From Rhizobium sp. CIAT894 (GTDB lineage: Bacteria; Pseudomonadota; Alphaproteobacteria; Rhizobiales; Rhizobiaceae), in contig NZ_CP020947.1 in NCBI RefSeq assembly GCF_000172795.2, positions 2,421,001-2,485,000 of the forward strand: a stretch of DNA of 64,000 nt, written 5' to 3'. Below the pieces are notes generated by a model. That model did not search any database, was not told the origin of the DNA, and saw nothing but the letters and a program-made list of their open reading frames with translations. The position numbers and the translations under genes are program-made. Positions 1-64,000 of this stretch are shown piece after piece (position 1 is the stretch's first letter; each line of letters opens with the position of its first letter).

Positions 1-1103
1 CCGACGAATATTTCGCACTCCGGCCCCGGCAGTTTGCCCACCGCGTTGAGCAAAACGTCGATTGCCGAATCCGAAAGCGAAGCAAAATCCTGGCTCTTCC
101 AGTAATTGCGCGCACCCGGTGTGAGCAGCGGATCGAATGCCTGCTGCCAGCCGGTGAACGGCACCGGGCCAACGACGTCGGCAATGGGTTTTCCGATCGC
201 ACGCAATCTGGCCGTTGCCTTTTCCCCGGCCGCCACGTCCCCGCAGTAACACATGGCAAGCACCAGGACCTCCTTGCCATGCCATTCCTCCGGAAGAAAC
301 GGCAGCGGCGGCGCCTGGCGCATCACCACCCAGCAGGTCAGTTCATCGGGTGCGGCTTCCAGCGCCTGCCGATATTCCCTCAGCACCTTCTCCGCGTCAG
401 TGAAAGGATGCACCACCAGCCCGGCGAGAACCTCTGTTTTGAGCGGGTTGAGCTGGAACTCGAAGGAGGTGACGACACCGAAATTGCCGCCGCCGCCGCG
501 CAGTGCCCAGAAGAGATCCGGCCTTTCCGTCTCGCTCGCCTTGACCAGTTCGCCGTCGGCCGTCACCACATCGACCGAAAGCAGATTGTCGACGGTCAGT
601 CCGAATTTGCGGGTCAGCCAGCCGAAGCCGCCGCCAAGCGTCAGGCCGGCGATGCCGGTCGTGGAATTAATGCCAGTCGGCAGTACCAGCCCGAAGGCCA
701 TCGTTTCCTGGTCGACGTCGGCCAGCGTCGCGCCCGGCCCAATCCAGGCGCGACGTATCTCAGGATCGACGCGCACCGATTTCATGGCCGACAGGTCGAT
801 GACGATACCGCCCTCGCAGACGGCGTTGCCGGCAATGCCGTGGCCGCCGCCCCGCACCGAAACGAGCAAGCTGTTATCGCGCGCAAAGCGCACGGCGCGC
901 ACGACATCGGCCGCCCCGGCGCAACGCGCGATAAGCCCGGGCCGGCGGTCGATCATCGCATTCCAGATCGCCCGCGCCTCATCGTAATCCACGTGTTTGC
1001 CGGTCAAGAGATTGCCGCGAAATCCGGCGGCAAAGGCATCCATGGCCACGTCATTGACCATCGTCTGCCCTTTTTGCAGGGTCGTCAGGTTCAAATTGTC
1101 CAT
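1..1103 (-). CDS. FAD-binding oxidoreductase (berberine-bridge / glycolate-oxidase fold), 3' end cut by window
   Basis: Reading leftward from 1103 gives an open frame of about 367 codons that leaves the window, so the C-terminus is missing. The protein has an FAD_binding_4 (PCMH-type) domain: residues near 90 read VRGGGHGIAGNAV, with the His that is usually flavin-linked in this family, followed by GLTLGGGFGWLTRKFGLT and WALRGGGGNFGVVTSFEF, which are typical of berberine-bridge-like oxidases. The ATG at 1103 is preceded by GGAGG six bases upstream. No signal peptide is seen, so it is probably cytoplasmic. The substrate (sugar, alcohol or aromatic) cannot be told. It is divergent from the malic enzyme gene with a 243-bp gap. 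Confidence 0.85.
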   Translation of the reverse strand, partial: MDNLNLTTLQKGQTMVNDVAMDAFAAGFRGNLLTGKHVDYDEARAIWNAMIDRRPGLIARCAGAADVVRAVRFARDNSLLVSVRGGGHGIAGNAVCEGGIVIDLSAMKSVRVDPEIRRAWIGPGATLADVDQETMAFGLVLPTGINSTTGIAGLTLGGGFGWLTRKFGLTVDNLLSVDVVTADGELVKASETERPDLFWALRGGGGNFGVVTSFEFQLNPLKTEVLAGLVVHPFTDAEKVLREYRQALEAAPDELTCWVVMRQAPPLPFLPEEWHGKEVLVLAMCYCGDVAAGEKATARLRAIGKPIADVVGPVPFTGWQQAFDPLLTPGARNYWKSQDFASLSDSAIDVLLNAVGKLPGPECEIFV

Positions 1104-1346
1104 GATTTCCTCCATGCGACCGGCGCCCCGCACCGTCGCGGCCGGCATTTTGCGCTTGCGGGAGGCGTCAAACAAGTTTTCCAAAAGGATTAGTACCGTG
1201 ATGACAATACGCCAGGCCCATCCGCAGTGCCCTGCCCCTCCGCGTGCGCTCGACGAAAACTTCTCCCAGCCCTCATTTCCATACTGTCGCCCGTATCCGA
1301 TTGATGTATGGAGGGAACTCCCAAAAAGACGTGCACGGAGGCGGCG

Positions 1347-3659
1347 ATGGATAACCAAGAAAAATCCAAGACGGAAAAGAACCTGACGAGCGGCGATCTC
1401 GACGAACAGGCGCTCTTTTTCCACCGCTACCCCCGCCCCGGCAAGCTGGAGATCCAGGCGACCAAGCCGCTCGGCAATCAGCGTGATCTGGCCCTTGCCT
1501 ACTCGCCCGGCGTTGCCGCACCCTGCCTTGCGATCCGCGACAATCCGGAGATGGCGGCCGAATATACCTCGCGCGCCAATCTCGTCGCCGTCATCTCCAA
1601 CGGCACCGCCGTTCTCGGCCTCGGCAATATCGGCCCGCTCGCCTCCAAGCCGGTCATGGAGGGCAAGGCCGTGCTCTTCAAGAAATTCGCCGGCATCGAT
1701 GTCTTCGATATCGAGATCGACGCGGCAAGCGTCGAACAGATGGTCTCCACCGTTTCCTCGCTGGAGCCGACCTTCGGCGGCATCAACCTCGAAGACATCA
1801 AGGCGCCGGAATGTTTCGAAGTCGAGCGGCGTCTGCGCGAGAAGATGAAGATCCCCGTCTTCCACGACGACCAGCACGGCACGGCGATCATCGTCGCCGC
1901 CGCGATCCTGAACGGGCTGGAACTCGCCGGCAAGGCGATCGAAAACGTCAAGATCGTCGCCTCAGGCGCGGGGGCGGCCGCCCTTGCCTGCCTCAACCTG
2001 CTGGTGACCCTCGGGGCAAAACGCGAAAACATCTGGGTCCACGATCTCGAAGGCCTCGTCTATGAGGGCCGCACCGAGCTGATGGATGAATGGAAATCCG
2101 TCTATGCCCAGAAGAGCGAGACACGCACGCTCGCCGAAAATATCGGGGGTGCCGACGTCTTCCTCGGCCTTTCGGCCGCCGGCGTGCTGAAACCGGAACT
2201 GCTGGCGCAGATGGCCGACAAGCCGCTGATCATGGCGCTCGCAAACCCGACGCCCGAGATCATGCCGGATCTTGCCCGTGCTGCCCGTCCTGACGCGATG
2301 ATCTGCACCGGCCGCTCGGATTTCGCCAACCAGGTCAACAACGTCCTCTGCTTCCCTTATATCTTCCGCGGCGCGCTCGATTGCGGCGCCGAGACGATCA
2401 ATGAGGAAATGAAGATGGCCGCGGTGCGCGCCATCGCCTCGCTTGCCCGCGAGGAACCGTCCGATGTCGCCGCCCGCGCCTATTCCGGCGAAACCCCGGT
2501 CTTCGGCCCGGATTACCTGATCCCCTCGCCCTTCGATCCGCGCCTGATCCTGCGCATCGCCCCTGCCGTTGCCAGGGCCGCCGAACAGAGCGGCGTGGCG
2601 CGCCGCCCGATCCAGGATTTCGACGCCTATCTCGACCAGCTGAACCGCTTCGTCTTCCGCTCCGGCTTCGTCATGAAGCCGATCTTCGCCGCGGCCAAGG
2701 CAGCAGAGCGCAAGCGCGTCATCTTCTCCGAAGGCGAAGACGAACGTGTGCTGCGCGCCGCCCAGGTGCTGCTGGAGGAAGGCCTTGCCGACCCGATCCT
2801 GATCGGCCGCCCGCAGGTCATCGAGACGCGCCTCAAACGCTACGGCCTGCGTATCCGGCCGCTGCAGGATTTCGAGGTCATCAATCCTGAGGACGATCCG
2901 CGCTTCCGCGAATATGTCGATCTTTATTTTTCGCTCGTCGGCCGCCGCGGCGTCATCCCGGAAGCTGCCCGCACCATCGTGCGTACCAATACGACTGTCA
3001 TCGGCGCGCTGGCGCTGAGGCGCGGCGAAGCCGATGCGCTGATCTGCGGCCTCGAAGGCCGCTATGAGAAGCACCTGCGCGACGTCCGCCTGATCATCGG
3101 CAAGCGTAAGGACGTCCGCGATTTCTCCGCCCTCAGCCTGATGATCTCGCAGCGCGGGGCCACCTTCTTCACCGACACCTACGTCACCTTCAATCCAAGT
3201 GCCGAGGAAGTTGCCGAGGCAACGGTGCTGGCGGCCGAGGAAATCCGCCGCTTCGGCATCACCCCGCGCGCCGCCCTCGTCTCGCATTCCAACTTCGGCT
3301 CGCGCGAATCCGAAAGCGCCACCAAGATGCGCAATGCCCTGCAGCTCGTGCGCGAGACTGCCCCCGATCTCGAAGTCGACGGCGAAATGCACGGCGAAAG
3401 CGCCATCACCGAAGCGCTGCGCAAACGCGTCATGCCGGATACGACACTGCATGACGAGGCGAACCTGCTGGTCTTCCCGAACCTCGACGCCGCCAACATC
3501 ACCCTCGGTGTGGTCAAATCGATGACGGACGGCCTACATGTCGGCCCGATCCTGCTCGGCACCGCCCTGCCCGCCCACATCCTCGCTCCCTCGGTGACGT
3601 CCCGCGGTGTGGTCAATATGGCGGCATTGGCCGTCGTCGAGGCCTCGCAGCCGGCGTAG
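1347..3659 (+). CDS. dme: Malic enzyme with C-terminal phosphotransacetylase-like domain (Dme type)
   Basis: 770 aa. It oxidatively decarboxylates malate to pyruvate and feeds acetyl-CoA synthesis during growth on C4-dicarboxylates. Residues about 20-430 form the malic enzyme domain ([37 protein letters not shown] for the dinucleotide). Residues about 445-765 are a phosphate acetyltransferase-like domain ([30 protein letters not shown]) that is regulatory rather than catalytic in characterised rhizobial enzymes. The ATG at 1347 has GGAGG five bases upstream and is preferred over an in-frame ATG at 1308. Length and N-terminus fit the NAD-dependent Dme of Sinorhizobium better than the NADP-dependent Tme, but cofactor choice is inference. 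The gene stands alone. Confidence 0.93.
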
Positions 3660-3670
3660 GCCGGCTCCTC

Positions 3671-3707
3671 ATTTCGTCGTGCTCGGGCTTGTCCCGAGCA
3701 CCTGCAA
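3671..3707. repeat. Intergenic hairpin repeat, copy 1
   Basis: Downstream of dme lies a hairpin with stem GCTCGGG / CCCGAGC inside a 37-bp block starting ATTTCGTCGTGC and ending ACCTGCAA. A close relative occurs at 37394-37430. It may act as a 3' end for dme, but there is no clear T-run. Confidence 0.6.
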
Positions 3708-3790
3708 ACGGGCTGATATGAAGCAGATCACGCACGGGATCTGGGATGGCCTTTGAAACCACTTCGACACATGTCCTGATGCCACAAATA

Positions 3791-4324
3791 TCAGGCATCC
3801 GGTAAGGACAAGCGCCCTCTGTCGGCGAGCGTATCCGCGCATTCGTTTCCGGCAATGCCCGAATGCCCCTTGCACCAGGCAATCGTCACCAGGGCGTTCA
3901 AGGAGAGCTGAAGGTCGACCGTCTTCCAGAGTTCCGCATTGGCGATCGTTCGGCTCCGGGCATTCCCATTCGGGCTGCTTTTCTTCCAGCCGTTGTTCTT
4001 CCAGATATGTCGCCGGCTGTTGCAGCCTTTGACGGCATAGACGGAATCCGACCAGATGATTGCGGCTTCGCCCTTTGCTTCGCTGTTGATCCACATGACG
4101 GCCTTGAGCACGGCGATCAATTCAGTCGCATTATTGGCCGAATCTTCGACGCCACCGAAGCCGGATGCGATTTCGGCGACATCGCGATAAGCAACAAAAG
4201 CCCAGCCCCCGCGCCCGGAAACAGGTTCATAACAACCGTCCACGAAGACCTGGAGACCGCGTTGGGCATCTGGTAGGCCGAATGTCGTTGCGGCGAGGTG
4301 AAGCTCGCCGGAAATGCCAGTCAT
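3791..4324 (-). CDS. Ribonuclease H-like protein (RNase HI family)
   Basis: 177 aa. RNase HI enzymes cleave the RNA strand of RNA-DNA hybrids in the cytoplasm. The four carboxylates of the active site are recognisable: Asp29 (VFVDGCYE), Glu68 (NNATELIAV), Asp93 (IWSDSVYAV) and Asp164 (GNECADTLA), plus the mobile His154 (CKGHSG). The fold is preceded by about 20 extra N-terminal residues. The start at 4324 is chosen because GGAG precedes it by about 5 bases; an upstream in-frame start at 4432 would add a low-complexity leader. It is 20-30 residues longer than a housekeeping RnhA and has an unusual Asn/Lys-rich handle region (IWKNNGWKKSSPNG), so it may be a second, divergent RNase H rather than the main rnhA. 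Confidence 0.85.
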   Translation of the reverse strand: MTGISGELHLAATTFGLPDAQRGLQVFVDGCYEPVSGRGGWAFVAYRDVAEIASGFGGVEDSANNATELIAVLKAVMWINSEAKGEAAIIWSDSVYAVKGCNSRRHIWKNNGWKKSSPNGNARSRTIANAELWKTVDLQLSLNALVTIAWCKGHSGIAGNECADTLADRGRLSLPDA

Positions 4325-4533
4325 TTCTCCGCCCTTTTTCGCCTTCACCGTGCCGCCGCGCAGGCCAGTGCGATCTGCGACCGGCCTGCTATCCCCAAGC
4401 GGACATTGAAATTGAATCGTCCGCCGAGTCAAGCATTGACGTCAGCTAGCCCCTCCCCACCTCCCGTAACGGAAGATGCCCGCAGCCGCTGGAAAAAATC
4501 GCGAAAATGCGCTAAGAATTTAGCTGAGCTTCT

Positions 4534-4562
4534 TAAGAGAAACACGCTAAGAGAAACCACGC
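4534..4562. repeat. Short tandem direct repeat (2 units)
   Basis: TAAGAGAAACACGC is followed at once by TAAGAGAAACCACGC, just upstream of the DUF2865 gene. It may be a regulatory half-site pair or a chance duplication. Confidence 0.4.
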
Positions 4563-4594
4563 GGCGAAGTGACGTCGCATCGATCTTCGACCGC

Positions 4595-5707
4595 ATGCTC
4601 ATTCCGGGACGAGCCGTGAAACGCCGAAACCTCTCTCTTGTCCTTCTTCTTGCGTTGGCATCGCCCGCCGCCGCGCAGTCCAGCGCTATCTGCAACGACC
4701 TGCGCGGCCGCCTCGCGGACCTGCCGCGATCGATCGGCAACGGCAACGGCCCGGAAGCGCGCCAATATTCCAGCGCCATGGCCGAGCAGAACCTCGAGCT
4801 GCGCAAGGTTCGCAACGATCTGCGCAGCTACGGCTGCACCTCGGGGAGCATGGTCGTGATCGGCGGCGAGAATGCCGATTATTGCTCAGAACTCTCGCAG
4901 GCAGAAGCCCGGATGATCGACAATATCCGCTATCTCCAGGATCGGCGCGACGAACTGCGCAGCCAGGGCGATGACGGCGCGCGCCGGGAACTGATGGCCG
5001 CTCTGGAGCGCAACGGCTGCAACAGCGAAAATTTCTATGCGCCGTCCGAACGCAGCGCCGACGATCCCGCCCCCAGCATCGAGGAACAGGCGATGCGCGG
5101 CGACACCTTCATTCCGCTCGGCGGCGGTGGAGAGGTCGATCCGCGTTACGGCCTGCCGCGGGCGGATATGCTCTCTCCCATCAGCACCATGTGTGTGCGC
5201 AGCTGCGACGGTGGCTTCTTCCCGATCAGCTCGAACGCCACCTCGGTCGATTTCGGCCGCGATGCCCAGACCTGCGCCAAGATGTGTCCCGGCATCGAGA
5301 CCGAACTGTTCTATCGCGACGTGACCAGCACCGAAGCCTCGAACATGATCTCGGTCGCAACCGGCACGCCTTACAGCGCCATGAAGAACGCCTTCGCCTA
5401 CAAGAACCGCTCGCCCGGCGAAAAGTCCTCCTGCGCCTGCAATCTCACCGCCTATTACGATGAGATGCGCGGCAAGCAGACGTTAAGCGAACCGCCGCAG
5501 CAGGGCTCGATCACCACCATCCGCACCAATCCGCCGGTAAAAGATACTGCGGCAGCAACAGCCCCGCAGCCATCCGTTCCCGATCGTCCCTATGACCCCG
5601 CACAGAACAAGGTCCGGCAGGTCGGCCCGCAATTCCTCGCCGGCGATCAGGGTTCGATCGACCTCGCCAATCCGGCAACGCCGGGGCCGCAGCCGCAACA
5701 GCAGTGA
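4595..5707 (+). CDS. Secreted DUF2865 family protein
   Basis: 370 aa from the ATG at 4595 (an in-frame GTG at 4616 is the alternative; both keep the signal peptide). A hydrophobic LSLVLLLALASPAAA stretch followed by AQ gives a clear signal peptidase I site, so the product is periplasmic or exported. It has an N-terminal helical part (residues about 30-150) with regularly spaced Cys residues. This is followed by the conserved block TMCVRSCDGGFFPISSNA ... CAKMCPG ... ELFYRD ... SCACNL, which is characteristic of DUF2865, a family I know only from rhizobia and relatives and with no known function. The C-terminus is Pro/Gln-rich and probably disordered. The many Cys residues suggest disulfides. 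Confidence 0.85.
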   Translation: MLIPGRAVKRRNLSLVLLLALASPAAAQSSAICNDLRGRLADLPRSIGNGNGPEARQYSSAMAEQNLELRKVRNDLRSYGCTSGSMVVIGGENADYCSELSQAEARMIDNIRYLQDRRDELRSQGDDGARRELMAALERNGCNSENFYAPSERSADDPAPSIEEQAMRGDTFIPLGGGGEVDPRYGLPRADMLSPISTMCVRSCDGGFFPISSNATSVDFGRDAQTCAKMCPGIETELFYRDVTSTEASNMISVATGTPYSAMKNAFAYKNRSPGEKSSCACNLTAYYDEMRGKQTLSEPPQQGSITTIRTNPPVKDTAAATAPQPSVPDRPYDPAQNKVRQVGPQFLAGDQGSIDLANPATPGPQPQQQ

Positions 5708-5737
5708 TTGGCCGAGCCGGGTTCGAAGCGACGCCGT

Positions 5738-6475
<738 letters not shown>

Positions 6476-6480
6476 CTATC

Positions 6481-6645
6481 TTGGCAGGCCGGTCTTCTGA
6501 CTTGGCGTCATCCGTCTGCCGCAGCCTTCCCGGCAAAAGCCAGTGGCGTAATGATGCGGCAGGCGTCGGCCTTACAGCGTTGGGCACGTTCCGGTCTCGC
6601 ACCGGATTCCCGATTCTCCCGCCTCACCGGCGGGCACCTGACGGC
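6481..6645 (-). promoter_or_regulatory. Cobalamin (B12) riboswitch upstream of bluB
   Basis: On the minus strand the element starts with CAGGTGCCCGCCGGTGAGG, contains GGGAATCCGGTGCGAGACCGG and the B12-box-like CGCCACTGG, then GGGAAGGCTGCGG, and closes with AAGTCAGAAGACCGGCCTGCC. This order of conserved blocks is that of the cobalamin riboswitch family. It lies about 54 bases before the bluB ATG, a position that suits control of translation or early termination. Confidence 0.92.
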
Positions 6646-6782
6646 GCATCTATTTCAGGAAACGGATGCCGCGGCAAGCCGAAGCGCAATAGCGAGCCCC
6701 ACCCGCGGCGGTTTGAAGCGGCTCGAAAAACCCCTTCATCGATCGTTTCTATGGCCTTATCACCGCCGAAGGCGTATGCACG

Positions 6783-8237
6783 ATGCAGTCCCTCGCAGCA
6801 TCCCGGTTGCCCGTGCCCCGCCTGACGCCCATGATCCTCGCGGTCGCCCTGTTCATGGAACAGATGGATTCGACCGTGATCGCCACCAGCCTGCCGGCCA
6901 TCGCCGTCGATATCGGCACGTCGCCGATCGCGCTGAAGCTTGCCGTCACCAGCTATCTCGTGGCGCTGGCGATCTTCATTCCGATCAGCGGCTGGATGTC
7001 GGATCGTTTCGGCGCACGTAACGTCTTCCGTCTGGCGATCTTCGTCTTCATGATCGGCTCGGTCGCCTGCGCCTTTTCCAATTCCATCGCTGCCTTCGTC
7101 GTCTCGCGCCTGATCCAGGGAGCCGGCGGCTCGATGATGACGCCTGTCAGCCGCCTGCTCCTGGTCCGGGGAACGCCGCGTCATGAACTGGTCGATGCCA
7201 TGGCCTGGCTCACCATTCCCGCGCTGATCGGCCCGATCATGGGGCCGCCGATCGGTGGTTTCCTCACCACCTATCTCACCTGGCACTGGATCTTCTGGAT
7301 CAACGTCCCGATCGGCGTCGCCGGCGTCATCCTCGTCACGCGTTTCCTGCCGGCAGTCGAGCCGCGCAGTCCGCGGCCGATGGATTTTCCGGGCTTCTTC
7401 CTCTGCGGCATCGGCTTTTCCGGCTTCGTCTTCGGCCTGTCGGTCATCAGCCTGCCGGCCGTGCCCGTCATCTACGGTTACGTCACGGTGGCAATCGGCA
7501 TTCTTGCCGGCCTCCTCTATCTCCTGCATGCCCGCCGCGCCGCCTATCCGCTTCTCGATCCGAAAATGTTCCGCTACCCGATGTTCCGGGCGGCGATCCT
7601 CGGCGCCTCCAATTTCCGTATGGGGCTCGGCGCCCTGCCCTTTCTGATGCCGCTGATGCTGCAACTCGGCTTCGGCCTGACGCCGCTGCAATCGGGCTCG
7701 GTCACCTTCGTCAGCGCGCTCGGCTCCATGGGGTCGAAATTCGCCGCCTCGCGCACCTTCAATGCCTTCGGCTTCCGCACTGTCATATCGATCACCACTT
7801 TGCTGGCGGCCATCTTCCTCGGCATCAACGGGTTCTTCACCGCTGCAACGCCGCTGCCGCTGATCATGGCCTGCCTGCTGATCGGCGGCCTGTTCCGCTC
7901 CATGGCCTTTTCGGGCGTCAACGCCATGGCCTTCGGCGATGTCGACGATGCCGACAGCAGCCAGGCGACCGCGATCAATGCCGTCGCCCAGCGCATCTCG
8001 ATGGCGATGGGTGTGGCGATTGCCGGCGGTATCCTCGAAATTTCGAGCGGTTTTCACGGCGGCAGGCTGCTGGTTTCGGATTTTCACATCGCCTTCTTCA
8101 GCGTCTCGGCAATCTCGGCGCTGGCCTGCATCACCTTCCTGCGCCTGCCGCGTGATGCCGGCGCGGAACTGACGACGCGCCGCCGCAAGCATCGCCGGAC
8201 CGAGCCCGAAGAGGCCATGGCGGAAAACAGCCCTTAA
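6783..8237 (+). CDS. MFS exporter, DHA2 / MdtD-like
   Basis: 484 aa integral inner-membrane protein, predicted 13-14 transmembrane helices. N-terminal EQMDSTVIATSLPAIAVDI and SGWMSDRFGARNVF are the motif D1 and motif A regions of the drug:H+ antiporter-2 group, and GPIMGPPIGGFLTTYLTWHWIFWINVPIG is motif C followed by the WRWIFxINxPxG signature. The closest style I recognise is E. coli MdtD. The C-terminal tail (RRRKHRRTEPEEAMAENS) is basic then acidic and cytoplasmic. It is divergent from bluB and its riboswitch. Substrate unknown. The start ATG has only a weak GAAGGCG upstream. Confidence 0.9.
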   Translation: MQSLAASRLPVPRLTPMILAVALFMEQMDSTVIATSLPAIAVDIGTSPIALKLAVTSYLVALAIFIPISGWMSDRFGARNVFRLAIFVFMIGSVACAFSNSIAAFVVSRLIQGAGGSMMTPVSRLLLVRGTPRHELVDAMAWLTIPALIGPIMGPPIGGFLTTYLTWHWIFWINVPIGVAGVILVTRFLPAVEPRSPRPMDFPGFFLCGIGFSGFVFGLSVISLPAVPVIYGYVTVAIGILAGLLYLLHARRAAYPLLDPKMFRYPMFRAAILGASNFRMGLGALPFLMPLMLQLGFGLTPLQSGSVTFVSALGSMGSKFAASRTFNAFGFRTVISITTLLAAIFLGINGFFTAATPLPLIMACLLIGGLFRSMAFSGVNAMAFGDVDDADSSQATAINAVAQRISMAMGVAIAGGILEISSGFHGGRLLVSDFHIAFFSVSAISALACITFLRLPRDAGAELTTRRRKHRRTEPEEAMAENSP

Positions 8238-8381
8238 TTCCGCATGAAAGACCGCTCTCGGCGATCAAGGCCGGCCGTCCCGGAATAGGAGCCGGTCCGT
8301 TCCCGTATCCCATTCTACTTTATGATTTATTCACACATCGCAGACACACTGCATCTGCGCGTTTTGGGTCGCAAGGGGGAC

Positions 8382-8459
8382 ATGGGCATGAGTGCTCATG
8401 CTGCGACCGCCGGCGTGGATGCCCGTGTTGATAGGCTGGTCGAGAAAGTATTCGACTGA
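8382..8459 (+). CDS. Possible 25-residue small ORF ahead of the chemoreceptor gene
   Basis: ATG at 8382 follows AAGGGGGAC, a much better ribosome-binding site than the chemoreceptor's own. It encodes 25 codons, reading MGMSAHAATAGVDARV then DRLVEKVFD, with no signal peptide. It ends 24 bases before the chemoreceptor start, so it could be a leader whose translation helps initiation of the next gene, or a small protein. Codon choice is GC-rich like its neighbours. I know no family for it. Confidence 0.4.
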   Translation: MGMSAHAATAGVDARVDRLVEKVFD

Positions 8460-8483
8460 GCCGCGTTTCGAGGCCCCCGCGGC

Positions 8484-10358
8484 ATGTTCCAATTTTTAAA
8501 AACGATGCCTCTGACAGCCAAGCTGGCCGCGATTATCGTTGCCGTCAACCTCTGCGGCATTTCCGCCTTTGCCACCTATACGTGGATGTACGAAACCAAG
8601 GCGCTGATCGATGGCGCCAAGGCGAACTGGTCCAAGGATGCGGAGCAGTTCGCATCTCTGTCTGCCGGGGGCGTGAAATGGGGCAAGGCGAATGCCGTTC
8701 GGGAGGCCTATTCGCTCTACCGCGACGATCCCTCGCTCGACCTTGTTCAGTTTGCCGCCTTCAACGCCGAACCCGCCGCCGTCGATACTTGGACGCGCGA
8801 CGGTATTGACGGTTTGCCGGCACCGGCCGATCTGGCAAAGCGCCTCAGCGCCAAGCCCGAGAAAACCACGATCGATGACAGCGGGATATCTGCCGGCGTG
8901 GTCACGATCATCGCGCCGCTTCCACTGGATAAGTCGGGCAAGGCCACCGGCTACGTCGTCACCAACTGGTCGATCGAAAAAATCGCTGCCGAAGTCAAGC
9001 AGAAGGTCCTGGTTTCGCTGCTGACTCAGTTCGCGATCACCGCCATGGCTGTCGTCGCTTTTCTTCTCGCCATGCGCGGCCTCGTCGGCCGCCCCCTCAG
9101 GATCCTCAGTGAAAGAATTAGCGCCTTGCAGAAAGGCGACCTCGCCTCTCCCGTTACCTACCGGGAAAATGGCGATGAAATCGGCTTCCTGGCGCGTGCC
9201 TTGGAAGTTTTCCGCAACGAGGCGATTGCCAAGATCGAAAGAGAGCGGGCCGCTGCCGAGCAAAGCGCCTCGTTCGACGCTGAACGGGCGCGCAACACCT
9301 TGCTAACGGAAGAGGCGAGCAACGCTCAGCGGCTTGTAATGACAGCGCTGGCAAATGAATTGGAAAAGCTTGCCGCCGGCGACTTCTCGATCCAGCTCGC
9401 CGATCTCGGTCCTGAGTTCGACAAATTGCGACAAGATTTCAACAACATGGTCCAGGCGGTCGCAGCCGCGCTGACGGAGATCAAGACAGCCTCCGTCGCA
9501 GTTGAAGGCGGCTCGAGCGAACTGGCGTCCTCCGCCGATCAGCTCGCCAGGCGGACAGAGCAACAGGCCGCCGCCCTCGAACAGACCGCCGCAGCCCTCG
9601 ATGAGGTGACGACGACGGTCAGAACGTCGTCGCAACGAGCCGAAAGTGCCGGCAAGCTGGTCGAGGAAACCAAGCACAGCGCCCATGTCTCGGCAACGGT
9701 GGTACGCGATGCGATTGGAGCGATGGACAGGATCCAGACCTCATCGAGCCAGATCGGCCGCATTATCGGCGTCATCGACGAAATCGCTTTCCAGACGAAC
9801 CTGCTGGCGCTGAATGCCGGCGTCGAGGCCGCGCGTGCCGGCGAAGCCGGCAAGGGTTTTGCGGTCGTCGCGCAGGAAGTGCGGGAACTCGCCCAGCGCT
9901 CCGCCAATGCGGCAAAGGAAATCAAGAACCTGATCAACGTATCCGGCCAGGAAGTGGCAGCCGGCGTCGGGCTGGTGAACGAGACCGGCGATGCTCTCTT
10001 GAAGATCGAGGAGCAGATCAACCGCATCAGCGACAGCATCGCGTCGATTGTCCAGTCCTATCGCGAGCAGGCGACGGGCCTGCAGGAAATCAACGGTGCG
10101 ATCAACCAGATGGATCAGGCCACACAGCAGAATGCGGCGATGGTGGAGGAAACCAACGCGGCCTGCCAGGAACTGCTGATGCAGGGACGCCTTCTGCAGG
10201 AGTCGGCCGGCCGGTTCACCGTCGCCGTCTCTGCCGTCAGCCAGCCCAAATCCGCTCAACCCGTTCGTCAACCTCGCCCGGAACAGAGGAGCTTTTCGCA
10301 GCGCCATGCGGGTAACGCCGCCGTAGCCGCCTCTCCCGGCGCATGGGAAGAGTTCTGA
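8484..10358 (+). CDS. Methyl-accepting chemotaxis protein with CheR-tether-like C-terminus
   Basis: 624 aa. TM1 spans about residues 11-32, a periplasmic sensing region about 33-174, TM2 about 175-197, then HAMP about 198-250, a second HAMP-like coiled region, and the MCP signalling domain about 340-570. The signalling tip IDEIAFQTNLLALNAG ... GEAGKGFAVVAQEVRELAQRSA is fully conserved. The protein ends in AWEEF after a flexible Pro/Gln/Ser linker, matching the xWxxF pentapeptide that tethers the CheR methyltransferase in other bacteria. The ligand is unknown. No strong ribosome-binding site precedes the ATG (only GAGG 13-16 bases away). The next gene, 62 bp downstream, encodes a secreted Cache-like protein that may work with it. 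Confidence 0.93.
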   Translation: MFQFLKTMPLTAKLAAIIVAVNLCGISAFATYTWMYETKALIDGAKANWSKDAEQFASLSAGGVKWGKANAVREAYSLYRDDPSLDLVQFAAFNAEPAAVDTWTRDGIDGLPAPADLAKRLSAKPEKTTIDDSGISAGVVTIIAPLPLDKSGKATGYVVTNWSIEKIAAEVKQKVLVSLLTQFAITAMAVVAFLLAMRGLVGRPLRILSERISALQKGDLASPVTYRENGDEIGFLARALEVFRNEAIAKIERERAAAEQSASFDAERARNTLLTEEASNAQRLVMTALANELEKLAAGDFSIQLADLGPEFDKLRQDFNNMVQAVAAALTEIKTASVAVEGGSSELASSADQLARRTEQQAAALEQTAAALDEVTTTVRTSSQRAESAGKLVEETKHSAHVSATVVRDAIGAMDRIQTSSSQIGRIIGVIDEIAFQTNLLALNAGVEAARAGEAGKGFAVVAQEVRELAQRSANAAKEIKNLINVSGQEVAAGVGLVNETGDALLKIEEQINRISDSIASIVQSYREQATGLQEINGAINQMDQATQQNAAMVEETNAACQELLMQGRLLQESAGRFTVAVSAVSQPKSAQPVRQPRPEQRSFSQRHAGNAAVAASPGAWEEF

Positions 10359-10420
10359 CGCCAACTTCGTTCGATAAGCCTTTGATCCTCAACACCCCAA
10401 AAATCGGGAAGGGAACAGTT

Positions 10421-11002
10421 ATGAAGAAAGTTATGACCGCATTGCTTTTGGCCTGCACCGCCGTCGCCATGCCCATGGGCATATCCATGGCGCAGGATGC
10501 GAAGCTTGCTCCGATCGCCGACTACGTGACGAGCGACATCAAACCCTGGCTGAACGACCCTGCGATCATCGAGGCCATCAAGGCACAGAATGCCGCAAAC
10601 GCCAATCTCAGCCAGGCCGAGATCGACGCCCTCGACAAGAAGTGGCGTGCTGAGGTCGATGGTTCCGACCATTCGATGATCGACGGCGTGCTCGGCAATG
10701 CGCTGTCGAAATTCCTGCAGGAAAAGAAGGCTGCGTCCAACGGCAAGATTGCTGAAATCTTCGTCATGGATGCAAAGGGGCTGAATGTCGGCCAAAGCGA
10801 TCCCACCTCCGACTACTGGCAGGGCGACGAGGGCAAGTTCCAGAAATCCTTCGGCGCCGGCAAGGACGCCGTCTTCGTCGACGAGATCGAAAAGGACGAA
10901 TCGACCCAGGCGCTGCAGTCGCAGGCAAGCGTCACCATATCCGATGACAAGGGAACGCCGATCGGCGCCATCACCGTCGGCGTCAACGTCGACGCCCTCT
11001 GA
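10421..11002 (+). CDS. Secreted Cache/PDC-like periplasmic protein
   Basis: 193 aa. An N-terminal signal peptide (KVMTALLLACTAVAMPMGISMA, cleaved before QD) sends it to the periplasm. The mature part has EIFVMDAKGLNVGQSDPTSDY followed by WQGDEGKFQKSF and ends ISDDKGTPIGAITVGVNV. This is the pattern of a PDC/Cache sensor strand pair (D-x-G ... G-x-I-x-V-G-V), but without any membrane anchor or signalling domain. The start ATG follows GGGAAGGGAAC. It lies 62 bp after the chemoreceptor gene and is probably co-transcribed. A free periplasmic ligand-binding partner for that receptor is plausible but not shown. Confidence 0.75.
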   Translation: MKKVMTALLLACTAVAMPMGISMAQDAKLAPIADYVTSDIKPWLNDPAIIEAIKAQNAANANLSQAEIDALDKKWRAEVDGSDHSMIDGVLGNALSKFLQEKKAASNGKIAEIFVMDAKGLNVGQSDPTSDYWQGDEGKFQKSFGAGKDAVFVDEIEKDESTQALQSQASVTISDDKGTPIGAITVGVNVDAL

Positions 11003-11032
11003 TCTCAGCTTCCGCGTTCATATCGCCCGGAA

Positions 11033-11063
11033 ATCGCCCGGAAGCAGCACGCTTCTGGGCGAT
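11033..11063 (+). terminator. Hairpin after the Cache-like gene
   Basis: ATCGCCC-G-GAAGC / GCTTC-T-GGGCGAT forms a 12-bp stem with one mismatch, 31 bases past the stop codon. It lacks a clean T-run, so it may be a factor-dependent terminator or a 3'-end stabiliser. Confidence 0.5.
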
Positions 11064-11168
11064 ACGCGTTCTGCCTCCCTGCGGCAGCGACTGGGGGGCC
11101 GCAGGAGCCGGATTTTCAGGCCGCAAATTCTGCGTGACATCAGGCGGCCGTGGCGCTACATACGCCTG

Positions 11169-11243
11169 ATGTCGACCACTTCGATCTACGCCTCGCGATT
11201 TTATTGGTACCGCTGCTCCCAGCGGATGCGGGTCTATGCGTAA
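11169..11243 (+). CDS. Aromatic leader peptide of the DAHP synthase attenuator
   Basis: 24 codons. The peptide begins MSTTSIYASR, then has Phe-Tyr-Trp-Tyr in a row (codons at 11199-11210), and ends RMRVYA. Six of 24 residues are aromatic, and all three aromatic amino acids made from DAHP are present. Stop TAA is at 11241-11243, about 90 bases before the DAHP synthase start. The ribosome-binding site is poor, and the ATG lies within the right arm of an inverted repeat (11138-11146 / 11163-11171). The composition, position and the RNA structures that follow argue that this is a regulatory leader and not a chance ORF. Confidence 0.8.
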   Translation: MSTTSIYASRFYWYRCSQRMRVYA

Positions 11244-11299
11244 CTGAAGTCAACGCGACGACAACCCGAACAGCCGCTAGTCTACCTGGCGGCTTTTTT
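11210..11299 (+). promoter_or_regulatory. Transcription attenuator (pause hairpin, antiterminator, terminator) of DAHP synthase
   Basis: Segment 1 CCGCTG (11210-11215) pairs with segment 2 CAGCGG (11220-11225) to give a pause hairpin. Segment 2 AGCGG (11221-11225) can instead pair with CCGCT (11274-11278) of segment 3. Segment 3 AGCCGCTAG (11272-11280) pairs with segment 4 CTGGCGGCT (11286-11294), giving a 9-bp terminator stem followed by six T. The Phe-Tyr-Trp-Tyr codons end exactly at segment 1. A ribosome stalled there for lack of charged aromatic tRNA would mask segment 1, free segment 2 for segment 3, and let transcription reach the gene at 11334. Confidence 0.82.
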
Positions 11300-11333
11300 G
11301 TTTCGCCCGGTATGACCAAACAGGAGCCATACC

Positions 11334-12401
11334 GTGTCCGATACCATTGATGATCTGCGAATCCTCGAGATCACCCCGCTGACCAAACCCGCCGATATCA
11401 TTGCGGAAATCCACCGCGATGCTGTTGTCACCGAGACGGTGACCAGCAATCGCGATGCGATCCATCAAATTCTCCAGGGCAAAGACGATCGCCTGATCGT
11501 CGTCATCGGCCCCTGCTCCATCCACGACCCCGCTGCCGCCCGGGACTATGCGGCGCGGCTCCTGGAGCAGCGCCGCCGCTTCGCCGACGATCTCGAAATC
11601 GTCATGCGCGTCTATTTCGAAAAGCCCCGCACCACCGTCGGCTGGAAGGGCCTGATGAACGACCCGCATCTCGACGGCAGCTACCGCATCGAGGAAGGGT
11701 TGAGGATTGCCAGACGCCTGCTGCTCGACATCAATGCCATGGAGCTTCCGGCCGGCGTCGAATTCCTCGACACGATCACGCCGCAATATATCGCCGACCT
11801 CGTCAGCTGGGGCGCGATCGGCGCACGCACGACCGAAAGCCAGATCCATCGCCAGCTCGCCTCCGGCCTCTCCTGCCCGATCGGTTTCAAGAACGGCACC
11901 GATGGCAGCGCCCGCGTCGCGCTCGACGCGATCCTGGCCGCCTCGCAGCCACATCATTTCCCCGCCGTCACCAAGGATGGACAGGCGGCGATCGCCTCGA
12001 CGAGGGGCAACGAGGACTGCCACATCATCCTGCGCGGCGGCAAGCGCCCGAATTATGAGGCGGCCGATGTCCAGGCGGTGGTCAGCGAAGCCCTCAAGCT
12101 CGGCGTGACCCCGCGCATCCTCATCGACGCCAGCCATGCCAACAGCAATAAGGATCCGATGAACCAGCCGCATGTGGTCAAGGACGTCGCCGGACAGATC
12201 GCCGCCGGAAACCGCCACATCAAGGGCATGATGATCGAAAGCAACCTCGTGGCTGGCCGCCAGGATCTCGTCCCCGGCAAGCCGCTGGTCTACGGCCAGT
12301 CCATCACCGATGGCTGCATCGACTGGGATATGTCGGTCGCCGTGCTGGAAGACCTCGCCGTTTCCGCCCGCGAGCGGCGCAAGGCAGCCGTTGCAGCCTG
12401 A
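11334..12401 (+). CDS. aroG: DAHP synthase, class I (AroF/G/H family)
   Basis: 355 aa. It condenses phosphoenolpyruvate and erythrose 4-phosphate to DAHP, the first step of the shikimate pathway. Family motifs are RLIVVIGPCSIHDP, VYFEKPRTTVGWKGLMNDP, GARTTESQIHRQLASGLS, AVTKDGQAA and IDASHANSNKD, covering PEP, E4P and metal sites. The N-terminal arm (residues 1-40) is the part that carries feedback control in E. coli homologues. It starts with GTG, with AGGAG eight bases upstream. Expression is probably controlled by the aromatic attenuator just upstream. A non-homologous class II DAHP synthase sits 8.5 kb away at 20901, so the two are likely regulated differently. The symbol aroG is by family and does not assert a particular feedback ligand. 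Confidence 0.93.
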   Translation: MSDTIDDLRILEITPLTKPADIIAEIHRDAVVTETVTSNRDAIHQILQGKDDRLIVVIGPCSIHDPAAARDYAARLLEQRRRFADDLEIVMRVYFEKPRTTVGWKGLMNDPHLDGSYRIEEGLRIARRLLLDINAMELPAGVEFLDTITPQYIADLVSWGAIGARTTESQIHRQLASGLSCPIGFKNGTDGSARVALDAILAASQPHHFPAVTKDGQAAIASTRGNEDCHIILRGGKRPNYEAADVQAVVSEALKLGVTPRILIDASHANSNKDPMNQPHVVKDVAGQIAAGNRHIKGMMIESNLVAGRQDLVPGKPLVYGQSITDGCIDWDMSVAVLEDLAVSARERRKAAVAA

Positions 12402-12432
12402 TAGACAGCATCAAGCGCGGCGGGCAGACACC

Positions 12433-12452
12433 CGCCGCCCAACGGGGCGGTG
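12433..12452 (+). terminator. GC hairpin after class I DAHP synthase
   Basis: CCGCCC-AACG-GGGCGG, with extra flanking pairs, lies about 35 bases beyond the DAHP synthase stop. There is no T-run, so the terminator call is weak. The rest of 12453-12635 shows nothing recognisable. Confidence 0.4.
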
Positions 12453-12635
12453 GAGGCCAACCCGGTTATCTCACGGATACGTCTACCGGATACGGCTTCA
12501 TAACTCACGCCCGGATGATCGATCCAAGTTCCGATTTGAAAACTGGCACGAGCAACGTGAGGTTGCAAACAAACCGCCACGCCATCATGGGTGGAGCCCG
12601 AGGCCGGATCATCGGCACGCGGAATAGGAGCAGAT

Positions 12636-13181
12636 TCAATAGAACAGCCGTGGATCCACTGAATCGGGCTCGTGTTCAGTCGCGACCCTGTAATAGGTAC
12701 GCATGTTGTCACGCTCTTTTTCGTAAGTCCACTTCAAGCCCCATCTGCATTCGTCCGTCATGCACTCACGGCTCTTCGATTCGAACATATCGAGTTGAAA
12801 TGCCTCACCATTGATTTCGCCGGTGATCGAGCCGGTTTTCCCCTTATCCTTCGATATGAGTTCAAACGCCCCTGCTCGACCATCCAGACAGTAGATCTTT
12901 CCGCGATAGGTTCGCTCGCCGGTCTCCAGCTTCCAGAAATTTGTCTTCACCTGCGAGACGCTGTAGCGACCCTTGCATTGCTGCCTTTCGGCCGAGCCGA
13001 TCTCAATCGTTCCCCCCATCTCCTCACTCTCGTTACTTGCGGTCACCTTTCCGAGCACCGGAGTACCCGTTGCGAGGTAGCTTCCCTCGACACCACGGAC
13101 AAAAAGATATGAACATCCTGCGAGCGTGAAACCCATTGCCACCACGGAGCCGGCGATCGTGAAACCACGCAGCGTCCACAC
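12636..13181 (-). CDS. Hypothetical lipoprotein
   Basis: About 181 aa if started at the GTG at 13181. The segment FTIAGSVVAMGFTLAGCSY is a lipoprotein signal with an LAGC lipobox, so the mature protein should be lipid-anchored. The open frame extends back to 13442, but that part has no coding look and would bury the signal peptide. The mature domain includes GTIEIGSAERQQCKGRYSVSQ, GKIYCLDGRAGAFELISKD and several paired Cys. I do not recognise the family. This gene and the next three form a patch that appears lower in GC than its surroundings, suggesting acquired DNA. Start uncertain. Confidence 0.6.
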   Translation of the reverse strand: MWTLRGFTIAGSVVAMGFTLAGCSYLFVRGVEGSYLATGTPVLGKVTASNESEEMGGTIEIGSAERQQCKGRYSVSQVKTNFWKLETGERTYRGKIYCLDGRAGAFELISKDKGKTGSITGEINGEAFQLDMFESKSRECMTDECRWGLKWTYEKERDNMRTYYRVATEHEPDSVDPRLFY

Positions 13182-13552
13182 GCATCTCAAGACAGCCAGC
13201 AAGTCTATACCTCCAGGTTTATCTTCATGTTTGCGGATACCAAAATAGCAAGTTGGAGCGGTGGGCGACCAGTCGTTGCCAGCCAGAATAGCGCTGATAT
13301 TCAGGTCACGATATTTCCTCACAATTAAACAGATGAATAAATGCCACAGCTCATCTTGAAATAGAATACCCCGTCCGCTTCGGCGAGTTACACGGGACTG
13401 GAGGCAGCTGCTGCAATCAAACCTTAGCAGTCCTCCAATCACCCCCTCAAAAGCGTGCGCATCAGCAATTCGAAGATGAGGCCGTGCGCGACGTTGTCAC
13501 GCACACTTTGACGTGCAATCCTGCCGAATAAGCTTTTTTCGATAGGGGACGC

Positions 13553-14038
13553 ATGCCTGTAGAAACTCTTCCGTCTCCACCTTGGTGGAGAGTAGCGATT
13601 GCGTTGATCGTGGTTCCCTTAATCGCGTCCTTCGCATACGCTCTTTACAGCCCACTGTATCAGGGCCTGCCGGAAATGACCGAGCGCGTTATCCGAACAA
13701 CTCAGGCCGTCGCGCTCATTGGTGCGTATCCACCAACTGCTGTGTTGGGGATTCCATTGCTATTCTACTTCAGGCGACGTGTAGGGCCGTCCCTTGCAAA
13801 TTGCGCGATGGTTGGGGCCTTTGTTGCGACCTTCCACTGGATGTGCCTAGTTGCATTTTTCGGCCCTGACGAGGCTTATACTGGTGACCACATCACTTAC
13901 CAAAACGGCATGCTGACATGGTGGGGATTGCTAGAGACCCTCAAATTGCTCGCAGAGATAGCTGTATTCTGCGTTGCTGCAGGTGGGCTGTTCTGGCTAG
14001 TGGCCGCCGCTGGCGTTAAAAGACAGCCCGTTTCTTAA
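13553..14038 (+). CDS. Hypothetical four-helix membrane protein
   Basis: 161 aa with about four transmembrane helices (residues about 14-34, 50-70, 84-104, 128-152), a short cytoplasmic RRR segment after the second helix, and no conserved enzymatic motif. ATG follows AGGGGACGC, a convincing ribosome-binding site. Third-position GC is clearly lower than in neighbouring core genes. No family recognised. Its neighbours are other small orphan genes. Confidence 0.65.
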   Translation: MPVETLPSPPWWRVAIALIVVPLIASFAYALYSPLYQGLPEMTERVIRTTQAVALIGAYPPTAVLGIPLLFYFRRRVGPSLANCAMVGAFVATFHWMCLVAFFGPDEAYTGDHITYQNGMLTWWGLLETLKLLAEIAVFCVAAGGLFWLVAAAGVKRQPVS

Positions 14039-14135
14039 ACGGTTCCAAGCAAAGCGCTCAGGTAGGCGGTCTCTCGATATCATCAGGAACCCACCACCCC
14101 GCCATCAATGTTGGCTCGATCGCCGGCGAGGGCTT

Positions 14136-14537
14136 TCACGACGTGCGCCTGTGCAGGCACTTAGAGGCGACGACCATATTATAAGCGGTCACGGTTCGGA
14201 TAGAGTCGAGATATTCATTCTGGTCATAAACGACATCACTTAAAAACAGGAGCGCAATCTTGTCCTGTGACTGGAGCATAAGCTCCTCTTCCGGCGAAAG
14301 CGGCAGGTCATCGAAAAAGCTCATGGCATTATAATTCCTGAAATACGTCTCGTTACCGCAAGCATATCTCATATCATTCTGTATATAGAATTTGGCGATG
14401 GGGACCGCCATCCGATTGAGAGTATGAGAGTGCTCGTATTTTCCGAGCCTCCGAAGATACTCGACCGGAAACGTGATAAACAGTAAAACAGGGCAGCAGA
14501 TCATGAAGGCTAAGGTCGCGATCAATACTTTACGCAC
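14136..14537 (-). CDS. Hypothetical secreted or membrane-anchored protein
   Basis: 133 aa from a GTG at 14537. The N-terminus (KVLIATLAFMICCPVLLFITF) is a signal anchor or uncleaved signal peptide. The rest is soluble, with two widely spaced Cys (ACGN and SKC) and an acidic stretch LPLSPEEELMLQSQDK. No family recognised. The AT-rich codon use matches its orphan neighbours. The ribosome-binding site is weak (AGGA about 16 bases upstream). Confidence 0.5.
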   Translation of the reverse strand: MRKVLIATLAFMICCPVLLFITFPVEYLRRLGKYEHSHTLNRMAVPIAKFYIQNDMRYACGNETYFRNYNAMSFFDDLPLSPEEELMLQSQDKIALLFLSDVVYDQNEYLDSIRTVTAYNMVVASKCLHRRTS

Positions 14538-14736
14538 GATTGAGTAAGGTCCTATTTGAAACGCTGTTAGCTGGGTCTATCTAGGCCGATTAGCATGTCA
14601 GAGTGGCGAAGGTGCTATAGAAAACGCACCAACCCACGGCCCCATCATCAAAGGATCGGCTACATCGTGCTAGAGGCGGCCTTGCTCAATTGAAAGGCCC
14701 CCCATAAACACGAGTAGCTAGACAACGGGGCTACCG

Positions 14737-14949
14737 ATGCGCTTGTTGAAAATTCTGGGCGGATTTTGCCTGTCATGCCTGATTGTCCTCGTTATCGCGA
14801 TAGTTTGGTCAGGCCTTGCCGCCGATACCATGATCTCGAATTGTCACGACAATTCTGCTGGCGAATACATTAGCGATTACGAGGCCCGGAAAGCTTACTG
14901 CGGAGAATTCGGCGCAAGTACGGCCGACAAAATGCCTTACGGGTATTGA
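14737..14949 (+). CDS. Small hypothetical membrane protein
   Basis: 70 aa. One N-terminal hydrophobic segment (LLKILGGFCLSCLIVLVIAI) is followed by a short soluble tail with two Cys (SNCHD, AYCGE). ATG follows ACGGGGCTACCG. It could be a small exported or inner-membrane protein. No family recognised. It is the last member of the orphan cluster between 12.6 and 15.0 kb. Confidence 0.45.
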   Translation: MRLLKILGGFCLSCLIVLVIAIVWSGLAADTMISNCHDNSAGEYISDYEARKAYCGEFGASTADKMPYGY

Positions 14950-15040
14950 TTGAGTCCGCGGATCAACTGCCCCCCGCACAAGGTTCAATCGTGCCAGACA
15001 GGCCACCACTACCCCATCAAAAAATGGCGGTCCGCCGCTC

Positions 15041-15871
15041 TCAAGAGTTCATCGGGAAATAGCGCACATAGGCAAACTCGTCGCCATCTGGTGACCAGCA
15101 GGGCACGTTGATCGTGCCCTGCCCGCCGAAAAGCTCGAACAGCGTCTTCAGGTTGCCGCCATCCATCTCCATCAGCCGCAGCCGCACGTCGAGATCGCGC
15201 GGGTGGTCGAAAACGCCGGGGTCGTAGGACAGGATCAGCACCTTGTCGTTCTTGGGCGATGGATGAGCGAACCAGTTGCCCTGATTGTCCGAGGTCACCT
15301 GTTCGAGGCCGGTGCCATCGGGATGGATGCGCCAGATCTGCATCAGCCCGGTACGGCTGGAGTTGAAGTAGATCCATTGCCCATCGGCGGAATAATCCGG
15401 CCCGTCATTGCGGCCCTCGCCATATGTCAGCCGCGTCTCGACTCCGCCGTCGACGGAGATCGTATAGATGTCGAAGAAATCGTCGCGGATGCCGCAATAG
15501 GCGAGCTGGCGTCCATCCGGCGACCAGCCGTGCCAATAGGAGGGCTGATTTTCCGTAACGAGCCGCGGCGTGCCGCCTTCGATCGGCAGGATATAGATCG
15601 ACGATTTGCCGAACTCGGTCTTGTCGGAAATGACGATCTCGGTCCCGTCAGGGGAGATGCCGTGATCATTGTTGCAGTTGACGGCAAAGCCGGTATCGAC
15701 CTGAACAACCTCGCCGCCATCGAGCGGCAGCCGGTAGAGCAGCCCGTCGCCATTCAACAGGAGATAGGAACCGTCGGGAGCAAAATTCGGCGCTTCCACC
15801 AGCCGATCCGTCTGCCAGACCTCACGCGCCCGGCCCGTCTTGACATTATAGATCTCGACCGAGCTGCGCAT
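15041..15871 (-). CDS. TolB-like beta-propeller (PD40 repeat) protein
   Basis: 276 aa. Repeated WD40-like Pro-Asp motifs (NFAPDGSYLLL, GISPDGTEIVI, GWSPDGRQLAY, DYSADGQWIYF, CWSPDGDEFAY) mark five or six blades of a propeller like the C-terminal half of TolB. Unlike TolB there is no signal peptide and no N-terminal TolB domain, so it is probably cytoplasmic. Function unknown; such proteins bind partner proteins or ligands. A strong GAGAGGAGAAGAC precedes the ATG. It lies 42 bp downstream of nadE on the same strand and could be co-transcribed with it. Confidence 0.85.
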   Translation of the reverse strand: MRSSVEIYNVKTGRAREVWQTDRLVEAPNFAPDGSYLLLNGDGLLYRLPLDGGEVVQVDTGFAVNCNNDHGISPDGTEIVISDKTEFGKSSIYILPIEGGTPRLVTENQPSYWHGWSPDGRQLAYCGIRDDFFDIYTISVDGGVETRLTYGEGRNDGPDYSADGQWIYFNSSRTGLMQIWRIHPDGTGLEQVTSDNQGNWFAHPSPKNDKVLILSYDPGVFDHPRDLDVRLRLMEMDGGNLKTLFELFGGQGTINVPCWSPDGDEFAYVRYFPMNS

Positions 15872-15913
15872 GTCTTCTCCTCTCTGACATCGACGTTAAC
15901 GATCTCGATCGCT

Positions 15914-17593
15914 TCAGCGATCCCGAAACCGATTGGTGATGGGATAGCGCCGGTCGCGGCCGAAATTCTTCTTGGTGATCTTCACGCCCGGCGCCGATTG
16001 CCGGCGCTTGTATTCGGCAAGATAGAGCAGGTGCTCGACGCGGTGAACGGTAGCGACGTCATGGCCGCGCGCGACGATCTCCTCGACCGCCATCTCCTTC
16101 TCCACCAGGCATTCGAGAATATCGTCGAGCACGGGATAGGGCGGCAGCGAATCCTGATCCTTCTGGTCGGGACGCAGTTCGGCCGATGGCGCCTTGTCGA
16201 TGATATTGCGCGGGATCACCTCGCCAGAAGGGCCGAGCGCGCCGGGCGGCACATTCTCATTGCGCCAGCGCGACAGCGCATAGACCTGCATCTTGTAGAG
16301 GTCCTTGATCGGATTGAAGCCGCCGTTCATATCGCCGTAAAGCGTGGCGTAGCCCACTGACATTTCCGACTTGTTGCCCGTCGTCACCACCATCGAGCCG
16401 AACTTGTTGGAGATCGCCATCAGGATGACGCCACGCGCGCGGCTCTGCAGGTTCTCTTCGGTGATGCCGCTGTCCGTACCCTCGAAAAGACTGGAGAGCG
16501 CGCTGCCGAATCCCGTCACCGGCTCTTCGATCGGCACGATGTCGTAGCGACAACCGAGCGCCTTGGCGCAGTCGGCGGCGTCCTTCAGCGAATCTTCCGA
16601 TGTGTAGCGGTAGGGCAGCATGACGGTGCGCACCCGCTCTTCGCCGAGCGCATCGACGGCGATTGCCGCGCAGATTGCCGAGTCGATGCCGCCGGAAAGG
16701 CCGAGCACGACGGTCTTGAAGCCGTTTTTGTTGACGTAGTCGCGAAAGCCGAGCAGGCAGGCCCGGTAATCGGCCTCCTCACCCTCCGGGATATGCGCCA
16801 TCGGCCCTTCGGCGCAATGCCAGCCGGCCTCGCCGCGCTTCCAGGTGGTCACCGCAAGCGCGGTCTCGAACTGGCTCATCTGGAAGGCCAGCGACTTGTC
16901 GGCGTTGAAAGCGAAGCTCGCCCCGTCGAAGACGAGCTCGTCCTGGCCGCCGAGTTGGGCGGCATAGACCAGCGGCAAGCCGGTCTCGATCACCTGCTTC
17001 AGCACGACCTGATGGCGGATATCGACCTTGCCGCGATAATAAGGCGAACCGTTCGGCGACAGCAGGATCTCGGCGCCGCTTTCGGCCAGAGTCTCGCAAA
17101 CGCCGAGATCGCCCCAGATATCCTCACAGATCGGAATACCGATCCTGATGCCGCGGAAATTCACCGGCCCCGGCATGGCGCCCTGATGGAAAACGCGCTT
17201 CTCGTCGAATTCACCGTAATTCGGCAGATCGACCTTGTCGCGCACCGCGATCACCTTGCCGCCGTCGAGCACGGCGACGGAATTATAGCGCCCGGCCTCG
17301 TCCTGCCGGGGAAAACCGATGATGACGCCCGGCCCGCCATCGGCCGTATCGGCCGCCAGGCTCTCGACCGCCTTCCAGCAGGCGCGGATAAAAGCCGGCT
17401 TCAGCACCAGATCTTCAGGCGGATAGCCGGAGATGAAAAGCTCGGTCAGCACGAGCAGATGCGCACCCTCCCGGCCCGCATCGGTGCGCGCTTCCCTTGC
17501 CTTGGCGAGATTGCCGGCGACATCGCCGACCGTTGGATTGAGCTGCGCGATGGCAATGCGGAGGATATCGGAGAGAGCGTTTTCCTGTGTCAT
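15914..17593 (-). CDS. nadE: Glutamine-dependent NAD+ synthetase
   Basis: 559 aa. It makes NAD+ from nicotinic acid adenine dinucleotide, ATP and glutamine. Residues about 10-270 are a nitrilase-fold glutaminase with the catalytic triad Glu51 (LTELF), Lys120 (VRDKVDLPNYGEFDE) and Cys156 (PICEDIW). The C-terminal half is the synthetase with the PP-loop LGLSGGIDSA and ATTGNKSEMSVGYATLYGDMNG. Length is normal for the glutaminase-fused type. The ribosome-binding site is not obvious at 17593. It is divergent from the DUF1003 gene. Confidence 0.96.
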   Translation of the reverse strand: MTQENALSDILRIAIAQLNPTVGDVAGNLAKAREARTDAGREGAHLLVLTELFISGYPPEDLVLKPAFIRACWKAVESLAADTADGGPGVIIGFPRQDEAGRYNSVAVLDGGKVIAVRDKVDLPNYGEFDEKRVFHQGAMPGPVNFRGIRIGIPICEDIWGDLGVCETLAESGAEILLSPNGSPYYRGKVDIRHQVVLKQVIETGLPLVYAAQLGGQDELVFDGASFAFNADKSLAFQMSQFETALAVTTWKRGEAGWHCAEGPMAHIPEGEEADYRACLLGFRDYVNKNGFKTVVLGLSGGIDSAICAAIAVDALGEERVRTVMLPYRYTSEDSLKDAADCAKALGCRYDIVPIEEPVTGFGSALSSLFEGTDSGITEENLQSRARGVILMAISNKFGSMVVTTGNKSEMSVGYATLYGDMNGGFNPIKDLYKMQVYALSRWRNENVPPGALGPSGEVIPRNIIDKAPSAELRPDQKDQDSLPPYPVLDDILECLVEKEMAVEEIVARGHDVATVHRVEHLLYLAEYKRRQSAPGVKITKKNFGRDRRYPITNRFRDR

Positions 17594-17783
17594 GTCATTT
17601 ATTTAGCTTGCAGTTTCCCCAACGGCAACATGTTCGCTCCGAAAGCGGCTCTTCCCAGAGATGAAATTTTGATGAACGGATCGCATGGCGCGACGCGGCA
17701 TCGATACGCATTGCAATTTACCGGCGGAGCGGAATACTGGCCCCGAAAGCGATCCCAGCGATAACCGGCACCGGAAACAGACC

Positions 17784-18314
17784 ATGTCTAATCTTTCGAA
17801 CTTCATGCACCATCATTTCGACAAGCCGGCCAACGAACTCGGCGATATCGAAAAACGCGTGCTAGCGAGGGCGCACGAGCGCAAGGTCATCTCAACCGAC
17901 GTCAACGCCGCTCTTTCCGCCGAGGCCTCGTTCGGCGAGCGTGTCGCCGATGGCATCGCCCGCGTCGGCGGTTCCTGGTCGTTCATCCTCGCCTTCCTAG
18001 CGTTCCTTGTCGTCTGGACGCTGATCAACACCATCATCCTGGCATCAGGCGCTTTCGACCCCTACCCCTTTGTTTTCCTCAACTTGATCCTGTCGATGCT
18101 CGCCGCCATCCAGGCGCCGATCATCATGATGTCGCAGAACCGCCAGGCCGAACGTGACCACTTCGAAGCCGCCAAGGATTACGAAGTCAATCTCAAGGCC
18201 GAACTCGAGGTGCTTTCGCTGCACCAGAAGATCGACATGAGCGTGCTGACCGAACTGACGGCGCTACGCGAGGATGTCGCCCGCCTCAGCGCCGAACTTT
18301 CCGCCAGGGGCTAA
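17784..18314 (+). CDS. DUF1003 family membrane protein
   Basis: 176 aa. An N-terminal soluble part with ADGIARVGGSWSFILAF leads into two transmembrane helices (about residues 68-90 and 98-120), with the family signature DPYPFVFLNLILSMLAAIQAPIIMMSQNRQ, broken here only by the linker. The C-terminal half is a cytoplasmic amphipathic or coiled-coil segment. DUF1003 has no firmly assigned function. ATG at 17784 follows GGAAAC. It is convergent with the GFA gene; the two coding ends overlap by four bases. Confidence 0.85.
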   Translation: MSNLSNFMHHHFDKPANELGDIEKRVLARAHERKVISTDVNAALSAEASFGERVADGIARVGGSWSFILAFLAFLVVWTLINTIILASGAFDPYPFVFLNLILSMLAAIQAPIIMMSQNRQAERDHFEAAKDYEVNLKAELEVLSLHQKIDMSVLTELTALREDVARLSAELSARG

Positions 18315-18709
18315 ACGGGAAACCTGTCATATTGCGGCAGGCCATCCGTGATCTCATAGAAATCACCCTTGTCGGCGCAATAAATGTGATGGCCGAAGGC
18401 AAGACCGCTGGGCTCGTCGAAAGCGCCAGCCATGACGGAAATCTCCGCCGATTGGTCGCCCTGCCAGAACAGCGCCGAACCGCAGTTCGAGCAGAAGCCG
18501 CGCTGGGCTTCGGCGCTCGACCGATACCAGCGGATCGCGCCGGCGTCTTCCACCGAAAGAGCGGCACGGGGCACATTGACCGCCGCATAATAAAACCCGG
18601 TCTGCCGGCGGCATTGCGAGCAATGGCAGCCGACGACGGGTCCGGGCTTTGCCCCAATTGAAAATCGCACGGCGCCGCAAAGACAGCCGCCTGTATGCCG
18701 TTCGGTCAT
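18311..18709 (-). CDS. GFA family (Mss4-like) zinc protein
   Basis: 132 aa. The family is named for glutathione-dependent formaldehyde-activating enzyme, but most members are uncharacterised. The zinc ligands are visible as GGCLCGAVRF, CHCSQCRRQTG and FCSNCGSALFW, seven Cys in the usual pattern, over a Mss4 beta fold. There is no signal peptide. A strong AGGGGAGAGCGATC precedes the ATG. It is a single gene, divergent from the region of the ABC exporter. Confidence 0.88.
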   Translation of the reverse strand: MTERHTGGCLCGAVRFSIGAKPGPVVGCHCSQCRRQTGFYYAAVNVPRAALSVEDAGAIRWYRSSAEAQRGFCSNCGSALFWQGDQSAEISVMAGAFDEPSGLAFGHHIYCADKGDFYEITDGLPQYDRFPV

Positions 18710-18949
18710 GATCGCTCTCCCCTTTTATGACCGAAAATTGCCGCCGATCACGCCTTCCGTCAAATCCATTCCGTTCAACAAAATCATCAGAAATCTTGAA
18801 GGCCACAGGCCTTGCCGGTGCCCGGTTGCTGCGGTCATCGCTGTTGCTTGTCGACAACACCCGCCCCTCTCGTCCCTCCCGGCATTGAATCCGTTGCTGT
18901 TGTCGGCGATACTGCGGCTCCGATTTCATTCAACCTTTGGGAGACTGAC

Positions 18950-19054
18950 ATGAGAGCGACCCTGTCCAAACAGAAAGGAAACATCGCCCACAGGGACATT
19001 CTGCCTCATGAATATTCGGTTCTCCCGCGCGAGGAAAAGCTCGCGACGCCATAA
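18950..19054 (+). CDS. Possible 34-residue small ORF ahead of the ABC exporter
   Basis: ATG at 18950 follows TTTGGGAGACTGAC, a good ribosome-binding site. It encodes 34 basic, soluble residues (RATLSKQKGNIAHRD then ILPHEYSVLPREEKLATP). It overlaps the most upstream possible start of the ABC exporter (19008) and ends 61 bases before the exporter ATG preferred here. It may be a leader or small protein. No family recognised. Confidence 0.4.
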   Translation: MRATLSKQKGNIAHRDILPHEYSVLPREEKLATP

Positions 19055-19115
19055 CGCTTTCCTGAAATTATTCCTGCACGATCCCACCGTCGACCGTGGC
19101 CGACGCTGGTTGCGC

Positions 19116-20843
<1,728 letters not shown>

Positions 20844-20851
20844 AACCCAAT

Positions 20852-20878
20852 AAAAACCCGGCGTTGCGCCGGGTTTTT
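20852..20878. terminator. Bidirectional intrinsic terminator
   Basis: AAAAACCCGGCG-TT-GCGCCGGGTTTTT is a perfect stem with A and T runs on its two sides. It sits between the convergent ABC exporter and class II DAHP synthase genes and can serve both. Confidence 0.92.
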
Positions 20879-20900
20879 CGTCATCAGTTTCGGGCTACTA

Positions 20901-22274
20901 TCAGCCGTTGGCAACCATACGCTTCTCGTCGCGGCCGCCCTTCATGCGTTCGGCAAGCAGGAAGGCGAGCTCGAGCGCCTGGTCGGAGTTGAGGCGCGGA
21001 TCGCAATGGGTGTGGTAGCGATCCTGCAAGTCATCGGCGGTGACGGCGCGGGCGCCGCCGGTGCATTCCGTTACGTCCTTGCCGGTCATCTCGACATGGA
21101 TGCCGCCGGGATGCGTGCCTTCGGCGCGGTGGATCTGGAAGAAGCTTTCGACTTCCGAAAGAATCCGCTCGAAGGGTCGGGTCTTGTAGTTGTTGAGCGT
21201 GATCGTGTTGCCATGCATCGGGTCGCAGGACCAGACGACCTTGCGGCCTTCGCGCTCGACGGCGCGGATCAGCCGCGGCAGGTTCTCGGCAACCTTCTCA
21301 TGGCCGAAGCGGCAGATCAGCGTCAGGCGTCCGGCTTCGTTAGCCGGGTTCAGAATGTCGATCAGCTGCAGCAGATCGTCGGCCTGCAGCGATGGGCCGC
21401 ACTTGAGGCCGATCGGGTTCTTGATGCCGCGGCAATATTCGATATGCGCATGGTCGGCCTGGCGTGTGCGGTCGCCGATCCAGATCATGTGACCTGACGT
21501 GGCATACCAGTCGCCCGAGGTGGAATCGACGCGGGTCAGCGCTTCTTCGTAGCCGAGCAGCAGCGCCTCATGGCTGGTGAAGAAATCGGTCTCGCGCAGG
21601 CTCGGATGGTTTTCCGAGGTGATGCCGATCGCCTTCATGAAATCCATGGTTTCGCTGATGCGGTCGGCAAGCTTGCGGTAGCGCTCGCCCTGCGGGCTGT
21701 CCTTGACGAAGCCGAGCATCCACTGATGCACGTTTTCGAGATTGGCGTAACCGCCCATCGCGAAGGCGCGCAAAAGGTTCAGCGTCGCAGCCGACTGGCG
21801 GTAGGCCATGGCCTGGCGTTCCGGGTTCGGAATGCGCGACTCCTCGGTGAACTCTATGCCGTTGATGATGTCGCCGCGGTAAGCGGGCAGCGTCACGTCG
21901 CCCTGCTTCTCGACATTCGACGAACGCGGCTTGGCGAACTGACCGGCGATGCGGCCGACCTTGACGACCGGCAGCTGCGCGCCGAAGGTCAGCACGACGG
22001 CCATCTGCAGGAAGGCGCGGAAGAAGTCGCGGATATTGTCGGCGCCGTGCTCGGCGAAGCTCTCGGCGCAGTCACCGCCCTGCAGCAGGAAGCCGTTGCC
22101 TTCGGCGACATTGGCGAGATGCTTCTTCAGGCGGCGCGCTTCGCCGGCAAAAACCAGCGGCGGATAGCTGGCAAGCGTGGCCTCCGTTGCCGCCAAGGCG
22201 GCTGCATCCGGGTATTCGGGAACCTGCAGGATCGGTTTCTGCCGCCAGCTGCTCGGGGTCCAATTCTCTGCCAT
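20901..22274 (-). CDS. aroF: DAHP synthase, class II (plant-like)
   Basis: 457 aa. It catalyses the same first shikimate step as the class I enzyme at 11334 but belongs to the class II (plant/Mycobacterium) family. Metal and substrate motifs are visible: [53 protein letters not shown] and [19 protein letters not shown]. It starts at ATG 22274 ([19 protein letters not shown]) with GAGGTGAGTGAC upstream; the GTG at 22292 would add six residues. It is a single gene bounded by a strong terminator. Names vary between genomes (aroF, aroG, aroA); the class is the firm part of the call. Confidence 0.95.
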
Positions 22275-22529
22275 GTCACTCACCTCACTCACATCCGTCC
22301 CTGGGATGCACCTATCCTTGATTGCGGCGGCTTATAGACCTTTAGATCGGGCTTGCAAAGGCCAATCGCCCGATGCTCCATTGCCGCCCTGTCGCCATCG
22401 GGGAGAGCTCGCATATAGGTAGCAAAAACCGCTAGCTCCACCGTTAAACCAGCATATACCACGTCGATTTCCCTATATTTTAGATTTTGAATGTAGAACC
22501 GCAAAGGATTTCAACATTGGGGACATGTC

Positions 22530-23813
22530 ATGGCGATCCTTCCGCCCGGCTTCATAGCGGACCGCTCGGGCAATTTCGGCATCATGACGGCATTGCTGAT
22601 GGTACCGCTCCTCGGCACCGCGGGCATGGCGTTGGATTTCGCCCATGCGCTGAGCCTGAGGACGCAGCTTTACGCCGCCGCCGATGCAGCCGCCGTCGGC
22701 TCGATCGCCGAGAAATCCGGCGCTGTCGCCACCGCCATGACGATGAGCGGCAACGGCACGATCTCGCTCGGCAAGACCGATGCCCGAAACATCTTCATGT
22801 CTCAGGTGTCGGGAGAACTGTCCGAGGTTCACGTCGACCTCGGCATCGACGTCACCAAAACGGCCAACAAGCTGAATTCGCAGGTTTCCTTCACCGCCAC
22901 CGTGCCGACGACCTTCATGCGTATTTTCGGCCGGGATTCGATTACTATTTCGGGCACGGCGACAGCCGAATACCAGACTGCCGCCTTCATGGATTTCTAC
23001 ATCCTGCTCGACAATACGCCCTCCATGGGCGTCGGCGCGACCCCGAGCGACGTTTCAAAGATGGAAGCCAAGACAGGCTGCGCCTTCGCCTGTCATCAGT
23101 TGGACCAGGCCACCAACAACTACACCATCGCCAAGAGCCTCGGCGTCGCCATGCGCATCGACGTGGTGCGCCAGGCAACCCAGGCGCTGACCGACACGGC
23201 CAAGACCGAGCGCGTCAGCAGCGACCAGTTCCGCATGGGCGTCTATACTTTCGGCACCAAGGCCGAGGACGCAAAACTGACGACGATCTCCAGCCTCACC
23301 TCCGACCTGACGAAGGTGAAGAATTACACCGACGCCGTCGACTTGATGACCATTCCCTACCAGAACTACAACCAGGACCAGCTCACCAGCTTCGACAGCG
23401 CCATGACACAGATGAACACCATCGTCGATCCGGCCGGCGATGGTACATCGAACATCAGTCCCGAAAAGATCCTGTTCTTCGTCGCCGATGGCGTCGGCGA
23501 CAGCTACAAGCCGTCCTCATGCACCAAGAAGACGACCGGCGGCCGCTGTCAGGAGCCGATTGACACCTCTTTCTGCAAGCCGCTGAAGGACCGCGGCGTC
23601 AAGATCGCCGTGCTCTATACCACCTATCTGCCGCTGCCGAGCAACAACTGGTACAATACCTGGATCAAGCCCTTCCAGAGCGAAATTCCGACGAGGATGC
23701 AGGCATGTGCCTCGCCCGGCCTCTATTTCGAGGTGACGCCGACCGACGGCATCGCCGATGCGATGAAGGCGCTTTTCCTCAAGGTCATCCGCGCACCGCG
23801 CATCACCAGCTGA
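22530..23813 (+). CDS. TadG-like pilus-assembly protein with von Willebrand A domain
   Basis: 427 aa. The N-terminus DRSGNFGIMTALLMVPLLGTAGMALDFAHAL is the TadE/TadG-type anchor, and AADAAAVGS follows as in Flp pilus TadG proteins. A vWA domain begins near residue 153 with FYILLDNTPSMG, so the MIDAS motif is D-x-T-x-S instead of the commoner D-x-S-x-S. Pairs of Cys (CAFACH, SCTKKTTGGRCQEPIDTSFC) suggest disulfides outside the membrane. ATG follows TTGGGGACATGTC. No other tad/cpa gene is near, so it is an orphan copy. Role in surface attachment is inferred from the family only. Confidence 0.82.
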   Translation: MAILPPGFIADRSGNFGIMTALLMVPLLGTAGMALDFAHALSLRTQLYAAADAAAVGSIAEKSGAVATAMTMSGNGTISLGKTDARNIFMSQVSGELSEVHVDLGIDVTKTANKLNSQVSFTATVPTTFMRIFGRDSITISGTATAEYQTAAFMDFYILLDNTPSMGVGATPSDVSKMEAKTGCAFACHQLDQATNNYTIAKSLGVAMRIDVVRQATQALTDTAKTERVSSDQFRMGVYTFGTKAEDAKLTTISSLTSDLTKVKNYTDAVDLMTIPYQNYNQDQLTSFDSAMTQMNTIVDPAGDGTSNISPEKILFFVADGVGDSYKPSSCTKKTTGGRCQEPIDTSFCKPLKDRGVKIAVLYTTYLPLPSNNWYNTWIKPFQSEIPTRMQACASPGLYFEVTPTDGIADAMKALFLKVIRAPRITS

Positions 23814-23828
23814 GCATGACTAGAGGGC

Positions 23829-25214
23829 TCAGACGCGCTGGCCGTCTCGGATGCGATAGCTCGGCGCATACATGGTGACGAGCTCTTCGGCCGCTGTCGG
23901 ATGCAGCGCCATCGTCCGGTCGAAATCGTCCTTGGTGCAGCCGGCCTTCAGAGTGATGCCGAGCAGCTGCGCCATCTCGCCTGCATCATGGCCGAGGATA
24001 TGGGCGCCCACCACCACGCGGCTCGCCGCATCGACAATCAGCTTCATGATCATCCGCTCGGTCCGGCCGGAAAGCGTGGCCTTCAGCGGCCGGAACTGTG
24101 CCCGATACACCTCAAGCGCAGCGTAACGCTTGCCCGCCTCCTCTTCCGAGAGGCCGACGGTACCGATCTCCGGCTGCGAGAAGACGGCGGTCGGGATCAG
24201 CTCGTAATCCGGCCGGGTCGGATTGTTCTTGTACTCGGTTTCGATGAAGCACATCGCCTCGTGGATCGCCACCGGCGTCAGCTGTACCCGGTTGGTGACA
24301 TCGCCGAGCGCATAGATGTTCTCGACATTCGTGCGGGAATAGTCGTCGACGATAATCGCGCCGCGCTCGTCGACGGCGACGCCGGCCGCATCGAGGCCGA
24401 GGCCTTCCGTGTTCGGATCGCGCCCGAGCGCCAGCATGACGACATCGGCCTGCAGCGTGCCGCTGTTCAGCGTCTCCACCACGAGCCCGTTCTGCCCCTT
24501 CGAAACTTTCTGCATCGTGTCGTGGCAGAGGATGCGGATGCCCTTGGCAACCATCGCCTCATGCAGCCCGCGCCTCAGATCCTCGTCGAAGCGCGACAGT
24601 ATCTCGGCACCGCGATAGATCAGCGTCGTCTCGACGCCGAGGCCATGGAAAATATTGGCGAACTCGACGGCGATATAGCCGCCGCCTGCGATCACGATCG
24701 ATTTCGGCAGGTCTTCGAGATGAAAGGCCTCGTTGGAGGAGATGCAGAGCTCGTGGCCGGGAAGGGCCGCGTGCGGGTTCGGTCGTCCGCCGGTGGCGAT
24801 CACGATCGTCTTTGCCGTCACCGTCTGCCCCGTTTTCACAAGCCGCACCGTGTGGGCGTCGACGAGTTCGGCACGCGTTTCCAGGATCTCGGCCTTGGCG
24901 CCGGCAAGCCCCTTCTTGTAGAGGCCTTCCAGCCTGGTGATTTCGGCATCCTTGGCGGCCACCAGCTTTTTCCAGTCGAAGCTGCTTTCGCCGACCGTCC
25001 AACCGAAGCCAGCCGCATCCTCGAAATGCTCGTGGAACTGCGAGGCATAGACGAAGAGCTTCTTCGGCACGCAGCCGCGGATGACGCAAGTGCCGCCGTA
25101 GCGGTACTCCTCGGCGATCGCCACCTTTTTGCCGAGCGAGGCGGCGACACGCGCGCCGCGCACGCCTCCGGAACCGCCGCCGATGACGAAGAGGTCGTAG
25201 TCGTAGGAAGACAT
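23829..25214 (-). CDS. gor: Glutathione reductase
   Basis: 461 aa. A cytoplasmic flavoenzyme that reduces glutathione disulfide with NADPH. The FAD motif is VIGGGSGGVRGARVAA (residues 10-25). The redox pair is Cys43/Cys48 in GGTCVIRGCVPKK. The NADPH motif is IVIAGGGYIAVEFA followed by the Arg that favours NADP, then YALGDVTN for FAD and the C-terminal active-site His in MALHPTAAEE. ATG follows GGAGCTCCTC. A MITE-like element begins 42 bp upstream of the start, within the promoter region. Confidence 0.96.
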   Translation of the reverse strand: MSSYDYDLFVIGGGSGGVRGARVAASLGKKVAIAEEYRYGGTCVIRGCVPKKLFVYASQFHEHFEDAAGFGWTVGESSFDWKKLVAAKDAEITRLEGLYKKGLAGAKAEILETRAELVDAHTVRLVKTGQTVTAKTIVIATGGRPNPHAALPGHELCISSNEAFHLEDLPKSIVIAGGGYIAVEFANIFHGLGVETTLIYRGAEILSRFDEDLRRGLHEAMVAKGIRILCHDTMQKVSKGQNGLVVETLNSGTLQADVVMLALGRDPNTEGLGLDAAGVAVDERGAIIVDDYSRTNVENIYALGDVTNRVQLTPVAIHEAMCFIETEYKNNPTRPDYELIPTAVFSQPEIGTVGLSEEEAGKRYAALEVYRAQFRPLKATLSGRTERMIMKLIVDAASRVVVGAHILGHDAGEMAQLLGITLKAGCTKDDFDRTMALHPTAAEELVTMYAPSYRIRDGQRV

Positions 25215-25256
25215 GAGGAGCTCCGGGAGGGAATCGCAGGAAGGATGTCCCTGATA

Positions 25257-25529
25257 TAGAGCCTTTCCTGGTTAGATTGAAGCATTCTGCCGGAGCAGGT
25301 TTTTGTCAGGGCAGAGGCGATTGGCGACGGGCATACCCCCAGGTACGGCCGAGCCGATCGCCTCTGATCCTGGCGGAAAGATGCCCGGCCCTTCGGGTTG
25401 GCTGAAACGGGCCGGCTGATCGACCGGCCGGCTTGGCCGTAGAGCTTTGCTACGACGCGCGCCGGCCGGTCGACCATCCGACTCCGTTTGAGCCAACAGA
25501 ATGCTTCAATCTAACCAGGAAAGGCTCTA
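25257..25529. mobile_element. MITE-like element with perfect 33-bp terminal inverted repeats
   Basis: The left arm 25257-25289 (TAGAGCCTTTCCTGGTTAG...) and right arm 25497-25529 are exact reverse complements over 33 bases. The element is 273 bp. Outermost bases are TA on each side, so the arms may be a 31-bp repeat starting GAGCC flanked by a duplicated TA target, as for IS630/mariner-type elements. The GC-rich interior contains further palindromic stretches (GGGCCGGC, CGGCCGG) and no convincing gene. It sits between gor and a small gene; the rest of 25215-25668 holds nothing else clear. Confidence 0.75.
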
Positions 25530-25668
25530 GGGACGATCGCCCTGAAAACAAAAGCCCGCTCCTGCATCATCCCGTTCCCTTCGCCCGAATCTTTCCGGCA
25601 AACGGTTGACCCGGCTGCCTGAGGCTGGCAGGCAAATCCACGCAGTAAAAAAGAAGCCGGAGCAAACG

Positions 25669-25887
25669 ATGGATCAGACTCTCTTCGCCAACCTGTGCAA
25701 GGCCGGCAAATTCAAGGAAGCGCTCGGCCTCGCCATCCAAGGCCACGAGAACGACAAATACGCGCCGAGCCGCTTCGCAATGGACAAGAAAACAGGACTG
25801 CCGATCTTCTACCGCGGCAACAAGCGCGTCGAGCCGGATGAAACGGGCGAGTGGCAACTGGCCAAGAGCCTGAAGGATTGGGGCTGA
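25669..25887 (+). CDS. Small conserved-looking hypothetical protein
   Basis: 72 aa, soluble, no signal peptide: MDQTLFANLCKAGKFKEALGL, then a basic region, then FYRGNKRVEPDETGEWQLAKSLKDWG. ATG follows CGGAGCAAACG. Codon use is typical of the chromosome, which supports a real gene. No family recognised. It stands alone between the MITE-like element and the convergent acylphosphatase gene. Confidence 0.65.
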   Translation: MDQTLFANLCKAGKFKEALGLAIQGHENDKYAPSRFAMDKKTGLPIFYRGNKRVEPDETGEWQLAKSLKDWG

Positions 25888-25933
25888 GCGACGGCCGCAT
25901 CTGAAATGCGCATCTCCCGGCGGATTGCCGCTT

Positions 25934-26218
25934 TCAACCGGTAATGCTGAAATCCGTCGGGCTCGTCTCAAGCTCGACTGCGTCAGTCTCGACGCCCGTG
26001 ACCGATGACCCCGCCGGTCCGCGGCTGAAACGTTCGATCATTGTCGAGATGGCGGTATCGGGTCCTGCGAGCAACGCGACGACGGCCCCGTCCTCCTGAT
26101 TGCGAACCCAGCCCGTCAAACCGAGCCGCACCGCCTCGTTGCGCGTCCACATGCGAAAGCCGACACCCTGGACCTTGCCGGATATCCGCACTCGGACAGC
26201 GTTGGAACGATCGGGCAT
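25934..26218 (-). CDS. acyP: Acylphosphatase
   Basis: 94 aa. It hydrolyses acyl phosphates such as carbamoyl or acetyl phosphate. The catalytic Arg and Asn are in [17 protein letters not shown] and [11 protein letters not shown], and the length is normal for the family. The start is taken at the ATG at 26218 with AGGGGTG upstream; an in-frame GTG at 26230 would add four residues. It is the downstream neighbour of DUF2059 and rpiA on the same strand but is separated from them by a terminator. Confidence 0.92.
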
Positions 26219-26267
26219 ATCTGCAGTCACCCCTGAAGCCTCGCCGACAGCATTTGCCGCATCATAA

Positions 26268-26297
26268 CAAAAAAGCCCGGACGATGCCGGGCTTTCG
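26268..26297 (-). terminator. Intrinsic terminator of the rpiA-DUF2059 operon
   Basis: On the minus strand AAAGCCCGGC-ATC-GTCCGGGCTTTTTTG forms a GC-rich stem ending in six T, about 25 bases beyond the DUF2059 stop. Confidence 0.88.
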
Positions 26298-26319
26298 CAA
26301 TTCGATGGGGCAGGCCTTA

Positions 26320-26886
26320 TTACTGGGCAGCCGGAGCGGGAGCTGCAGCCGGAGCGGTCGGGCTGTCGGTTGCCGGCGGCGGCGCCTTGATGACCTTAGA
26401 AAGCTCAGCATTGCTCTGCTTTTCCAGGTCGCGGGAAATGCCCTGCGCCCAGATGTCGGCAGCCTTCGCCGTCTCGCGCGAAGCGACCGGGCCGTCGCGC
26501 AACAGCTTCTTGCCGACGTCGGAATTATAGAAGTCGGCGATCGCCTTCAGTTCGTCGGTGGTGAAGGTCTTGGCATAGGTGAGCGCCGCCTCCTTCTCGA
26601 GATCGCCGCGGCGCGGCGCCAGCTTCAGCGCCTGCGCGTCGACCGTCGACGAAATCACGTCCTGGTAGTTCGGCGAATCCTGAATCAGGCCGGCCTTCAG
26701 GCGTTCGGCGAGACCGGGCAGGATGTTGTCGAACTGGGCCGTGGCGCCGATGGCGTCGATCGCCGCGCGAGACGCCTTCAACTGCTCCTCGGAGACCTCC
26801 TGCGCCTTGACGGCGGAGCCGAAGGCAAGCCCGGAAAGAACGACGGTCGCAGCAGCAAGACGGCCAAGACCTGCAATGTTCATCAT
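26320..26886 (-). CDS. Secreted DUF2059 protein
   Basis: 188 aa. The signal peptide ([24 protein letters not shown], cleaved after VKA) sends it to the periplasm. The DUF2059 core is helical: [27 protein letters not shown] is the family signature. It ends in a Pro/Ala-rich tail ([17 protein letters not shown]). Function unknown. A good AGGAGCATACACTC precedes ATG 26886. It follows rpiA by 15 bases and is probably co-transcribed. Confidence 0.87.
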
Positions 26887-26901
26887 GAGTGTATGCTCCT
26901 G

Positions 26902-27600
26902 TTATCTGTTTTTCTGCAGTGTGCGCGCACCCGCAGGACCGGCAATGATCGCAAGTGCCGCCATATTGATAAAGAGCCCGTGTTCGACGACGCCGGGTAT
27001 GGAATTCAGCTCGCTCGAAAGCGCCTCTGCATCAGGAATGCGGCCAAAAGATGCATCGATGATGTGATGGCCGCCATCCGTGGTAAACTCTCCGTCACCG
27101 GACTGGCGAAGACCGAGTTCGCCGGAAAGACCGAGCCGGGCCGCAACTTTCTCGATCGCGATCCGCGTCGAGACGAGACCGAACGGGTTGACCTCGATCG
27201 GCAGCGCGAAGGCGCCGAGCGTGTCGACCAGCTTGCTCTCGTCGGCGATGACGATCATCCGCTCGGAAGCGGCCGCGACGATCTTTTCGCGCAGCAGCGC
27301 GCCGCCGCCGCCCTTGATCAGCCTCAGCGCCTGATCGACCTCGTCGGCGCCGTCGATCGTCAGATCGAGTGCCGGCAGTTCATCGAGTGACTTCAAGGGA
27401 ACACCGAGTTCGACGCAGAGCCGCGCCGTTCTTTCAGACGTCGGAACGCCTTCGACCCTGAAGCCGCCCGCGACCTTCTCCGCCAGCAGGCGGACGAATT
27501 CTTCCGCCGTGCTGCCCGTGCCGATGCCGAGACGCATTCCGCTTTCGACATGGGCGAGTGCGGCCTCGGCGGCCTTGATCTTCATTTCGCGGGCATCCAT
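26902..27600 (-). CDS. rpiA: Ribose-5-phosphate isomerase A
   Basis: 232 aa. It interconverts ribose 5-phosphate and ribulose 5-phosphate in the pentose phosphate pathway. Motifs are [50 protein letters not shown] and IADESKLV, including the catalytic Asp and Lys regions. ATG at 27600 has CGGAG about 10 bases upstream; the frame is open to 27699 but the extra part is not conserved-looking. It is the first gene of a short operon with DUF2059. Confidence 0.95.
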
Positions 27601-27870
27601 GCGCCGCCAGCTCCGATTATTGCGTTGGATGTGCTGTTTACACGGCTCGCCTGGCAAACGAAAGTCAAAATCATCACGGAAAATGAAAAGCCGAAACAAA
27701 TGCCTGCAGCCTCCCCGGCCATCACAGGACGTTGCTTTCCCCGGCGTGATCGCCTACCTCAGGAACGACATCTCATTCCGGGGCCATCCATCGTTCCCAA
27801 GAAAGACGATCGTTCCCTCGGGGCGATCCATTGCTCCCTTGGATGACCCATTGCTCAAAGAGGCAAGCCC

Positions 27871-28581
27871 TTGACCCCTGCTCCCGTTCGCCCGGCGCTT
27901 ATCGTCTTCGATCTCGACGGCACCCTTCTCGACACCCACGCGGACCTGGTCGAAAGCCTCAACCATACGATCGCAGCCCTTGGCCTGGAAGCGGTCAGCT
28001 ATGACGACCTTACCCATCTCGTCGGCCATGGCGCGCGGGTGATGATCGAGCGCGCTTGCCGGCTGCGCGGCCATCCGCTCGAAAGCGACGCCCTGCCGCC
28101 GCTGGTCGAGCGTTTCGTCGCTCATTATGCCGGCAACATGCCCGGCCGTACGGAGCCCTATCCCGGCCTGGTCGCCGCGATGGACAGGCTTAAATCCGCC
28201 GGTTACCGCCTCGCCGTCTGCACCAACAAGATGGAAAGCCTGGCGCTCGGCCTGCTCGACAAGCTCGATCTCACCGGCTATTTCGCCGCCATCACTGGTG
28301 GCGACAGCTTCGAATACCGCAAACCCGACGCCCGCCACTTGACCCGCACCATCGACCGCGCCGGCGGCGACATCGCCCGCACCGTGATGATCGGCGACAG
28401 CATCAACGACATCGCCGTCGCCCGGAACGCCGGCGTGCCGTCGATCGCCGTGCCCTTTGGTTATTCCGACGTGCCGGTCTCCAACCTCGACCCGGATATG
28501 ATCATCACCCATTACGACGAGCTGACGCCGGATCTGGTGGAGAGGCTGTTGCGGGAATATGCGGTGAAAGTCGCGGTCTGA
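27871..28581 (+). CDS. gph: Phosphoglycolate phosphatase (HAD family)
   Basis: 236 aa. It removes phosphate from 2-phosphoglycolate, a by-product of DNA repair and metabolism. HAD motifs: LIVFDLDGTLLDTHADLVESLN (nucleophile Asp), VCTNKM (motif II), the Lys in EYRKPDARH, and MIGDSINDIAVARNAG (motif IV). The cap domain lies between residues about 20 and 90. It starts with TTG, with AAAGAGG upstream; no in-frame ATG fits better. Gph-like HAD enzymes overlap in specificity, so the substrate is likely but not certain. A long palindromic repeat lies directly downstream. Confidence 0.9.
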   Translation: MTPAPVRPALIVFDLDGTLLDTHADLVESLNHTIAALGLEAVSYDDLTHLVGHGARVMIERACRLRGHPLESDALPPLVERFVAHYAGNMPGRTEPYPGLVAAMDRLKSAGYRLAVCTNKMESLALGLLDKLDLTGYFAAITGGDSFEYRKPDARHLTRTIDRAGGDIARTVMIGDSINDIAVARNAGVPSIAVPFGYSDVPVSNLDPDMIITHYDELTPDLVERLLREYAVKVAV

Positions 28582-28600
28582 GGCTGTCGCCTCCTTTGTC

Positions 28601-28779
28601 GGCCTGCCGTGTGAGCCCCCCTCTGCCCTGCCGGGCATCTCCCCCACAGGTGGGGAGATCGGCTGGGCGAACCCGCTCGTTCCAACGTTAATTGTTTGGG
28701 GAGATTCCATCCGCGTGTCGATCTCCCCACCTGTGGGGGAGATGCCCGGCAGGGCAGAGGGGGGCCGGCACGGCAGGCC
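28601..28779. repeat. Long palindromic intergenic repeat (RIME-like)
   Basis: Arms of about 61 bases (28601-28661 and 28719-28779) are reverse complements except for about three central bases, with a 57-base loop. Each arm contains CATCTCCCCCACAGGTGGGG. It lies between gph and the L,D-transpeptidase gene. The layout and sequence resemble the rhizobial RIME palindromes, seen again in variant form at 35650, 42921 and 57161. Confidence 0.8.
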
Positions 28780-28842
28780 CTTTCCTACGTAATTCCCTCG
28801 TCGAGCCTAAGCCCAGAACGGCGCCGTTGGCATCCCGTCCAA

Positions 28843-28869
28843 ACAAAACGGGCGGCCCGAAGACCGCCC
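28843..28869 (-). terminator. Terminator of the L,D-transpeptidase gene
   Basis: On the minus strand GGGCGG-TCTTCGGG-CCGCCCGTTTTG gives a stem followed by a T-rich run, about 25 bases past the stop. Confidence 0.75.
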
Positions 28870-28893
28870 ATTCAATAACCCGCTAAACCTAAG

Positions 28894-30804
28894 TCAGATC
28901 TGCGCCCCACGCGCCTTGCTCGTCGTGTCGAAAGCCTTGTCGACATAGGCGTCGCGGCCATAGACGTCGTCGAAATATTCGACCACGCCATCCTTGTTCG
29001 GCCAGGCAGTGAAGTAGGAGACGTAAACGGGGATCTTCTGCGGCACCTTCACAGCATGGTTCTGCCCGGTGGCGATCTGCTTGGCGACGTCGTCGACCGT
29101 CGTGCCGAGCACAGCTGCTGCCATCGCGCGCGGATTGGACAGGCGCACGCAACCGTGGCTCAGAGCCCGCATGTCGCGCTTGAAGAAGCTCTTCGACGGC
29201 GTGTCGTGCATATAGATCGCGTGGCTGTTCGGGAACAGGATCTTCAGTTCGCCGAGCGCATTGTCGCTGCTCGGCGGCTGGCGCACCGACACATTGTCGG
29301 TCGAGCCGTACCAGTCGACGCTCGATGAGGCGACGGCATGGCCGTTCACCTCGACCTCATAACCGAGCTGGTCGAGATAGTTCGGGTCCGAGCGCAGCTT
29401 CGGCAGCATCTCGTTGATGATGATCGACTGCGGCACGCCCCAGAACGGGTTGAACTCGACCGTCTCGATCTCGTCGTCGAAGAAATAGGTCTGGTTGTTC
29501 TTGCCGCCGACCACGACGCGCATCGACAGCTGTTCCTTGCCGTCATTGTGGTAGTAGGCCATAAAGGCCGGCTGGTTGATCATGACGTAGCGGGAACCGA
29601 GGTCCTCCGGCAGCCAGCGCGCCTGCTCCATCGCGACATCGAGCTTGTCGATCTTCGAGGCATTGCTATCGCCGCCGGTCATGGCGCGCACTGTCGCCTG
29701 GCCGATGACGCCATCGGCCTTCAGTCCACGCTCCTTCTGGAAATCCTCGACCAGGGAGACGATTTCGGGCGAATAGTCGGCGCTACCTGTATAGGCCGCA
29801 AGCGTTGCCGCGTGATCGGTCTTCAGCGTTTCGGAGCCATGCTTGCCGATCGCCTTGACGATATTGGCGATCTCCGGCGAGCTTTCACCGGGCTTCAGCA
29901 GCTTGTCGAGCGAAACAACGATTCGCTCCTCATTGCCGCCATCGGCGGCGCGCAGCTTGGCGAGCTCCGCCTTCAGCGCTTCGAACTGCGGACCATCGGG
30001 CGACCGGCTGGCAATATAGGCGCCGGCATCGGGGCTCATGCGGACAAGCTTCAGCACCGGCGCCAGATTGACCGTCTTGCGCTGGAAGTCGTGATAGCCG
30101 GAGATCTTGTTGGGATCGATGCGGCCGCGCACCGTATCCTGCACGAAGGCCAGCACCTTGGCCGAGAGTTCGAGCTCGAACTGCGTCAGCGCCCGGTCGC
30201 GGGCGGCGGGATCGGGATTGGCCGGATCGATCGCCGGCGTCTGAACGGCGTAGTCGGCAGGGTCGAGACCGACGGAAGCGGCATCGGCAAGTGCCGCCAT
30301 CACTGACTTCGCACGTTCGTTGATCTGGCTGCCTTCGACCCAGACGAGCGGATTGCCGCTATCGGCGTAATAGGCTTCCAGCGCCTTGGCGACGTCGGCA
30401 TTGGCGCGCACCTTGGCCTGCGCCAGGAAACGGCGCTGCACGGCGGGTTCGGCGCTTGCATCGCCGCTTGCCGAAACATCGGCGACCGCGCCGGTGACGA
30501 CGGGGTCGGCAAACTTGCTGGTATCGACGAACTGCAGCGTCTCGGCTTTATAGGTGTAGTAACGCGGGCCGCTCACCTTCGGCAGCGGCGCTTCCGGATC
30601 GAGCCCGCCCAGCGAACCGCCGACCGCGCCACGCGGCACCGGACGGCCGGGCGCCTGATCCATGAAGATGGTGCTTTGGGTCCGCTGCCTGTCGCCGCGC
30701 AGCATGTCCATCAGTGTATAAGCATGCGCGGGTGCGGCACTCATAACTGCCACGCCGCAGGAAATTGCCAATGCGGATGCCGCGCTTTTCAAAACGAACG
30801 TCAT
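28894..30804 (-). CDS. Large L,D-transpeptidase (YcbB/LdtD type)
   Basis: 636 aa, periplasmic. Signal peptide about residues 1-28 (SCGVAVMSAAPAHA/YT). An N-terminal scaffold domain is about 110-330, and a peptidoglycan-binding helix bundle is about 355-385 (VSLVEDFQKERGLKADGVIGQATVRAM). The YkuD catalytic domain is about 410-590 with HDTPSKSFFKRDMRALSHGCVRLSNP, holding the catalytic His and Cys. Such enzymes form 3-3 crosslinks in peptidoglycan or attach proteins to it; rhizobia rely heavily on L,D-crosslinks. ATG follows GGAAGATAT. It is divergent from fumC across a 398-bp gap. Confidence 0.93.
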   Translation of the reverse strand: MTFVLKSAASALAISCGVAVMSAAPAHAYTLMDMLRGDRQRTQSTIFMDQAPGRPVPRGAVGGSLGGLDPEAPLPKVSGPRYYTYKAETLQFVDTSKFADPVVTGAVADVSASGDASAEPAVQRRFLAQAKVRANADVAKALEAYYADSGNPLVWVEGSQINERAKSVMAALADAASVGLDPADYAVQTPAIDPANPDPAARDRALTQFELELSAKVLAFVQDTVRGRIDPNKISGYHDFQRKTVNLAPVLKLVRMSPDAGAYIASRSPDGPQFEALKAELAKLRAADGGNEERIVVSLDKLLKPGESSPEIANIVKAIGKHGSETLKTDHAATLAAYTGSADYSPEIVSLVEDFQKERGLKADGVIGQATVRAMTGGDSNASKIDKLDVAMEQARWLPEDLGSRYVMINQPAFMAYYHNDGKEQLSMRVVVGGKNNQTYFFDDEIETVEFNPFWGVPQSIIINEMLPKLRSDPNYLDQLGYEVEVNGHAVASSSVDWYGSTDNVSVRQPPSSDNALGELKILFPNSHAIYMHDTPSKSFFKRDMRALSHGCVRLSNPRAMAAAVLGTTVDDVAKQIATGQNHAVKVPQKIPVYVSYFTAWPNKDGVVEYFDDVYGRDAYVDKAFDTTSKARGAQI

Positions 30805-31202
30805 ATATCTTCCAGTCCCGGTGTCATGCTGTTCTCAGCTCAAATAACGCGAAACTCAGCGTCCGGCTCATTGATCAGAAACCGGCCTGCGCCGCCAGCG
30901 CCGGCGGACTCAATTTTGTGTGACGGAGATCCTGCACGGCGCCGCGCAGAAGTTCACACAAAATTATGAAATTATTGGTTAATTTTTTACCCAATTTTTG
31001 TCGCCGGACCAGTGCGACGAAAACGCCCGAACGCATAATATTTTGAAAGTGGCCTAAAAGGCACGCCGCAAAACCCGCGCAAACATGAGTGTCGTCTTCA
31101 ATATTTCGCGGGGCGGCCGGTTTTCTTGTCGGGCTTTCCAACCTATAAAACCTCATCTTTCTCAGATGACCGAAAACAGCATGTAAAGGGAAGGCAAGGC
31201 CG
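30805..31202. promoter_or_regulatory. Divergent promoter region with 12-bp inverted repeat
   Basis: This 398-bp space between the L,D-transpeptidase and fumC starts is AT-rich in its middle (ATTATTGGTTAATTTTTTACC). It contains AATTTTGTGTGA (30912-30923) and its exact reverse complement TCACACAAAATT (30954-30965), 30 bases apart with an inner GGCGCC. It could be a regulator site or a hairpin in the transpeptidase leader. No small gene seen. Confidence 0.5.
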
Positions 31203-32594
31203 ATGACCGCAACCCGCACCGAAACCGATACTTTTGGCCCGATCGATGTCGCCGCCGACCGATATTGGGGCGCCCAGGCCGAGCGTTCGCTCGGCAATTT
31301 CAAGATCGGCTGGGAAAAGCAACCGCTGTCGATCGTGCGTGCGCTCGGCATCGTCAAGCAGGCGGCGGCCCGCGCCAACATGGCGCTCGGCCAGCTCGAC
31401 CCGGCGCTTGGCAAAGCCATCGTCGATGCCGCCCAGGAGGTGATCGAGGGCAAGCTCGACGAGCATTTTCCGCTTGTCGTCTGGCAGACCGGTTCGGGTA
31501 CGCAGTCCAACATGAACGCCAATGAAGTGATCTCCAATCGCGCTATAGAAATGCTCGGCGGCGTCATGGGTTCCAAGCAGCCAGTACATCCGAACGATCA
31601 CGTCAATATGAGCCAGTCGTCGAACGACACCTACCCGACGGCGATGCACATCGCCTGCGCCGAACGGATCGCCCATCACCTGCTGCCATCCCTGAAGCAC
31701 CTGCATGCCGCCCTCGACATGAAGGTCACCGAATTCAGCCACATCATCAAGATCGGCCGCACCCACACCCAGGATGCGACGCCGCTGACGCTCGGCCAGG
31801 AATTTTCCGGTTATGCCGCCCAGGTCGGCTCCGCCATCAAGCGCATCGAAATGACCCTGCCCGGCCTCTGCGAACTCGCCCAGGGCGGCACCGCCGTCGG
31901 CACCGGCCTCAATGCGCCGGTGGGTTTTGCCGAAAAGGTTGCCGAAGAAATCGCCGCCATAACAGCCATGCCCTTCGTCACCGCGCCAAACAAATTCGAG
32001 GCGCTCGCCTCGCATGACAGCATGGTCTTTTCCCATGGCGCCATCAACGCGGCCGCCGCCGCCCTCTTCAAGATCGCCAACGACATCCGCCTGCTCGGCT
32101 CCGGCCCCCGCGCCGGTCTCGGCGAACTGGCGCTGCCGGAAAACGAACCCGGCTCCTCGATCATGCCTGGCAAGGTCAACCCGACCCAGTGCGAGGCGCT
32201 GACGCAGGTGTGCATCCACATCTTCGGCAATCACGCGGCGCTAACCTTCGCCGACAGCCAGGGCCATTTCGAACTCAACGTCTACAATCCAATGATGGCC
32301 TATAATTTCCTGCAGTCGGTGCAGCTGCTCGCCGACGCCGCCGTCTCCTTCACCGACAATTGCGTCGTCGGCATCGAGGCGCGCGAAGACAACATCAAGG
32401 CCGGCCTCGAACGCTCGCTGATGCTGGTCACAGCCCTCGCTCCGAAAATCGGCTACGACGCCGCCGCCAAGATCGCTAAGACCGCCCACAAGAACGGCAC
32501 GACGCTGAAGGAAGAGGCGCTTGCGAGTGGGCTGGTCTCGGCGGAAGATTACGATGCGATCGTCCGGCCGGAGACGATGATCGGGCCGAAATAG
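31203..32594 (+). CDS. fumC: Fumarate hydratase, class II
   Basis: 463 aa. An oxygen-stable, iron-free fumarase of the TCA cycle. Motifs: [49 protein letters not shown] and the signature [16 protein letters not shown] around residues 318-333. Length is normal. ATG follows GGGAAGGCAAGGCCG. A class I FeS fumarase gene lies 1.4 kb downstream at 33999, so the cell has both types almost side by side. Confidence 0.97.
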
Positions 32595-32684
32595 GTTAGT
32601 TGGGGTGGTCTGCCCACCTCTCCTTTTGCTTCCTCTTCTCCACGACCGGAGCAAGAGGGGGCGGACAAGCTGGCCACTTGCTCC

Positions 32685-32817
32685 CTCATTCCTGTGCCTG
32701 TCACAGGAATCCAGCCACGGCGCGTCCGCGCCGTGAATGAATCAAATCGTAACGAAAAAGTCTTTCGCGCCCAAGGACTTGGGCGCACTGGATTCCTGTG
32801 ACGAGCACAGGAATGAG
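32685..32817. repeat. Palindromic intergenic repeat, second family
   Basis: The arms 32685-32714 and 32788-32817 (CTCATTCCTGTGCCTGTCAC... and its complement) match at about 28 of 30 bases. The 73-base interior has its own hairpin halves (CGGCGCGTCCGCGCCG). One arm of the same family, TTCATTCCTGTGCCTGCCAC, recurs at 42921. Confidence 0.75.
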
Positions 32818-33017
32818 GGAGGTTGGGGTAGCCGTTCTCGCTGAATTTTTCAGCCAACGCGGACAAACCCGCATCTGGCTGCCGGCAGCGCAATCCACAG
32901 CCCCGGCAAACGTCAAACCAACAGCGAAATATTGTCCATCACCACAGAATTCCCCATGAAGTCGAAGCGGATTTCTTCGATGTCTTCGAGATTGATCTCG
33001 AGACTGGGACCGGTGAC

Positions 33018-33740
33018 CTAAAGCTCCTGCTGATAGACGATCTGGCCGTCGTTCAGGGCGGTAAGCGTCAGGTGAAAGGGCGCCGCCGATAGTTCGGCAA
33101 TCGAGACGCTCTGAAAGGTGAACTCCCCGCCATCGAGCAATTTCAACGTTACGGGCGCAGAACCTGGCGATAGAACGGTATCGCTGAAACCGTCCTCGGT
33201 AATGGCATCGACGCCCGGAATCGCATCATAGACGATGCCGTTCAGAAGCGTCACGTCGTGGCTGCCGTTCACCGAGAGCGCAAAGCCCCGGTAATTGGGA
33301 AGAGAGAAATTATCCGCCCTCGATAAGACGCCCATATCGTCGAAATCCAGGACTTCGTGGTATTTTTCGTCTTCGTTGACGCCGTCGATCGCAAGGGTCA
33401 GCACGCCTAGGTCCGTGCCTCCCGAGCCGTCGGACATCTTGTAACTCAGCTTTTCGATGAGCTGATCGGACTTCGCCAAATTCTTCACCACGTCGAGCGT
33501 GTAGTCCAGCTCATAGGTGAAGTGACCGTCAGGTTTCACTTTGAAGGTTCCGTACTTGCCCTGAATGATCGTTTCCTGGTCAGGCCCATGCTTGGCGTCG
33601 ATCCGCACGCCGTTGACGAAGCGCGCATAAATCTGCGCTCCCTCGGGATCGCTGGCGAGGCGCAGCAGATCGCCCCTGATCCAGTCATGTTCGAAAAAAA
33701 CGAGAAGGTCGTCGACAGCAGTTGGCTTTGCATTCGTCAT
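33018..33740 (-). CDS. VCBS/cadherin-like repeat protein, probably truncated by an in-frame TAG
   Basis: 240 aa as it stands, from ATG 33740. An N-terminal VCBS-type domain (residues about 10-115) reads TAVDDLLVFFEHDWIRGDLL ... GKYGTFKVKPDGHFTYELDY ... LSYKMSDGSGGTD. A second domain about 130-240 looks like a beta-sandwich (NFSLPNYRGFALSVNGSHDV). After the TAG at 33018-33020 the same frame stays open for 34 more codons to TGA at 32913, ending FDFMGNSVVMDNISLLV. That reads as the natural end of the second domain, so CAG-to-TAG change is likely. No signal peptide; related proteins often leave the cell by type I secretion. Function unknown. Confidence 0.75.
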   Translation of the reverse strand: MTNAKPTAVDDLLVFFEHDWIRGDLLRLASDPEGAQIYARFVNGVRIDAKHGPDQETIIQGKYGTFKVKPDGHFTYELDYTLDVVKNLAKSDQLIEKLSYKMSDGSGGTDLGVLTLAIDGVNEDEKYHEVLDFDDMGVLSRADNFSLPNYRGFALSVNGSHDVTLLNGIVYDAIPGVDAITEDGFSDTVLSPGSAPVTLKLLDGGEFTFQSVSIAELSAAPFHLTLTALNDGQIVYQQEL

Positions 33741-33998
33741 GGGAAGCCCCGGCAAGTTAACGCTGGCGGGAATATGACCTGGCCTCGAACCGAAAGCAAC
33801 CTGAAGTCGTCAACTTCGCGACAAATGTCGATTTCACCTCTGCTTCACTCGCCCACCGCGTGTGGCAGTGCAGACTGCAAAACGCGGTACGACATGGCTC
33901 CATTCCAGAGTCCGGCCGCATCCAGATTGCATTTGCTGCGCTGCGGATTTAGACCGGTTCCAATTTAGCGACACACGCCCACCAGAAAGGTCACTTCG

Positions 33999-35606
33999 AT
34001 GGCTGACGATCTCTTCCCGCTCGGCAAGGACAACACCCCCTATCGCAAGATCAGCGATGACCACGTCTCGGTCGACAGCTTCAAAGGCCAGGAAATCCTG
34101 ACTGTCGAGCCGGAAGGCATCCGCCTGCTTGCCGAAACCGCCTTCGCCGACATCAACCACCTGCTGCGCCCCGGCCACCTGAAGCAGCTTGCTTCGATCC
34201 TCGACGATCCCGAAGCAACGGACAACGACCGCTTCGTCGCCTATGATCTGCTGAAGAACGCCAATATTGCCGCCGGCGGCGTGCTGCCCATGTGCCAGGA
34301 CACAGGCACGGCGATCATCATGGGCAAGAAGGGCCGCAGGGTCTGGACCGAGGGCGAGGATACGGCAGCACTCTCCAAGGGGGTTCTAGACGCCTATGAG
34401 AAGAAGAACCTGCGTTATTCGCAGCTTGCGCCCATAAAAATGTTCGAGGAGAAGAATACCAAGAACAATCTGCCGGCGCAGATCGATATCTATGAGGAAG
34501 GCACCGACTCTTACGACTTCCTCTTCGTCGCCAAGGGTGGCGGTTCGGCCAACAAGACCTTCCTCTACCAGGGCACGCCCTCGCTGCTGACACATGACCG
34601 GATGATCGACTTCCTTAAGGAGAAGATCCTCACGCTAGGGACGGCAGCCTGTCCCCCCTACCATTTGGCGATCGTCATCGGCGGCACCTCGGCTGAAATG
34701 AACCTGAAAACCGTCAAGCTCGCCTCGACCCGTTATCTCGACGAGCTGCCGACCGAAGGTTCCGAGAGCGGCCACGCCTTCCGAGACGTCGAAATGGAAA
34801 AGGAAATCCACAAGCTGACGCAGCAGATGGGCGTTGGCGCCCAGTTCGGCGGCAAGTATTTCTGTCATGACGTGCGTGTCATCCGCCTGCCCCGCCACGG
34901 CGCCTCGCTGCCGATCGGCCTCGGCGTCTCCTGCTCCGCCGATCGCCAGGCCAAGGGTAAAATCACCCGCGACGGCATCTTCGTCGAACAGCTTGAAACC
35001 GATCCGTCGAAATACATGCCAGAGATCGACGAGGCGAAACTGTCGGAATCGACCGTCCGTATCGACCTCAACCGGCCGATGGCCGAAGTGCTTGCCGAAC
35101 TGTCGAGGCATCCGGTCAAGACGCGCCTGTCGCTCACCGGCACGATCATCGTCGCCCGCGACCTCGCCCATGCCAAGATCCGTGAAAGGCTGGAAAAGGG
35201 CGAAGGCATGCCCGATTACCTGAAGAACCACCCGGTCTATTACGCCGGTCCGGCCAAGACGCCTGTAGGTTACGCCTCCGGCTCCTTCGGCCCGACGACG
35301 GCCGGCCGCATGGATAGTTACGTCGACCAGTTCCAGTCCTTCGGCGGCTCGATGGTGATGCTTGCCAAGGGCAACCGCTCGCGCGCCGTTCGCGAGGCCT
35401 GCAAGAAACATGGCGGTTTCTACCTCGGCTCGATCGGCGGCCCCGCCGCCCGCCTCGCCCAGGACTGCATCCGCAAGGTCGAAGTGTTCGAATATCCCGA
35501 ACTCGGCATGGAAGCGGTCTGGAAGATCGAGGTCGAAGATTTCCCCGCCTTCATCGTCATCGACGACAAGGGCAATGATTTCTTCCAGGAATTGAATTTG
35601 GGGTGA
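33999..35606 (+). CDS. fumA: Fumarate hydratase, class I (4Fe-4S)
   Basis: 535 aa. Oxygen-sensitive iron-sulfur fumarase that interconverts fumarate and malate. The three cluster cysteines are Cys99 ([10 protein letters not shown]), Cys218 (TAACPPYHL) and Cys312 (GVSCSADRQ), spaced exactly as in E. coli FumA. N-terminal alpha and C-terminal beta parts are fused, as in FumA/FumB. ATG follows AAAGGTCACTTCG. It is followed by a RIME-like palindrome that probably marks the transcript end. Confidence 0.95.
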
Positions 35607-35649
35607 CTGGGCGAAGCTGTGATTGAACCTGGTGAAGGGCAATCGACGG

Positions 35650-35741
35650 CGTGCCGTGCAGCCCTCGTCCGACCCTTCGGGCCACCTTCTCCCCGCTGGG
35701 GAGAAGATGCCGGCAGGCAGATGAGGGGGCCGCACGGCACG
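35650..35741. repeat. RIME-like palindromic repeat
   Basis: GTGCCGTGCAGCCCTC at the left pairs with GAGGGGGCCGCACGGCAC at the right, and a central CTTCTCCCCGCTGGGGAGAAG forms its own hairpin. The same blocks recur at 57161-57330. Confidence 0.75.
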
Positions 35742-35761
35742 CTATTCCGATATTTGCACCG

Positions 35762-35926
35762 TTACTGACTATCTGCGGTGCTTACCACATCTCGATCATC
35801 CACCCGCGCCAGGATCTCAGTCCGGAAAGTGCCGGCGAAGAGACCGGTGTGCTGCAGCAGCAAGGCGCCGCCGGCGATGATGGCGAAGGCGAGGATCGCA
35901 ACAGAGATACGACGAGACTTTCCCAT
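35762..35926 (-). CDS. Small hypothetical membrane protein
   Basis: 54 aa. The start at ATG 35926 gives MGKSRRISVAILAFAIIAGG, a basic start and one transmembrane segment, then a short soluble tail with RTEILARVDDRD. AGGACATGAGATC precedes it. The frame is open to 36022, but the extra residues are less plausible. No family recognised. Confidence 0.5.
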   Translation of the reverse strand: MGKSRRISVAILAFAIIAGGALLLQHTGLFAGTFRTEILARVDDRDVVSTADSQ

Positions 35927-36275
35927 GATCTCATGTCCTATTTTGCGGACAGCGGTGGTACTTATCGCGGGAAAATATCGTTCCGAAATATCCGAACTGA
36001 AATGCGAGACGACCAAAACCAACCGCCGACAAGATGAATACGATCCTCTAGACAGAGAAGAACTGTAAGTTTTTCAGACACCGCTCCCGTTCAACGGGTA
36101 GGCACCGCCCACCCAAGATACGTTTTCTATTGCAGAATCATAGGCCTGACCGAAGCATTGCCCTATTGTGAAGTTGTCGTATGTAATCTTTGGTATATGT
36201 CGCTTTAATCTTTTCCCAAGGAATTTAAGCTAACAACTAAAATATTGCCTTTGAATATATGAGGAGTATCGCCGG
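35927..36275. other. Intergenic region before the diguanylate cyclase gene
   Basis: 349 bp, AT-rich towards its right end (TTTGGTATATGTCGCTTTAA, AAAATATTGCCTTTGAATAT), as expected of a promoter. No repeat, RNA gene or convincing small ORF seen beyond the ribosome-binding site GAGGAG before 36276. Confidence 0.5.
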
Positions 36276-37343
36276 ATGAATACGGCTGTCGCGCCCAAGG
36301 TGCAGGTTCCCGACGTTGCGGGCCAGATCACCTATGCCATGCGCTCGATGGGCGTTGCGCCGATACCCCGCAATTACGAACTCTTCTACGAGGCCTATAT
36401 CGGCTCCAATCCGGCGCTCACCCGGGAACTTGCAGCCCTCGGCTCCCAGGTGACCCAGGCCGAACTCGACGCGCTCGGCGCGCAATATTTCACCACGAGC
36501 CCGGTCCGCGTCTTCGACGACGCCCATTCCCGCATATCGGGCGAACTGGATGGCCTGTTGCGGATCCTGAGACAGGAGCAGAGTTCGCTGGAAAGCTATA
36601 CAAGGCTGCTCGGCGAGACTCACAAGCGCATCACCTCCAAGAGCAATGCCAGCGTCGAACTGATCGAAAACGCCATCGAACTTTTGAGCCAGGCGACCGG
36701 AGACACTATGGCGCATGGCGAACGCACCGTCGAGGACGTCGTCCAGCGCTCCCAGGAGATGGACCAAGTCCGCAAGGAACTCGACGAATACAAGCGCATC
36801 GCCAACACCGATTCGCTGACGCGCCTTTCCAACCGCCGCGCCTTCGACGAGCGCCTCGCCGCCGTCTTCAACAATCCCGGCATGCGGCCGGTGACGGCGC
36901 TGCTGCTCGCCGACATCGACAACTTCAAGAAGATCAATGACACCTACGGCCATCCGGTCGGCGACAAGATCCTTGCCACCGTCGCCTCCGTCATCCGCAG
37001 CAACGTCCGGCGCGACGTCTTCGTCGCCCGCGCCGGAGGCGAGGAATTCGCCCTCATCATCGACGGCAATACCGCAGAGGAAATCACGGCTATCGCCGAG
37101 CGCATCCGCCGCACGCTGGAAACGACCCCGTTCAAGAATTCCCGTACGCGGGTGAACTATGGCCCGATCACCGTCTCGATCGGCATCTGCATGGCCTCCA
37201 GCGCCGAAGATGCGGGCGAGCTTTACAGCAAGACCGACATCGCCCTCTACGGCGCCAAGAATGCCGGCCGCAACTGCACCATCCTCTATCAGGACGGCAT
37301 GCAGAAGGATTTCACCAAGAGCTGGCTGATCTACAAGACCTGA
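36276..37343 (+). CDS. GGDEF diguanylate cyclase
   Basis: 355 aa, cytoplasmic, no transmembrane segment. Residues 1-170 form a helical sensory or dimerisation region (ITYAMRSMGVAPIPRNYELFYEAY). The GGDEF domain is about 175-345, with DSLTRLSNRRAF, LADIDNFKKINDTYGH and the active GGEEF at 254-258, so it should make cyclic di-GMP. At the usual position of the inhibitory I-site (R-x-x-D), Arg245 is kept but residue 248 is Val, so product inhibition may be weak. ATG follows GAGGAGTATCGCCGG. It is a single gene. Confidence 0.92.
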   Translation: MNTAVAPKVQVPDVAGQITYAMRSMGVAPIPRNYELFYEAYIGSNPALTRELAALGSQVTQAELDALGAQYFTTSPVRVFDDAHSRISGELDGLLRILRQEQSSLESYTRLLGETHKRITSKSNASVELIENAIELLSQATGDTMAHGERTVEDVVQRSQEMDQVRKELDEYKRIANTDSLTRLSNRRAFDERLAAVFNNPGMRPVTALLLADIDNFKKINDTYGHPVGDKILATVASVIRSNVRRDVFVARAGGEEFALIIDGNTAEEITAIAERIRRTLETTPFKNSRTRVNYGPITVSIGICMASSAEDAGELYSKTDIALYGAKNAGRNCTILYQDGMQKDFTKSWLIYKT

Positions 37344-37393
37344 TGGCAAGTCCGCATCACGCGCAGGTCGTCACCACCAGGTGACATCTTATC

Positions 37394-37470
37394 TTTCGTC
37401 ATGCTCGGCCTTGTGCCGAGCATCTGCAACCGGTGCAGCAGATCCTTCGGCTCAAGGCCGAGGATCACGT
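37394..37470. repeat. Intergenic hairpin repeat, copy 2
   Basis: TTTCGTCATGCTCGGCCTTG begins a hairpin (GCTCGGC / GCCGAGC) closely related to 3671-3707. A second hairpin follows at about 37440-37465 (GATCCTTCGG / CCGAGGATC). Confidence 0.6.
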
Positions 37471-37524
37471 CGAATAAGGGCAAGGTCTGTGAAACCTCAA
37501 CCGTACGATACGATGACGGCGGTT

Positions 37525-38136
37525 TTACCACATCGTCTTCGCCGCCCGCCCCGGCCATTCCCGGTCGTAGGTTTCCTGGTCGAAATCGCCGACGGCTGCC
37601 TTCAGCATCTGTCCCGGCGTCGGCAGGCCTGCCGGATCGGCGAAGTGCGCCGCGTTCCAGAGTTCGGCCCGCATCACCGCACGTGCGCACTGGAAATAAA
37701 CCTCGTCGATCGAGATGACGATGACGGTGCGCGGATGTTTGCCGTCCATCTCGAAACTCGAAAGCAGCGCCGCGTCATCGGAGACGACGCCGCGGCCGTT
37801 GATACGCATCGTCGTGTTGGAGCCGGGGATCAGGAACATCAGCGCAAGCCTCGGATCGCGCACGATATTGGAGAGTGAATCGACGCGGTTGTTGCCGCGC
37901 CAGTCCGGCAGATGCAGCGTCTCGTCGTCGACGACGCGCACCACGCCGCCGAGGTCGCCGCGCGGCGAACAGTCGAGCCCCTCCGGCCCGACGGTCGCCA
38001 GCGCCGCAAAGGGCGAGATCTCGATCATGTCACGGTAGAGCGGCGTCAGCCGCTTGGTCACCTTGTCGACCGAGGCCTGCGACAGCCCGGCGCCGTAGAT
38101 CGTATTGAGCTCTTCGATGCTGCTGATGATTTTCAT
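37525..38136 (-). CDS. Pyridoxamine 5'-phosphate oxidase-like FMN protein
   Basis: 203 aa with the split-barrel flavin-binding fold. DMIEISPFAALATVGPEGLDCSPRGD and LHLPDWRGNNRVDSLSNIVRDPRLALMFLIPG are typical of the MSMEG_1061-type subfamily of PNPOx-related proteins. The true PNPOx active-site pattern is not seen, so B6 synthesis is unlikely. It may be an F420- or FMN-dependent reductase or a detoxifying protein. ATG follows GGGACGCCTC. It is transcribed in the same direction as the hydrolase upstream, 36 bp apart. Confidence 0.82.
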   Translation of the reverse strand: MKIISSIEELNTIYGAGLSQASVDKVTKRLTPLYRDMIEISPFAALATVGPEGLDCSPRGDLGGVVRVVDDETLHLPDWRGNNRVDSLSNIVRDPRLALMFLIPGSNTTMRINGRGVVSDDAALLSSFEMDGKHPRTVIVISIDEVYFQCARAVMRAELWNAAHFADPAGLPTPGQMLKAAVGDFDQETYDREWPGRAAKTMW

Positions 38137-38172
38137 GAGGCGTCCCGCCGCAGCTTGATATCGGGACGGACG

Positions 38173-39147
38173 CTACAATGCCGTGCGCCTTGCCGGAAGC
38201 TCAAAAAACGGAATGATTGCAGCATCTTTTTTGATGCTTTCGCCGACGTCCTCGTCCGCGCCGCCTTCGAGAAAGGCCGCGATCGCGCCAAGCACGGGGG
38301 CCGCGGCGACGATGCGCCGGTGGCCGAAGCCGTTCGCCCAGAACAGCCGCACACTCGGACCCGCCGCGCCATAACGCCTGGCATGGACCGGCGACACCTC
38401 CTTGTCGTCCTCGGCATGAATGACGAGCACCGGCCGCCCGATCGCACCGACGGCATTGGCGGCGTCGAACTCCTCGAGTCTCCGTCCGGTGACATCATGA
38501 ACCTTCTTCTCCAGTGCCATCTGCGCGGCGGGGCGAAGGCCGATCATCCGGCCGAAATCGGCAAACAGCCAGGCCATCTCGCTCGGCGCCCCGATCAGCA
38601 CCAATCGCTCTGAGGTGACAGGCGCCACACCGGGCAGCAGGCCTGCCGCTGAAACCATCAGCGCCGCACCGCCGAAGGAATGGCCGATGACCGCATCGAA
38701 TGCGCCGAAGCGCTGCTCCGCCGCAGCGATCGCGCCGACCGCAAGCCCCATGTGCAGGAAGCGTCCGCCCGCGCGCCCGTGACCGGGAAAATCGAGCGCC
38801 ACCACTTCCGCACCCGTTGCCGAAAGCATCGAAATGAGCTCGGCCATATATTCGGCGCTCGAACCCCAGCCGTGTGTCACCAGGAATCGCTTGCGTTTGC
38901 CCCGCGCCCCGCCGTTCAGCCGGTAGGCATGCGCTTTCGCTCCGCCGGTGAGCTTGAGGGTGAAGCTTTCGGCGCCGGCAAGCCGGGCGGCGCCGGCGGC
39001 ATGCGCCGCCTTCGCCCTTGCTCCTTTCGGACGCGGCGATGGGGTGCGGCAGAACAGCCGAAACGCTGCCCTGCCCGCGAGATCAGCCGAAATTGCCTGC
39101 AGAGCCGAAAAGCCGAGGCGGGTGACCTCAAGCGCAAAATTTGCCAT
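38173..39147 (-). CDS. Alpha/beta hydrolase
   Basis: 324 aa. RFLVTHGWGSSAEYM gives the oxyanion-hole region, VVALDFPGHGRAGG the second strand, VIGHSFGGAAL the nucleophile elbow with Ser, VIHAEDDKEVSP the acid, and FGHRRIV the catalytic His. The first about 60 residues are basic and Ala-rich (SPRPKGARAKAAHAAGAA) and probably flexible. The substrate is unknown. It is divergent from a MarR regulator 47 bp away, with a palindrome between, so it is a likely target of that regulator. Confidence 0.88.
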   Translation of the reverse strand: MANFALEVTRLGFSALQAISADLAGRAAFRLFCRTPSPRPKGARAKAAHAAGAARLAGAESFTLKLTGGAKAHAYRLNGGARGKRKRFLVTHGWGSSAEYMAELISMLSATGAEVVALDFPGHGRAGGRFLHMGLAVGAIAAAEQRFGAFDAVIGHSFGGAALMVSAAGLLPGVAPVTSERLVLIGAPSEMAWLFADFGRMIGLRPAAQMALEKKVHDVTGRRLEEFDAANAVGAIGRPVLVIHAEDDKEVSPVHARRYGAAGPSVRLFWANGFGHRRIVAAAPVLGAIAAFLEGGADEDVGESIKKDAAIIPFFELPARRTAL

Positions 39148-39165
39148 AGTGAGAATCCAAAATAC

Positions 39166-39181
39166 TGTTCAACACTGAACA
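39166..39181. promoter_or_regulatory. Probable MarR operator
   Basis: TGTTCA-ACAC-TGAACA is a perfect 6+6 palindrome in the 47-bp gap between the divergent hydrolase and MarR genes. Its place suggests both are repressed through it. Confidence 0.65.
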
Positions 39182-39194
39182 ATAAAGTACAACG

Positions 39195-39662
39195 ATGAAC
39201 AAAAATCAATCCCTTCCCTGGGATCATCCGCGTTTTCGCAGCTGGATTGCGGTAGCGCGCGCCTGCCAGCTGATGCAGCAGTCGCTGACGCGCTCGCTTG
39301 CCGATCTCGACATCAAGCCGCCGCACCTCGACATTCTCGTCAATCTCTACCGTTTCGAAGGCATCTCGCAGCAGGAACTGGCGCGCAAGCTGCTGGTCGG
39401 CCGCTCCAATATGAGCATGCTCTTACCGCAAATGGAGAAACGCCAGCTGATCGAGCGGCGCGGCGACGAACGCGACAAGCGCGTTCTGCGCCTGTATCTC
39501 ACCAGCGAAGGCCGCAAAGTGACCGAGGCGGCGATGGCGATCCAGACCGATCTCATCGAACGCACGCTCTCCGACGAGCCGATCGAACAATGCATGGCGA
39601 CCGCCACCTCGATGGAGCGCATTATCACTGTGCTACTGCAGGATCTCAGGGATCAGGACTGA
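39195..39662 (+). CDS. MarR family transcriptional regulator
   Basis: 155 aa winged-helix dimer. PPHLDILVNLYRFEGISQQELARKLLVGRSNMSMLLPQMEKRQLIERRGDERDKRVLRLYLTSEG is the canonical MarR core (helix-turn-helix and wing with DERDKR), here broken only for reading. N- and C-terminal helices supply dimerisation. It probably binds the palindrome just upstream of its own start and controls itself and the divergent hydrolase. The ligand is unknown. It has no strong ribosome-binding site; the ATG is 13 bases beyond the operator. Confidence 0.9.
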   Translation: MNKNQSLPWDHPRFRSWIAVARACQLMQQSLTRSLADLDIKPPHLDILVNLYRFEGISQQELARKLLVGRSNMSMLLPQMEKRQLIERRGDERDKRVLRLYLTSEGRKVTEAAMAIQTDLIERTLSDEPIEQCMATATSMERIITVLLQDLRDQD

Positions 39663-39700
39663 CTGTCGATCGGTTTCAGAGCGTTTATCGGCAGCCATCC

Positions 39701-40063
39701 TCAATGTGGGGGCAATTCACCTCTGCCGAGAATATACCCGAAAGCGCCGGCCTTTTCGAAGATAGTGCCTGTCAGGTCCGCGCCATCGAAGACGGCCGCA
39801 TCGATTGCCGATCCGAAGAAGGTTGCCGATGCCAACCTTGCTCCCGAAAAATCGCAGGTTTTTACGTTGCAATGAGAAAAGTCAGCGTCCTCAAGATTGG
39901 CCCTTGCAAAGCTCGCAACAATCCAGCTTCCGGTGAAGACAGCCCCGCGAAGATCGACGTGACTGAAATCATAAACTTCATCATCGAGGTCCAGCCCTCG
40001 AAAATTGCGTTCTCCCGTCGCATAGCGCGTCAGGATTTTCTCGGATTTGGGGTGACGACGCAT
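39701..40063 (-). CDS. Pentapeptide-repeat protein
   Basis: 120 aa. Residues about 20-105 are tandem five-residue repeats of the A(D/N)LxX type (FRGLDLDDEVYDFSHVDLRG, ASFARANLEDADF, FDGADLTGTIF), expected to form a right-handed quadrilateral helix. Function unknown; some relatives mimic DNA and protect gyrase. The ATG at 40063 lies 13 bases beyond the ltrA stop, with GAGGAT in between, so the two are probably one operon. Confidence 0.82.
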   Translation of the reverse strand: MRRHPKSEKILTRYATGERNFRGLDLDDEVYDFSHVDLRGAVFTGSWIVASFARANLEDADFSHCNVKTCDFSGARLASATFFGSAIDAAVFDGADLTGTIFEKAGAFGYILGRGELPPH

Positions 40064-40076
40064 ACCGGGCAGATCC

Positions 40077-41267
40077 TCAATGCAGCGTCGGCGCCGGCGA
40101 TGTACCGCTCAGCGAGCGGTATTCCCAGGCGGCGACGACGATCAGCACCAGCGTCGCCAGAATGCCCAGCAGATAGATCTCGATGAAGGGGGCTGCGAAG
40201 GCGAGAAGGATCAGCAGCACGAGGCCTGCGAGATGCGACAGCGGCATCCGCCCGCTGGTCGCGCCCTTGAACCAGAGATTGCCGATCAGGAACAGGCCGG
40301 AGCCGCCGAGCACTGCCGCAGCGATGCCGAAATCGCCGGCCTCGTGCGGATGCGAGAACATGAACTCGACGGCCACCGCATGCACGATGATGCCGGCCAG
40401 GATCGGGATATGCCCATAGGTGAAGGCCTGCCGCGCCAAGGCCCCTGGCGTCGCCTCATGTTCGATGCGGTGGGCGGCGCGCCCGTGGCCGAAACGGAAA
40501 TAAAGCCACCACATGGCGACCGTGCCGACGAAGCCGGTGATGAAGACGATGCCGGTCAGCCCCGAAACCGGTAGCTCCGAAAAGGTGCGTCCGGATACCA
40601 GGATCGCCTCGCCGAGGCAGATGATGACGAAGAGCGCGCAGCGCTCGGCCATATGCGCGCCGGACACATCCCAATCGCTCGGCGTGGAGCGGCCGAGCCC
40701 GGGCACCGCAAAGCCCGCCGCCGGCCCGGCATATTCGATCACGAGCGCAATCACCCAGGCGATCAGCCGCGCCTCATGCTCCATCAGCCCGCCGGCGATC
40801 CAGAAGACGGCGGCGACCACAAGCCAAGTGCTGATGCGCATGAAATTCAGCGTATTGGCCCGGTCGACGCGCGTCATCGCATAGGTCGTAAACAGCGAGC
40901 GCCCGACCTGCATCGCCACATAGGCGCCGGCAAAAAGCAGCCCCTTGTCGCCGAAGGCCTCGGGAATGGAGGCGGAAAGCACCAGCCCGAGCATCATCAG
41001 CACCACCAGCATGCCGCGCACCGGCATCTTGTCGGGATCGAGCCAGTTCGTCACCCAGGCAGTGAAGATCCACACCCACCAGACGGCGAAGGTCATCAGC
41101 GCCGCTTCGGCAGCACCGAGCGGCGTATAATGGGCGGCAAGCGCATGCGAAAGCTGCGAGATCGAAAAGACGAAGACCAGGTCGAAGAAGAGTTCGAGGA
41201 AGGTCACCTTGCTGCCGGCCGCACTCCCCTTGGCGCGCAGCCAGTTCTTTCTATTCGCTTTCGCCAT
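40077..41267 (-). CDS. Low-temperature-requirement A (LtrA) family membrane protein
   Basis: 396 aa with about 10-12 transmembrane helices. The N-terminal family signature VTFLELFFDLVFVFSISQLSHAL is clear, and ALFVIICLGEAILVSGRTF is the second conserved block. LtrA was named from Listeria growth in the cold; the transport or enzymatic role is unknown. ATG follows GGGGGACAT. It appears co-transcribed with the pentapeptide gene downstream and lies 28 bp after the DUF971 gene on the same strand. Confidence 0.88.
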   Translation of the reverse strand: MAKANRKNWLRAKGSAAGSKVTFLELFFDLVFVFSISQLSHALAAHYTPLGAAEAALMTFAVWWVWIFTAWVTNWLDPDKMPVRGMLVVLMMLGLVLSASIPEAFGDKGLLFAGAYVAMQVGRSLFTTYAMTRVDRANTLNFMRISTWLVVAAVFWIAGGLMEHEARLIAWVIALVIEYAGPAAGFAVPGLGRSTPSDWDVSGAHMAERCALFVIICLGEAILVSGRTFSELPVSGLTGIVFITGFVGTVAMWWLYFRFGHGRAAHRIEHEATPGALARQAFTYGHIPILAGIIVHAVAVEFMFSHPHEAGDFGIAAAVLGGSGLFLIGNLWFKGATSGRMPLSHLAGLVLLILLAFAAPFIEIYLLGILATLVLIVVAAWEYRSLSGTSPAPTLH

Positions 41268-41295
41268 ATGTCCCCCGATGGCTGTCTATTGAAAT

Positions 41296-41673
41296 TCAGC
41301 GCGGTCGTTCAGCCGTGTCGCGGCTCATGCCCTTTTCCCTGAGCTCGTCCTCATAGGCCGAAAACAGCTCGGCGCCCCGTTCGCCGAGCTCGCGCAGATA
41401 GGTCCAGGTGTAGATGCCAGTATCGTGCATGTCGTCGAAGCCGATCCGGACCGCGTAATTGCCGGTCGGCATCATCGAAATGATCGCGACATTGCGCTTG
41501 CCCGGCACCGTCACCTTCTGCCCCGGCCCATGCCCCTGCACTTCGGCCGAGGGCGACAGCACGCGCAGCATCTCGGCCGACAGCTCGAAGCTCTGGCCGT
41601 CGTTGAAGGTCACCACCAGCCGCTGCCTGTCTTTCGAGACGCGGAGTTCGCTCGGCCAGATATCGCTCATCAT
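41296..41673 (-). CDS. DUF971 family protein
   Basis: 125 aa. The DUF971 (GBBH-like N-terminal) fold is seen in WPSELRVSKDRQRLVVTFNDG, LSAEMLRVLSPSAEVQGHGPGQK and AVRIGFDDMHDTGIYTWTYLREL. Such proteins occur alone or fused to Mrp-type or hydroxylase domains and are linked with iron-sulfur handling; the exact role is unknown. Here it is divergent from moaA, whose product is an FeS enzyme. The start ATG (41673 or 41670) follows GAGGACAAA. Confidence 0.88.
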   Translation of the reverse strand: MMSDIWPSELRVSKDRQRLVVTFNDGQSFELSAEMLRVLSPSAEVQGHGPGQKVTVPGKRNVAIISMMPTGNYAVRIGFDDMHDTGIYTWTYLRELGERGAELFSAYEDELREKGMSRDTAERPR

Positions 41674-41806
41674 TTTGTCCTCTTCTCATGCGAGGAGTAG
41701 GCGTTGATCTTTTTCAGCGCAAGCTGAAATTGGAATGCGCGCGCAGCCTGTTTCCCTTGACGCGACAATAGCATATGCCCACATTGGAGAGAGTACGGAG
41801 ATACAG

Positions 41807-42853
41807 GTGAACACCAGAGTTGGAACGATAGGCGCTGCATCGCCGCTGGTGGCGGATGCGCATCCGATGATCGACCCTTTCGGGCGGGCGGTCACCTATC
41901 TCCGCGTCTCCGTCACTGACCGCTGCGATTTCCGCTGCACCTATTGCATGGCCGAAAACATGACCTTCCTGCCGAAGAAGGATCTGTTGACGCTGGAAGA
42001 GCTCGACCGGCTCTGTTCCGCCTTCATCGCCAAGGGCGTACGCAAGATCAGGCTGACCGGCGGCGAGCCGCTGGTGCGCAAGAACATCATGTATCTGGTT
42101 CGCCAGCTCGGCGAAAAGATCGGCACCGGCCTCGATGAATTGACGCTGACCACCAACGGCTCGCAGCTGTCGCGCCATGCCGAGGAGCTTTATGATTGCG
42201 GCGTGCGCCGCATCAATGTCTCGCTCGATACGCTCGATCCCGACAAGTTCCGCAAAATCACCCGCTGGGGCGATTTCGCCAAGGTCATGGAAGGTATCGA
42301 CGCCGCGGAGAAGGCCGGGCTGAAGATCAAGCTCAACGCCGTGGCGCTGAAGGATTTCAACGAGGCCGAGCTGCCCGACCTGCTGCGCTTTGCCCATGGC
42401 CGCGGCATGGACTTGACCGTCATCGAAACCATGCCGATGGGCGAGATCGAGGAAGACCGCACCGACCAGTATCTGCCGCTTTCGAAACTGCGTGCCGATC
42501 TGGAGAAGCAGTTCACCCTCACCGATATCGATTACCAGACCGGCGGCCCGGCGCGTTACGTCAGGGTCACCGAGACCGGCGGCCGCCTCGGTTTCATCAC
42601 GCCGATGACCCATAATTTCTGCGAGAGCTGCAACCGCGTCCGCCTCACCTGCACCGGCACGCTGTATATGTGCCTCGGCCAGAACGACGCCGCCGACCTG
42701 CGTTCCGCGCTGCGCGCCACCGAAGACGACGCCCTCCTCCACGCCGCCATCGACGAAGCCATCACCCGCAAGCCGAAAGGCCACGATTTCATCATCGACC
42801 GCACGCATAATCGCCCGGCGGTGGCCCGGCATATGAGTGTTACGGGTGGGTGA
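41807..42853 (+). CDS. moaA: GTP 3',8-cyclase MoaA
   Basis: 348 aa radical-SAM enzyme for the first step of molybdopterin synthesis. The SAM cluster is Cys40, Cys44 and Cys47 ([14 protein letters not shown]). The second FeS cluster is in [28 protein letters not shown] is the SAM-binding motif, and the required C-terminal Gly-Gly is present. It starts at GTG 41807 with GGAG eight to nine bases upstream; the frame is open to 41735, but that leader is not conserved-looking. The mobA-mobB pair for later cofactor steps is in this window at 59.4 kb. Confidence 0.95.
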
Positions 42854-42920
42854 TGTTTGCGCTAGATTTTCTAGAGAGCGAATGCTGGCGTCAAGTTGGC
42901 GAGAACGCCTACCTCACCTT

Positions 42921-43047
42921 CATTCCTGTGCCTGCCACAGGAATGAAGGATGAGGGGGCTGCACGGCACGCCCTCTATTGCCTTCGCTAACGCTCAGCGC
43001 ACTCGCTCCCTTGCTCTGCCGGGCATCTTTCCGCTAGGGAGAGAGCG
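42921..43047. repeat. Mosaic of intergenic repeats
   Basis: One arm of the CATTCCTGTGCCTGCCACAG family (see 32685) is joined to a RIME-like GGATGAGGGGGCTGCACGGC block and CTCTGCCGGGCATCTTTCCG, giving a degenerate mosaic between moaA and the methyltransferase gene. Confidence 0.6.
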
Positions 43048-43064
43048 AATTTGCCGCAACGCCA

Positions 43065-43850
43065 TCACCCCGGCTTACGCGCACAAATCGCAAACCGCTC
43101 CTGCACCATCCGCTCCAGCCCCCGCAGGAACGGCATCTTGCGCGCCTGCGCCCAGTGAATATCGCCAAGCTTGCGGTCGACCACAATGTCCACGAAGCCG
43201 GCCTGACGGAGAAGATCGACGATCGCTTCGGCCGGCATCTCGCGGGAGAAATGCACGCGGGAGCGGATGCTTTGGTGCCGCGCCATCATCTCCGGTGACA
43301 TATGGCTTGCCGCCGGCTTGCCCGTCACCTTTGTCCAAAACTTCTGCAGGCTCTTCACCCAGGTTTCCCGGCCCATATTGCCGTCGACGATCAGCACCTT
43401 GCCGCCCGGCTTCAACACAGAAAACCATTCCTTGAAGGCCGAAGCCGGGTCTACCAACGTCCAGACGAGATGCCGGTTGGTGATGGCGTCGTAGCTGTCC
43501 TTCGGCTCCATGGTGTTTTCGGCGTCGCCGGAAACGAAGCGGATATCGGTGCCGCGCTTCTTCGCCTTGGCGCGCGCCTGCGCCAGCATTGCATCCGACC
43601 AATCGAGGCCGGTCACCTTGAAACCGACATCATGCATCAGATGCGAGATGACGGCCGTACCGCAGGCAAGATCGAGCAGCGGGCGCCCCTGGCCTTCGCC
43701 GAGATGCTTCCGGATCAGCCGCTGCCAGCCCTTTCGCTCTTCTTCCGAAAAGATTTCATGGCCGACGCTCTGGTCGAAGGTTGCTGCCCGTTCCGACCAG
43801 AAATCGCGAATTTCGTCGCGGATGGAGTAGTTCGTGTTCATGGAATTCAT
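43065..43850 (-). CDS. Class I SAM-dependent methyltransferase
   Basis: 261 aa from ATG 43850 (GTG 43859 and ATG 43841 are alternatives; GGGGTG precedes 43850). The SAM fold shows LLDLACGTAVISHLM (motif I), VTGLDWSDAML, FVSGDAENT, and LKPGGKVLIVDGN. It is a UbiE/Methyltransf_11-type enzyme; the acceptor is unknown. It is divergent from an iron-complex ABC transporter with an Irr-like box between them, which hints at a role in handling an iron chelate or haem-type molecule. That link is inference from position only. Confidence 0.85.
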   Translation of the reverse strand: MNSMNTNYSIRDEIRDFWSERAATFDQSVGHEIFSEEERKGWQRLIRKHLGEGQGRPLLDLACGTAVISHLMHDVGFKVTGLDWSDAMLAQARAKAKKRGTDIRFVSGDAENTMEPKDSYDAITNRHLVWTLVDPASAFKEWFSVLKPGGKVLIVDGNMGRETWVKSLQKFWTKVTGKPAASHMSPEMMARHQSIRSRVHFSREMPAEAIVDLLRQAGFVDIVVDRKLGDIHWAQARKMPFLRGLERMVQERFAICARKPG

Positions 43851-43875
43851 CGCAGGCACCCCGGCATAACATCAG

Positions 43876-43892
43876 TTTGGAAATGCTCTAAA
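43876..43892. promoter_or_regulatory. Irr-box-like palindrome
   Basis: TTTGGAAATGCTCTAAA (complement TTTAGAGCATTTCCAAA) matches the rhizobial iron-control element TTTAGAA-N3-TTCTAAA at 12 of 14 defined positions, as I recall that consensus. It lies between the divergent methyltransferase and substrate-binding protein genes. Confidence 0.5.
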
Positions 43893-43965
43893 ACATATAA
43901 CTTGATTCACAAAGTCATATTTCTTATGCCTGCGGAAATTATTCAGACCTCGGGGGAGTTTCCAG

Positions 43966-45102
43966 ATGAATTTCGTAAAAATGCTCGTAGTTTCCGCGGC
44001 TGCGATTGCAAGCCTGATGCCGCTTTCGGCGATCGCCCAATCCTTCACCATCAAGGATGTGGCGGGCCGTGAAGTGAGCTTCGACAAGCCGGTCGAGCGT
44101 GTGATCCTCGGGGAAGGCCGCATGCTCTATGCAGTCGCGCCGATCGAGAAGGAAGATCCCTTCGCCAAGATCGTCGGCTGGCGCAACGATCTCTGGACCA
44201 CCGACAAGGACGGCTTCAACGCCTATGTCGAGAAGTTTCCCAAGGGCAAGGACCTGCCCTTCCTCGGCAACCTGACAGACGGTACGCTGCAGACCGAAAC
44301 GGTCGTCAAGCTGCACCCGGACGTGCTGCTGCTGCCGATCGGCAACAAAACGGCCGCCGACGAAGTGAAGCTCGAAGACATGCTGAACGGCATCGGCGTG
44401 AAAATCGTCTACATCGATTTCCGCGAGCATATTCTCGCCAACACCGAGCCGAGCCTGAAGATTCTCGGCAAGCTCTTCGGCCATGAGGACCGCGCCGAGG
44501 CTGTCGCCAGCTTCTGGAAGGAGCAGATGGCGCGCGTCACCGATAGACTGAAGGCGGCCAATCCGCCGGAGCCGAAGGTCTTCATGTATCGCGCCGCCGG
44601 CCTGGTGGAATGCTGCGGCACGTTCGGCCCGGATAATTTCGGCCTGATGGTCGATTTGGCCGGCGGCCACAATCTCGGCTCCGATTTCCTGCCGGGTTAT
44701 ACCGGCTCCATCAATGCCGAACAGGTCGTCGCCTCCAATCCGGAGGTCATCGTCGTCACCGGCTCCAACTGGAGCCAGACCAAGGATGCCAAGGATTTCG
44801 TCAATGTCGGCCCGAACGCCGCTGCCACCCTCGGCGACAGCCGCAAGGCATTGATCACACTGATGGAAAACCCCGCCTTCACCGGCTCCAAGGCGGTGGC
44901 CGGCGGCAATGTCCATGCGATCTGGCACCAGTTCTATACCAGCCCCTATCAGTTCGTCGCCGTCCAGCAGCTGGCAAAGTGGTTCCATCCGAACCTCTTC
45001 GCCGATCTCGACCCGGATGCCACCTTCAAGGAATTCCACGAGAAATTCCTGCCGGTCGCCTATCAGCCGGGTTACTGGGTCGACGCCAAGGCCGGCCAGT
45101 AA
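43966..45102 (+). CDS. Periplasmic substrate-binding protein of an iron-complex-type ABC transporter
   Basis: 378 aa. The signal peptide (VKMLVVSAAAIASLMPLSAIAQ) is cleaved after IAQ. The mature protein has the FecB/BtuF (Peripla_BP_2) fold: FTIKDVAGREVSFDKPVERVI at the start and KLHPDVLLLPI and ASNPEVIVVTG in each lobe. The paired Cys (GLVECCGTFG) is unusual. Homologues bind ferric siderophores, haem or B12; the ligand is not known here. ATG follows CGGGGGAGTTTCCAG. It heads an SBP-permease-ATPase operon. Confidence 0.9.
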   Translation: MNFVKMLVVSAAAIASLMPLSAIAQSFTIKDVAGREVSFDKPVERVILGEGRMLYAVAPIEKEDPFAKIVGWRNDLWTTDKDGFNAYVEKFPKGKDLPFLGNLTDGTLQTETVVKLHPDVLLLPIGNKTAADEVKLEDMLNGIGVKIVYIDFREHILANTEPSLKILGKLFGHEDRAEAVASFWKEQMARVTDRLKAANPPEPKVFMYRAAGLVECCGTFGPDNFGLMVDLAGGHNLGSDFLPGYTGSINAEQVVASNPEVIVVTGSNWSQTKDAKDFVNVGPNAAATLGDSRKALITLMENPAFTGSKAVAGGNVHAIWHQFYTSPYQFVAVQQLAKWFHPNLFADLDPDATFKEFHEKFLPVAYQPGYWVDAKAGQ

Positions 45103-45108
45103 ATCGCA

Positions 45109-46179
45109 ATGGCCGAGATCGCCGCACATTCGATAGACGTGGAAGCCGGGAGGGAGCGCTACCGCGCCCTCGCCCGGCGCAAGCTGCTGATCCTTTTCGC
45201 CATGACGGCAGCACTATGTCTGTCCTTCGCCGTCGATCTCGCCTGGGGGCCGGCCCGCTATAGTCTCGGCGAGGTCGTCTCCGCCCTCCTCGACCCATCT
45301 TCGGTTTCCGATCAGATCCGTGCCGTCGTCTGGGACATCCGCATGCCGGTCGCCGTCATGGCCATCGTCGTCGGCGCCTCACTCTCCGTCGCCGGCGCGC
45401 AGATGCAGACGATCCTCGCCAATCCGCTCGCCAGCCCCTTCACGCTCGGCATCTCGGCGGCCGCAAGCTTTGGCGCGGCTCTCGCGATCGTCACCAGCGT
45501 TCCGCTCCTGCCGGTCGCGGCCGGCCTGCTGGTGCCGGTCAATGCCTTCATCATGGCGCTGATCGCCACCCTCTTCATCCATTTCGTCTCGCAGGCCCGC
45601 GGCGTCTCGGTGCAGACGGTGGTGCTGCTCGGCATAGCCCTGGTCTTCACCTTCAATGCGGCCCTCGCCTTCCTGCAATATCTCGCCTCGGAACAGGCGC
45701 TGTCTGCAGTCGTCTTCTGGACCATGGGCAGCCTCACCAAGGCCACTTGGCCGAAGATCTGGGTGACGCTCGCCGTCCTGCTGGCTGCCCTTCCGCTCTT
45801 TGCCCGCAACGCCTGGGCGCTGACCGCAATCCGCCTCGGCGAGGACAAGGCCGCGAGCTTCGGCGTCAATGTCCGCCGCATCCGCCTGGAAACCATGCTC
45901 GTCGTCTCGCTGCTTGCCGCAGTCCCCGTGAGCTTCGTCGGCACGATCGGTTTCGTCGGCCTCGTCGGGCCGCACATCGCCCGCATGATCCTCGGCGAGG
46001 ATCAGCGTTTCTTCCTGCCGGGCTCTATCCTTTCGGGCGCGCTGCTGCTGTCACTGACCTCGATCGTCTCGAAGTCGATCATCCCCGGCGTCGTCTTCCC
46101 AATCGGCATCATCACCGCGCTGGTCGGCGTGCCCTTCTTCTTCTCGCTCATCCTCTCGAACAGGAGCCGGTCATGGTAG
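45109..46179 (+). CDS. FecCD-type ABC permease
   Basis: 356 aa with about ten transmembrane helices. VWDIRMPVAVMAIVVGASLSVAGAQMQTILANPLASPFTLGISAAASFGA, split here across helices 2-4, and TIGFVGLVGPHIARMILGED are the BtuC/FecCD signatures, including the coupling-helix region. It begins six bases after the substrate-binding protein stop, with little ribosome-binding site, suggesting translational coupling. It ends overlapping the ATPase gene by seven bases. Confidence 0.93.
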   Translation: MAEIAAHSIDVEAGRERYRALARRKLLILFAMTAALCLSFAVDLAWGPARYSLGEVVSALLDPSSVSDQIRAVVWDIRMPVAVMAIVVGASLSVAGAQMQTILANPLASPFTLGISAAASFGAALAIVTSVPLLPVAAGLLVPVNAFIMALIATLFIHFVSQARGVSVQTVVLLGIALVFTFNAALAFLQYLASEQALSAVVFWTMGSLTKATWPKIWVTLAVLLAALPLFARNAWALTAIRLGEDKAASFGVNVRRIRLETMLVVSLLAAVPVSFVGTIGFVGLVGPHIARMILGEDQRFFLPGSILSGALLLSLTSIVSKSIIPGVVFPIGIITALVGVPFFFSLILSNRSRSW

Positions 46180-46925
46180 CGCTTCAGTTGCAGTCGGTCG
46201 GCGCGTTTCACGGCCGCAAGCTCTTCGTCGAAGGCGTAACGACGCCGGTGATGAAGTCAGGAGAAGTCGTCGCCGTGATCGGCCCCAACGCCGCCGGCAA
46301 ATCGACGCTCTTCAAGCGCATCACCGGCCTGCTCAAGGGTCCGGGCCATGTCGTCGTCGAAGGCTCGAAGGCGAAGAACGCCATCAGCTATATGCCGCAA
46401 GATACATCGGCCAACGCGGTGTTGACCGTCTACGAATCCATTCTCCTCGCCCGCAAGCAGGGCCAGTCCTGGGCGGTCGGCGATGGCGACCTGCGTTTCA
46501 TCGACGACATCATGGCAGCGCTCGATATCGCAGCACTCGCCTTCCGCGATCTCGGCGCGCTCTCAGGCGGCCAGCGCCAGCTCGTCTCGATCGCCCAGGC
46601 GCTCGTCCGCGAGCCCGAAATCATGCTGATGGACGAACCCACAAGCGCCCTCGACCTTCACCGCCAGGTCGAAGTCCTCGATTTCATGCGCCGCCGGGCG
46701 CGCGCCAAAGGCGTGCTCGTCCTGATCGCCATCCACGACCTCAACCAGGCACTGCGCTTCGCCGACAAGGTCCTCGTCATCGCCAACGGCCGCATGCACG
46801 CCTGCGGCGCGCCAAGAGATGTCGTTACCGCCGAGATGCTGCGGGAAATCTACAGGGTCGAAGCCCGGATCGAGAAATGCTCGCTGGAATACGATCATGT
46901 GATCGTGGATGGGACGGCGCATTGA
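46173..46925 (+). CDS. ABC transporter ATPase (iron-complex type)
   Basis: 250 aa. Walker A GPNAAGKST, Q-loop SYMPQDTSAN, signature LSGGQRQLVSI, Walker B IMLMDEPTSALD, H-loop AIHDLNQALRF. The C-terminal VVTAEMLREIYRVEARIE is typical of FecE/BtuD relatives. ATG at 46173 lies inside the end of the permease gene, with CAGGAG upstream. It completes the importer with the two preceding genes. Confidence 0.93.
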   Translation: MVALQLQSVGAFHGRKLFVEGVTTPVMKSGEVVAVIGPNAAGKSTLFKRITGLLKGPGHVVVEGSKAKNAISYMPQDTSANAVLTVYESILLARKQGQSWAVGDGDLRFIDDIMAALDIAALAFRDLGALSGGQRQLVSIAQALVREPEIMLMDEPTSALDLHRQVEVLDFMRRRARAKGVLVLIAIHDLNQALRFADKVLVIANGRMHACGAPRDVVTAEMLREIYRVEARIEKCSLEYDHVIVDGTAH

Positions 46926-46929
46926 GGCT

Positions 46930-47250
46930 GGCAGGGCCAACACGAAAGAAAGCGCATCCTGAAGCGCCATGGCCCATGAAAGCCGCATTCTGAGGCGTCA
47001 ACACCCAGGAAAGCCTCAGCCTGAAGTGCCAACACCCGAGCGCGCCGCACCTGAGAAACGCCCGAAAACGCCTCAGCCTAAGATGGCAACGCCCAAGAGA
47101 GCCTCATCCTGAGGCACGTAGCCCGTAGGGCGAAGCCTCGAAGGACGAGGCGGGCGCTCCCACCCCAGGCGCAAACATCTTGAATAACGACATAGGCCAC
47201 GTTGCGGCAGCATCCTTCGAGGCGATCCTGCGGATCACAAGGATGAGGAC
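46930..47250. repeat. Degenerate tandem repeats and an intergenic palindrome
   Basis: From 46930 to about 47115, units of about 30 bases recur with drift, each built from CCAACACCC-like and AAGCCTCAGCCTGA-like parts. Then AAGCCTCGAAGGACGAGG and, near 47215, CATCCTTCGAGGCG with AAGGATGAGG form another rhizobial-type palindromic pair. No gene is seen in this 348-bp gap. Confidence 0.6.
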
Positions 47251-47273
47251 CCGTGGAGGCTGCTGCTATCTCA

Positions 47274-48224
47274 TCAGTCGATCAATCGCTGCGCGGTAAA
47301 CTTGTCCGTAACAAGCATGTCGATGACGCCAACGCGGAGCGCGCCTGCGATAGCGTCGGTCTTTTTGGCTCCGCCGGCAAGGGCGATGACCCGGTCCACC
47401 CGCTCGAGATCCTCGAGCGGAAGGCCGATGACCCGGTCGTCCAGCGGCGTCTTGACCGGCTTGCCGTTCTTATCGAAGAAACGAAGCGAGATATCGCCGA
47501 CGGCGCCCGCTTCCGCGAGATCGGAGAGTTCGCGGGAGGAAAAGATGTTGCCGGAGCGGGCGAGAAGTTCGGATGGTTCGACGGCTCCGATGCCGACGAT
47601 TGCAAGCGTTATGCTGCCGAAGAGGTCCATCGTCTCGCGGACGAACGGGTCGGCCTGCATCAGAAGCTTTGCCTCCCTCGACGTCGTCACGCCCTGCACG
47701 GGGAGCAGTTTCGGCTCGGCGCCGGTCAGCCGTGCAAGCCGCGTGGTCAGCTGTGTAGCGTGCGTCTGCACCGAAGGATCGCCCATGCCTCCAAGGGTCT
47801 GGACGACGTATTTCACCTGAGCGCTCTTCGAAGGATGAATGTTCTCGACCATCTTGAAAATGGTCTGGCTCCAGCTCGAAACGCCGATGATCTCTCCTGG
47901 CGAAAGCGTCACCTCCAGGAGATGGGCCGCGGCCTCTCCTATACGGGCCATGATGGCGCCGTCCCGGTCTTCCGTGCATTCGACGACGATCGCTTCGGGC
48001 AGACCGTATTTCTCGCGAAGCGCGCCCTCGAGCTCGCTATAGGTACCGACCGGAGGGATCACGCTGGTTCGCACGATATCTTCGGCCTCGGCGCGCTTCA
48101 GCATGCGCGACACCGTCGCCTGCGACAGACGAAGGTGCTCTGCGATCTCCGCCTGCCGCCGCCCCTCTATGTGGTACATCTGGGCGACCCTTGAAATGAG
48201 ACGGAGTTCGTTGAGGCGAGTCAT
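47274..48224 (-). CDS. SorC/DeoR-type sugar-binding transcriptional regulator
   Basis: 316 aa. The N-terminal helix-turn-helix (YHIEGRRQAEIAEHLRLSQATVSRMLKRAE) is followed by the SorC sugar-binding domain (GVSSWSQTIFKMV, VVQTLGGMGDPSVQTHATQLTTRLA, ALAGGAKKTDAIAGAL). It should respond to a phosphorylated sugar. A palindrome GTGAATTTTTATTCAC lies 14 bases upstream of its start, and matching sites lie in the central promoter region of the island, so it likely controls itself, the catabolic genes and the transporter. It is the promoter-distal gene of the leftward catabolic set. Confidence 0.92.
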   Translation of the reverse strand: MTRLNELRLISRVAQMYHIEGRRQAEIAEHLRLSQATVSRMLKRAEAEDIVRTSVIPPVGTYSELEGALREKYGLPEAIVVECTEDRDGAIMARIGEAAAHLLEVTLSPGEIIGVSSWSQTIFKMVENIHPSKSAQVKYVVQTLGGMGDPSVQTHATQLTTRLARLTGAEPKLLPVQGVTTSREAKLLMQADPFVRETMDLFGSITLAIVGIGAVEPSELLARSGNIFSSRELSDLAEAGAVGDISLRFFDKNGKPVKTPLDDRVIGLPLEDLERVDRVIALAGGAKKTDAIAGALRVGVIDMLVTDKFTAQRLID

Positions 48225-48237
48225 CGCTAATCCCAGA

Positions 48238-48253
48238 GTGAATTTTTATTCAC
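48238..48253. promoter_or_regulatory. SorC operator candidate 1
   Basis: GTGAAT-TTTT-ATTCAC, a perfect 6+6 palindrome, overlaps the kinase stop codon and sits just upstream of the SorC gene. The half-site GTGAATATTT/GTGAATTTTT recurs at 51561 and 51697. Confidence 0.7.
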
Positions 48254-49712
48254 CTTTAGCCTGTGTTTCGCGGGACGTCGAGCGGGCGAGCGCATCATTC
48301 CAGGTATCGAGAAGTCCCGCCCGATCATCGGGTTGCGGCTCGATGGTCTCAGTGTTTCGCGGCAGCGCCGCGACAATGTCGAGATCGCCCCACAAACCGA
48401 GTGACAGCCCCGCCAGATAGGCAGCGCCCAGAGCCGAGGCCTCGGGTGCTTCGCATTGGATCACCGGATGTTCGATGAGGTTGGAGACGCACTGCATCAG
48501 GAAGCGGTTCTGGCTCGGTCCGCCATCCACATAGAGCGCGCCAAGTTCGCCACCGCTTTGCGTCCGCATGGCCGCAATCACGTCATGCACCTGGAAGGCG
48601 ATGGAATCGGTGACCGACCGGGCCATCTGCGCGCGTGTCGTGTTGAAGTTGATCTGGGAGAACAGGGCGCGGGCATCGGCATTCCAGTAAGGCGCCCCCA
48701 GTCCGACGAATGCCGGCACGAAGCCAGGGCCGCCCGGCTCGGCGCTCGCCGCAAGTTCGACAAGCGCCGCCACATCCGCAAGGCCGAGAATATCGGCCAT
48801 CCAGGGAAGACTGGCGGCGCAAACGAGAATATTGCCTTCGAAAGCGAAAGTCGGCTTTCCCCCGATACGCCATGCGACTGTGGTCGTGACGCCGTTGCGT
48901 GGGGGAATGAATTGCGAAAGCGTCGTCATGACCGAAGAGCCGGTCCCGAAGGTCACCTTGCCGTCGCCCGGCTTGAATGCTCCATGGCCGAACAGGGCTG
49001 CGTGGCTGTCGCCGACCGCGGCCATGATGGGCGTGCCGTCCGCCACCCCCGGCAATCCTTGCGTTCTGCCGAAATCGGCGGAGCTGTCGAGCACTTCGGG
49101 CAGTAGCGCGATATCGACACCGAAAATCTCGCCGAGCTCCTCGCTCCATCGCTGTTCCTTCAGATCGAACAACTGGCTTCTGGCGGCATTCGACGCGTCG
49201 CAGGCATGCCGGCGCCCGCCCGTCAGGCAGTGGACCAGCCAGCTGTCGATCGTTCCGAGCCGCACCGATCGCCCGGCTGGAATGCGGTCGAGCAGCCAGC
49301 GGAATTTCGAACCCGGAAACATCGGATCCAATGGCAGGCCGGTGAGCGCCTGCACCCGGTCAAGGCGGCCTTCGACAATCAGACGTTCGCAATCCTGCGC
49401 CGTTCGGCGGCATTGCCAGCTGACCACCGGCCCAAGCGCCTCTCCGGTATCGGCGTCCCAGGCGGTGACCGACTCGCGCTGGTTGGAAATGGCGACCGCC
49501 TCGATCGTCACATCGGGGCCGGCCTTCAGGCAGGCGTCGACCGCTTCGCGGACTGAGGCGTAGAGCCGGCGCGGATCTTGTTCGACCCAGCCCGGCTTCG
49601 GATAGGAGATGCCGACAGGAGCCGACCCTCTGCCGATGATTTCTCCCTTCTCGGAAACGAGAACTGCCTTTGAATTGGTCGTGCCCTGGTCGATTGCCAG
49701 AATTGCCCGCAT
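48246..49712 (-). CDS. FGGY family carbohydrate kinase
   Basis: 488 aa. It phosphorylates a sugar, ketose or polyol. The N-terminal ATPase lobe reads AILAIDQGTTNSKAVLVSEKG, and the middle has VSWQCRRTAQ and GDSHAALFGHGAFKPGDGKVTFGTGSSVM. The C-terminal FGGY_C lobe has LYVDGGPSQNRFLMQ and EASALGAAYLAGLSLGLW. It resembles glycerol kinase and xylulokinase about equally, so the substrate is open. Context (split transketolase downstream of it in the pathway) favours a ketose or branched ketose. ATG follows GGGGAGGATAGA. Confidence 0.92.
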   Translation of the reverse strand: MRAILAIDQGTTNSKAVLVSEKGEIIGRGSAPVGISYPKPGWVEQDPRRLYASVREAVDACLKAGPDVTIEAVAISNQRESVTAWDADTGEALGPVVSWQCRRTAQDCERLIVEGRLDRVQALTGLPLDPMFPGSKFRWLLDRIPAGRSVRLGTIDSWLVHCLTGGRRHACDASNAARSQLFDLKEQRWSEELGEIFGVDIALLPEVLDSSADFGRTQGLPGVADGTPIMAAVGDSHAALFGHGAFKPGDGKVTFGTGSSVMTTLSQFIPPRNGVTTTVAWRIGGKPTFAFEGNILVCAASLPWMADILGLADVAALVELAASAEPGGPGFVPAFVGLGAPYWNADARALFSQINFNTTRAQMARSVTDSIAFQVHDVIAAMRTQSGGELGALYVDGGPSQNRFLMQCVSNLIEHPVIQCEAPEASALGAAYLAGLSLGLWGDLDIVAALPRNTETIEPQPDDRAGLLDTWNDALARSTSRETQAKGE

Positions 49713-49780
49713 TCTATCCTCCCCGGATCAGGTGACGGCCGGGCGACAAATGCGCCCCGGCCGATCACGTGATCCCCGTT

Positions 49781-50737
49781 TTACTTGCGCCTGATCAGCG
49801 CCTGCGCGGCGTCGGCGATTGCGGTCGGTGCCATCCCGAATTCGTCGAGCAGGAACTCGGCCGAACCTGTGGGGGCATAGACGCCGGGAACGCCGAGACG
49901 CTTCATCGGCACCGGAGCATGGTCGACCACCACTTCGGCGACCGCGGAACCGAGCCCGCCGAAGATCGAATGCTCTTCGGCCGTGACGATCGCTCCGGTT
50001 TCCCTTGCCGCCGCGATAATAGCGTCCTCGTCGATCGGACGAACCGTTGCAAGGTTGAGCACTCTGGCGTTGATGCCGCGTTCTGCGAGGATCTCGGCAG
50101 CCTTCAAGATACGATGGGTCAAAGTGCCGTTGGCGATCAGCGTGACATCGGAACCCTGGCGAAGGAGGTTTGCCTTGCCAAGTTCGAATGTGTGACCCTC
50201 CGGAAGCAGATCGGGCACACCGACGCGGGACAGACGCAGGAAACAGGGCCCGTTATAGGCCGCGGCCCACGCAACGGCGGCAGCGGTTTCGATGCGATCA
50301 CAGGGCGCAATAACAGGAAGATTGGGCAGGACCCGCAGCCAGGCGAAATCTTCGATCGAGTGATGCGTCGGGCCGAGCTCGCCATACGCCATTCCTGACG
50401 AAATGCCGACCAGCTTGACGTTGGCATTCGAGTAGGAAATGTCGGCCTTGATCTGCTCCAGCGACCGCCCGGTGAGAAACGGAGCGGCGGCGCACACGAA
50501 TGGAAGCCGCCCGCCATTGGCAAGACCCGCCCCAACGCCGACCATGTTCTGCTCGGCGATACCGACATTGACGAGGCGCTCTCCAAACTTCGACTTGAAG
50601 CCGCCAAGCTTGGAGGAACCGACGGAGTCGTTGCAGACGGCGACGATCGTTTCGTTTTCAGCGGCCAGCCGCTCGAGCGTAGAGGCGAATGCGTCGCGGC
50701 AATCGTAGAGCTTGGGTGGGTTTACTGGCGCGTTCAT
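49781..50737 (-). CDS. Transketolase, C-terminal subunit
   Basis: 318 aa. It is the pyrimidine-binding and C-terminal domains of a two-part transketolase. ETIVAVCNDSVGSSKL, RLVNVGIAEQNMVGVGAGLANGG (the Glu that activates thiamine diphosphate) and ISYSNANVKLVGISSGMAYGELGPTHHSIED are visible. ATG at 50737 follows GGAGGCACTCTA, and its A is shared with the TAA stop of the N-terminal subunit gene, so the two are translationally coupled. Such split pairs often work in dedicated sugar pathways. Confidence 0.93.
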   Translation of the reverse strand: MNAPVNPPKLYDCRDAFASTLERLAAENETIVAVCNDSVGSSKLGGFKSKFGERLVNVGIAEQNMVGVGAGLANGGRLPFVCAAAPFLTGRSLEQIKADISYSNANVKLVGISSGMAYGELGPTHHSIEDFAWLRVLPNLPVIAPCDRIETAAAVAWAAAYNGPCFLRLSRVGVPDLLPEGHTFELGKANLLRQGSDVTLIANGTLTHRILKAAEILAERGINARVLNLATVRPIDEDAIIAAARETGAIVTAEEHSIFGGLGSAVAEVVVDHAPVPMKRLGVPGVYAPTGSAEFLLDEFGMAPTAIADAAQALIRRK

Positions 50738-51546
50738 TAGAGTGCCTCCGACAATTCTGCCAATGCGATTTCGTATTGTTCCCTGCTCGGCACCTTGTGA
50801 TGCCAGTCGACCCGGTCCTGCATGAACGAAATTCCATGGCCCTTGTTGGTATGGGCGACGATGCAATGCGGTTTCGTTCCCCGGTGTTCGAGCGCCGGAA
50901 CGACTTCGCTCATGGTGTTGCCGTTGATCTCGGTGACCTCCCAACCGAACGCCTCGAGCTTCGGACGAAGCGGCGCGAGATCGTTGGTTTCGGCCAGCGC
51001 CGCCCCCTGCTGGAACCTGTTGTGATCGATGACCAGCGTCAAGTTGTCGAGCTTGAACTGCGCGGCCGCCATGATCGCTTCCCAGTTGGAGCCCTCCTGC
51101 ATCTCACCGTCGCCGGTGACGACATAGGTGCGATATCCAGCGCCCGAAAGCTTGGCGGCTTTCGCCATTCCGACTGCCACGGGAAGACCGTGGCCGAGCG
51201 GCCCGGTATTGGTTTCGACGCCGGGAACCTTGTTGCAATTCGGATGGCCGTTCAGCCTCGAATGCGGCTGCAGAAAGGTGGAAACCTCCTCCTCCGGAAT
51301 GAAGCCGCGTTTTGCGAGCGTCACATACAAAGCGCAGGCCGTATGCCCCTTTGAAAGAACGAACCTGTCGCGGTCGGGATGCCTCGGCTGATCCGGCCAG
51401 ACATTCAGGACACGAAAATAGAGCGCCGTCAAAATGTCGATGACCGACATCTCCCCGCCAATATGGCCGGCGCCTGCCTCGAAGACCGCCTGAAGATCGC
51501 GCAATCGGATCTGGCGGGCGATGCGCTCAAGTTCTGTCGTATCCAT
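50737..51546 (-). CDS. Transketolase, N-terminal subunit
   Basis: 269 aa. It holds the thiamine diphosphate pyrophosphate-binding domain: GHIGGEMSVIDILTALYF, FVLSKGHTACALYVTLA, NTGPLGHGLPVAVGMA and VVTGDGEMQEGSNWEAIMAAAQFKLDNLTLVIDHN (the GDG...N metal motif). Start ATG 51546 follows GAGGAATC; the frame is open to 51579 across the operator region. It is the first gene of the leftward transcription unit with TktC subunit, kinase and SorC. Confidence 0.93.
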   Translation of the reverse strand: MDTTELERIARQIRLRDLQAVFEAGAGHIGGEMSVIDILTALYFRVLNVWPDQPRHPDRDRFVLSKGHTACALYVTLAKRGFIPEEEVSTFLQPHSRLNGHPNCNKVPGVETNTGPLGHGLPVAVGMAKAAKLSGAGYRTYVVTGDGEMQEGSNWEAIMAAAQFKLDNLTLVIDHNRFQQGAALAETNDLAPLRPKLEAFGWEVTEINGNTMSEVVPALEHRGTKPHCIVAHTNKGHGISFMQDRVDWHHKVPSREQYEIALAELSEAL

Positions 51547-51560
51547 GATTCCTCGCGTGC

Positions 51561-51587
51561 ATAAATATTCACTATTCAATATTTTTG
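51561..51587. promoter_or_regulatory. SorC operator candidate 2 (leftward promoter)
   Basis: AAATATTCAC-TATTC-AATATTT, an imperfect palindrome whose left half is the complement of GTGAATATTT. It lies 15 bases upstream of the transketolase N-subunit start. Confidence 0.6.
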
Positions 51588-51696
51588 CACAAGAAGCCGA
51601 TTAGTCAACCCCTTTATACCAACTACCGCCAACATCCATCCAACGAAATCTTGTTGACAGCCGGAAAGCAAGTTGTTAATGAATTTTCCAGCAGGC

Positions 51697-51714
51697 GTGA
51701 ATATTTATTCTCAC
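51697..51714. promoter_or_regulatory. SorC operator candidate 3 (rightward promoter)
   Basis: GTGAATATTTATTCTCAC is a near-palindrome matching candidates 1 and 2. It lies 43 bases upstream of the ABC permease start. Confidence 0.65.
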
Positions 51715-51756
51715 CTGAACGAATATCGGATACAGGCCTAAGCATAGGGAGGAGCA

Positions 51757-52737
51757 ATGGTGGCGCTCGATATCAATGAACACAGGCTTTCGTCCGGCGC
51801 CTGGCTCGGCAAGCTCAAGGGAGCTACCGGCCCGCTCGTGGGATTGCTTGCGCTCTGCGTCTTTCTGAGCCTCAGCACGGACACGTTTCTTTCGGTTCGA
51901 AACGGCCTCAACATCCTCGACCAGATCACCGTTCTCGGCATCATGGCGGTCGGGATGACCTTCGTCATCCTGATCGGCGGCATCGATCTCTCCGTCGGCT
52001 CGGCACTCGCCCTGGCTATGATGGTCATGGGCTGGACTGCCAATGTCGCCGGCCTGCCGTTGCCGGTCGCGATCGCTTTTGCTCTGGTCGCATCGGGGGT
52101 TTCTGGGCTGATCGTCGGACTGCTGGTGACGCAGTTCAGGGTTCCGGCCTTTATTGCCACGCTTGCGATGATGTCCGCCGCACGCGGCGTCGCCAATATG
52201 ATCACGGACGGCCAGCAGATCGTCGGGTTCCCCGACTGGTTCATGATGCTGGCAATCGATCGCCATTTCGGCGTGTTGACCGCCACCGTGTTTCTCATGC
52301 TTGCGGTGGTTCTTGCGGCGTGGCTTTTCCTGCACTTCCGCTCCGAAGGGCGCATGCTCTACGCGGTCGGAGGAAATCCGGAGGTCGCGCGGCTGGCCGG
52401 TATCAACGTCCCGCTCGTGACGATATCAGTCTACATCGTAAGTTCAGTCCTTGCGGGGCTCGCAGGCATCGTGCTCGCCGCCCGGCTGGATTCCGTCCAA
52501 CCATCAAGCGGTCTCGGCTATGAACTGGACACCATCGCTGCGGTCGTCATCGGCGGCACGTCGCTCTCCGGCGGCGCTGGCGGCATCGGCGGAACGCTGA
52601 TCGGTGTTCTGATCATCGGCGTGCTGCGCAACGGCCTCAATCTTCTCAACGTCTCGCCGTTCCTGCAGCAGGTGATCATCGGCATCGTCATCGTGCTCGC
52701 GGTCGGCGCGGAGACCATTCGTCGGCGTCGCGCCTGA
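51757..52737 (+). CDS. RbsC-type sugar ABC permease
   Basis: 326 aa with eight to ten transmembrane helices. ITVLGIMAVGMTFVILIGGIDLSVGSALAL and AVGGNPEVARLAGINV followed by IAAVVIGGTSLSGGAGGIGGTLIGVLIIGVLRNGLNLL (read in two parts) are the BPD_transp_2 signatures of ribose/xylose-family permeases. ATG follows AGGGAGGAGCA. It is the first gene of the rightward transcription unit. Having the permease before the binding protein and ATPase is a less common order. Confidence 0.92.
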   Translation: MVALDINEHRLSSGAWLGKLKGATGPLVGLLALCVFLSLSTDTFLSVRNGLNILDQITVLGIMAVGMTFVILIGGIDLSVGSALALAMMVMGWTANVAGLPLPVAIAFALVASGVSGLIVGLLVTQFRVPAFIATLAMMSAARGVANMITDGQQIVGFPDWFMMLAIDRHFGVLTATVFLMLAVVLAAWLFLHFRSEGRMLYAVGGNPEVARLAGINVPLVTISVYIVSSVLAGLAGIVLAARLDSVQPSSGLGYELDTIAAVVIGGTSLSGGAGGIGGTLIGVLIIGVLRNGLNLLNVSPFLQQVIIGIVIVLAVGAETIRRRRA

Positions 52738-52743
52738 CGAGCA

Positions 52744-52793
52744 GGGTCCGCCGCGTTGGCGGGCCCAAAATTCCGCCCCGAAATTGGGGGCGG
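52744..52793 (+). promoter_or_regulatory. Paired hairpins between permease and binding-protein genes
   Basis: GGTCCGCC-GCGTT-GGCGGGCC (52744-52764) and CCGCCCC-GAAATTG-GGGGCGG (52773-52793). Such intercistronic stems often stabilise the downstream binding-protein message or limit read-back decay. Confidence 0.5.
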
Positions 52794-52853
52794 ATCAATA
52801 CCCCGAGGGGGAGGACATACCCGAGGGTTTCATCAAACAACGGAGGAAATACA

Positions 52854-53783
52854 ATGAAAATAGCGCGCACCATGCTCGCATCTGCTGCACTGCTCGGTCT
52901 CATGCTCGGCCCCGTGCACGCGGCGGAACTGAAGAAGCTCGGCCTCGCCGTTGCCAATCTTCAGGCAAACTTCTTCAACCAGATCAAGCAATCGGTCGAG
53001 GCCGAAGCCAAGAAGCGCGGCATCGAAGTCATCACGGTCGACGCAAAGGGCGACGGACCGACGCAGGTCAACCAGATCCAGGATCTTCTGACCCAGAAGA
53101 TCGACGCGCTGATCTACATTCCGGCAGGTGCCGCGGCTGCGACCGTTCCGGTCAAGCTCGCCAAGAGCGCCGGCATCCCGGTCGTCAACGTCGACCGCAA
53201 CGCCGAGGGTGCACCGGGCGATACCTTCCTCGCAACGGATTCCGTCGCCTCAGCCAAGGCGGTGTGCGACTACATTCTGAAGGAAGCCGGCGGCAAGGGT
53301 AAGATGGTCATCATCCATGGCCAGAAGGGCACGACCCCGGAAGTCGATCGCTCGAAGGGCTGCGCTGAATCGCTGAAGGCCTATCCTGACGTGAAGGTCG
53401 TCGCCGAGCAGTTCTCCAACATCTGGAGCCAGGACGAAGGCTTCCAGATTATGCAGAACATGCTGCAGGCAAACCCTGATGTTTCGATCGTGTTCGCCCA
53501 GGCCGACGGTCTCGCTCTCGGCGCCGCGCAGGCGATCAAGGTCGCCAATCCGTCGCAGAAGATCGTGGTCGGCGGCTTCGATGGCGACACCGCAGCACTC
53601 GAAGCCCTCAGCAAGGGCGTCTTCAACGTGACGGCGACGCAGCAGACGCAGAAGATGGGCCGCGATGCGGTTGAAAATGCCGCCAAGCTTGTCGCCGGAG
53701 AAAAGGTGCCGCCGGTCCAGCTCCTGGATGCCACGCTGACCACCAAGGAAAACGTGGCAGGCTTCATCGCCAACCATCCCTGA
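52854..53783 (+). CDS. RbsB-type sugar-binding protein
   Basis: 309 aa, periplasmic. Signal peptide (RTMLASAALLGLMLGPVHA, cleaved before AEL). Peripla_BP_4 fold with KKLGLAVANLQANFFNQIKQ, IPVVNVDRNAEGAPG, IIHGQKGTTPEVDRSKG and KIVVGGFDGDTAALEALSKG. It delivers a pentose- or polyol-sized ligand to the RbsC/RbsA partners; identity unknown. ATG follows ACGGAGGAAATACA, a strong ribosome-binding site, so it is probably the best-expressed gene of the set. Confidence 0.93.
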   Translation: MKIARTMLASAALLGLMLGPVHAAELKKLGLAVANLQANFFNQIKQSVEAEAKKRGIEVITVDAKGDGPTQVNQIQDLLTQKIDALIYIPAGAAAATVPVKLAKSAGIPVVNVDRNAEGAPGDTFLATDSVASAKAVCDYILKEAGGKGKMVIIHGQKGTTPEVDRSKGCAESLKAYPDVKVVAEQFSNIWSQDEGFQIMQNMLQANPDVSIVFAQADGLALGAAQAIKVANPSQKIVVGGFDGDTAALEALSKGVFNVTATQQTQKMGRDAVENAAKLVAGEKVPPVQLLDATLTTKENVAGFIANHP

Positions 53784-53811
53784 TAAAGTTGAGGTCTTGA
53801 GGAGGTGTGCC

Positions 53812-55290
53812 GTGACTGATCCCGTTCTTTCCCTGAGGGGCATATCCAAGTGGTATGGGCCGCTCCAGGTTCTGAAGGATGTCAGCTTGGACGTCTATCC
53901 GGGCGAAGTGGTTGCACTTCTCGGTGAAAACGGAGCGGGCAAGTCGACGCTGTCGGGCATTATTGCCGGCTCCCGCACGCCCTCCGAAGGATCCATGACA
54001 TGGCTGGGGCAGCCTTATGCCCCGGCCACCCCAAGAGAAGCGATCGACAAGGGTGTTGTCCTGATCCACCAAGAGCTGCAGCTTCTGCCGCAGCTGTCGA
54101 TCGCGGAAAACGTCTTCATCGGACGCTGGCCGATGAAGAACGGCGCCGTCGACCGCGCTCAGATGGTTCGCCGGGCCCAGGACCAGCTTGCTCGCTTGAA
54201 CCTTCATATACCGGCAACACGGATGGTTTCCGGCCTTTCCACCGCCAATCAACAGCTCATCGAGATCGCCAAGGCGCTGGCTCTCAACGCAAAACTGCTG
54301 ATCCTCGATGAGCCGACAGCCGCCCTTGGCGGCGCGGAGACGGAAGCTCTCTTCGAACAGGTTCGCAAGCTTCGCTCGGAAGGCGTGGGCATCGTCTACA
54401 TTTCCCACCGAATGGAAGAGATCAAGCAGATCACCGACCGCATCGTCGTTCTTCGCGACGGCGAGCGCGTGCAGGAATTCTCCGACAGCGCGACCCCGGT
54501 GCGAACGATTGTCGAGAGCATGGTCGGACGCCCGCTTGACCGTTTGTTCCCCACCCTGCCCGTTCCGACAGATCGTCCGGTGCTGCAGGTGTCCGGGCTA
54601 AGCTCGCCTGATGACTCGTTCCGTGACGTTACCTTCGAGGTGCGGGCCGGCGAAATTCTCGGCATCGCCGGGCTGGTCGGCGCCGGCCGCACCGAACTGG
54701 TGCGGGCGATTTCGGGCGCCGATGCGATCAGTGCTGGTTCGATCAAGCTGGAAGGCGAGGAACTCAGACTGCGCGACCCGGCGGACGCCATCGCCAGGGG
54801 AATCGTGATGGTTCCGGAAGACCGCAAGGAGCAAGGCCTGATCGTCGGGCACCGGATCAGCGAGAACATTATCTACGCCAATCTCGATAAGCTGGGCGGC
54901 GGCTGGATCACACCGCGCATCAAGCGCTCCTTTGCGGAAAAGGCCGTCGCCAAATTCGGCGTCAAGGGCCGTGCCGAGCAATACGCCTCGGACCTATCAG
55001 GCGGCAACCAGCAGAAGGTCGTGATCGCCAAATGGCTCATGCGCGATCCCAAGGTCGTCGTGCTCGACGAACCGACGAGAGGCATCGATGTCGGCGCCCG
55101 CGCCGGCATCTACGACATCATCGTCAATCTCGCCAAACAGGGCGTGGCGGTCATCGTCGTAAGCTCGGACCTCGAGGAGGTTCTCGGCGTTTCCAATCGC
55201 ATTCTCGTGCTTGCCCAAGGCAAGCAGGCAGGCATCCTCGATCGTGACCAGGCAAATGACGTCTCGGTCATGGAGTTAGCGACCATCTAA
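53812..55290 (+). CDS. RbsA/MglA-type sugar ABC ATPase (two ATPase domains)
   Basis: 492 aa. N-terminal ATPase with Walker A LLGENGAGKST and Walker B LLILDEPTAAL. The C-terminal ATPase has the usual degenerate P-loop (GLVGAGRTEL) with an intact signature LSGGNQQKVVIAKWL and VVVLDEPTRGIDVGA. Its N-terminal signature is weak (VSGLSTANQQLIEIAKAL), as in the family. It starts at GTG 53812 after GGAGGTGTGCC. It completes the importer. Confidence 0.94.
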   Translation: MTDPVLSLRGISKWYGPLQVLKDVSLDVYPGEVVALLGENGAGKSTLSGIIAGSRTPSEGSMTWLGQPYAPATPREAIDKGVVLIHQELQLLPQLSIAENVFIGRWPMKNGAVDRAQMVRRAQDQLARLNLHIPATRMVSGLSTANQQLIEIAKALALNAKLLILDEPTAALGGAETEALFEQVRKLRSEGVGIVYISHRMEEIKQITDRIVVLRDGERVQEFSDSATPVRTIVESMVGRPLDRLFPTLPVPTDRPVLQVSGLSSPDDSFRDVTFEVRAGEILGIAGLVGAGRTELVRAISGADAISAGSIKLEGEELRLRDPADAIARGIVMVPEDRKEQGLIVGHRISENIIYANLDKLGGGWITPRIKRSFAEKAVAKFGVKGRAEQYASDLSGGNQQKVVIAKWLMRDPKVVVLDEPTRGIDVGARAGIYDIIVNLAKQGVAVIVVSSDLEEVLGVSNRILVLAQGKQAGILDRDQANDVSVMELATI

Positions 55291-55312
55291 ACAGACAGAG
55301 AAAGGAAGAGCG

Positions 55313-56101
55313 GTGTCTGACATCTCTCTGAACGCCCCGAAGCTTTTCGACCTCAGCGGCCAGGTTGCTATCGTCACCGGCGCCGGGAGCGGCATCGGGC
55401 AACGCATTGCCATCGGCCTTGCGCAATGCGGCGCCGACGTGGCGCTGCTCGACCGTCGAACCGACGACGGGCTGGCCCGGACGGCTGAACATATTCGCGC
55501 CGCCGGCCGTCGCGCGATCGAGATCGCGGCTGACGTTACGAGCAAATCTTCGCTTGCAGATGCCGTCGCACGAACCGAAGCGGACCTCGGCGCACTGACG
55601 CTGGCCGTCAACGCCGCAGGCATCGCTAACGCGAACCCGGCGGAAGATATGGAAGAGGATCAATACCAGACGTTGATGGATATCAACCTGAAGGGCATCT
55701 TTCTTTCCTGCCAAGCCGAGGCCCGCGCCATGCTGAAAAATGGACGCGGCTCCATCGTCAACATCGCTTCCATGTCGGGCGTCATCGTCAACCGGGGGCT
55801 GAGCCAGGCGCATTACAACGCCTCCAAAGCGGGCGTCATCCATATGTCGAAGTCTATGGCGATGGAATGGGTCGGCCGCGGCATTCGCGTCAACACCATC
55901 TCCCCCGGATATACGGCAACGCCGATGAACACCCGTCCGGAGATGGTTCATCAGACCAAGCTTTTCGAGGAGCAGACGCCGATGCAGCGCATGGCAGCGG
56001 TCGACGAAATGGTCGGTCCGGCGGTGTTCCTGCTGTCGAATGCGGCAAGTTTCGTCACCGGCGTCGATCTTCTCGTCGACGGCGGTTTCTGCTGCTGGTG
56101 A
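55313..56101 (+). CDS. Short-chain dehydrogenase/reductase (polyol or sugar oxidation)
   Basis: 262 aa classical SDR. Cofactor motif VTGAGSGIGQRIA, NAAGIA, the catalytic Ser in IVNIASMSG, YNASK with Tyr/Lys, and PGYTATPMN. Asp at the end of strand 2 (LLDRRT) favours NAD(H). It starts at GTG after AGAAAGGAAGAGCG, 22 bp after the ATPase gene, so it belongs to the same operon. It likely oxidises the imported polyol or sugar to a ketose for the FGGY kinase. Substrate not readable. Confidence 0.9.
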   Translation: MSDISLNAPKLFDLSGQVAIVTGAGSGIGQRIAIGLAQCGADVALLDRRTDDGLARTAEHIRAAGRRAIEIAADVTSKSSLADAVARTEADLGALTLAVNAAGIANANPAEDMEEDQYQTLMDINLKGIFLSCQAEARAMLKNGRGSIVNIASMSGVIVNRGLSQAHYNASKAGVIHMSKSMAMEWVGRGIRVNTISPGYTATPMNTRPEMVHQTKLFEEQTPMQRMAAVDEMVGPAVFLLSNAASFVTGVDLLVDGGFCCW

Positions 56102-56235
56102 TGCCTGAGGAGGCTCATCGCCGGCCGCTGGAAATGAACGGTCTCGCCTCCTCCCTGGCTGAGATCGAGGCGGTGAAGGGACCAACGGGCGACGGCGTGC
56201 AATATCGCCGTCCGCCCGCCCTTCGCGCCGACTGA
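56101..56235 (+). CDS. Possible 44-residue small ORF overlapping the SDR stop
   Basis: ATG at 56101 shares its A with the SDR TGA stop (TGATG), the arrangement of translational coupling. It reads MPEEAHRRPLEMNGLASSLA then EIEAVKGPTGDGVQYRRPPALRAD. An internal ATG at 56134 lies after GAGGAGG. It is soluble and unrecognised; it may be a small protein or the remnant of a longer gene between the two SDR genes. Confidence 0.45.
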   Translation: MPEEAHRRPLEMNGLASSLAEIEAVKGPTGDGVQYRRPPALRAD

Positions 56236-56291
56236 ACGGGCGCTCGCGCCGAGATTTGCTGTGTATGTCAGGATACCGGGAAGGAAAAAGC

Positions 56292-57074
56292 ATGAAACGC
56301 TTTGAGCAAAAGACCGTCGTCATTACCGGGGGCAGCCGCGGCATCGGCGCCGCGATCGCCAGGCGCTTTGCGCGCGAAGGCGCCAATCTCGTCGTCTCGG
56401 CCAATGAAGATCTGGTCCACAGGGTTGCCGAACAGATCCGCATCGAAGGCGGCAAGGCGATCTCCTTCATCGGCGACGTCACCGACAAGGCAAGCGTCAC
56501 CGCACTCTACGATGCCGCTGAAAAGGAATTCGGCACGGTCGACGTCTCGATCCAGAATGCCGGCGTCATCACCATCGCCCGCGTCGAGGACCTGACCGAA
56601 AACGAGTGGGACAAGGTCATATCAGTCAACACCAAGGGCGTCTTCCTCTGCGCCCAGGAGGCCATTGCAAGAATGCGCAAGCACAAGCGCGGCGGCCGCA
56701 TCATCAACACCGCCTCCGGCCAGGCCCGCGACGGCTTCATCTTCACGCCGCATTATGCCGCCTCGAAAATGGGCGTCGTCGGCATCACCCAGAGCCTGGC
56801 GAAAGAAGTCGCGACCGAAAACATCACCGTCAACGCCTTCTGCCCCGGCATCATCGAGACCGACATGTGGGCTTATAACGACCAGGCCTGGGGCAAACTC
56901 CTCGGCAATTACGGTCCGGGCGAACTGATGAAGGAGTGGGTCGAAGGGATCCCGATGAAACGCGCCGGCTCCGGCGAGGACGTCGCCGGCCTGGTCACCT
57001 TCCTCGCCAGCGATGACGCCGCCTATATCACCGGCCAGACGATCAATGTCGATGGTGGGTTGATCATGTCTTAG
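56292..57074 (+). CDS. Short-chain dehydrogenase/reductase, second of the sugar operon
   Basis: 260 aa classical SDR. ITGGSRGIGAAIARRFAREG (cofactor), QNAGVI, the Ser in IINTASGQ, HYAASKMG with catalytic Tyr/Lys, and NAFCPGIIETDMW. It has the style of sorbitol, galactitol or meso-2,3-butanediol dehydrogenases. ATG at 56292 follows GGGAAGGAAAAAGC. It ends the rightward operon; RIME-like repeats follow. With the first SDR it suggests two redox steps or two related polyols. Confidence 0.92.
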   Translation: MKRFEQKTVVITGGSRGIGAAIARRFAREGANLVVSANEDLVHRVAEQIRIEGGKAISFIGDVTDKASVTALYDAAEKEFGTVDVSIQNAGVITIARVEDLTENEWDKVISVNTKGVFLCAQEAIARMRKHKRGGRIINTASGQARDGFIFTPHYAASKMGVVGITQSLAKEVATENITVNAFCPGIIETDMWAYNDQAWGKLLGNYGPGELMKEWVEGIPMKRAGSGEDVAGLVTFLASDDAAYITGQTINVDGGLIMS

Positions 57075-57160
57075 GTGGGGTGGCGGCTTTTTGGGGAGAG
57101 GATGCAAGCGTGCCTTTCGCTTGCCGCTCAAGGCGTGCGTCGCTGACGCTCCTCACCCCC

Positions 57161-57330
57161 CTCATCTGCCCTGACGGGCATCTTCTCCCCGCTGGGGAGA
57201 AGGGGGAGCGAGCTGCACGGTGGCCACACCTATCGCAACGTCTCAAATGGAGCGAGGCGCCGCCGCGATTCCGCTTCTCCCCAGCGGGGAGAAGATGCCG
57301 GCAGGCAGATGAGGGGGCCGCACGGCACAT
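57161..57330. repeat. RIME-like palindromic repeat
   Basis: CTCATCTGCCCTGACGGGCA... at 57161-57202 faces its near-complement at 57274-57312, with inner CTTCTCCCCGCTGGGGAGAA hairpins and a GGCCGCACGGCAC end block identical to 35725-35740. It fills the 292-bp space between the two convergent SDR genes. Confidence 0.75.
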
Positions 57331-57366
57331 CTTTCATTGCCTGGGCAAAATGCCCCTTCACCAACC

Positions 57367-58134
57367 CTACGTCCGACTGATCGAAACCCCGCCATCCGCC
57401 AGCATCGCCGTCCCCGTCACAAAGCTCGCCATATCCGACGCCAGGAACAACGCTGCATTGGCGATCTCCTCCGGCTGGGCCATGCGCTTCAGCGCATGCA
57501 GCCCCTCGACGAAGGCAAGCAGTTCCGGTGTCGCATCCGGCGCATTGGTGATCGCAGCCGGCGTATCGGTGCCTCCGGGAAGCAGGGCGTTGACACGGAT
57601 ATTCTGCCGCCCGAGTTCGGCCGCGAGCACCTGCACGAAGCCGATCAGCCCCGCCTTGCTTGCTGCATAGGCAGCCATCCCGGGCATGCCGGCGGTGTGG
57701 CCGACGAAGGTCGAGGTGAAGATCAGCGACCCGCCGCCTTTTCCCATCGCTGCCGACTGGTACTTGGCGCCGAGGAAGGAGGCGGTCAGATTGGTCTCGA
57801 TCGTCTCGCGCCAGCCCTCCAGCGACAATCCGGCGGCCGGCCCCATCTCACCAAGGACGCCGGCATTGTTGAAGGCGATGTCGAGCCTGCCGAAACGCGA
57901 AACCGCCGTCTCGACGAGCCCTGCCTGCAGCGCCTCATCCCTGACATCGCCGGCAACGGCGATGGCCTCTCCGCCCTTCGCCTCGATTTCGGCGACGACG
58001 GCGTCAAGCGCCTCCTGCCGCCGGCCGTTGATCACCAGCTTCGCGCCTTCCCGTGCAAAAACCTTCGCAGCTGCGCGGCCGATGCCCGAGCTTGCGCCGG
58101 TGACGATCGCGACCTTGTCGTTCAGAAGTGTCAT
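57367..58134 (-). CDS. Short-chain dehydrogenase/reductase
   Basis: 255 aa classical SDR: VTGASSGIGRAAAKVFAREG, NNAGVLG, a Ser-containing LIFTSTFVGH, YAASKAGL with Tyr/Lys, and LPGGTDTPA. The Arg pair after strand 2 (INGRRQ) favours NADP(H). It is a single gene on the opposite strand to the sugar operon and separated by repeats, so it is probably unrelated to it. Substrate unknown. Confidence 0.9.
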   Translation of the reverse strand: MTLLNDKVAIVTGASSGIGRAAAKVFAREGAKLVINGRRQEALDAVVAEIEAKGGEAIAVAGDVRDEALQAGLVETAVSRFGRLDIAFNNAGVLGEMGPAAGLSLEGWRETIETNLTASFLGAKYQSAAMGKGGGSLIFTSTFVGHTAGMPGMAAYAASKAGLIGFVQVLAAELGRQNIRVNALLPGGTDTPAAITNAPDATPELLAFVEGLHALKRMAQPEEIANAALFLASDMASFVTGTAMLADGGVSISRT

Positions 58135-58452
58135 GTCCGTTTCTCCTCAGTTGTTGAGGCATCCCAAATCTCAGACATCTGACGATGCAGCCACCCGTTT
58201 CCCGCGCGCAAAAACAAAAGGCCCGATGGCAGATCGTCTCGGACAGACCAGTTTCGTTGGGCTGGCCGCATACGAAATGCCGGATTCACCAGACAAAACG
58301 GTCATTTGCCGTTGTTTTCACACGAGCACCTGCCGTTGCGTCAGCACCATTGTGCGCTGCATCGTCGATTTATCCCGGGTGTGACATTCATCCGATTCCC
58401 TTCATGTATCTTCCCGACTAAGAAGGGGCGCACAGGTAAAGGGAATCTCTTC
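58135..58452. other. Intergenic region before the DMT transporter
   Basis: 318 bp. I see no repeat, RNA gene or convincing ORF. AAGGGAATCTCTTC before 58453 is the likely ribosome-binding site. Confidence 0.5.
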
Positions 58453-59361
58453 ATGCCGCGGTCACGCAATACTGAGGGCGCCATCTATATGAGCATGGCG
58501 ATGGCCGGCTTTTCCTCCAGCGATGCCCTCTCCAAATCGGTGGTCGCCTATATGAACGCCGGCGAGATCATGTTCCTGCGCGGCCTTTTCACCAGCCTGC
58601 TCGTCTATCTGATCGCCTGGAAAATGGGCGCGCTGCGCTCCTGGCGTGTCATGCTGAAGCCGATGATCATTCTTCGTATCGTCTGCGAGATAATCTCCGC
58701 CGTCACCTACATCACCGCGCTCGGCATGATGCCGATCGCCAATGCCTCGGCGATCCTGCAATCGCTGCCGCTGGTCGTCACTTTCGGCGCCGCGCTGTTC
58801 TTCCGCGAGCCTGTCGGCTGGCGGCGCTGGTCGGCGATCCTGGTCGGTCTTGTCGGCGTCATGATCATCATCCGCCCCGGCCCGGAAGGATTCACGGCCG
58901 CTGCCCTGCTCTGCGTCGGCGCGGTGCTGACGACGGCCGGCCGCGATCTCGCCACCCGGTCAATCGACCCGGAGATTCCCTCGCTGATGATCACCGTCAT
59001 CACCGCCATCTCCATCTCCTTCTTCGGCGCGCTTCTCATCCCCGTGCTCGGTGGCTGGCACCCGGTCAGCGCGACCTCGCTCGGGCATCTCCTGCTCGCC
59101 TCGGTTCTGGTGCTCGTCGGCTACCAGTCGGTCATTCTCGCCATGCGCACCGGCGAAATCTCCTTCGTCGCGCCGTTCCGCTATACCAGCCTGATCTTCT
59201 CCTCGCTGCTCGGCTTTTTCTTCTTCGCCGAAGTGCCCGACAGCTGGACGCTCATCGGCGCCGCAATCGTCATCGCTTCCGGCCTCTATACGTTCTATCG
59301 TGAAGCCAAGCGTCACGTGGCGCCGATCGCGCAGGAATCGGCGCCGCGCTCACCGGTTTGA
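58453..59361 (+). CDS. DMT (EamA) family transporter
   Basis: 302 aa with ten predicted transmembrane helices in two EamA repeats. The first ends GMMPIANASAILQSLPLVVTFGAALFFREPVGWRRW (read as two helices), and the second RTGEISFVAPFRYTSLIFSSLLGFFFFAEVPDSWTLIG, the two copies of the family pattern. Probably a metabolite or amine exporter of unknown substrate. Start ATG 58453; the frame is open to 58306, but the leader is His/Cys-rich and unlikely. mobA begins six bases after its stop. Confidence 0.88.
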   Translation: MPRSRNTEGAIYMSMAMAGFSSSDALSKSVVAYMNAGEIMFLRGLFTSLLVYLIAWKMGALRSWRVMLKPMIILRIVCEIISAVTYITALGMMPIANASAILQSLPLVVTFGAALFFREPVGWRRWSAILVGLVGVMIIIRPGPEGFTAAALLCVGAVLTTAGRDLATRSIDPEIPSLMITVITAISISFFGALLIPVLGGWHPVSATSLGHLLLASVLVLVGYQSVILAMRTGEISFVAPFRYTSLIFSSLLGFFFFAEVPDSWTLIGAAIVIASGLYTFYREAKRHVAPIAQESAPRSPV

Positions 59362-59367
59362 GGCAGG

Positions 59368-60000
59368 ATGATGACTGAATTCTCGCTCGACAGATCCGAT
59401 ATAGCAGGCGTCGTGCTGGCCGGCGGCCGCTCGCAGCGCATGGGCCACGACAAGGCGGGCGCAATGCTCGGGACCGAAAGCCTGCTCCGTCATGTGCTGA
59501 CCCGCCTTTCGCAGCAGGTCGTCCCCGTCGCCGTCAACGCCGATACCGCCGCCGAGAATGTACCTCTCGTCCCAGACCGGTTTCCCGGCAAGGCCGGGCC
59601 GTTGGCCGGCATCCATGCGGCCATGCGCTATGCCGCCGGCCTTCCCGCGATCACCCATGTCGTCACCGTCTCCGTGGATTGCCCGTTCTTCCCGACCGAT
59701 CTCGTCGCCCGGCTGGCGGCATCGGTCGAACGCCCGTCGCAGATCGCCATTGCCGCTTCCGAGGGCCGCAGCCATCCCGTCTTCGGGCTCTGGCCGGTGA
59801 CGCTCGCAACCGATCTCGAAACCTGGATCGCCACCGACGAAAAGCGCCGCGTGCGCGACTTCCTGTTGCGGCATGACGTAACGGAAGTGGCGTTTCCGCT
59901 GCATCCGACCCGTGCCAGCCTGCTCGATCCCTTCTTCAACATCAACACGCCTGATGACCTGATCGAGGCGGAACGCTGGCTGGAGGCCCTTCGCGCATGA
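59368..60000 (+). CDS. mobA: Molybdenum cofactor guanylyltransferase MobA
   Basis: 210 aa. It adds GMP to molybdopterin to form the bis-MGD cofactor of enzymes such as nitrate reductase and formate dehydrogenase. Motifs: VVLAGGRSQRMGHDKAG (GTP-binding), DRFPGKAGPLAGIHAAM and VSVDCPFFPTDL (metal Asp). ATG 59368 (or 59371) follows GAGGCAGG. It overlaps mobB by four bases (ATGA). Confidence 0.95.
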   Translation: MMTEFSLDRSDIAGVVLAGGRSQRMGHDKAGAMLGTESLLRHVLTRLSQQVVPVAVNADTAAENVPLVPDRFPGKAGPLAGIHAAMRYAAGLPAITHVVTVSVDCPFFPTDLVARLAASVERPSQIAIAASEGRSHPVFGLWPVTLATDLETWIATDEKRRVRDFLLRHDVTEVAFPLHPTRASLLDPFFNINTPDDLIEAERWLEALRA

Positions 60001-60515
60001 ATGCACCCAAAATCTTCGGCATCGCCGGCTGGAAGAACTCGGGCAAGACAGGTCTCGCCGTCCGGCTCGTAACGGAGTTCACCCGCCGCGGCTACAGGAT
60101 CTCGACGATCAAGCACGCCCATCATGATTTCGACATCGACAAGGTGGGCGCCGACAGCTACCGCCACCGCGAGGCCGGCGCCCATGAGGTCACCATCGTC
60201 TCCGGCACCCGCTACGCCATCATGCACGAACTGCGCGGTGCGCCCGAACCTGCATTCGAGGAAATCCTCGCCCGTCTCGCCCCCTGCGATCTCGTCCTGA
60301 TCGAAGGCTACAAGCGCGAACCGATCCCGAAGATCGAGGCCCGCCGCCTGGAGGCCGCCAATCGCCAACCGCTGGCGACGAGCGATCCCCATATCTGCGC
60401 CATCGCCGCCGATCATGCCGTCGCGGACACGGCCCTGCCCGTCTTCGATCTAGATGACACAGGCGCCATCGCCGATTTCATCGCAACGATCGTCGGCCTT
60501 GAACAACGGCCCTGA
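59997..60515 (+). CDS. mobB: Molybdopterin-guanine dinucleotide adaptor MobB
   Basis: 172 aa GTP-binding protein that helps MobA. Walker A is GIAGWKNSGKTGLAVRL. The His/Asp run ISTIKHAHHDFDIDKVGADSYRHREAGA is typical of the family, as is LVLIEGYKREPIPKIE. ATG overlaps the mobA stop. Its last 66 bases are antisense to the end of the histidine kinase gene. Confidence 0.94.
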   Translation: MNAPKIFGIAGWKNSGKTGLAVRLVTEFTRRGYRISTIKHAHHDFDIDKVGADSYRHREAGAHEVTIVSGTRYAIMHELRGAPEPAFEEILARLAPCDLVLIEGYKREPIPKIEARRLEAANRQPLATSDPHICAIAADHAVADTALPVFDLDDTGAIADFIATIVGLEQRP

Positions 60516-62657
60516 ACCACGCGCGCGGCCCGATCCGAGCACTGGAGCCGTCTCGCCGGCCACCGCCCTGGCGATTTCCTTGGCGAGCTGCGCCTGGTTA
60601 TAGGGTTTTCCCAATCTCGGAAGATCGATGTCGGTGCCGGCGGGAAGATCGGCATAACCTGTCGCCAGCACGATCGGCAGCGCCGGATGAATGTCCCGCG
60701 CCGCCGCGGCGAGCTGTGCGCCGGTCATGCCGGGCATCGAATAATCGGTAATGACAAGGTCGAAATGCTGACCGCTCCTGATCAGCTCCAGCGCCTGCAA
60801 ACCGGAATTTGCCTCGACGACCACATGGCCGAGATCTTCCAGCATGTCGACCGAACTCATGGCGATCAGGGCATCGTCATCGACCAGCAGGATCTTCAGC
60901 CCGGAAGCCGATAGCGGGACGGACAACTCCGTCTCGGCCGGCCGCTCGGGGCGCCGTTCGGTCGCCGGGAGCCACAATTCGGCGGTCGTTCCCACCCCGA
61001 GCTCGCTTGTCAGAACAAGCGCGCCATTGAGCTGAACGGCAAGTCCGTGAATCATCGATAAGCCAAGACCCGTGCCCTTTCCGACTTCCTTGGTCGAGAA
61101 AAACGGATCGACGGCCTTCTTCAACGTCTCCGCGTCCATGCCGGTGCCGCTGTCGGCCACCGCCAGCACGAGATAGCTCCCCTCGCCGAGATCGCCGTCA
61201 TTGCCGACAACCCGCTCCTCACGCAGCGATATGGAGAGCCTGCCCCCATCCGGCATCGCATCGCGGGCATTGACGGCAAGGTTGAGCAGCGCCAATTCGA
61301 GCTGGTTCGCATCGACCAGCGCCGGCGGCAATCTTGCCGGCAGGGTGGGTTCGATGCTGACCGAAGTGCCGACCGAGCGCCGCAGCAGGTCGTTCATGCC
61401 GGAAACCAGCTCGGCCAGGTCGACGGGCCTGACCTGCAGATCCTGCTGTCTGGCAAAAGCCAGGAGCCGCTGCGTCAACGCTGCCCCGCGGCGCGCGCCC
61501 TGAAGCGCTCCCTCGACGAGACGCGTCGCCTTGGCATCTCCGGACAGGTGTTTGCCGAGCAGCTCCAGATTTCCGAGAACGACCATCAGCAGATTGTTGA
61601 AGTCATGGGCGACGCCGCCCGTGAGTTGACCGATCGCCTCCATTTTCTGGGATTGGCGAAGCTGCTCTTCGGCTCTTTCACGCTGGGCGACCTCTTCAAG
61701 CAGGGTCTGGTGGGCGGCATTGACCTCCCTGGTCCGCTCCCTGACACGCTCTTCGAGGGTTTCATTGAGCCGTCTCAGATTTTCCTCGATGGTCTTGCGG
61801 GCAGTGGTATCGGAGCAGACGCCGACGAGTTTCCTGGCGGAACCGTATCTGTCGGCATAAAGCTGGGCATGAACCTCGGTCCAATGCAGCGATCCATCCG
61901 GCCAGATCGTCCTGTGCTCCAGCGAATAGTCGCGGCCGGTATCGATTGTCTGGCGCAGGCGCGCCAGCACAAAGTCGCGATCGTCGGGATGGATGCTTGC
62001 GATCAGATCGTCACGCGTCACCTCATCATCCGGCCCTCGGCCGAACACTGCCTTACAGGTCGCCGAAGCCGACAAGGCCATCGAGGACAGCTCCAGCTCC
62101 CACGCCCCGAGACGACCGGCGGCGAGTGCGGTCTGCAGCCGCCGCTCTCCCTCTCCCAAAGCCTCCAGCCGGGCGCGCGCTTCATACTGGCGCAGGCGCC
62201 CCTTCAGTGCGGTCCGCGCAACGCTGATGAAGGACGTGGCATGGAACGGCCTCTCCAGAAAAGTCACGTTGCCGAGGAGCTCGGATAGCCTGGCAGCGGC
62301 AGGATTCCGGTCAGGTCCGCCGCCACGCTGGGTGAGGACGATGAACGGCAGATCGGACCAGCTTGGTTGAGCGGCAACCCAGGCAGCAATCGGTGTCAGG
62401 TCACACCCGCGGACGGCCTCTTCCGTCAAAATGCCAACCGCGACTTCGTCGTCGAGTGATGATGCGAAGAGAGTGAGGTCGGCAACAGCTATCGAGGCTA
62501 GTCCGGCCTCATCGGTCAACGATGCCGCGACCTGGGCGTCGCGTCCGGCCGGTGCATAGATCAGCGCCTTCGGGTCGTGGAGATTAGGAATTGCCGCCGT
62601 CCTCGCTGTCAGTTGGCAAAAGCGGAGCGGTCCCTGCGACGAACTCCGGAACACCAC
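60450..62657 (-). CDS. Hybrid histidine kinase with N-terminal pseudo-receiver, PAS and C-terminal receiver
   Basis: Up to 735 aa from GTG 62657. Residues about 25-165 look like a receiver-type domain without a normal phospho-Asp site. A PAS domain is about 175-290, a coiled coil about 290-335, HisKA with SQKMEAIGQLTGGVAHDFNNLLM (His near 355), HATPase with NLAVNARDAMPDGG and GTGLGLSMIHGL, and a receiver about 585-705 with ITDYSMPG as the acceptor Asp. There is no transmembrane segment. The start is unclear: no ATG is near; GTG 62657 overlaps the KaiC gene by 74 bases, and an ATT near 62591 after GAGGA is a rare alternative. The pairing with the upstream KaiC-like gene suggests a joint role. 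Confidence 0.88.
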   Translation of the reverse strand: MVFRSSSQGPLRFCQLTARTAAIPNLHDPKALIYAPAGRDAQVAASLTDEAGLASIAVADLTLFASSLDDEVAVGILTEEAVRGCDLTPIAAWVAAQPSWSDLPFIVLTQRGGGPDRNPAAARLSELLGNVTFLERPFHATSFISVARTALKGRLRQYEARARLEALGEGERRLQTALAAGRLGAWELELSSMALSASATCKAVFGRGPDDEVTRDDLIASIHPDDRDFVLARLRQTIDTGRDYSLEHRTIWPDGSLHWTEVHAQLYADRYGSARKLVGVCSDTTARKTIEENLRRLNETLEERVRERTREVNAAHQTLLEEVAQRERAEEQLRQSQKMEAIGQLTGGVAHDFNNLLMVVLGNLELLGKHLSGDAKATRLVEGALQGARRGAALTQRLLAFARQQDLQVRPVDLAELVSGMNDLLRRSVGTSVSIEPTLPARLPPALVDANQLELALLNLAVNARDAMPDGGRLSISLREERVVGNDGDLGEGSYLVLAVADSGTGMDAETLKKAVDPFFSTKEVGKGTGLGLSMIHGLAVQLNGALVLTSELGVGTTAELWLPATERRPERPAETELSVPLSASGLKILLVDDDALIAMSSVDMLEDLGHVVVEANSGLQALELIRSGQHFDLVITDYSMPGMTGAQLAAAARDIHPALPIVLATGYADLPAGTDIDLPRLGKPYNQAQLAKEIARAVAGETAPVLGSGRARGSGPLFKADDRCDEIGDGACVI

Positions 62658-64000
62658 GAAGCACTCCCTGGAAACCGACGATGGGATCTCCGAATGTCAG
62701 GCCGCCAGCATCGATCCGATATTCCCGGATGTTGTCCTCGTGGTGGCCGGTCCTTTTCTTGATGATGGAGACCGCCCGCCGCACGCGTCCTACCGCCTCG
62801 AAATATCGCAGCAGGATGACGGTGTCGGCGAGATAGGTCACATCAACAGGCGCCTTCATGTCGCCGACCAGTCCATGCTGGGCAACGGTGAGGAAGGTGT
62901 TGGCGCCTTGCCTGTTCAGATATTGCAGCAGCTCGTGCATATGCAATATCAGCGAATTCTCATCCGGCATTGAGGCCTGGTAGCCGTTGATGCTGTCGAT
63001 GACGACAGTCTTCGCCCCCGATCTGTCGACGGAAGCACAGACCCGATGGGCGAATTCACCCGGTGACAGTTCCGCGGCATCGAGCTGCTCGATATGCAGC
63101 AGCCCCTCATCCCTCAGGGCCTCAAGATCCATGCCGAGCGCTTTCAGGCGCGTGAACAGCAAGCCAAGCTCCTCGTCAAAAATGAAGGCAGCCGCCCGTT
63201 CGCCGCGTGCGATGGCCGCCATCAGAAATTGAAACGAGAAGGTACTCTTGCCGGTACCGGCCGGCCCCAGGATCAATGTACTCGACCCTCGTTCGACCCC
63301 GCCGCCGAGAAGCAGGTCGAGCCGGGCAATACCGCTGGAAAGCTGATCGCGAGCATAATTCGACCTGTGTTCGGCGGCGACGAGGCGCGGAAACACGACG
63401 ACACCGCCGGTCTGGATGGTGAAATCGTGATAGCCGCCGCGGAAGGCCTGCCCGCGGTATTTCGTCACCCTCAGGCGTCGCCGCTCGGCGCCGTAGTTCG
63501 GCGCCAGCTCATCGAGATGAATGACCCCGTGCACTACACTGTGTACCGTTTTGTCAAGCGTGTCGGAGGTCAGATCATCGAGGAGAAGGACGGTCGCCCC
63601 TTGTCGGGCAAAATAATGTTTGAGCGCAAGAATCTGCCTGCGATAGCGCAGCGAGCTTTGCGCGAGCAGCCTTATTTCGGACAGGCTATCGAGAACCACC
63701 CGGTTCGGCTTGACCCGCTCGAAAGCTGCGAAGATTTCTTGAGTCGACTCACCGAGTTCAAGATCCGACGAATAAAGCAGGCTCTGCTGCTGGTCGGCAT
63801 CCAGCAAGCTTTCCGGAGGCACGAGCTCGAAGACTTCGATATTGCCGTCGACCACCATGCCGTGCGATGCGGCAGCGGCCCTAAGCTCGCTCTCGGTTTC
63901 CGAAAGGGTGATGTAGAGCCCCTTCTCGCCGAGCCGCGCCCCTTCGATCAGAAACTGCAATGCGATGGTCGTCTTGCCCGCTCCCGGATTTCCTTCCAGG
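62584..64000 (-). CDS. KaiC-like double RecA ATPase, 5' end cut by window
   Basis: At least 472 codons are present and the frame runs off the right edge. Two RecA/KaiC domains are seen. The first begins at the edge with Walker A GNPGAGKTT and has VVLDSLSEIRLL. The second has Walker A LGPAGTGKSTFSFQFL, EELGLLFTRLKALGMD, TVVIDSINGYQASMPDE and the C-terminal RRAVSIIKKRTGHHEDNIREYRI, where KaiC has its autophosphorylation segment. KaiB and KaiA are not in the window. It overlaps the hybrid histidine kinase gene downstream, so the two are probably one operon. In other alphaproteobacteria such pairs serve as timers or stress-signalling modules. Confidence 0.88.
   Translation of the reverse strand, partial: LEGNPGAGKTTIALQFLIEGARLGEKGLYITLSETESELRAAAASHGMVVDGNIEVFELVPPESLLDADQQQSLLYSSDLELGESTQEIFAAFERVKPNRVVLDSLSEIRLLAQSSLRYRRQILALKHYFARQGATVLLLDDLTSDTLDKTVHSVVHGVIHLDELAPNYGAERRRLRVTKYRGQAFRGGYHDFTIQTGGVVVFPRLVAAEHRSNYARDQLSSGIARLDLLLGGGVERGSSTLILGPAGTGKSTFSFQFLMAAIARGERAAAFIFDEELGLLFTRLKALGMDLEALRDEGLLHIEQLDAAELSPGEFAHRVCASVDRSGAKTVVIDSINGYQASMPDENSLILHMHELLQYLNRQGANTFLTVAQHGLVGDMKAPVDVTYLADTVILLRYFEAVGRVRRAVSIIKKRTGHHEDNIREYRIDAGGLTFGDPIVGFQGVLRGVPEFVAGTAPLLPTDSEDGGNS

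Follow-up and report, generated by a model that had tools for sequence, protein, structure and literature searches.

DAHP synthase catalyses the step at which carbon is committed to the synthesis of all the aromatic amino acids, and attenuation of its genes by leader sequences is known: it has been reported in Corynebacterium glutamicum and proposed in Acholeplasma, Escherichia coli and Shewanella. Neshat et al. 2014 are said to have described the aroR leader of aroF in C. glutamicum. According to the accessible parts of two articles, this aroF, a DAHP synthase gene, is preceded by an aroR leader containing Phe-Tyr-Phe, and its attenuation responds to Phe and not to Tyr (PMC11802643, PMC4046766). 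In Acholeplasma, uORFC-13-1 and a terminator lie before the DAHP synthase gene aroF; attenuation is proposed there, and the available excerpt names only Phe as the signal (PMC8632094). RNA motifs have also been predicted before aroF and aroH of Shewanella, the former being termed an 'attenuator sensing tyr-tRNA' with reference to work in E. coli (PMC2659441). These are proteobacterial DAHP synthase genes with a predicted 5′ RNA, although they belong to neither the alpha nor the beta class, and the accessible portion of that article shows no leader peptide. In Sinorhizobium meliloti, the RNA of the trpL attenuator of trpE(G) starts at the ATG of the leader ORF, as stated in the part of the source available (PMC7298713). 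Among the listed open-licence literature matches, judged by title and the start of the abstract, none describes an alpha- or betaproteobacterial DAHP synthase leader; such a description may exist in the survey of proteobacterial attenuators by Vitreschak et al. 2004.

The leader considered here precedes a class I DAHP synthase gene in the window, by which we mean the whole stretch of 64,000 nucleotides of Rhizobium sp. CIAT894 DNA that was analysed (Table 1). It is very probably a ribosome-mediated transcription attenuator of the DAHP synthase gene, read mainly through Tyr and Phe, as judged from its sequence. Compared with published descriptions, it resembles aroR of C. glutamicum in placing a leader peptide before a DAHP synthase gene, for which attenuation is reported in that species, and it resembles uORFC-13-1 in its layout of upstream ORF and terminator. 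Both of those systems belong to other phyla, and they differ further in that Tyr is reported as irrelevant in the first and only Phe is named in the second. Like trpL of S. meliloti, the leader is alphaproteobacterial and seemingly leaderless, whereas trpL reads only Trp and serves another gene. The Rfam family Phe_leader (RF01859), found on pheST- and pheA-type genes, likewise combines an aromatic leader with a terminator. Nevertheless, when the window and 19 DAHP synthase loci are scanned with Rfam, no known leader family is placed on the DAHP synthase leader: RF01859 matches 0 of the 19 loci at its gathering score and has no match in the window, nor at E 1. In a control, all 7 phe-type loci match RF01859 at the gathering score and neither tyrS-type locus does.

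Table 1. Features of the leader and the DAHP synthase gene in window coordinates; rows are those of the Rhizobium-type set (the window and 28 related Rhizobium/Neorhizobium loci, 29 in all).
Feature	Position	Strand	Basis
Intergenic stretch	11003-11333	+	upstream gene end at 11002; GTG of DAHP synthase at 11334
-35-like hexamer GTGACA	11134..11139	+	GTGACA in 17/29 rows, TCGACA in 12/29
-10-like hexamer TACATA, 6 nt ahead of leader ATG	11157..11162	+	promoter scoring across 29 rows
Leader ORF, 24 codons + TAA, MSTTSIYASRFYWYRCSQRMRVYA	11169..11243	+	sequence reading; ATG 11169, TAA 11241-11243
Control codons TTT TAT TGG TAC (Phe-Tyr-Trp-Tyr), codons 11-14	11199..11210	+	sequence reading
Segment 1: CCGCTG core and weaker pairing back into control codons	11203..11215	+	sequence reading, local folds
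Segment 2: CAGCGG and CGGGT, partner of segment 1 or segment 3	11220..11233	+	sequence, folds
Segment 3: ACCCG, forming antiterminator helix B, and AGCCGCTAG, forming antiterminator helix A or the terminator 5′ arm	11264..11280	+	folds, covariation
Segment 4: CTGGCGGCT and T run 11294-11299, intrinsic terminator 3′ arm	11286..11299	+	fold -15.2 kcal/mol, z -3.74
Shine-Dalgarno-like AGGAG ahead of DAHP synthase GTG, outside terminator	11322..11326	+	sequence reading
Class I DAHP synthase, 355 aa, GTG start	11334..12401	+	Pfam DAHP_synth_1 PF00793, E 4e-91

The sequence-only reading of this locus had described a 24-codon ORF with Phe-Tyr-Trp-Tyr in a row, followed by the GTG of a DAHP synthase. 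The ORF, its aromatic codons and the GTG are all found at the positions given above, the class I assignment coming from Pfam. The start at ATG 11169 is our choice, and 6 of the 29 Rhizobium-type rows hold an extra in-frame start codon upstream. That reading also had the control codons abutting segment 1 exactly, which needs correction, as the single base 11210 belongs both to the last control codon and to segment 1. The DAHP synthase GTG lies 34 nt past the T run of the terminator, and a search of the same genome with its protein gives no second match at E 0.001. Among 20,000 dinucleotide shuffles of 11003-11333, four or more consecutive aromatic codons within a short ORF turn up in 21 and a terminator in 84, while the two are both in place in 0. 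A scan of the whole window for similar short ORFs returned none and is uninformative, since it also missed the real leader, which in-frame start codons upstream extend to an ORF (10785-11243) beyond the length limit of the scan.

The RNA can be drawn in two alternative forms. The proposed 1:2 pause stem CCGCTG/CAGCGG is present at 11210-11215 and 11220-11225, and the 3:4 terminator has the expected 9-bp stem (AGCCGCTAG at 11272-11280 with CTGGCGGCT at 11286-11294) and six T at 11294-11299, the first T of the run being also the last paired base of the terminator. The 2:3 antiterminator proposed earlier, AGCGG 11221-11225 with CCGCT 11274-11278, is there as well, but it is longer than had been described, with further helices formed by CGGGT 11229-11233 and ACCCG 11264-11268 and, inside these, by 11237-11241 and 11253-11257. 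The local 1:2 fold of the window takes in part of the control codons, and CGGGT then serves both the extended 1:2 stem and the antiterminator. Folded alone, the terminator is equalled by 1 of 200 shuffles, whereas the antiterminator (11220-11279; -18.5 kcal/mol, z -1.57) is equalled by 17 of 200; in a separate fold test of interiors, the 2:3 region of the window has z -0.62, and neither value sets this region by itself apart from shuffles. The fold of the whole leader contains CCGCTG/CAGCGG together with the terminator and only moderately beats shuffles (z -2.41). As in ribosome-mediated transcription attenuators, a short ORF carries a run of codons for end products of the pathway, an intrinsic terminator lies between leader and gene, and an antiterminator excluding that terminator is indicated by sequence, fold, one covarying 2:3 pair and fold statistics. 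An automatic pick of GGCGGC, upstream, as segment 2 of the window was rejected as a chance match in favour of the segment that immediately follows the control codons on their 3′ side.

Upstream of the leader, a promoter-like site is found at a nearly constant distance. The best spacing between the -35- and -10-like hexamers is 17 nt in 27 of the 29 rows, the window among them, and 16 nt in the other 2. When 141 distances are scored, the promoter-like score peaks at 6 nt before the ATG (mean 8.0 of 12), against a mean of 5.5 of 12 at the best distance outside 5-7 nt, and in 28 of the 29 rows a distance of 6 or 7 nt ranks first or shares first place; the first scan of these rows was limited to 4-9 nt before the ATG, and it is the control scan that took in the 141 distances. 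None of the motifs AGGA, GGAG, GAGG and AAGG precedes the leader ATG in any of the 29 rows. Transcription is thus predicted to start at or next to A11169, and the leader ORF is probably leaderless.

Within Rhizobium and Neorhizobium, the leader ATG occupies the same position and the stop follows 24 codons in all 29 rows (TAA in 15, TAG in 14); synonymous changes and the TAA/TAG exchange are the kind of variation seen in these ORFs. Codons 11, 12 and 14 (Phe, Tyr, Tyr) do not vary in any row, although the pattern used to locate the rows includes these bases and all 29 rows matched it. From the last core Tyr codon (14) to segment 2, the distance is 10 nt throughout. Codon 13, on the other hand, is TGG (Trp) in 8 rows, TCG in 19 and AGC in 2, that is, Ser in 21 of 29. 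The best DAHP synthase gene tree implies 4 changes between Trp and Ser, a soft count since forks in that part of the tree are weakly supported; by our reckoning, 2 changes suffice if the weak forks are ignored. The tropici-type and Neorhizobium groups have Ser, which we take to be the older state for that reason. The exchange also bears on the RNA: the local 1:2 fold reaches -15.8 and -15.6 kcal/mol with the Ser codon TCG (L003, L005) and -13.3 and -13.1 kcal/mol with the Trp codon TGG in otherwise equal stretches (the window, L004), TGG losing one pair, 11206-11230, of the extended 1:2 stem. This extended stem is absent in L015, L017 and L023. An alignment across Rhizobiaceae, put forward earlier as a check on conserved aromatic codons and compensatory stem changes, bears out codons 11, 12 and 14 and leaves the second expectation without support: no covariation is found within Rhizobium, where the stems hardly vary.

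Beyond Rhizobium, the 80 best loci for the DAHP synthase protein were compared. A leader rule (a short ORF with at least three aromatic residues, two of them in a row), which is loose and also marks chance ORFs beside real leaders, marks 77 of the 80 loci, or 76 once L040 is rejected by eye; no leader is found at L032, L040 and L072, and L030 has a minimal one (Phe-Tyr). Examples include Tyr-Phe-Trp-Tyr-Phe-Ser-Tyr in Bradyrhizobium and Phe-Phe-Phe-Tyr-Phe-Ser-Tyr in the betaproteobacterium Collimonas. For counting and alignment, 71 rows were kept, leaving out the three loci lacking a leader, L079 (whose leader and terminator are present and were missed by the segment-2 rule) and six duplicates (L057, L058, L068, L073, L074, L077). 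Phe and Tyr occur together in 90 of 91 leaders and Trp in 52 of 91, these being the 14 codons before segment 2 in the 71 rows, read in the frame richest in aromatic residues, which biases the counts upward, and 20 peptides entered by hand. The claim that all three aromatic amino acids are sampled therefore stands for Phe and Tyr and fails for Trp as a general feature, Ser occupying its position in most Rhizobium-type rows. In 41 other rows, the last aromatic codon lies 11 nt from segment 2 in 27, 16-17 nt in 8, where His or Asn replaces Tyr, and 5-15 nt in 6.

Covariation was assessed in 35 diverse rows of the 71 (alignment A2, in which segment 3 is misplaced in L054 and L075). In the 2:3 structure, one pair is G-C in 26 rows and A-U in 7 Rhizobium-type rows; in the 3:4 structure, a pair is A-U in 18 and G-C in 17. 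Both structures exceed 500 of 500 shuffles on covariation score, shuffles that keep relatedness in, whereas the number of 2:3 pairs changing on both sides, a single one, is matched by 448 of 500. The 2:3 covariation is probably one event, and stem covariation between groups rests on few events. Among 32 loci reduced to less than 80% identity, the interiors between segments 2 and 3 beat shuffles in 27 (mean z -0.91; z < -1 in 13), while antiterminator helix B alone scores marginally better than shuffles (mean z 0.45). All 14 distinct Rhizobium-type rows show a clear 1:2 stem with no gaps, as do 9 of 31 others, and it is absent in Bradyrhizobium, so the state without a stalled ribosome may work differently there.

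The leader and the gene travel together. A covariance model, R1, built from the 35 rows of A2, was searched in genomes of the order and of the phylum. In the order (249 genomes), the DAHP synthase is found at E 1e-40 in 30 genomes, and the 30 strongest leader matches (E <= 3.6e-14) lie in exactly those genomes, directly upstream of the gene; the next leader match has E 4.2e-7. Five of seven stretches with weak R1 matches in the order look like plain terminators, not leaders; the other two, L117 and L120, precede TyrS and a TyrS-like protein, respectively. In the phylum (398 genomes), 36 of the 39 best DAHP synthase matches (our cut, E <= 4.4e-143, gene and leader tables being matched by eye) have a leader match at E 1e-4 immediately upstream. 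The remaining ones, in G534, G578 and G490, have no leader match, and none is visible by eye in their stretches. By eye, at least 12 more leader matches adjoin weaker DAHP synthase matches among the matches listed, where most of the at least 225 phylum genomes with a DAHP synthase match have no adjoining leader match. In 20 phylum stretches, picked for having leader matches, every leader contains Phe and Tyr; our guess is that some leader-bearing phylum genomes are gammaproteobacteria.

Away from the listed DAHP synthase genes, R1 also meets other leaders in the phylum: L123-L126 are of pheST type, L128 and L130 of pheA type (genes by eye, leaders by Rfam), L127 is of pheA type by Pfam, and at L131 a WWW leader is seen, by eye, before a gene of trpE(G) type. 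Among the matches listed, L129 and L132-L135 look like plain terminators. Leaders of the Phe_leader type are found weakly, at E of about 1e-9 to 1e-5. The pheST-type leaders L123-L126 and many betaproteobacterial DAHP synthase leaders both hold the DNA core TTTACTTTAGC, which could reflect either common descent or common constraint; in several rows, the AGC region of this core is base-paired in the local fold.

How the leader may act can be proposed from these elements, and the steps that we infer, namely translation, stalling and regulated read-through, would run as follows. The transcript would begin at or beside the AUG and be translated leaderless. With ample charged Phe- and Tyr-tRNA, the ribosome would run through segment 2 and leave, whereupon 1:2 and 3:4 would form and transcription would end at 11294-11299. 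When Tyr or Phe is scarce, or also Trp in the lineage of the window, the ribosome would wait on codons 11-14 and cover segment 1, leaving segment 2 free; 2:3 pairing would then follow and DAHP synthase would be made. The edge of a ribosome is expected about 10 nt past the codon in its A site. Segment 2 starts 10 nt past the last Tyr codon of the window, near the expected edge of a ribosome stalled there, and should thus be free to pair with segment 3. Because of their distances to segment 1, the Tyr codons 12 and 14 should weigh most and Phe 11 least. The leader appears to be an old and widespread switch of a well-known kind, turning DAHP synthase on when Phe or Tyr is scarce.

Other genes of aromatic biosynthesis in the same genome were also inspected. 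The trpE(G) gene (L161, just above G000:C1 3170008) has a leader, MIKSLNIAVWWWAR (WWW), with a terminator, the counterpart here of trpL of S. meliloti. For class II DAHP synthase, the genome has a single match, at 20952-22262 (-) of the window and some 9 kb away from the class I gene; by eye, no leader precedes it, and by the leader rule none precedes the prephenate dehydratase gene of this genome.

A hairpin such as 11272-11299 could be a plain terminator, serving the upstream gene or acting constitutively, with the ORF arising by chance. This is hardly tenable for a hairpin 270 nt beyond the end of the upstream gene (11002), with a promoter-like site between them, especially as leader, segment 2 and terminator accompany the DAHP synthase gene across order and phylum and no shuffle has both parts in place. 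The earlier claim of a complete attenuator before the gene holds in its anatomy, its aromatic codons, its linkage to the gene and the pairings that covary between groups, with the reservation that Trp is not a fixed part of the sensor. It is this last point that separates the preferred reading from one in which Trp counts as much as Phe and Tyr and the aromatic pool as a whole is sensed. TGG at codon 13 of the window, near segment 1, is what such a sensor would have, and Trp recurs in 52 of the 91 leaders, including the Bradyrhizobium leaders listed; the same position is nonetheless Ser in 21 of 29 Rhizobium-type rows and changes state on the gene tree, while Phe and Tyr are shared by nearly every leader. 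Trp, moreover, has its own sensor in this genome, given the WWW leader of trpE(G). Nor does a codon alone prove sensing, as the Phe-Tyr-Phe leader of C. glutamicum aroF answers to Phe and not to Tyr in the accessible text of PMC11802643. We consider an equal role for Trp unlikely; in all likelihood, Tyr and Phe are the conserved signals, and the Trp codon, an addition specific to its lineage, would cost the 1:2 pair 11206-11230.

In addition to attenuation in cis, the terminated leader might have a role in trans, as an RNA or through its peptide, by analogy with what is reported of rnTrpL and peTrpL of S. meliloti. The apparently leaderless start recalls trpL, and the length of 24 codons is fixed in every Rhizobium-type row; as control codons and RNA pairing can explain the conserved codons, such an added function seems improbable. 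Attenuation in cis through Tyr and Phe allows a broader proposal, which we put forward tentatively: one old attenuator may have been inherited or passed on with class I DAHP synthase through alpha-, beta- and probably gammaproteobacteria, reading Phe and Tyr together to control entry into the shikimate pathway and having a core in common with the leader of pheST. Exchanges of a single codon, like that from Ser to Trp seen at codon 13 within Rhizobium, might bring in or drop a third amino acid, at the cost of a base pair, and so retune specificity within a genus. A leader that reads two or three end products at the first step they share would do by means of translation what TyrR/TrpR repression does in E. 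coli (PMC11802643, accessible part), and a widespread RNA family absent from the Rfam release used would be added. The natural exchange of Trp and Ser in Rhizobium offers a ready-made test of which codons are actually read by a ribosome-mediated attenuator.

Further leaders and RNA elements were seen along the way. Tyrosine-rich leaders with terminators lie before TyrS at L117 (G116:C3:397142-397252; leader MIKTAATFVYFYYVTSIPAAA, gene by Pfam tRNA-synt_1b and S4) and before a TyrS-like protein, identified by eye, at L120 (G237:C62:99439-99546). Their core pattern occurs in these two genomes only, out of 5 tried, in a family of the same order, and a tyrS attenuator is possible. The ORF behind the Phe leader at L127:567-2198 has chorismate mutase and prephenate dehydratase domains and, at its cut end, a partial DAHP synthase domain, an apparent pheA-DAHP synthase fusion under one attenuator. 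Finally, Rfam finds a cobalamin riboswitch in L115 and another (RF00174, 114.8 bits) in the window at 6470-6656 (-).
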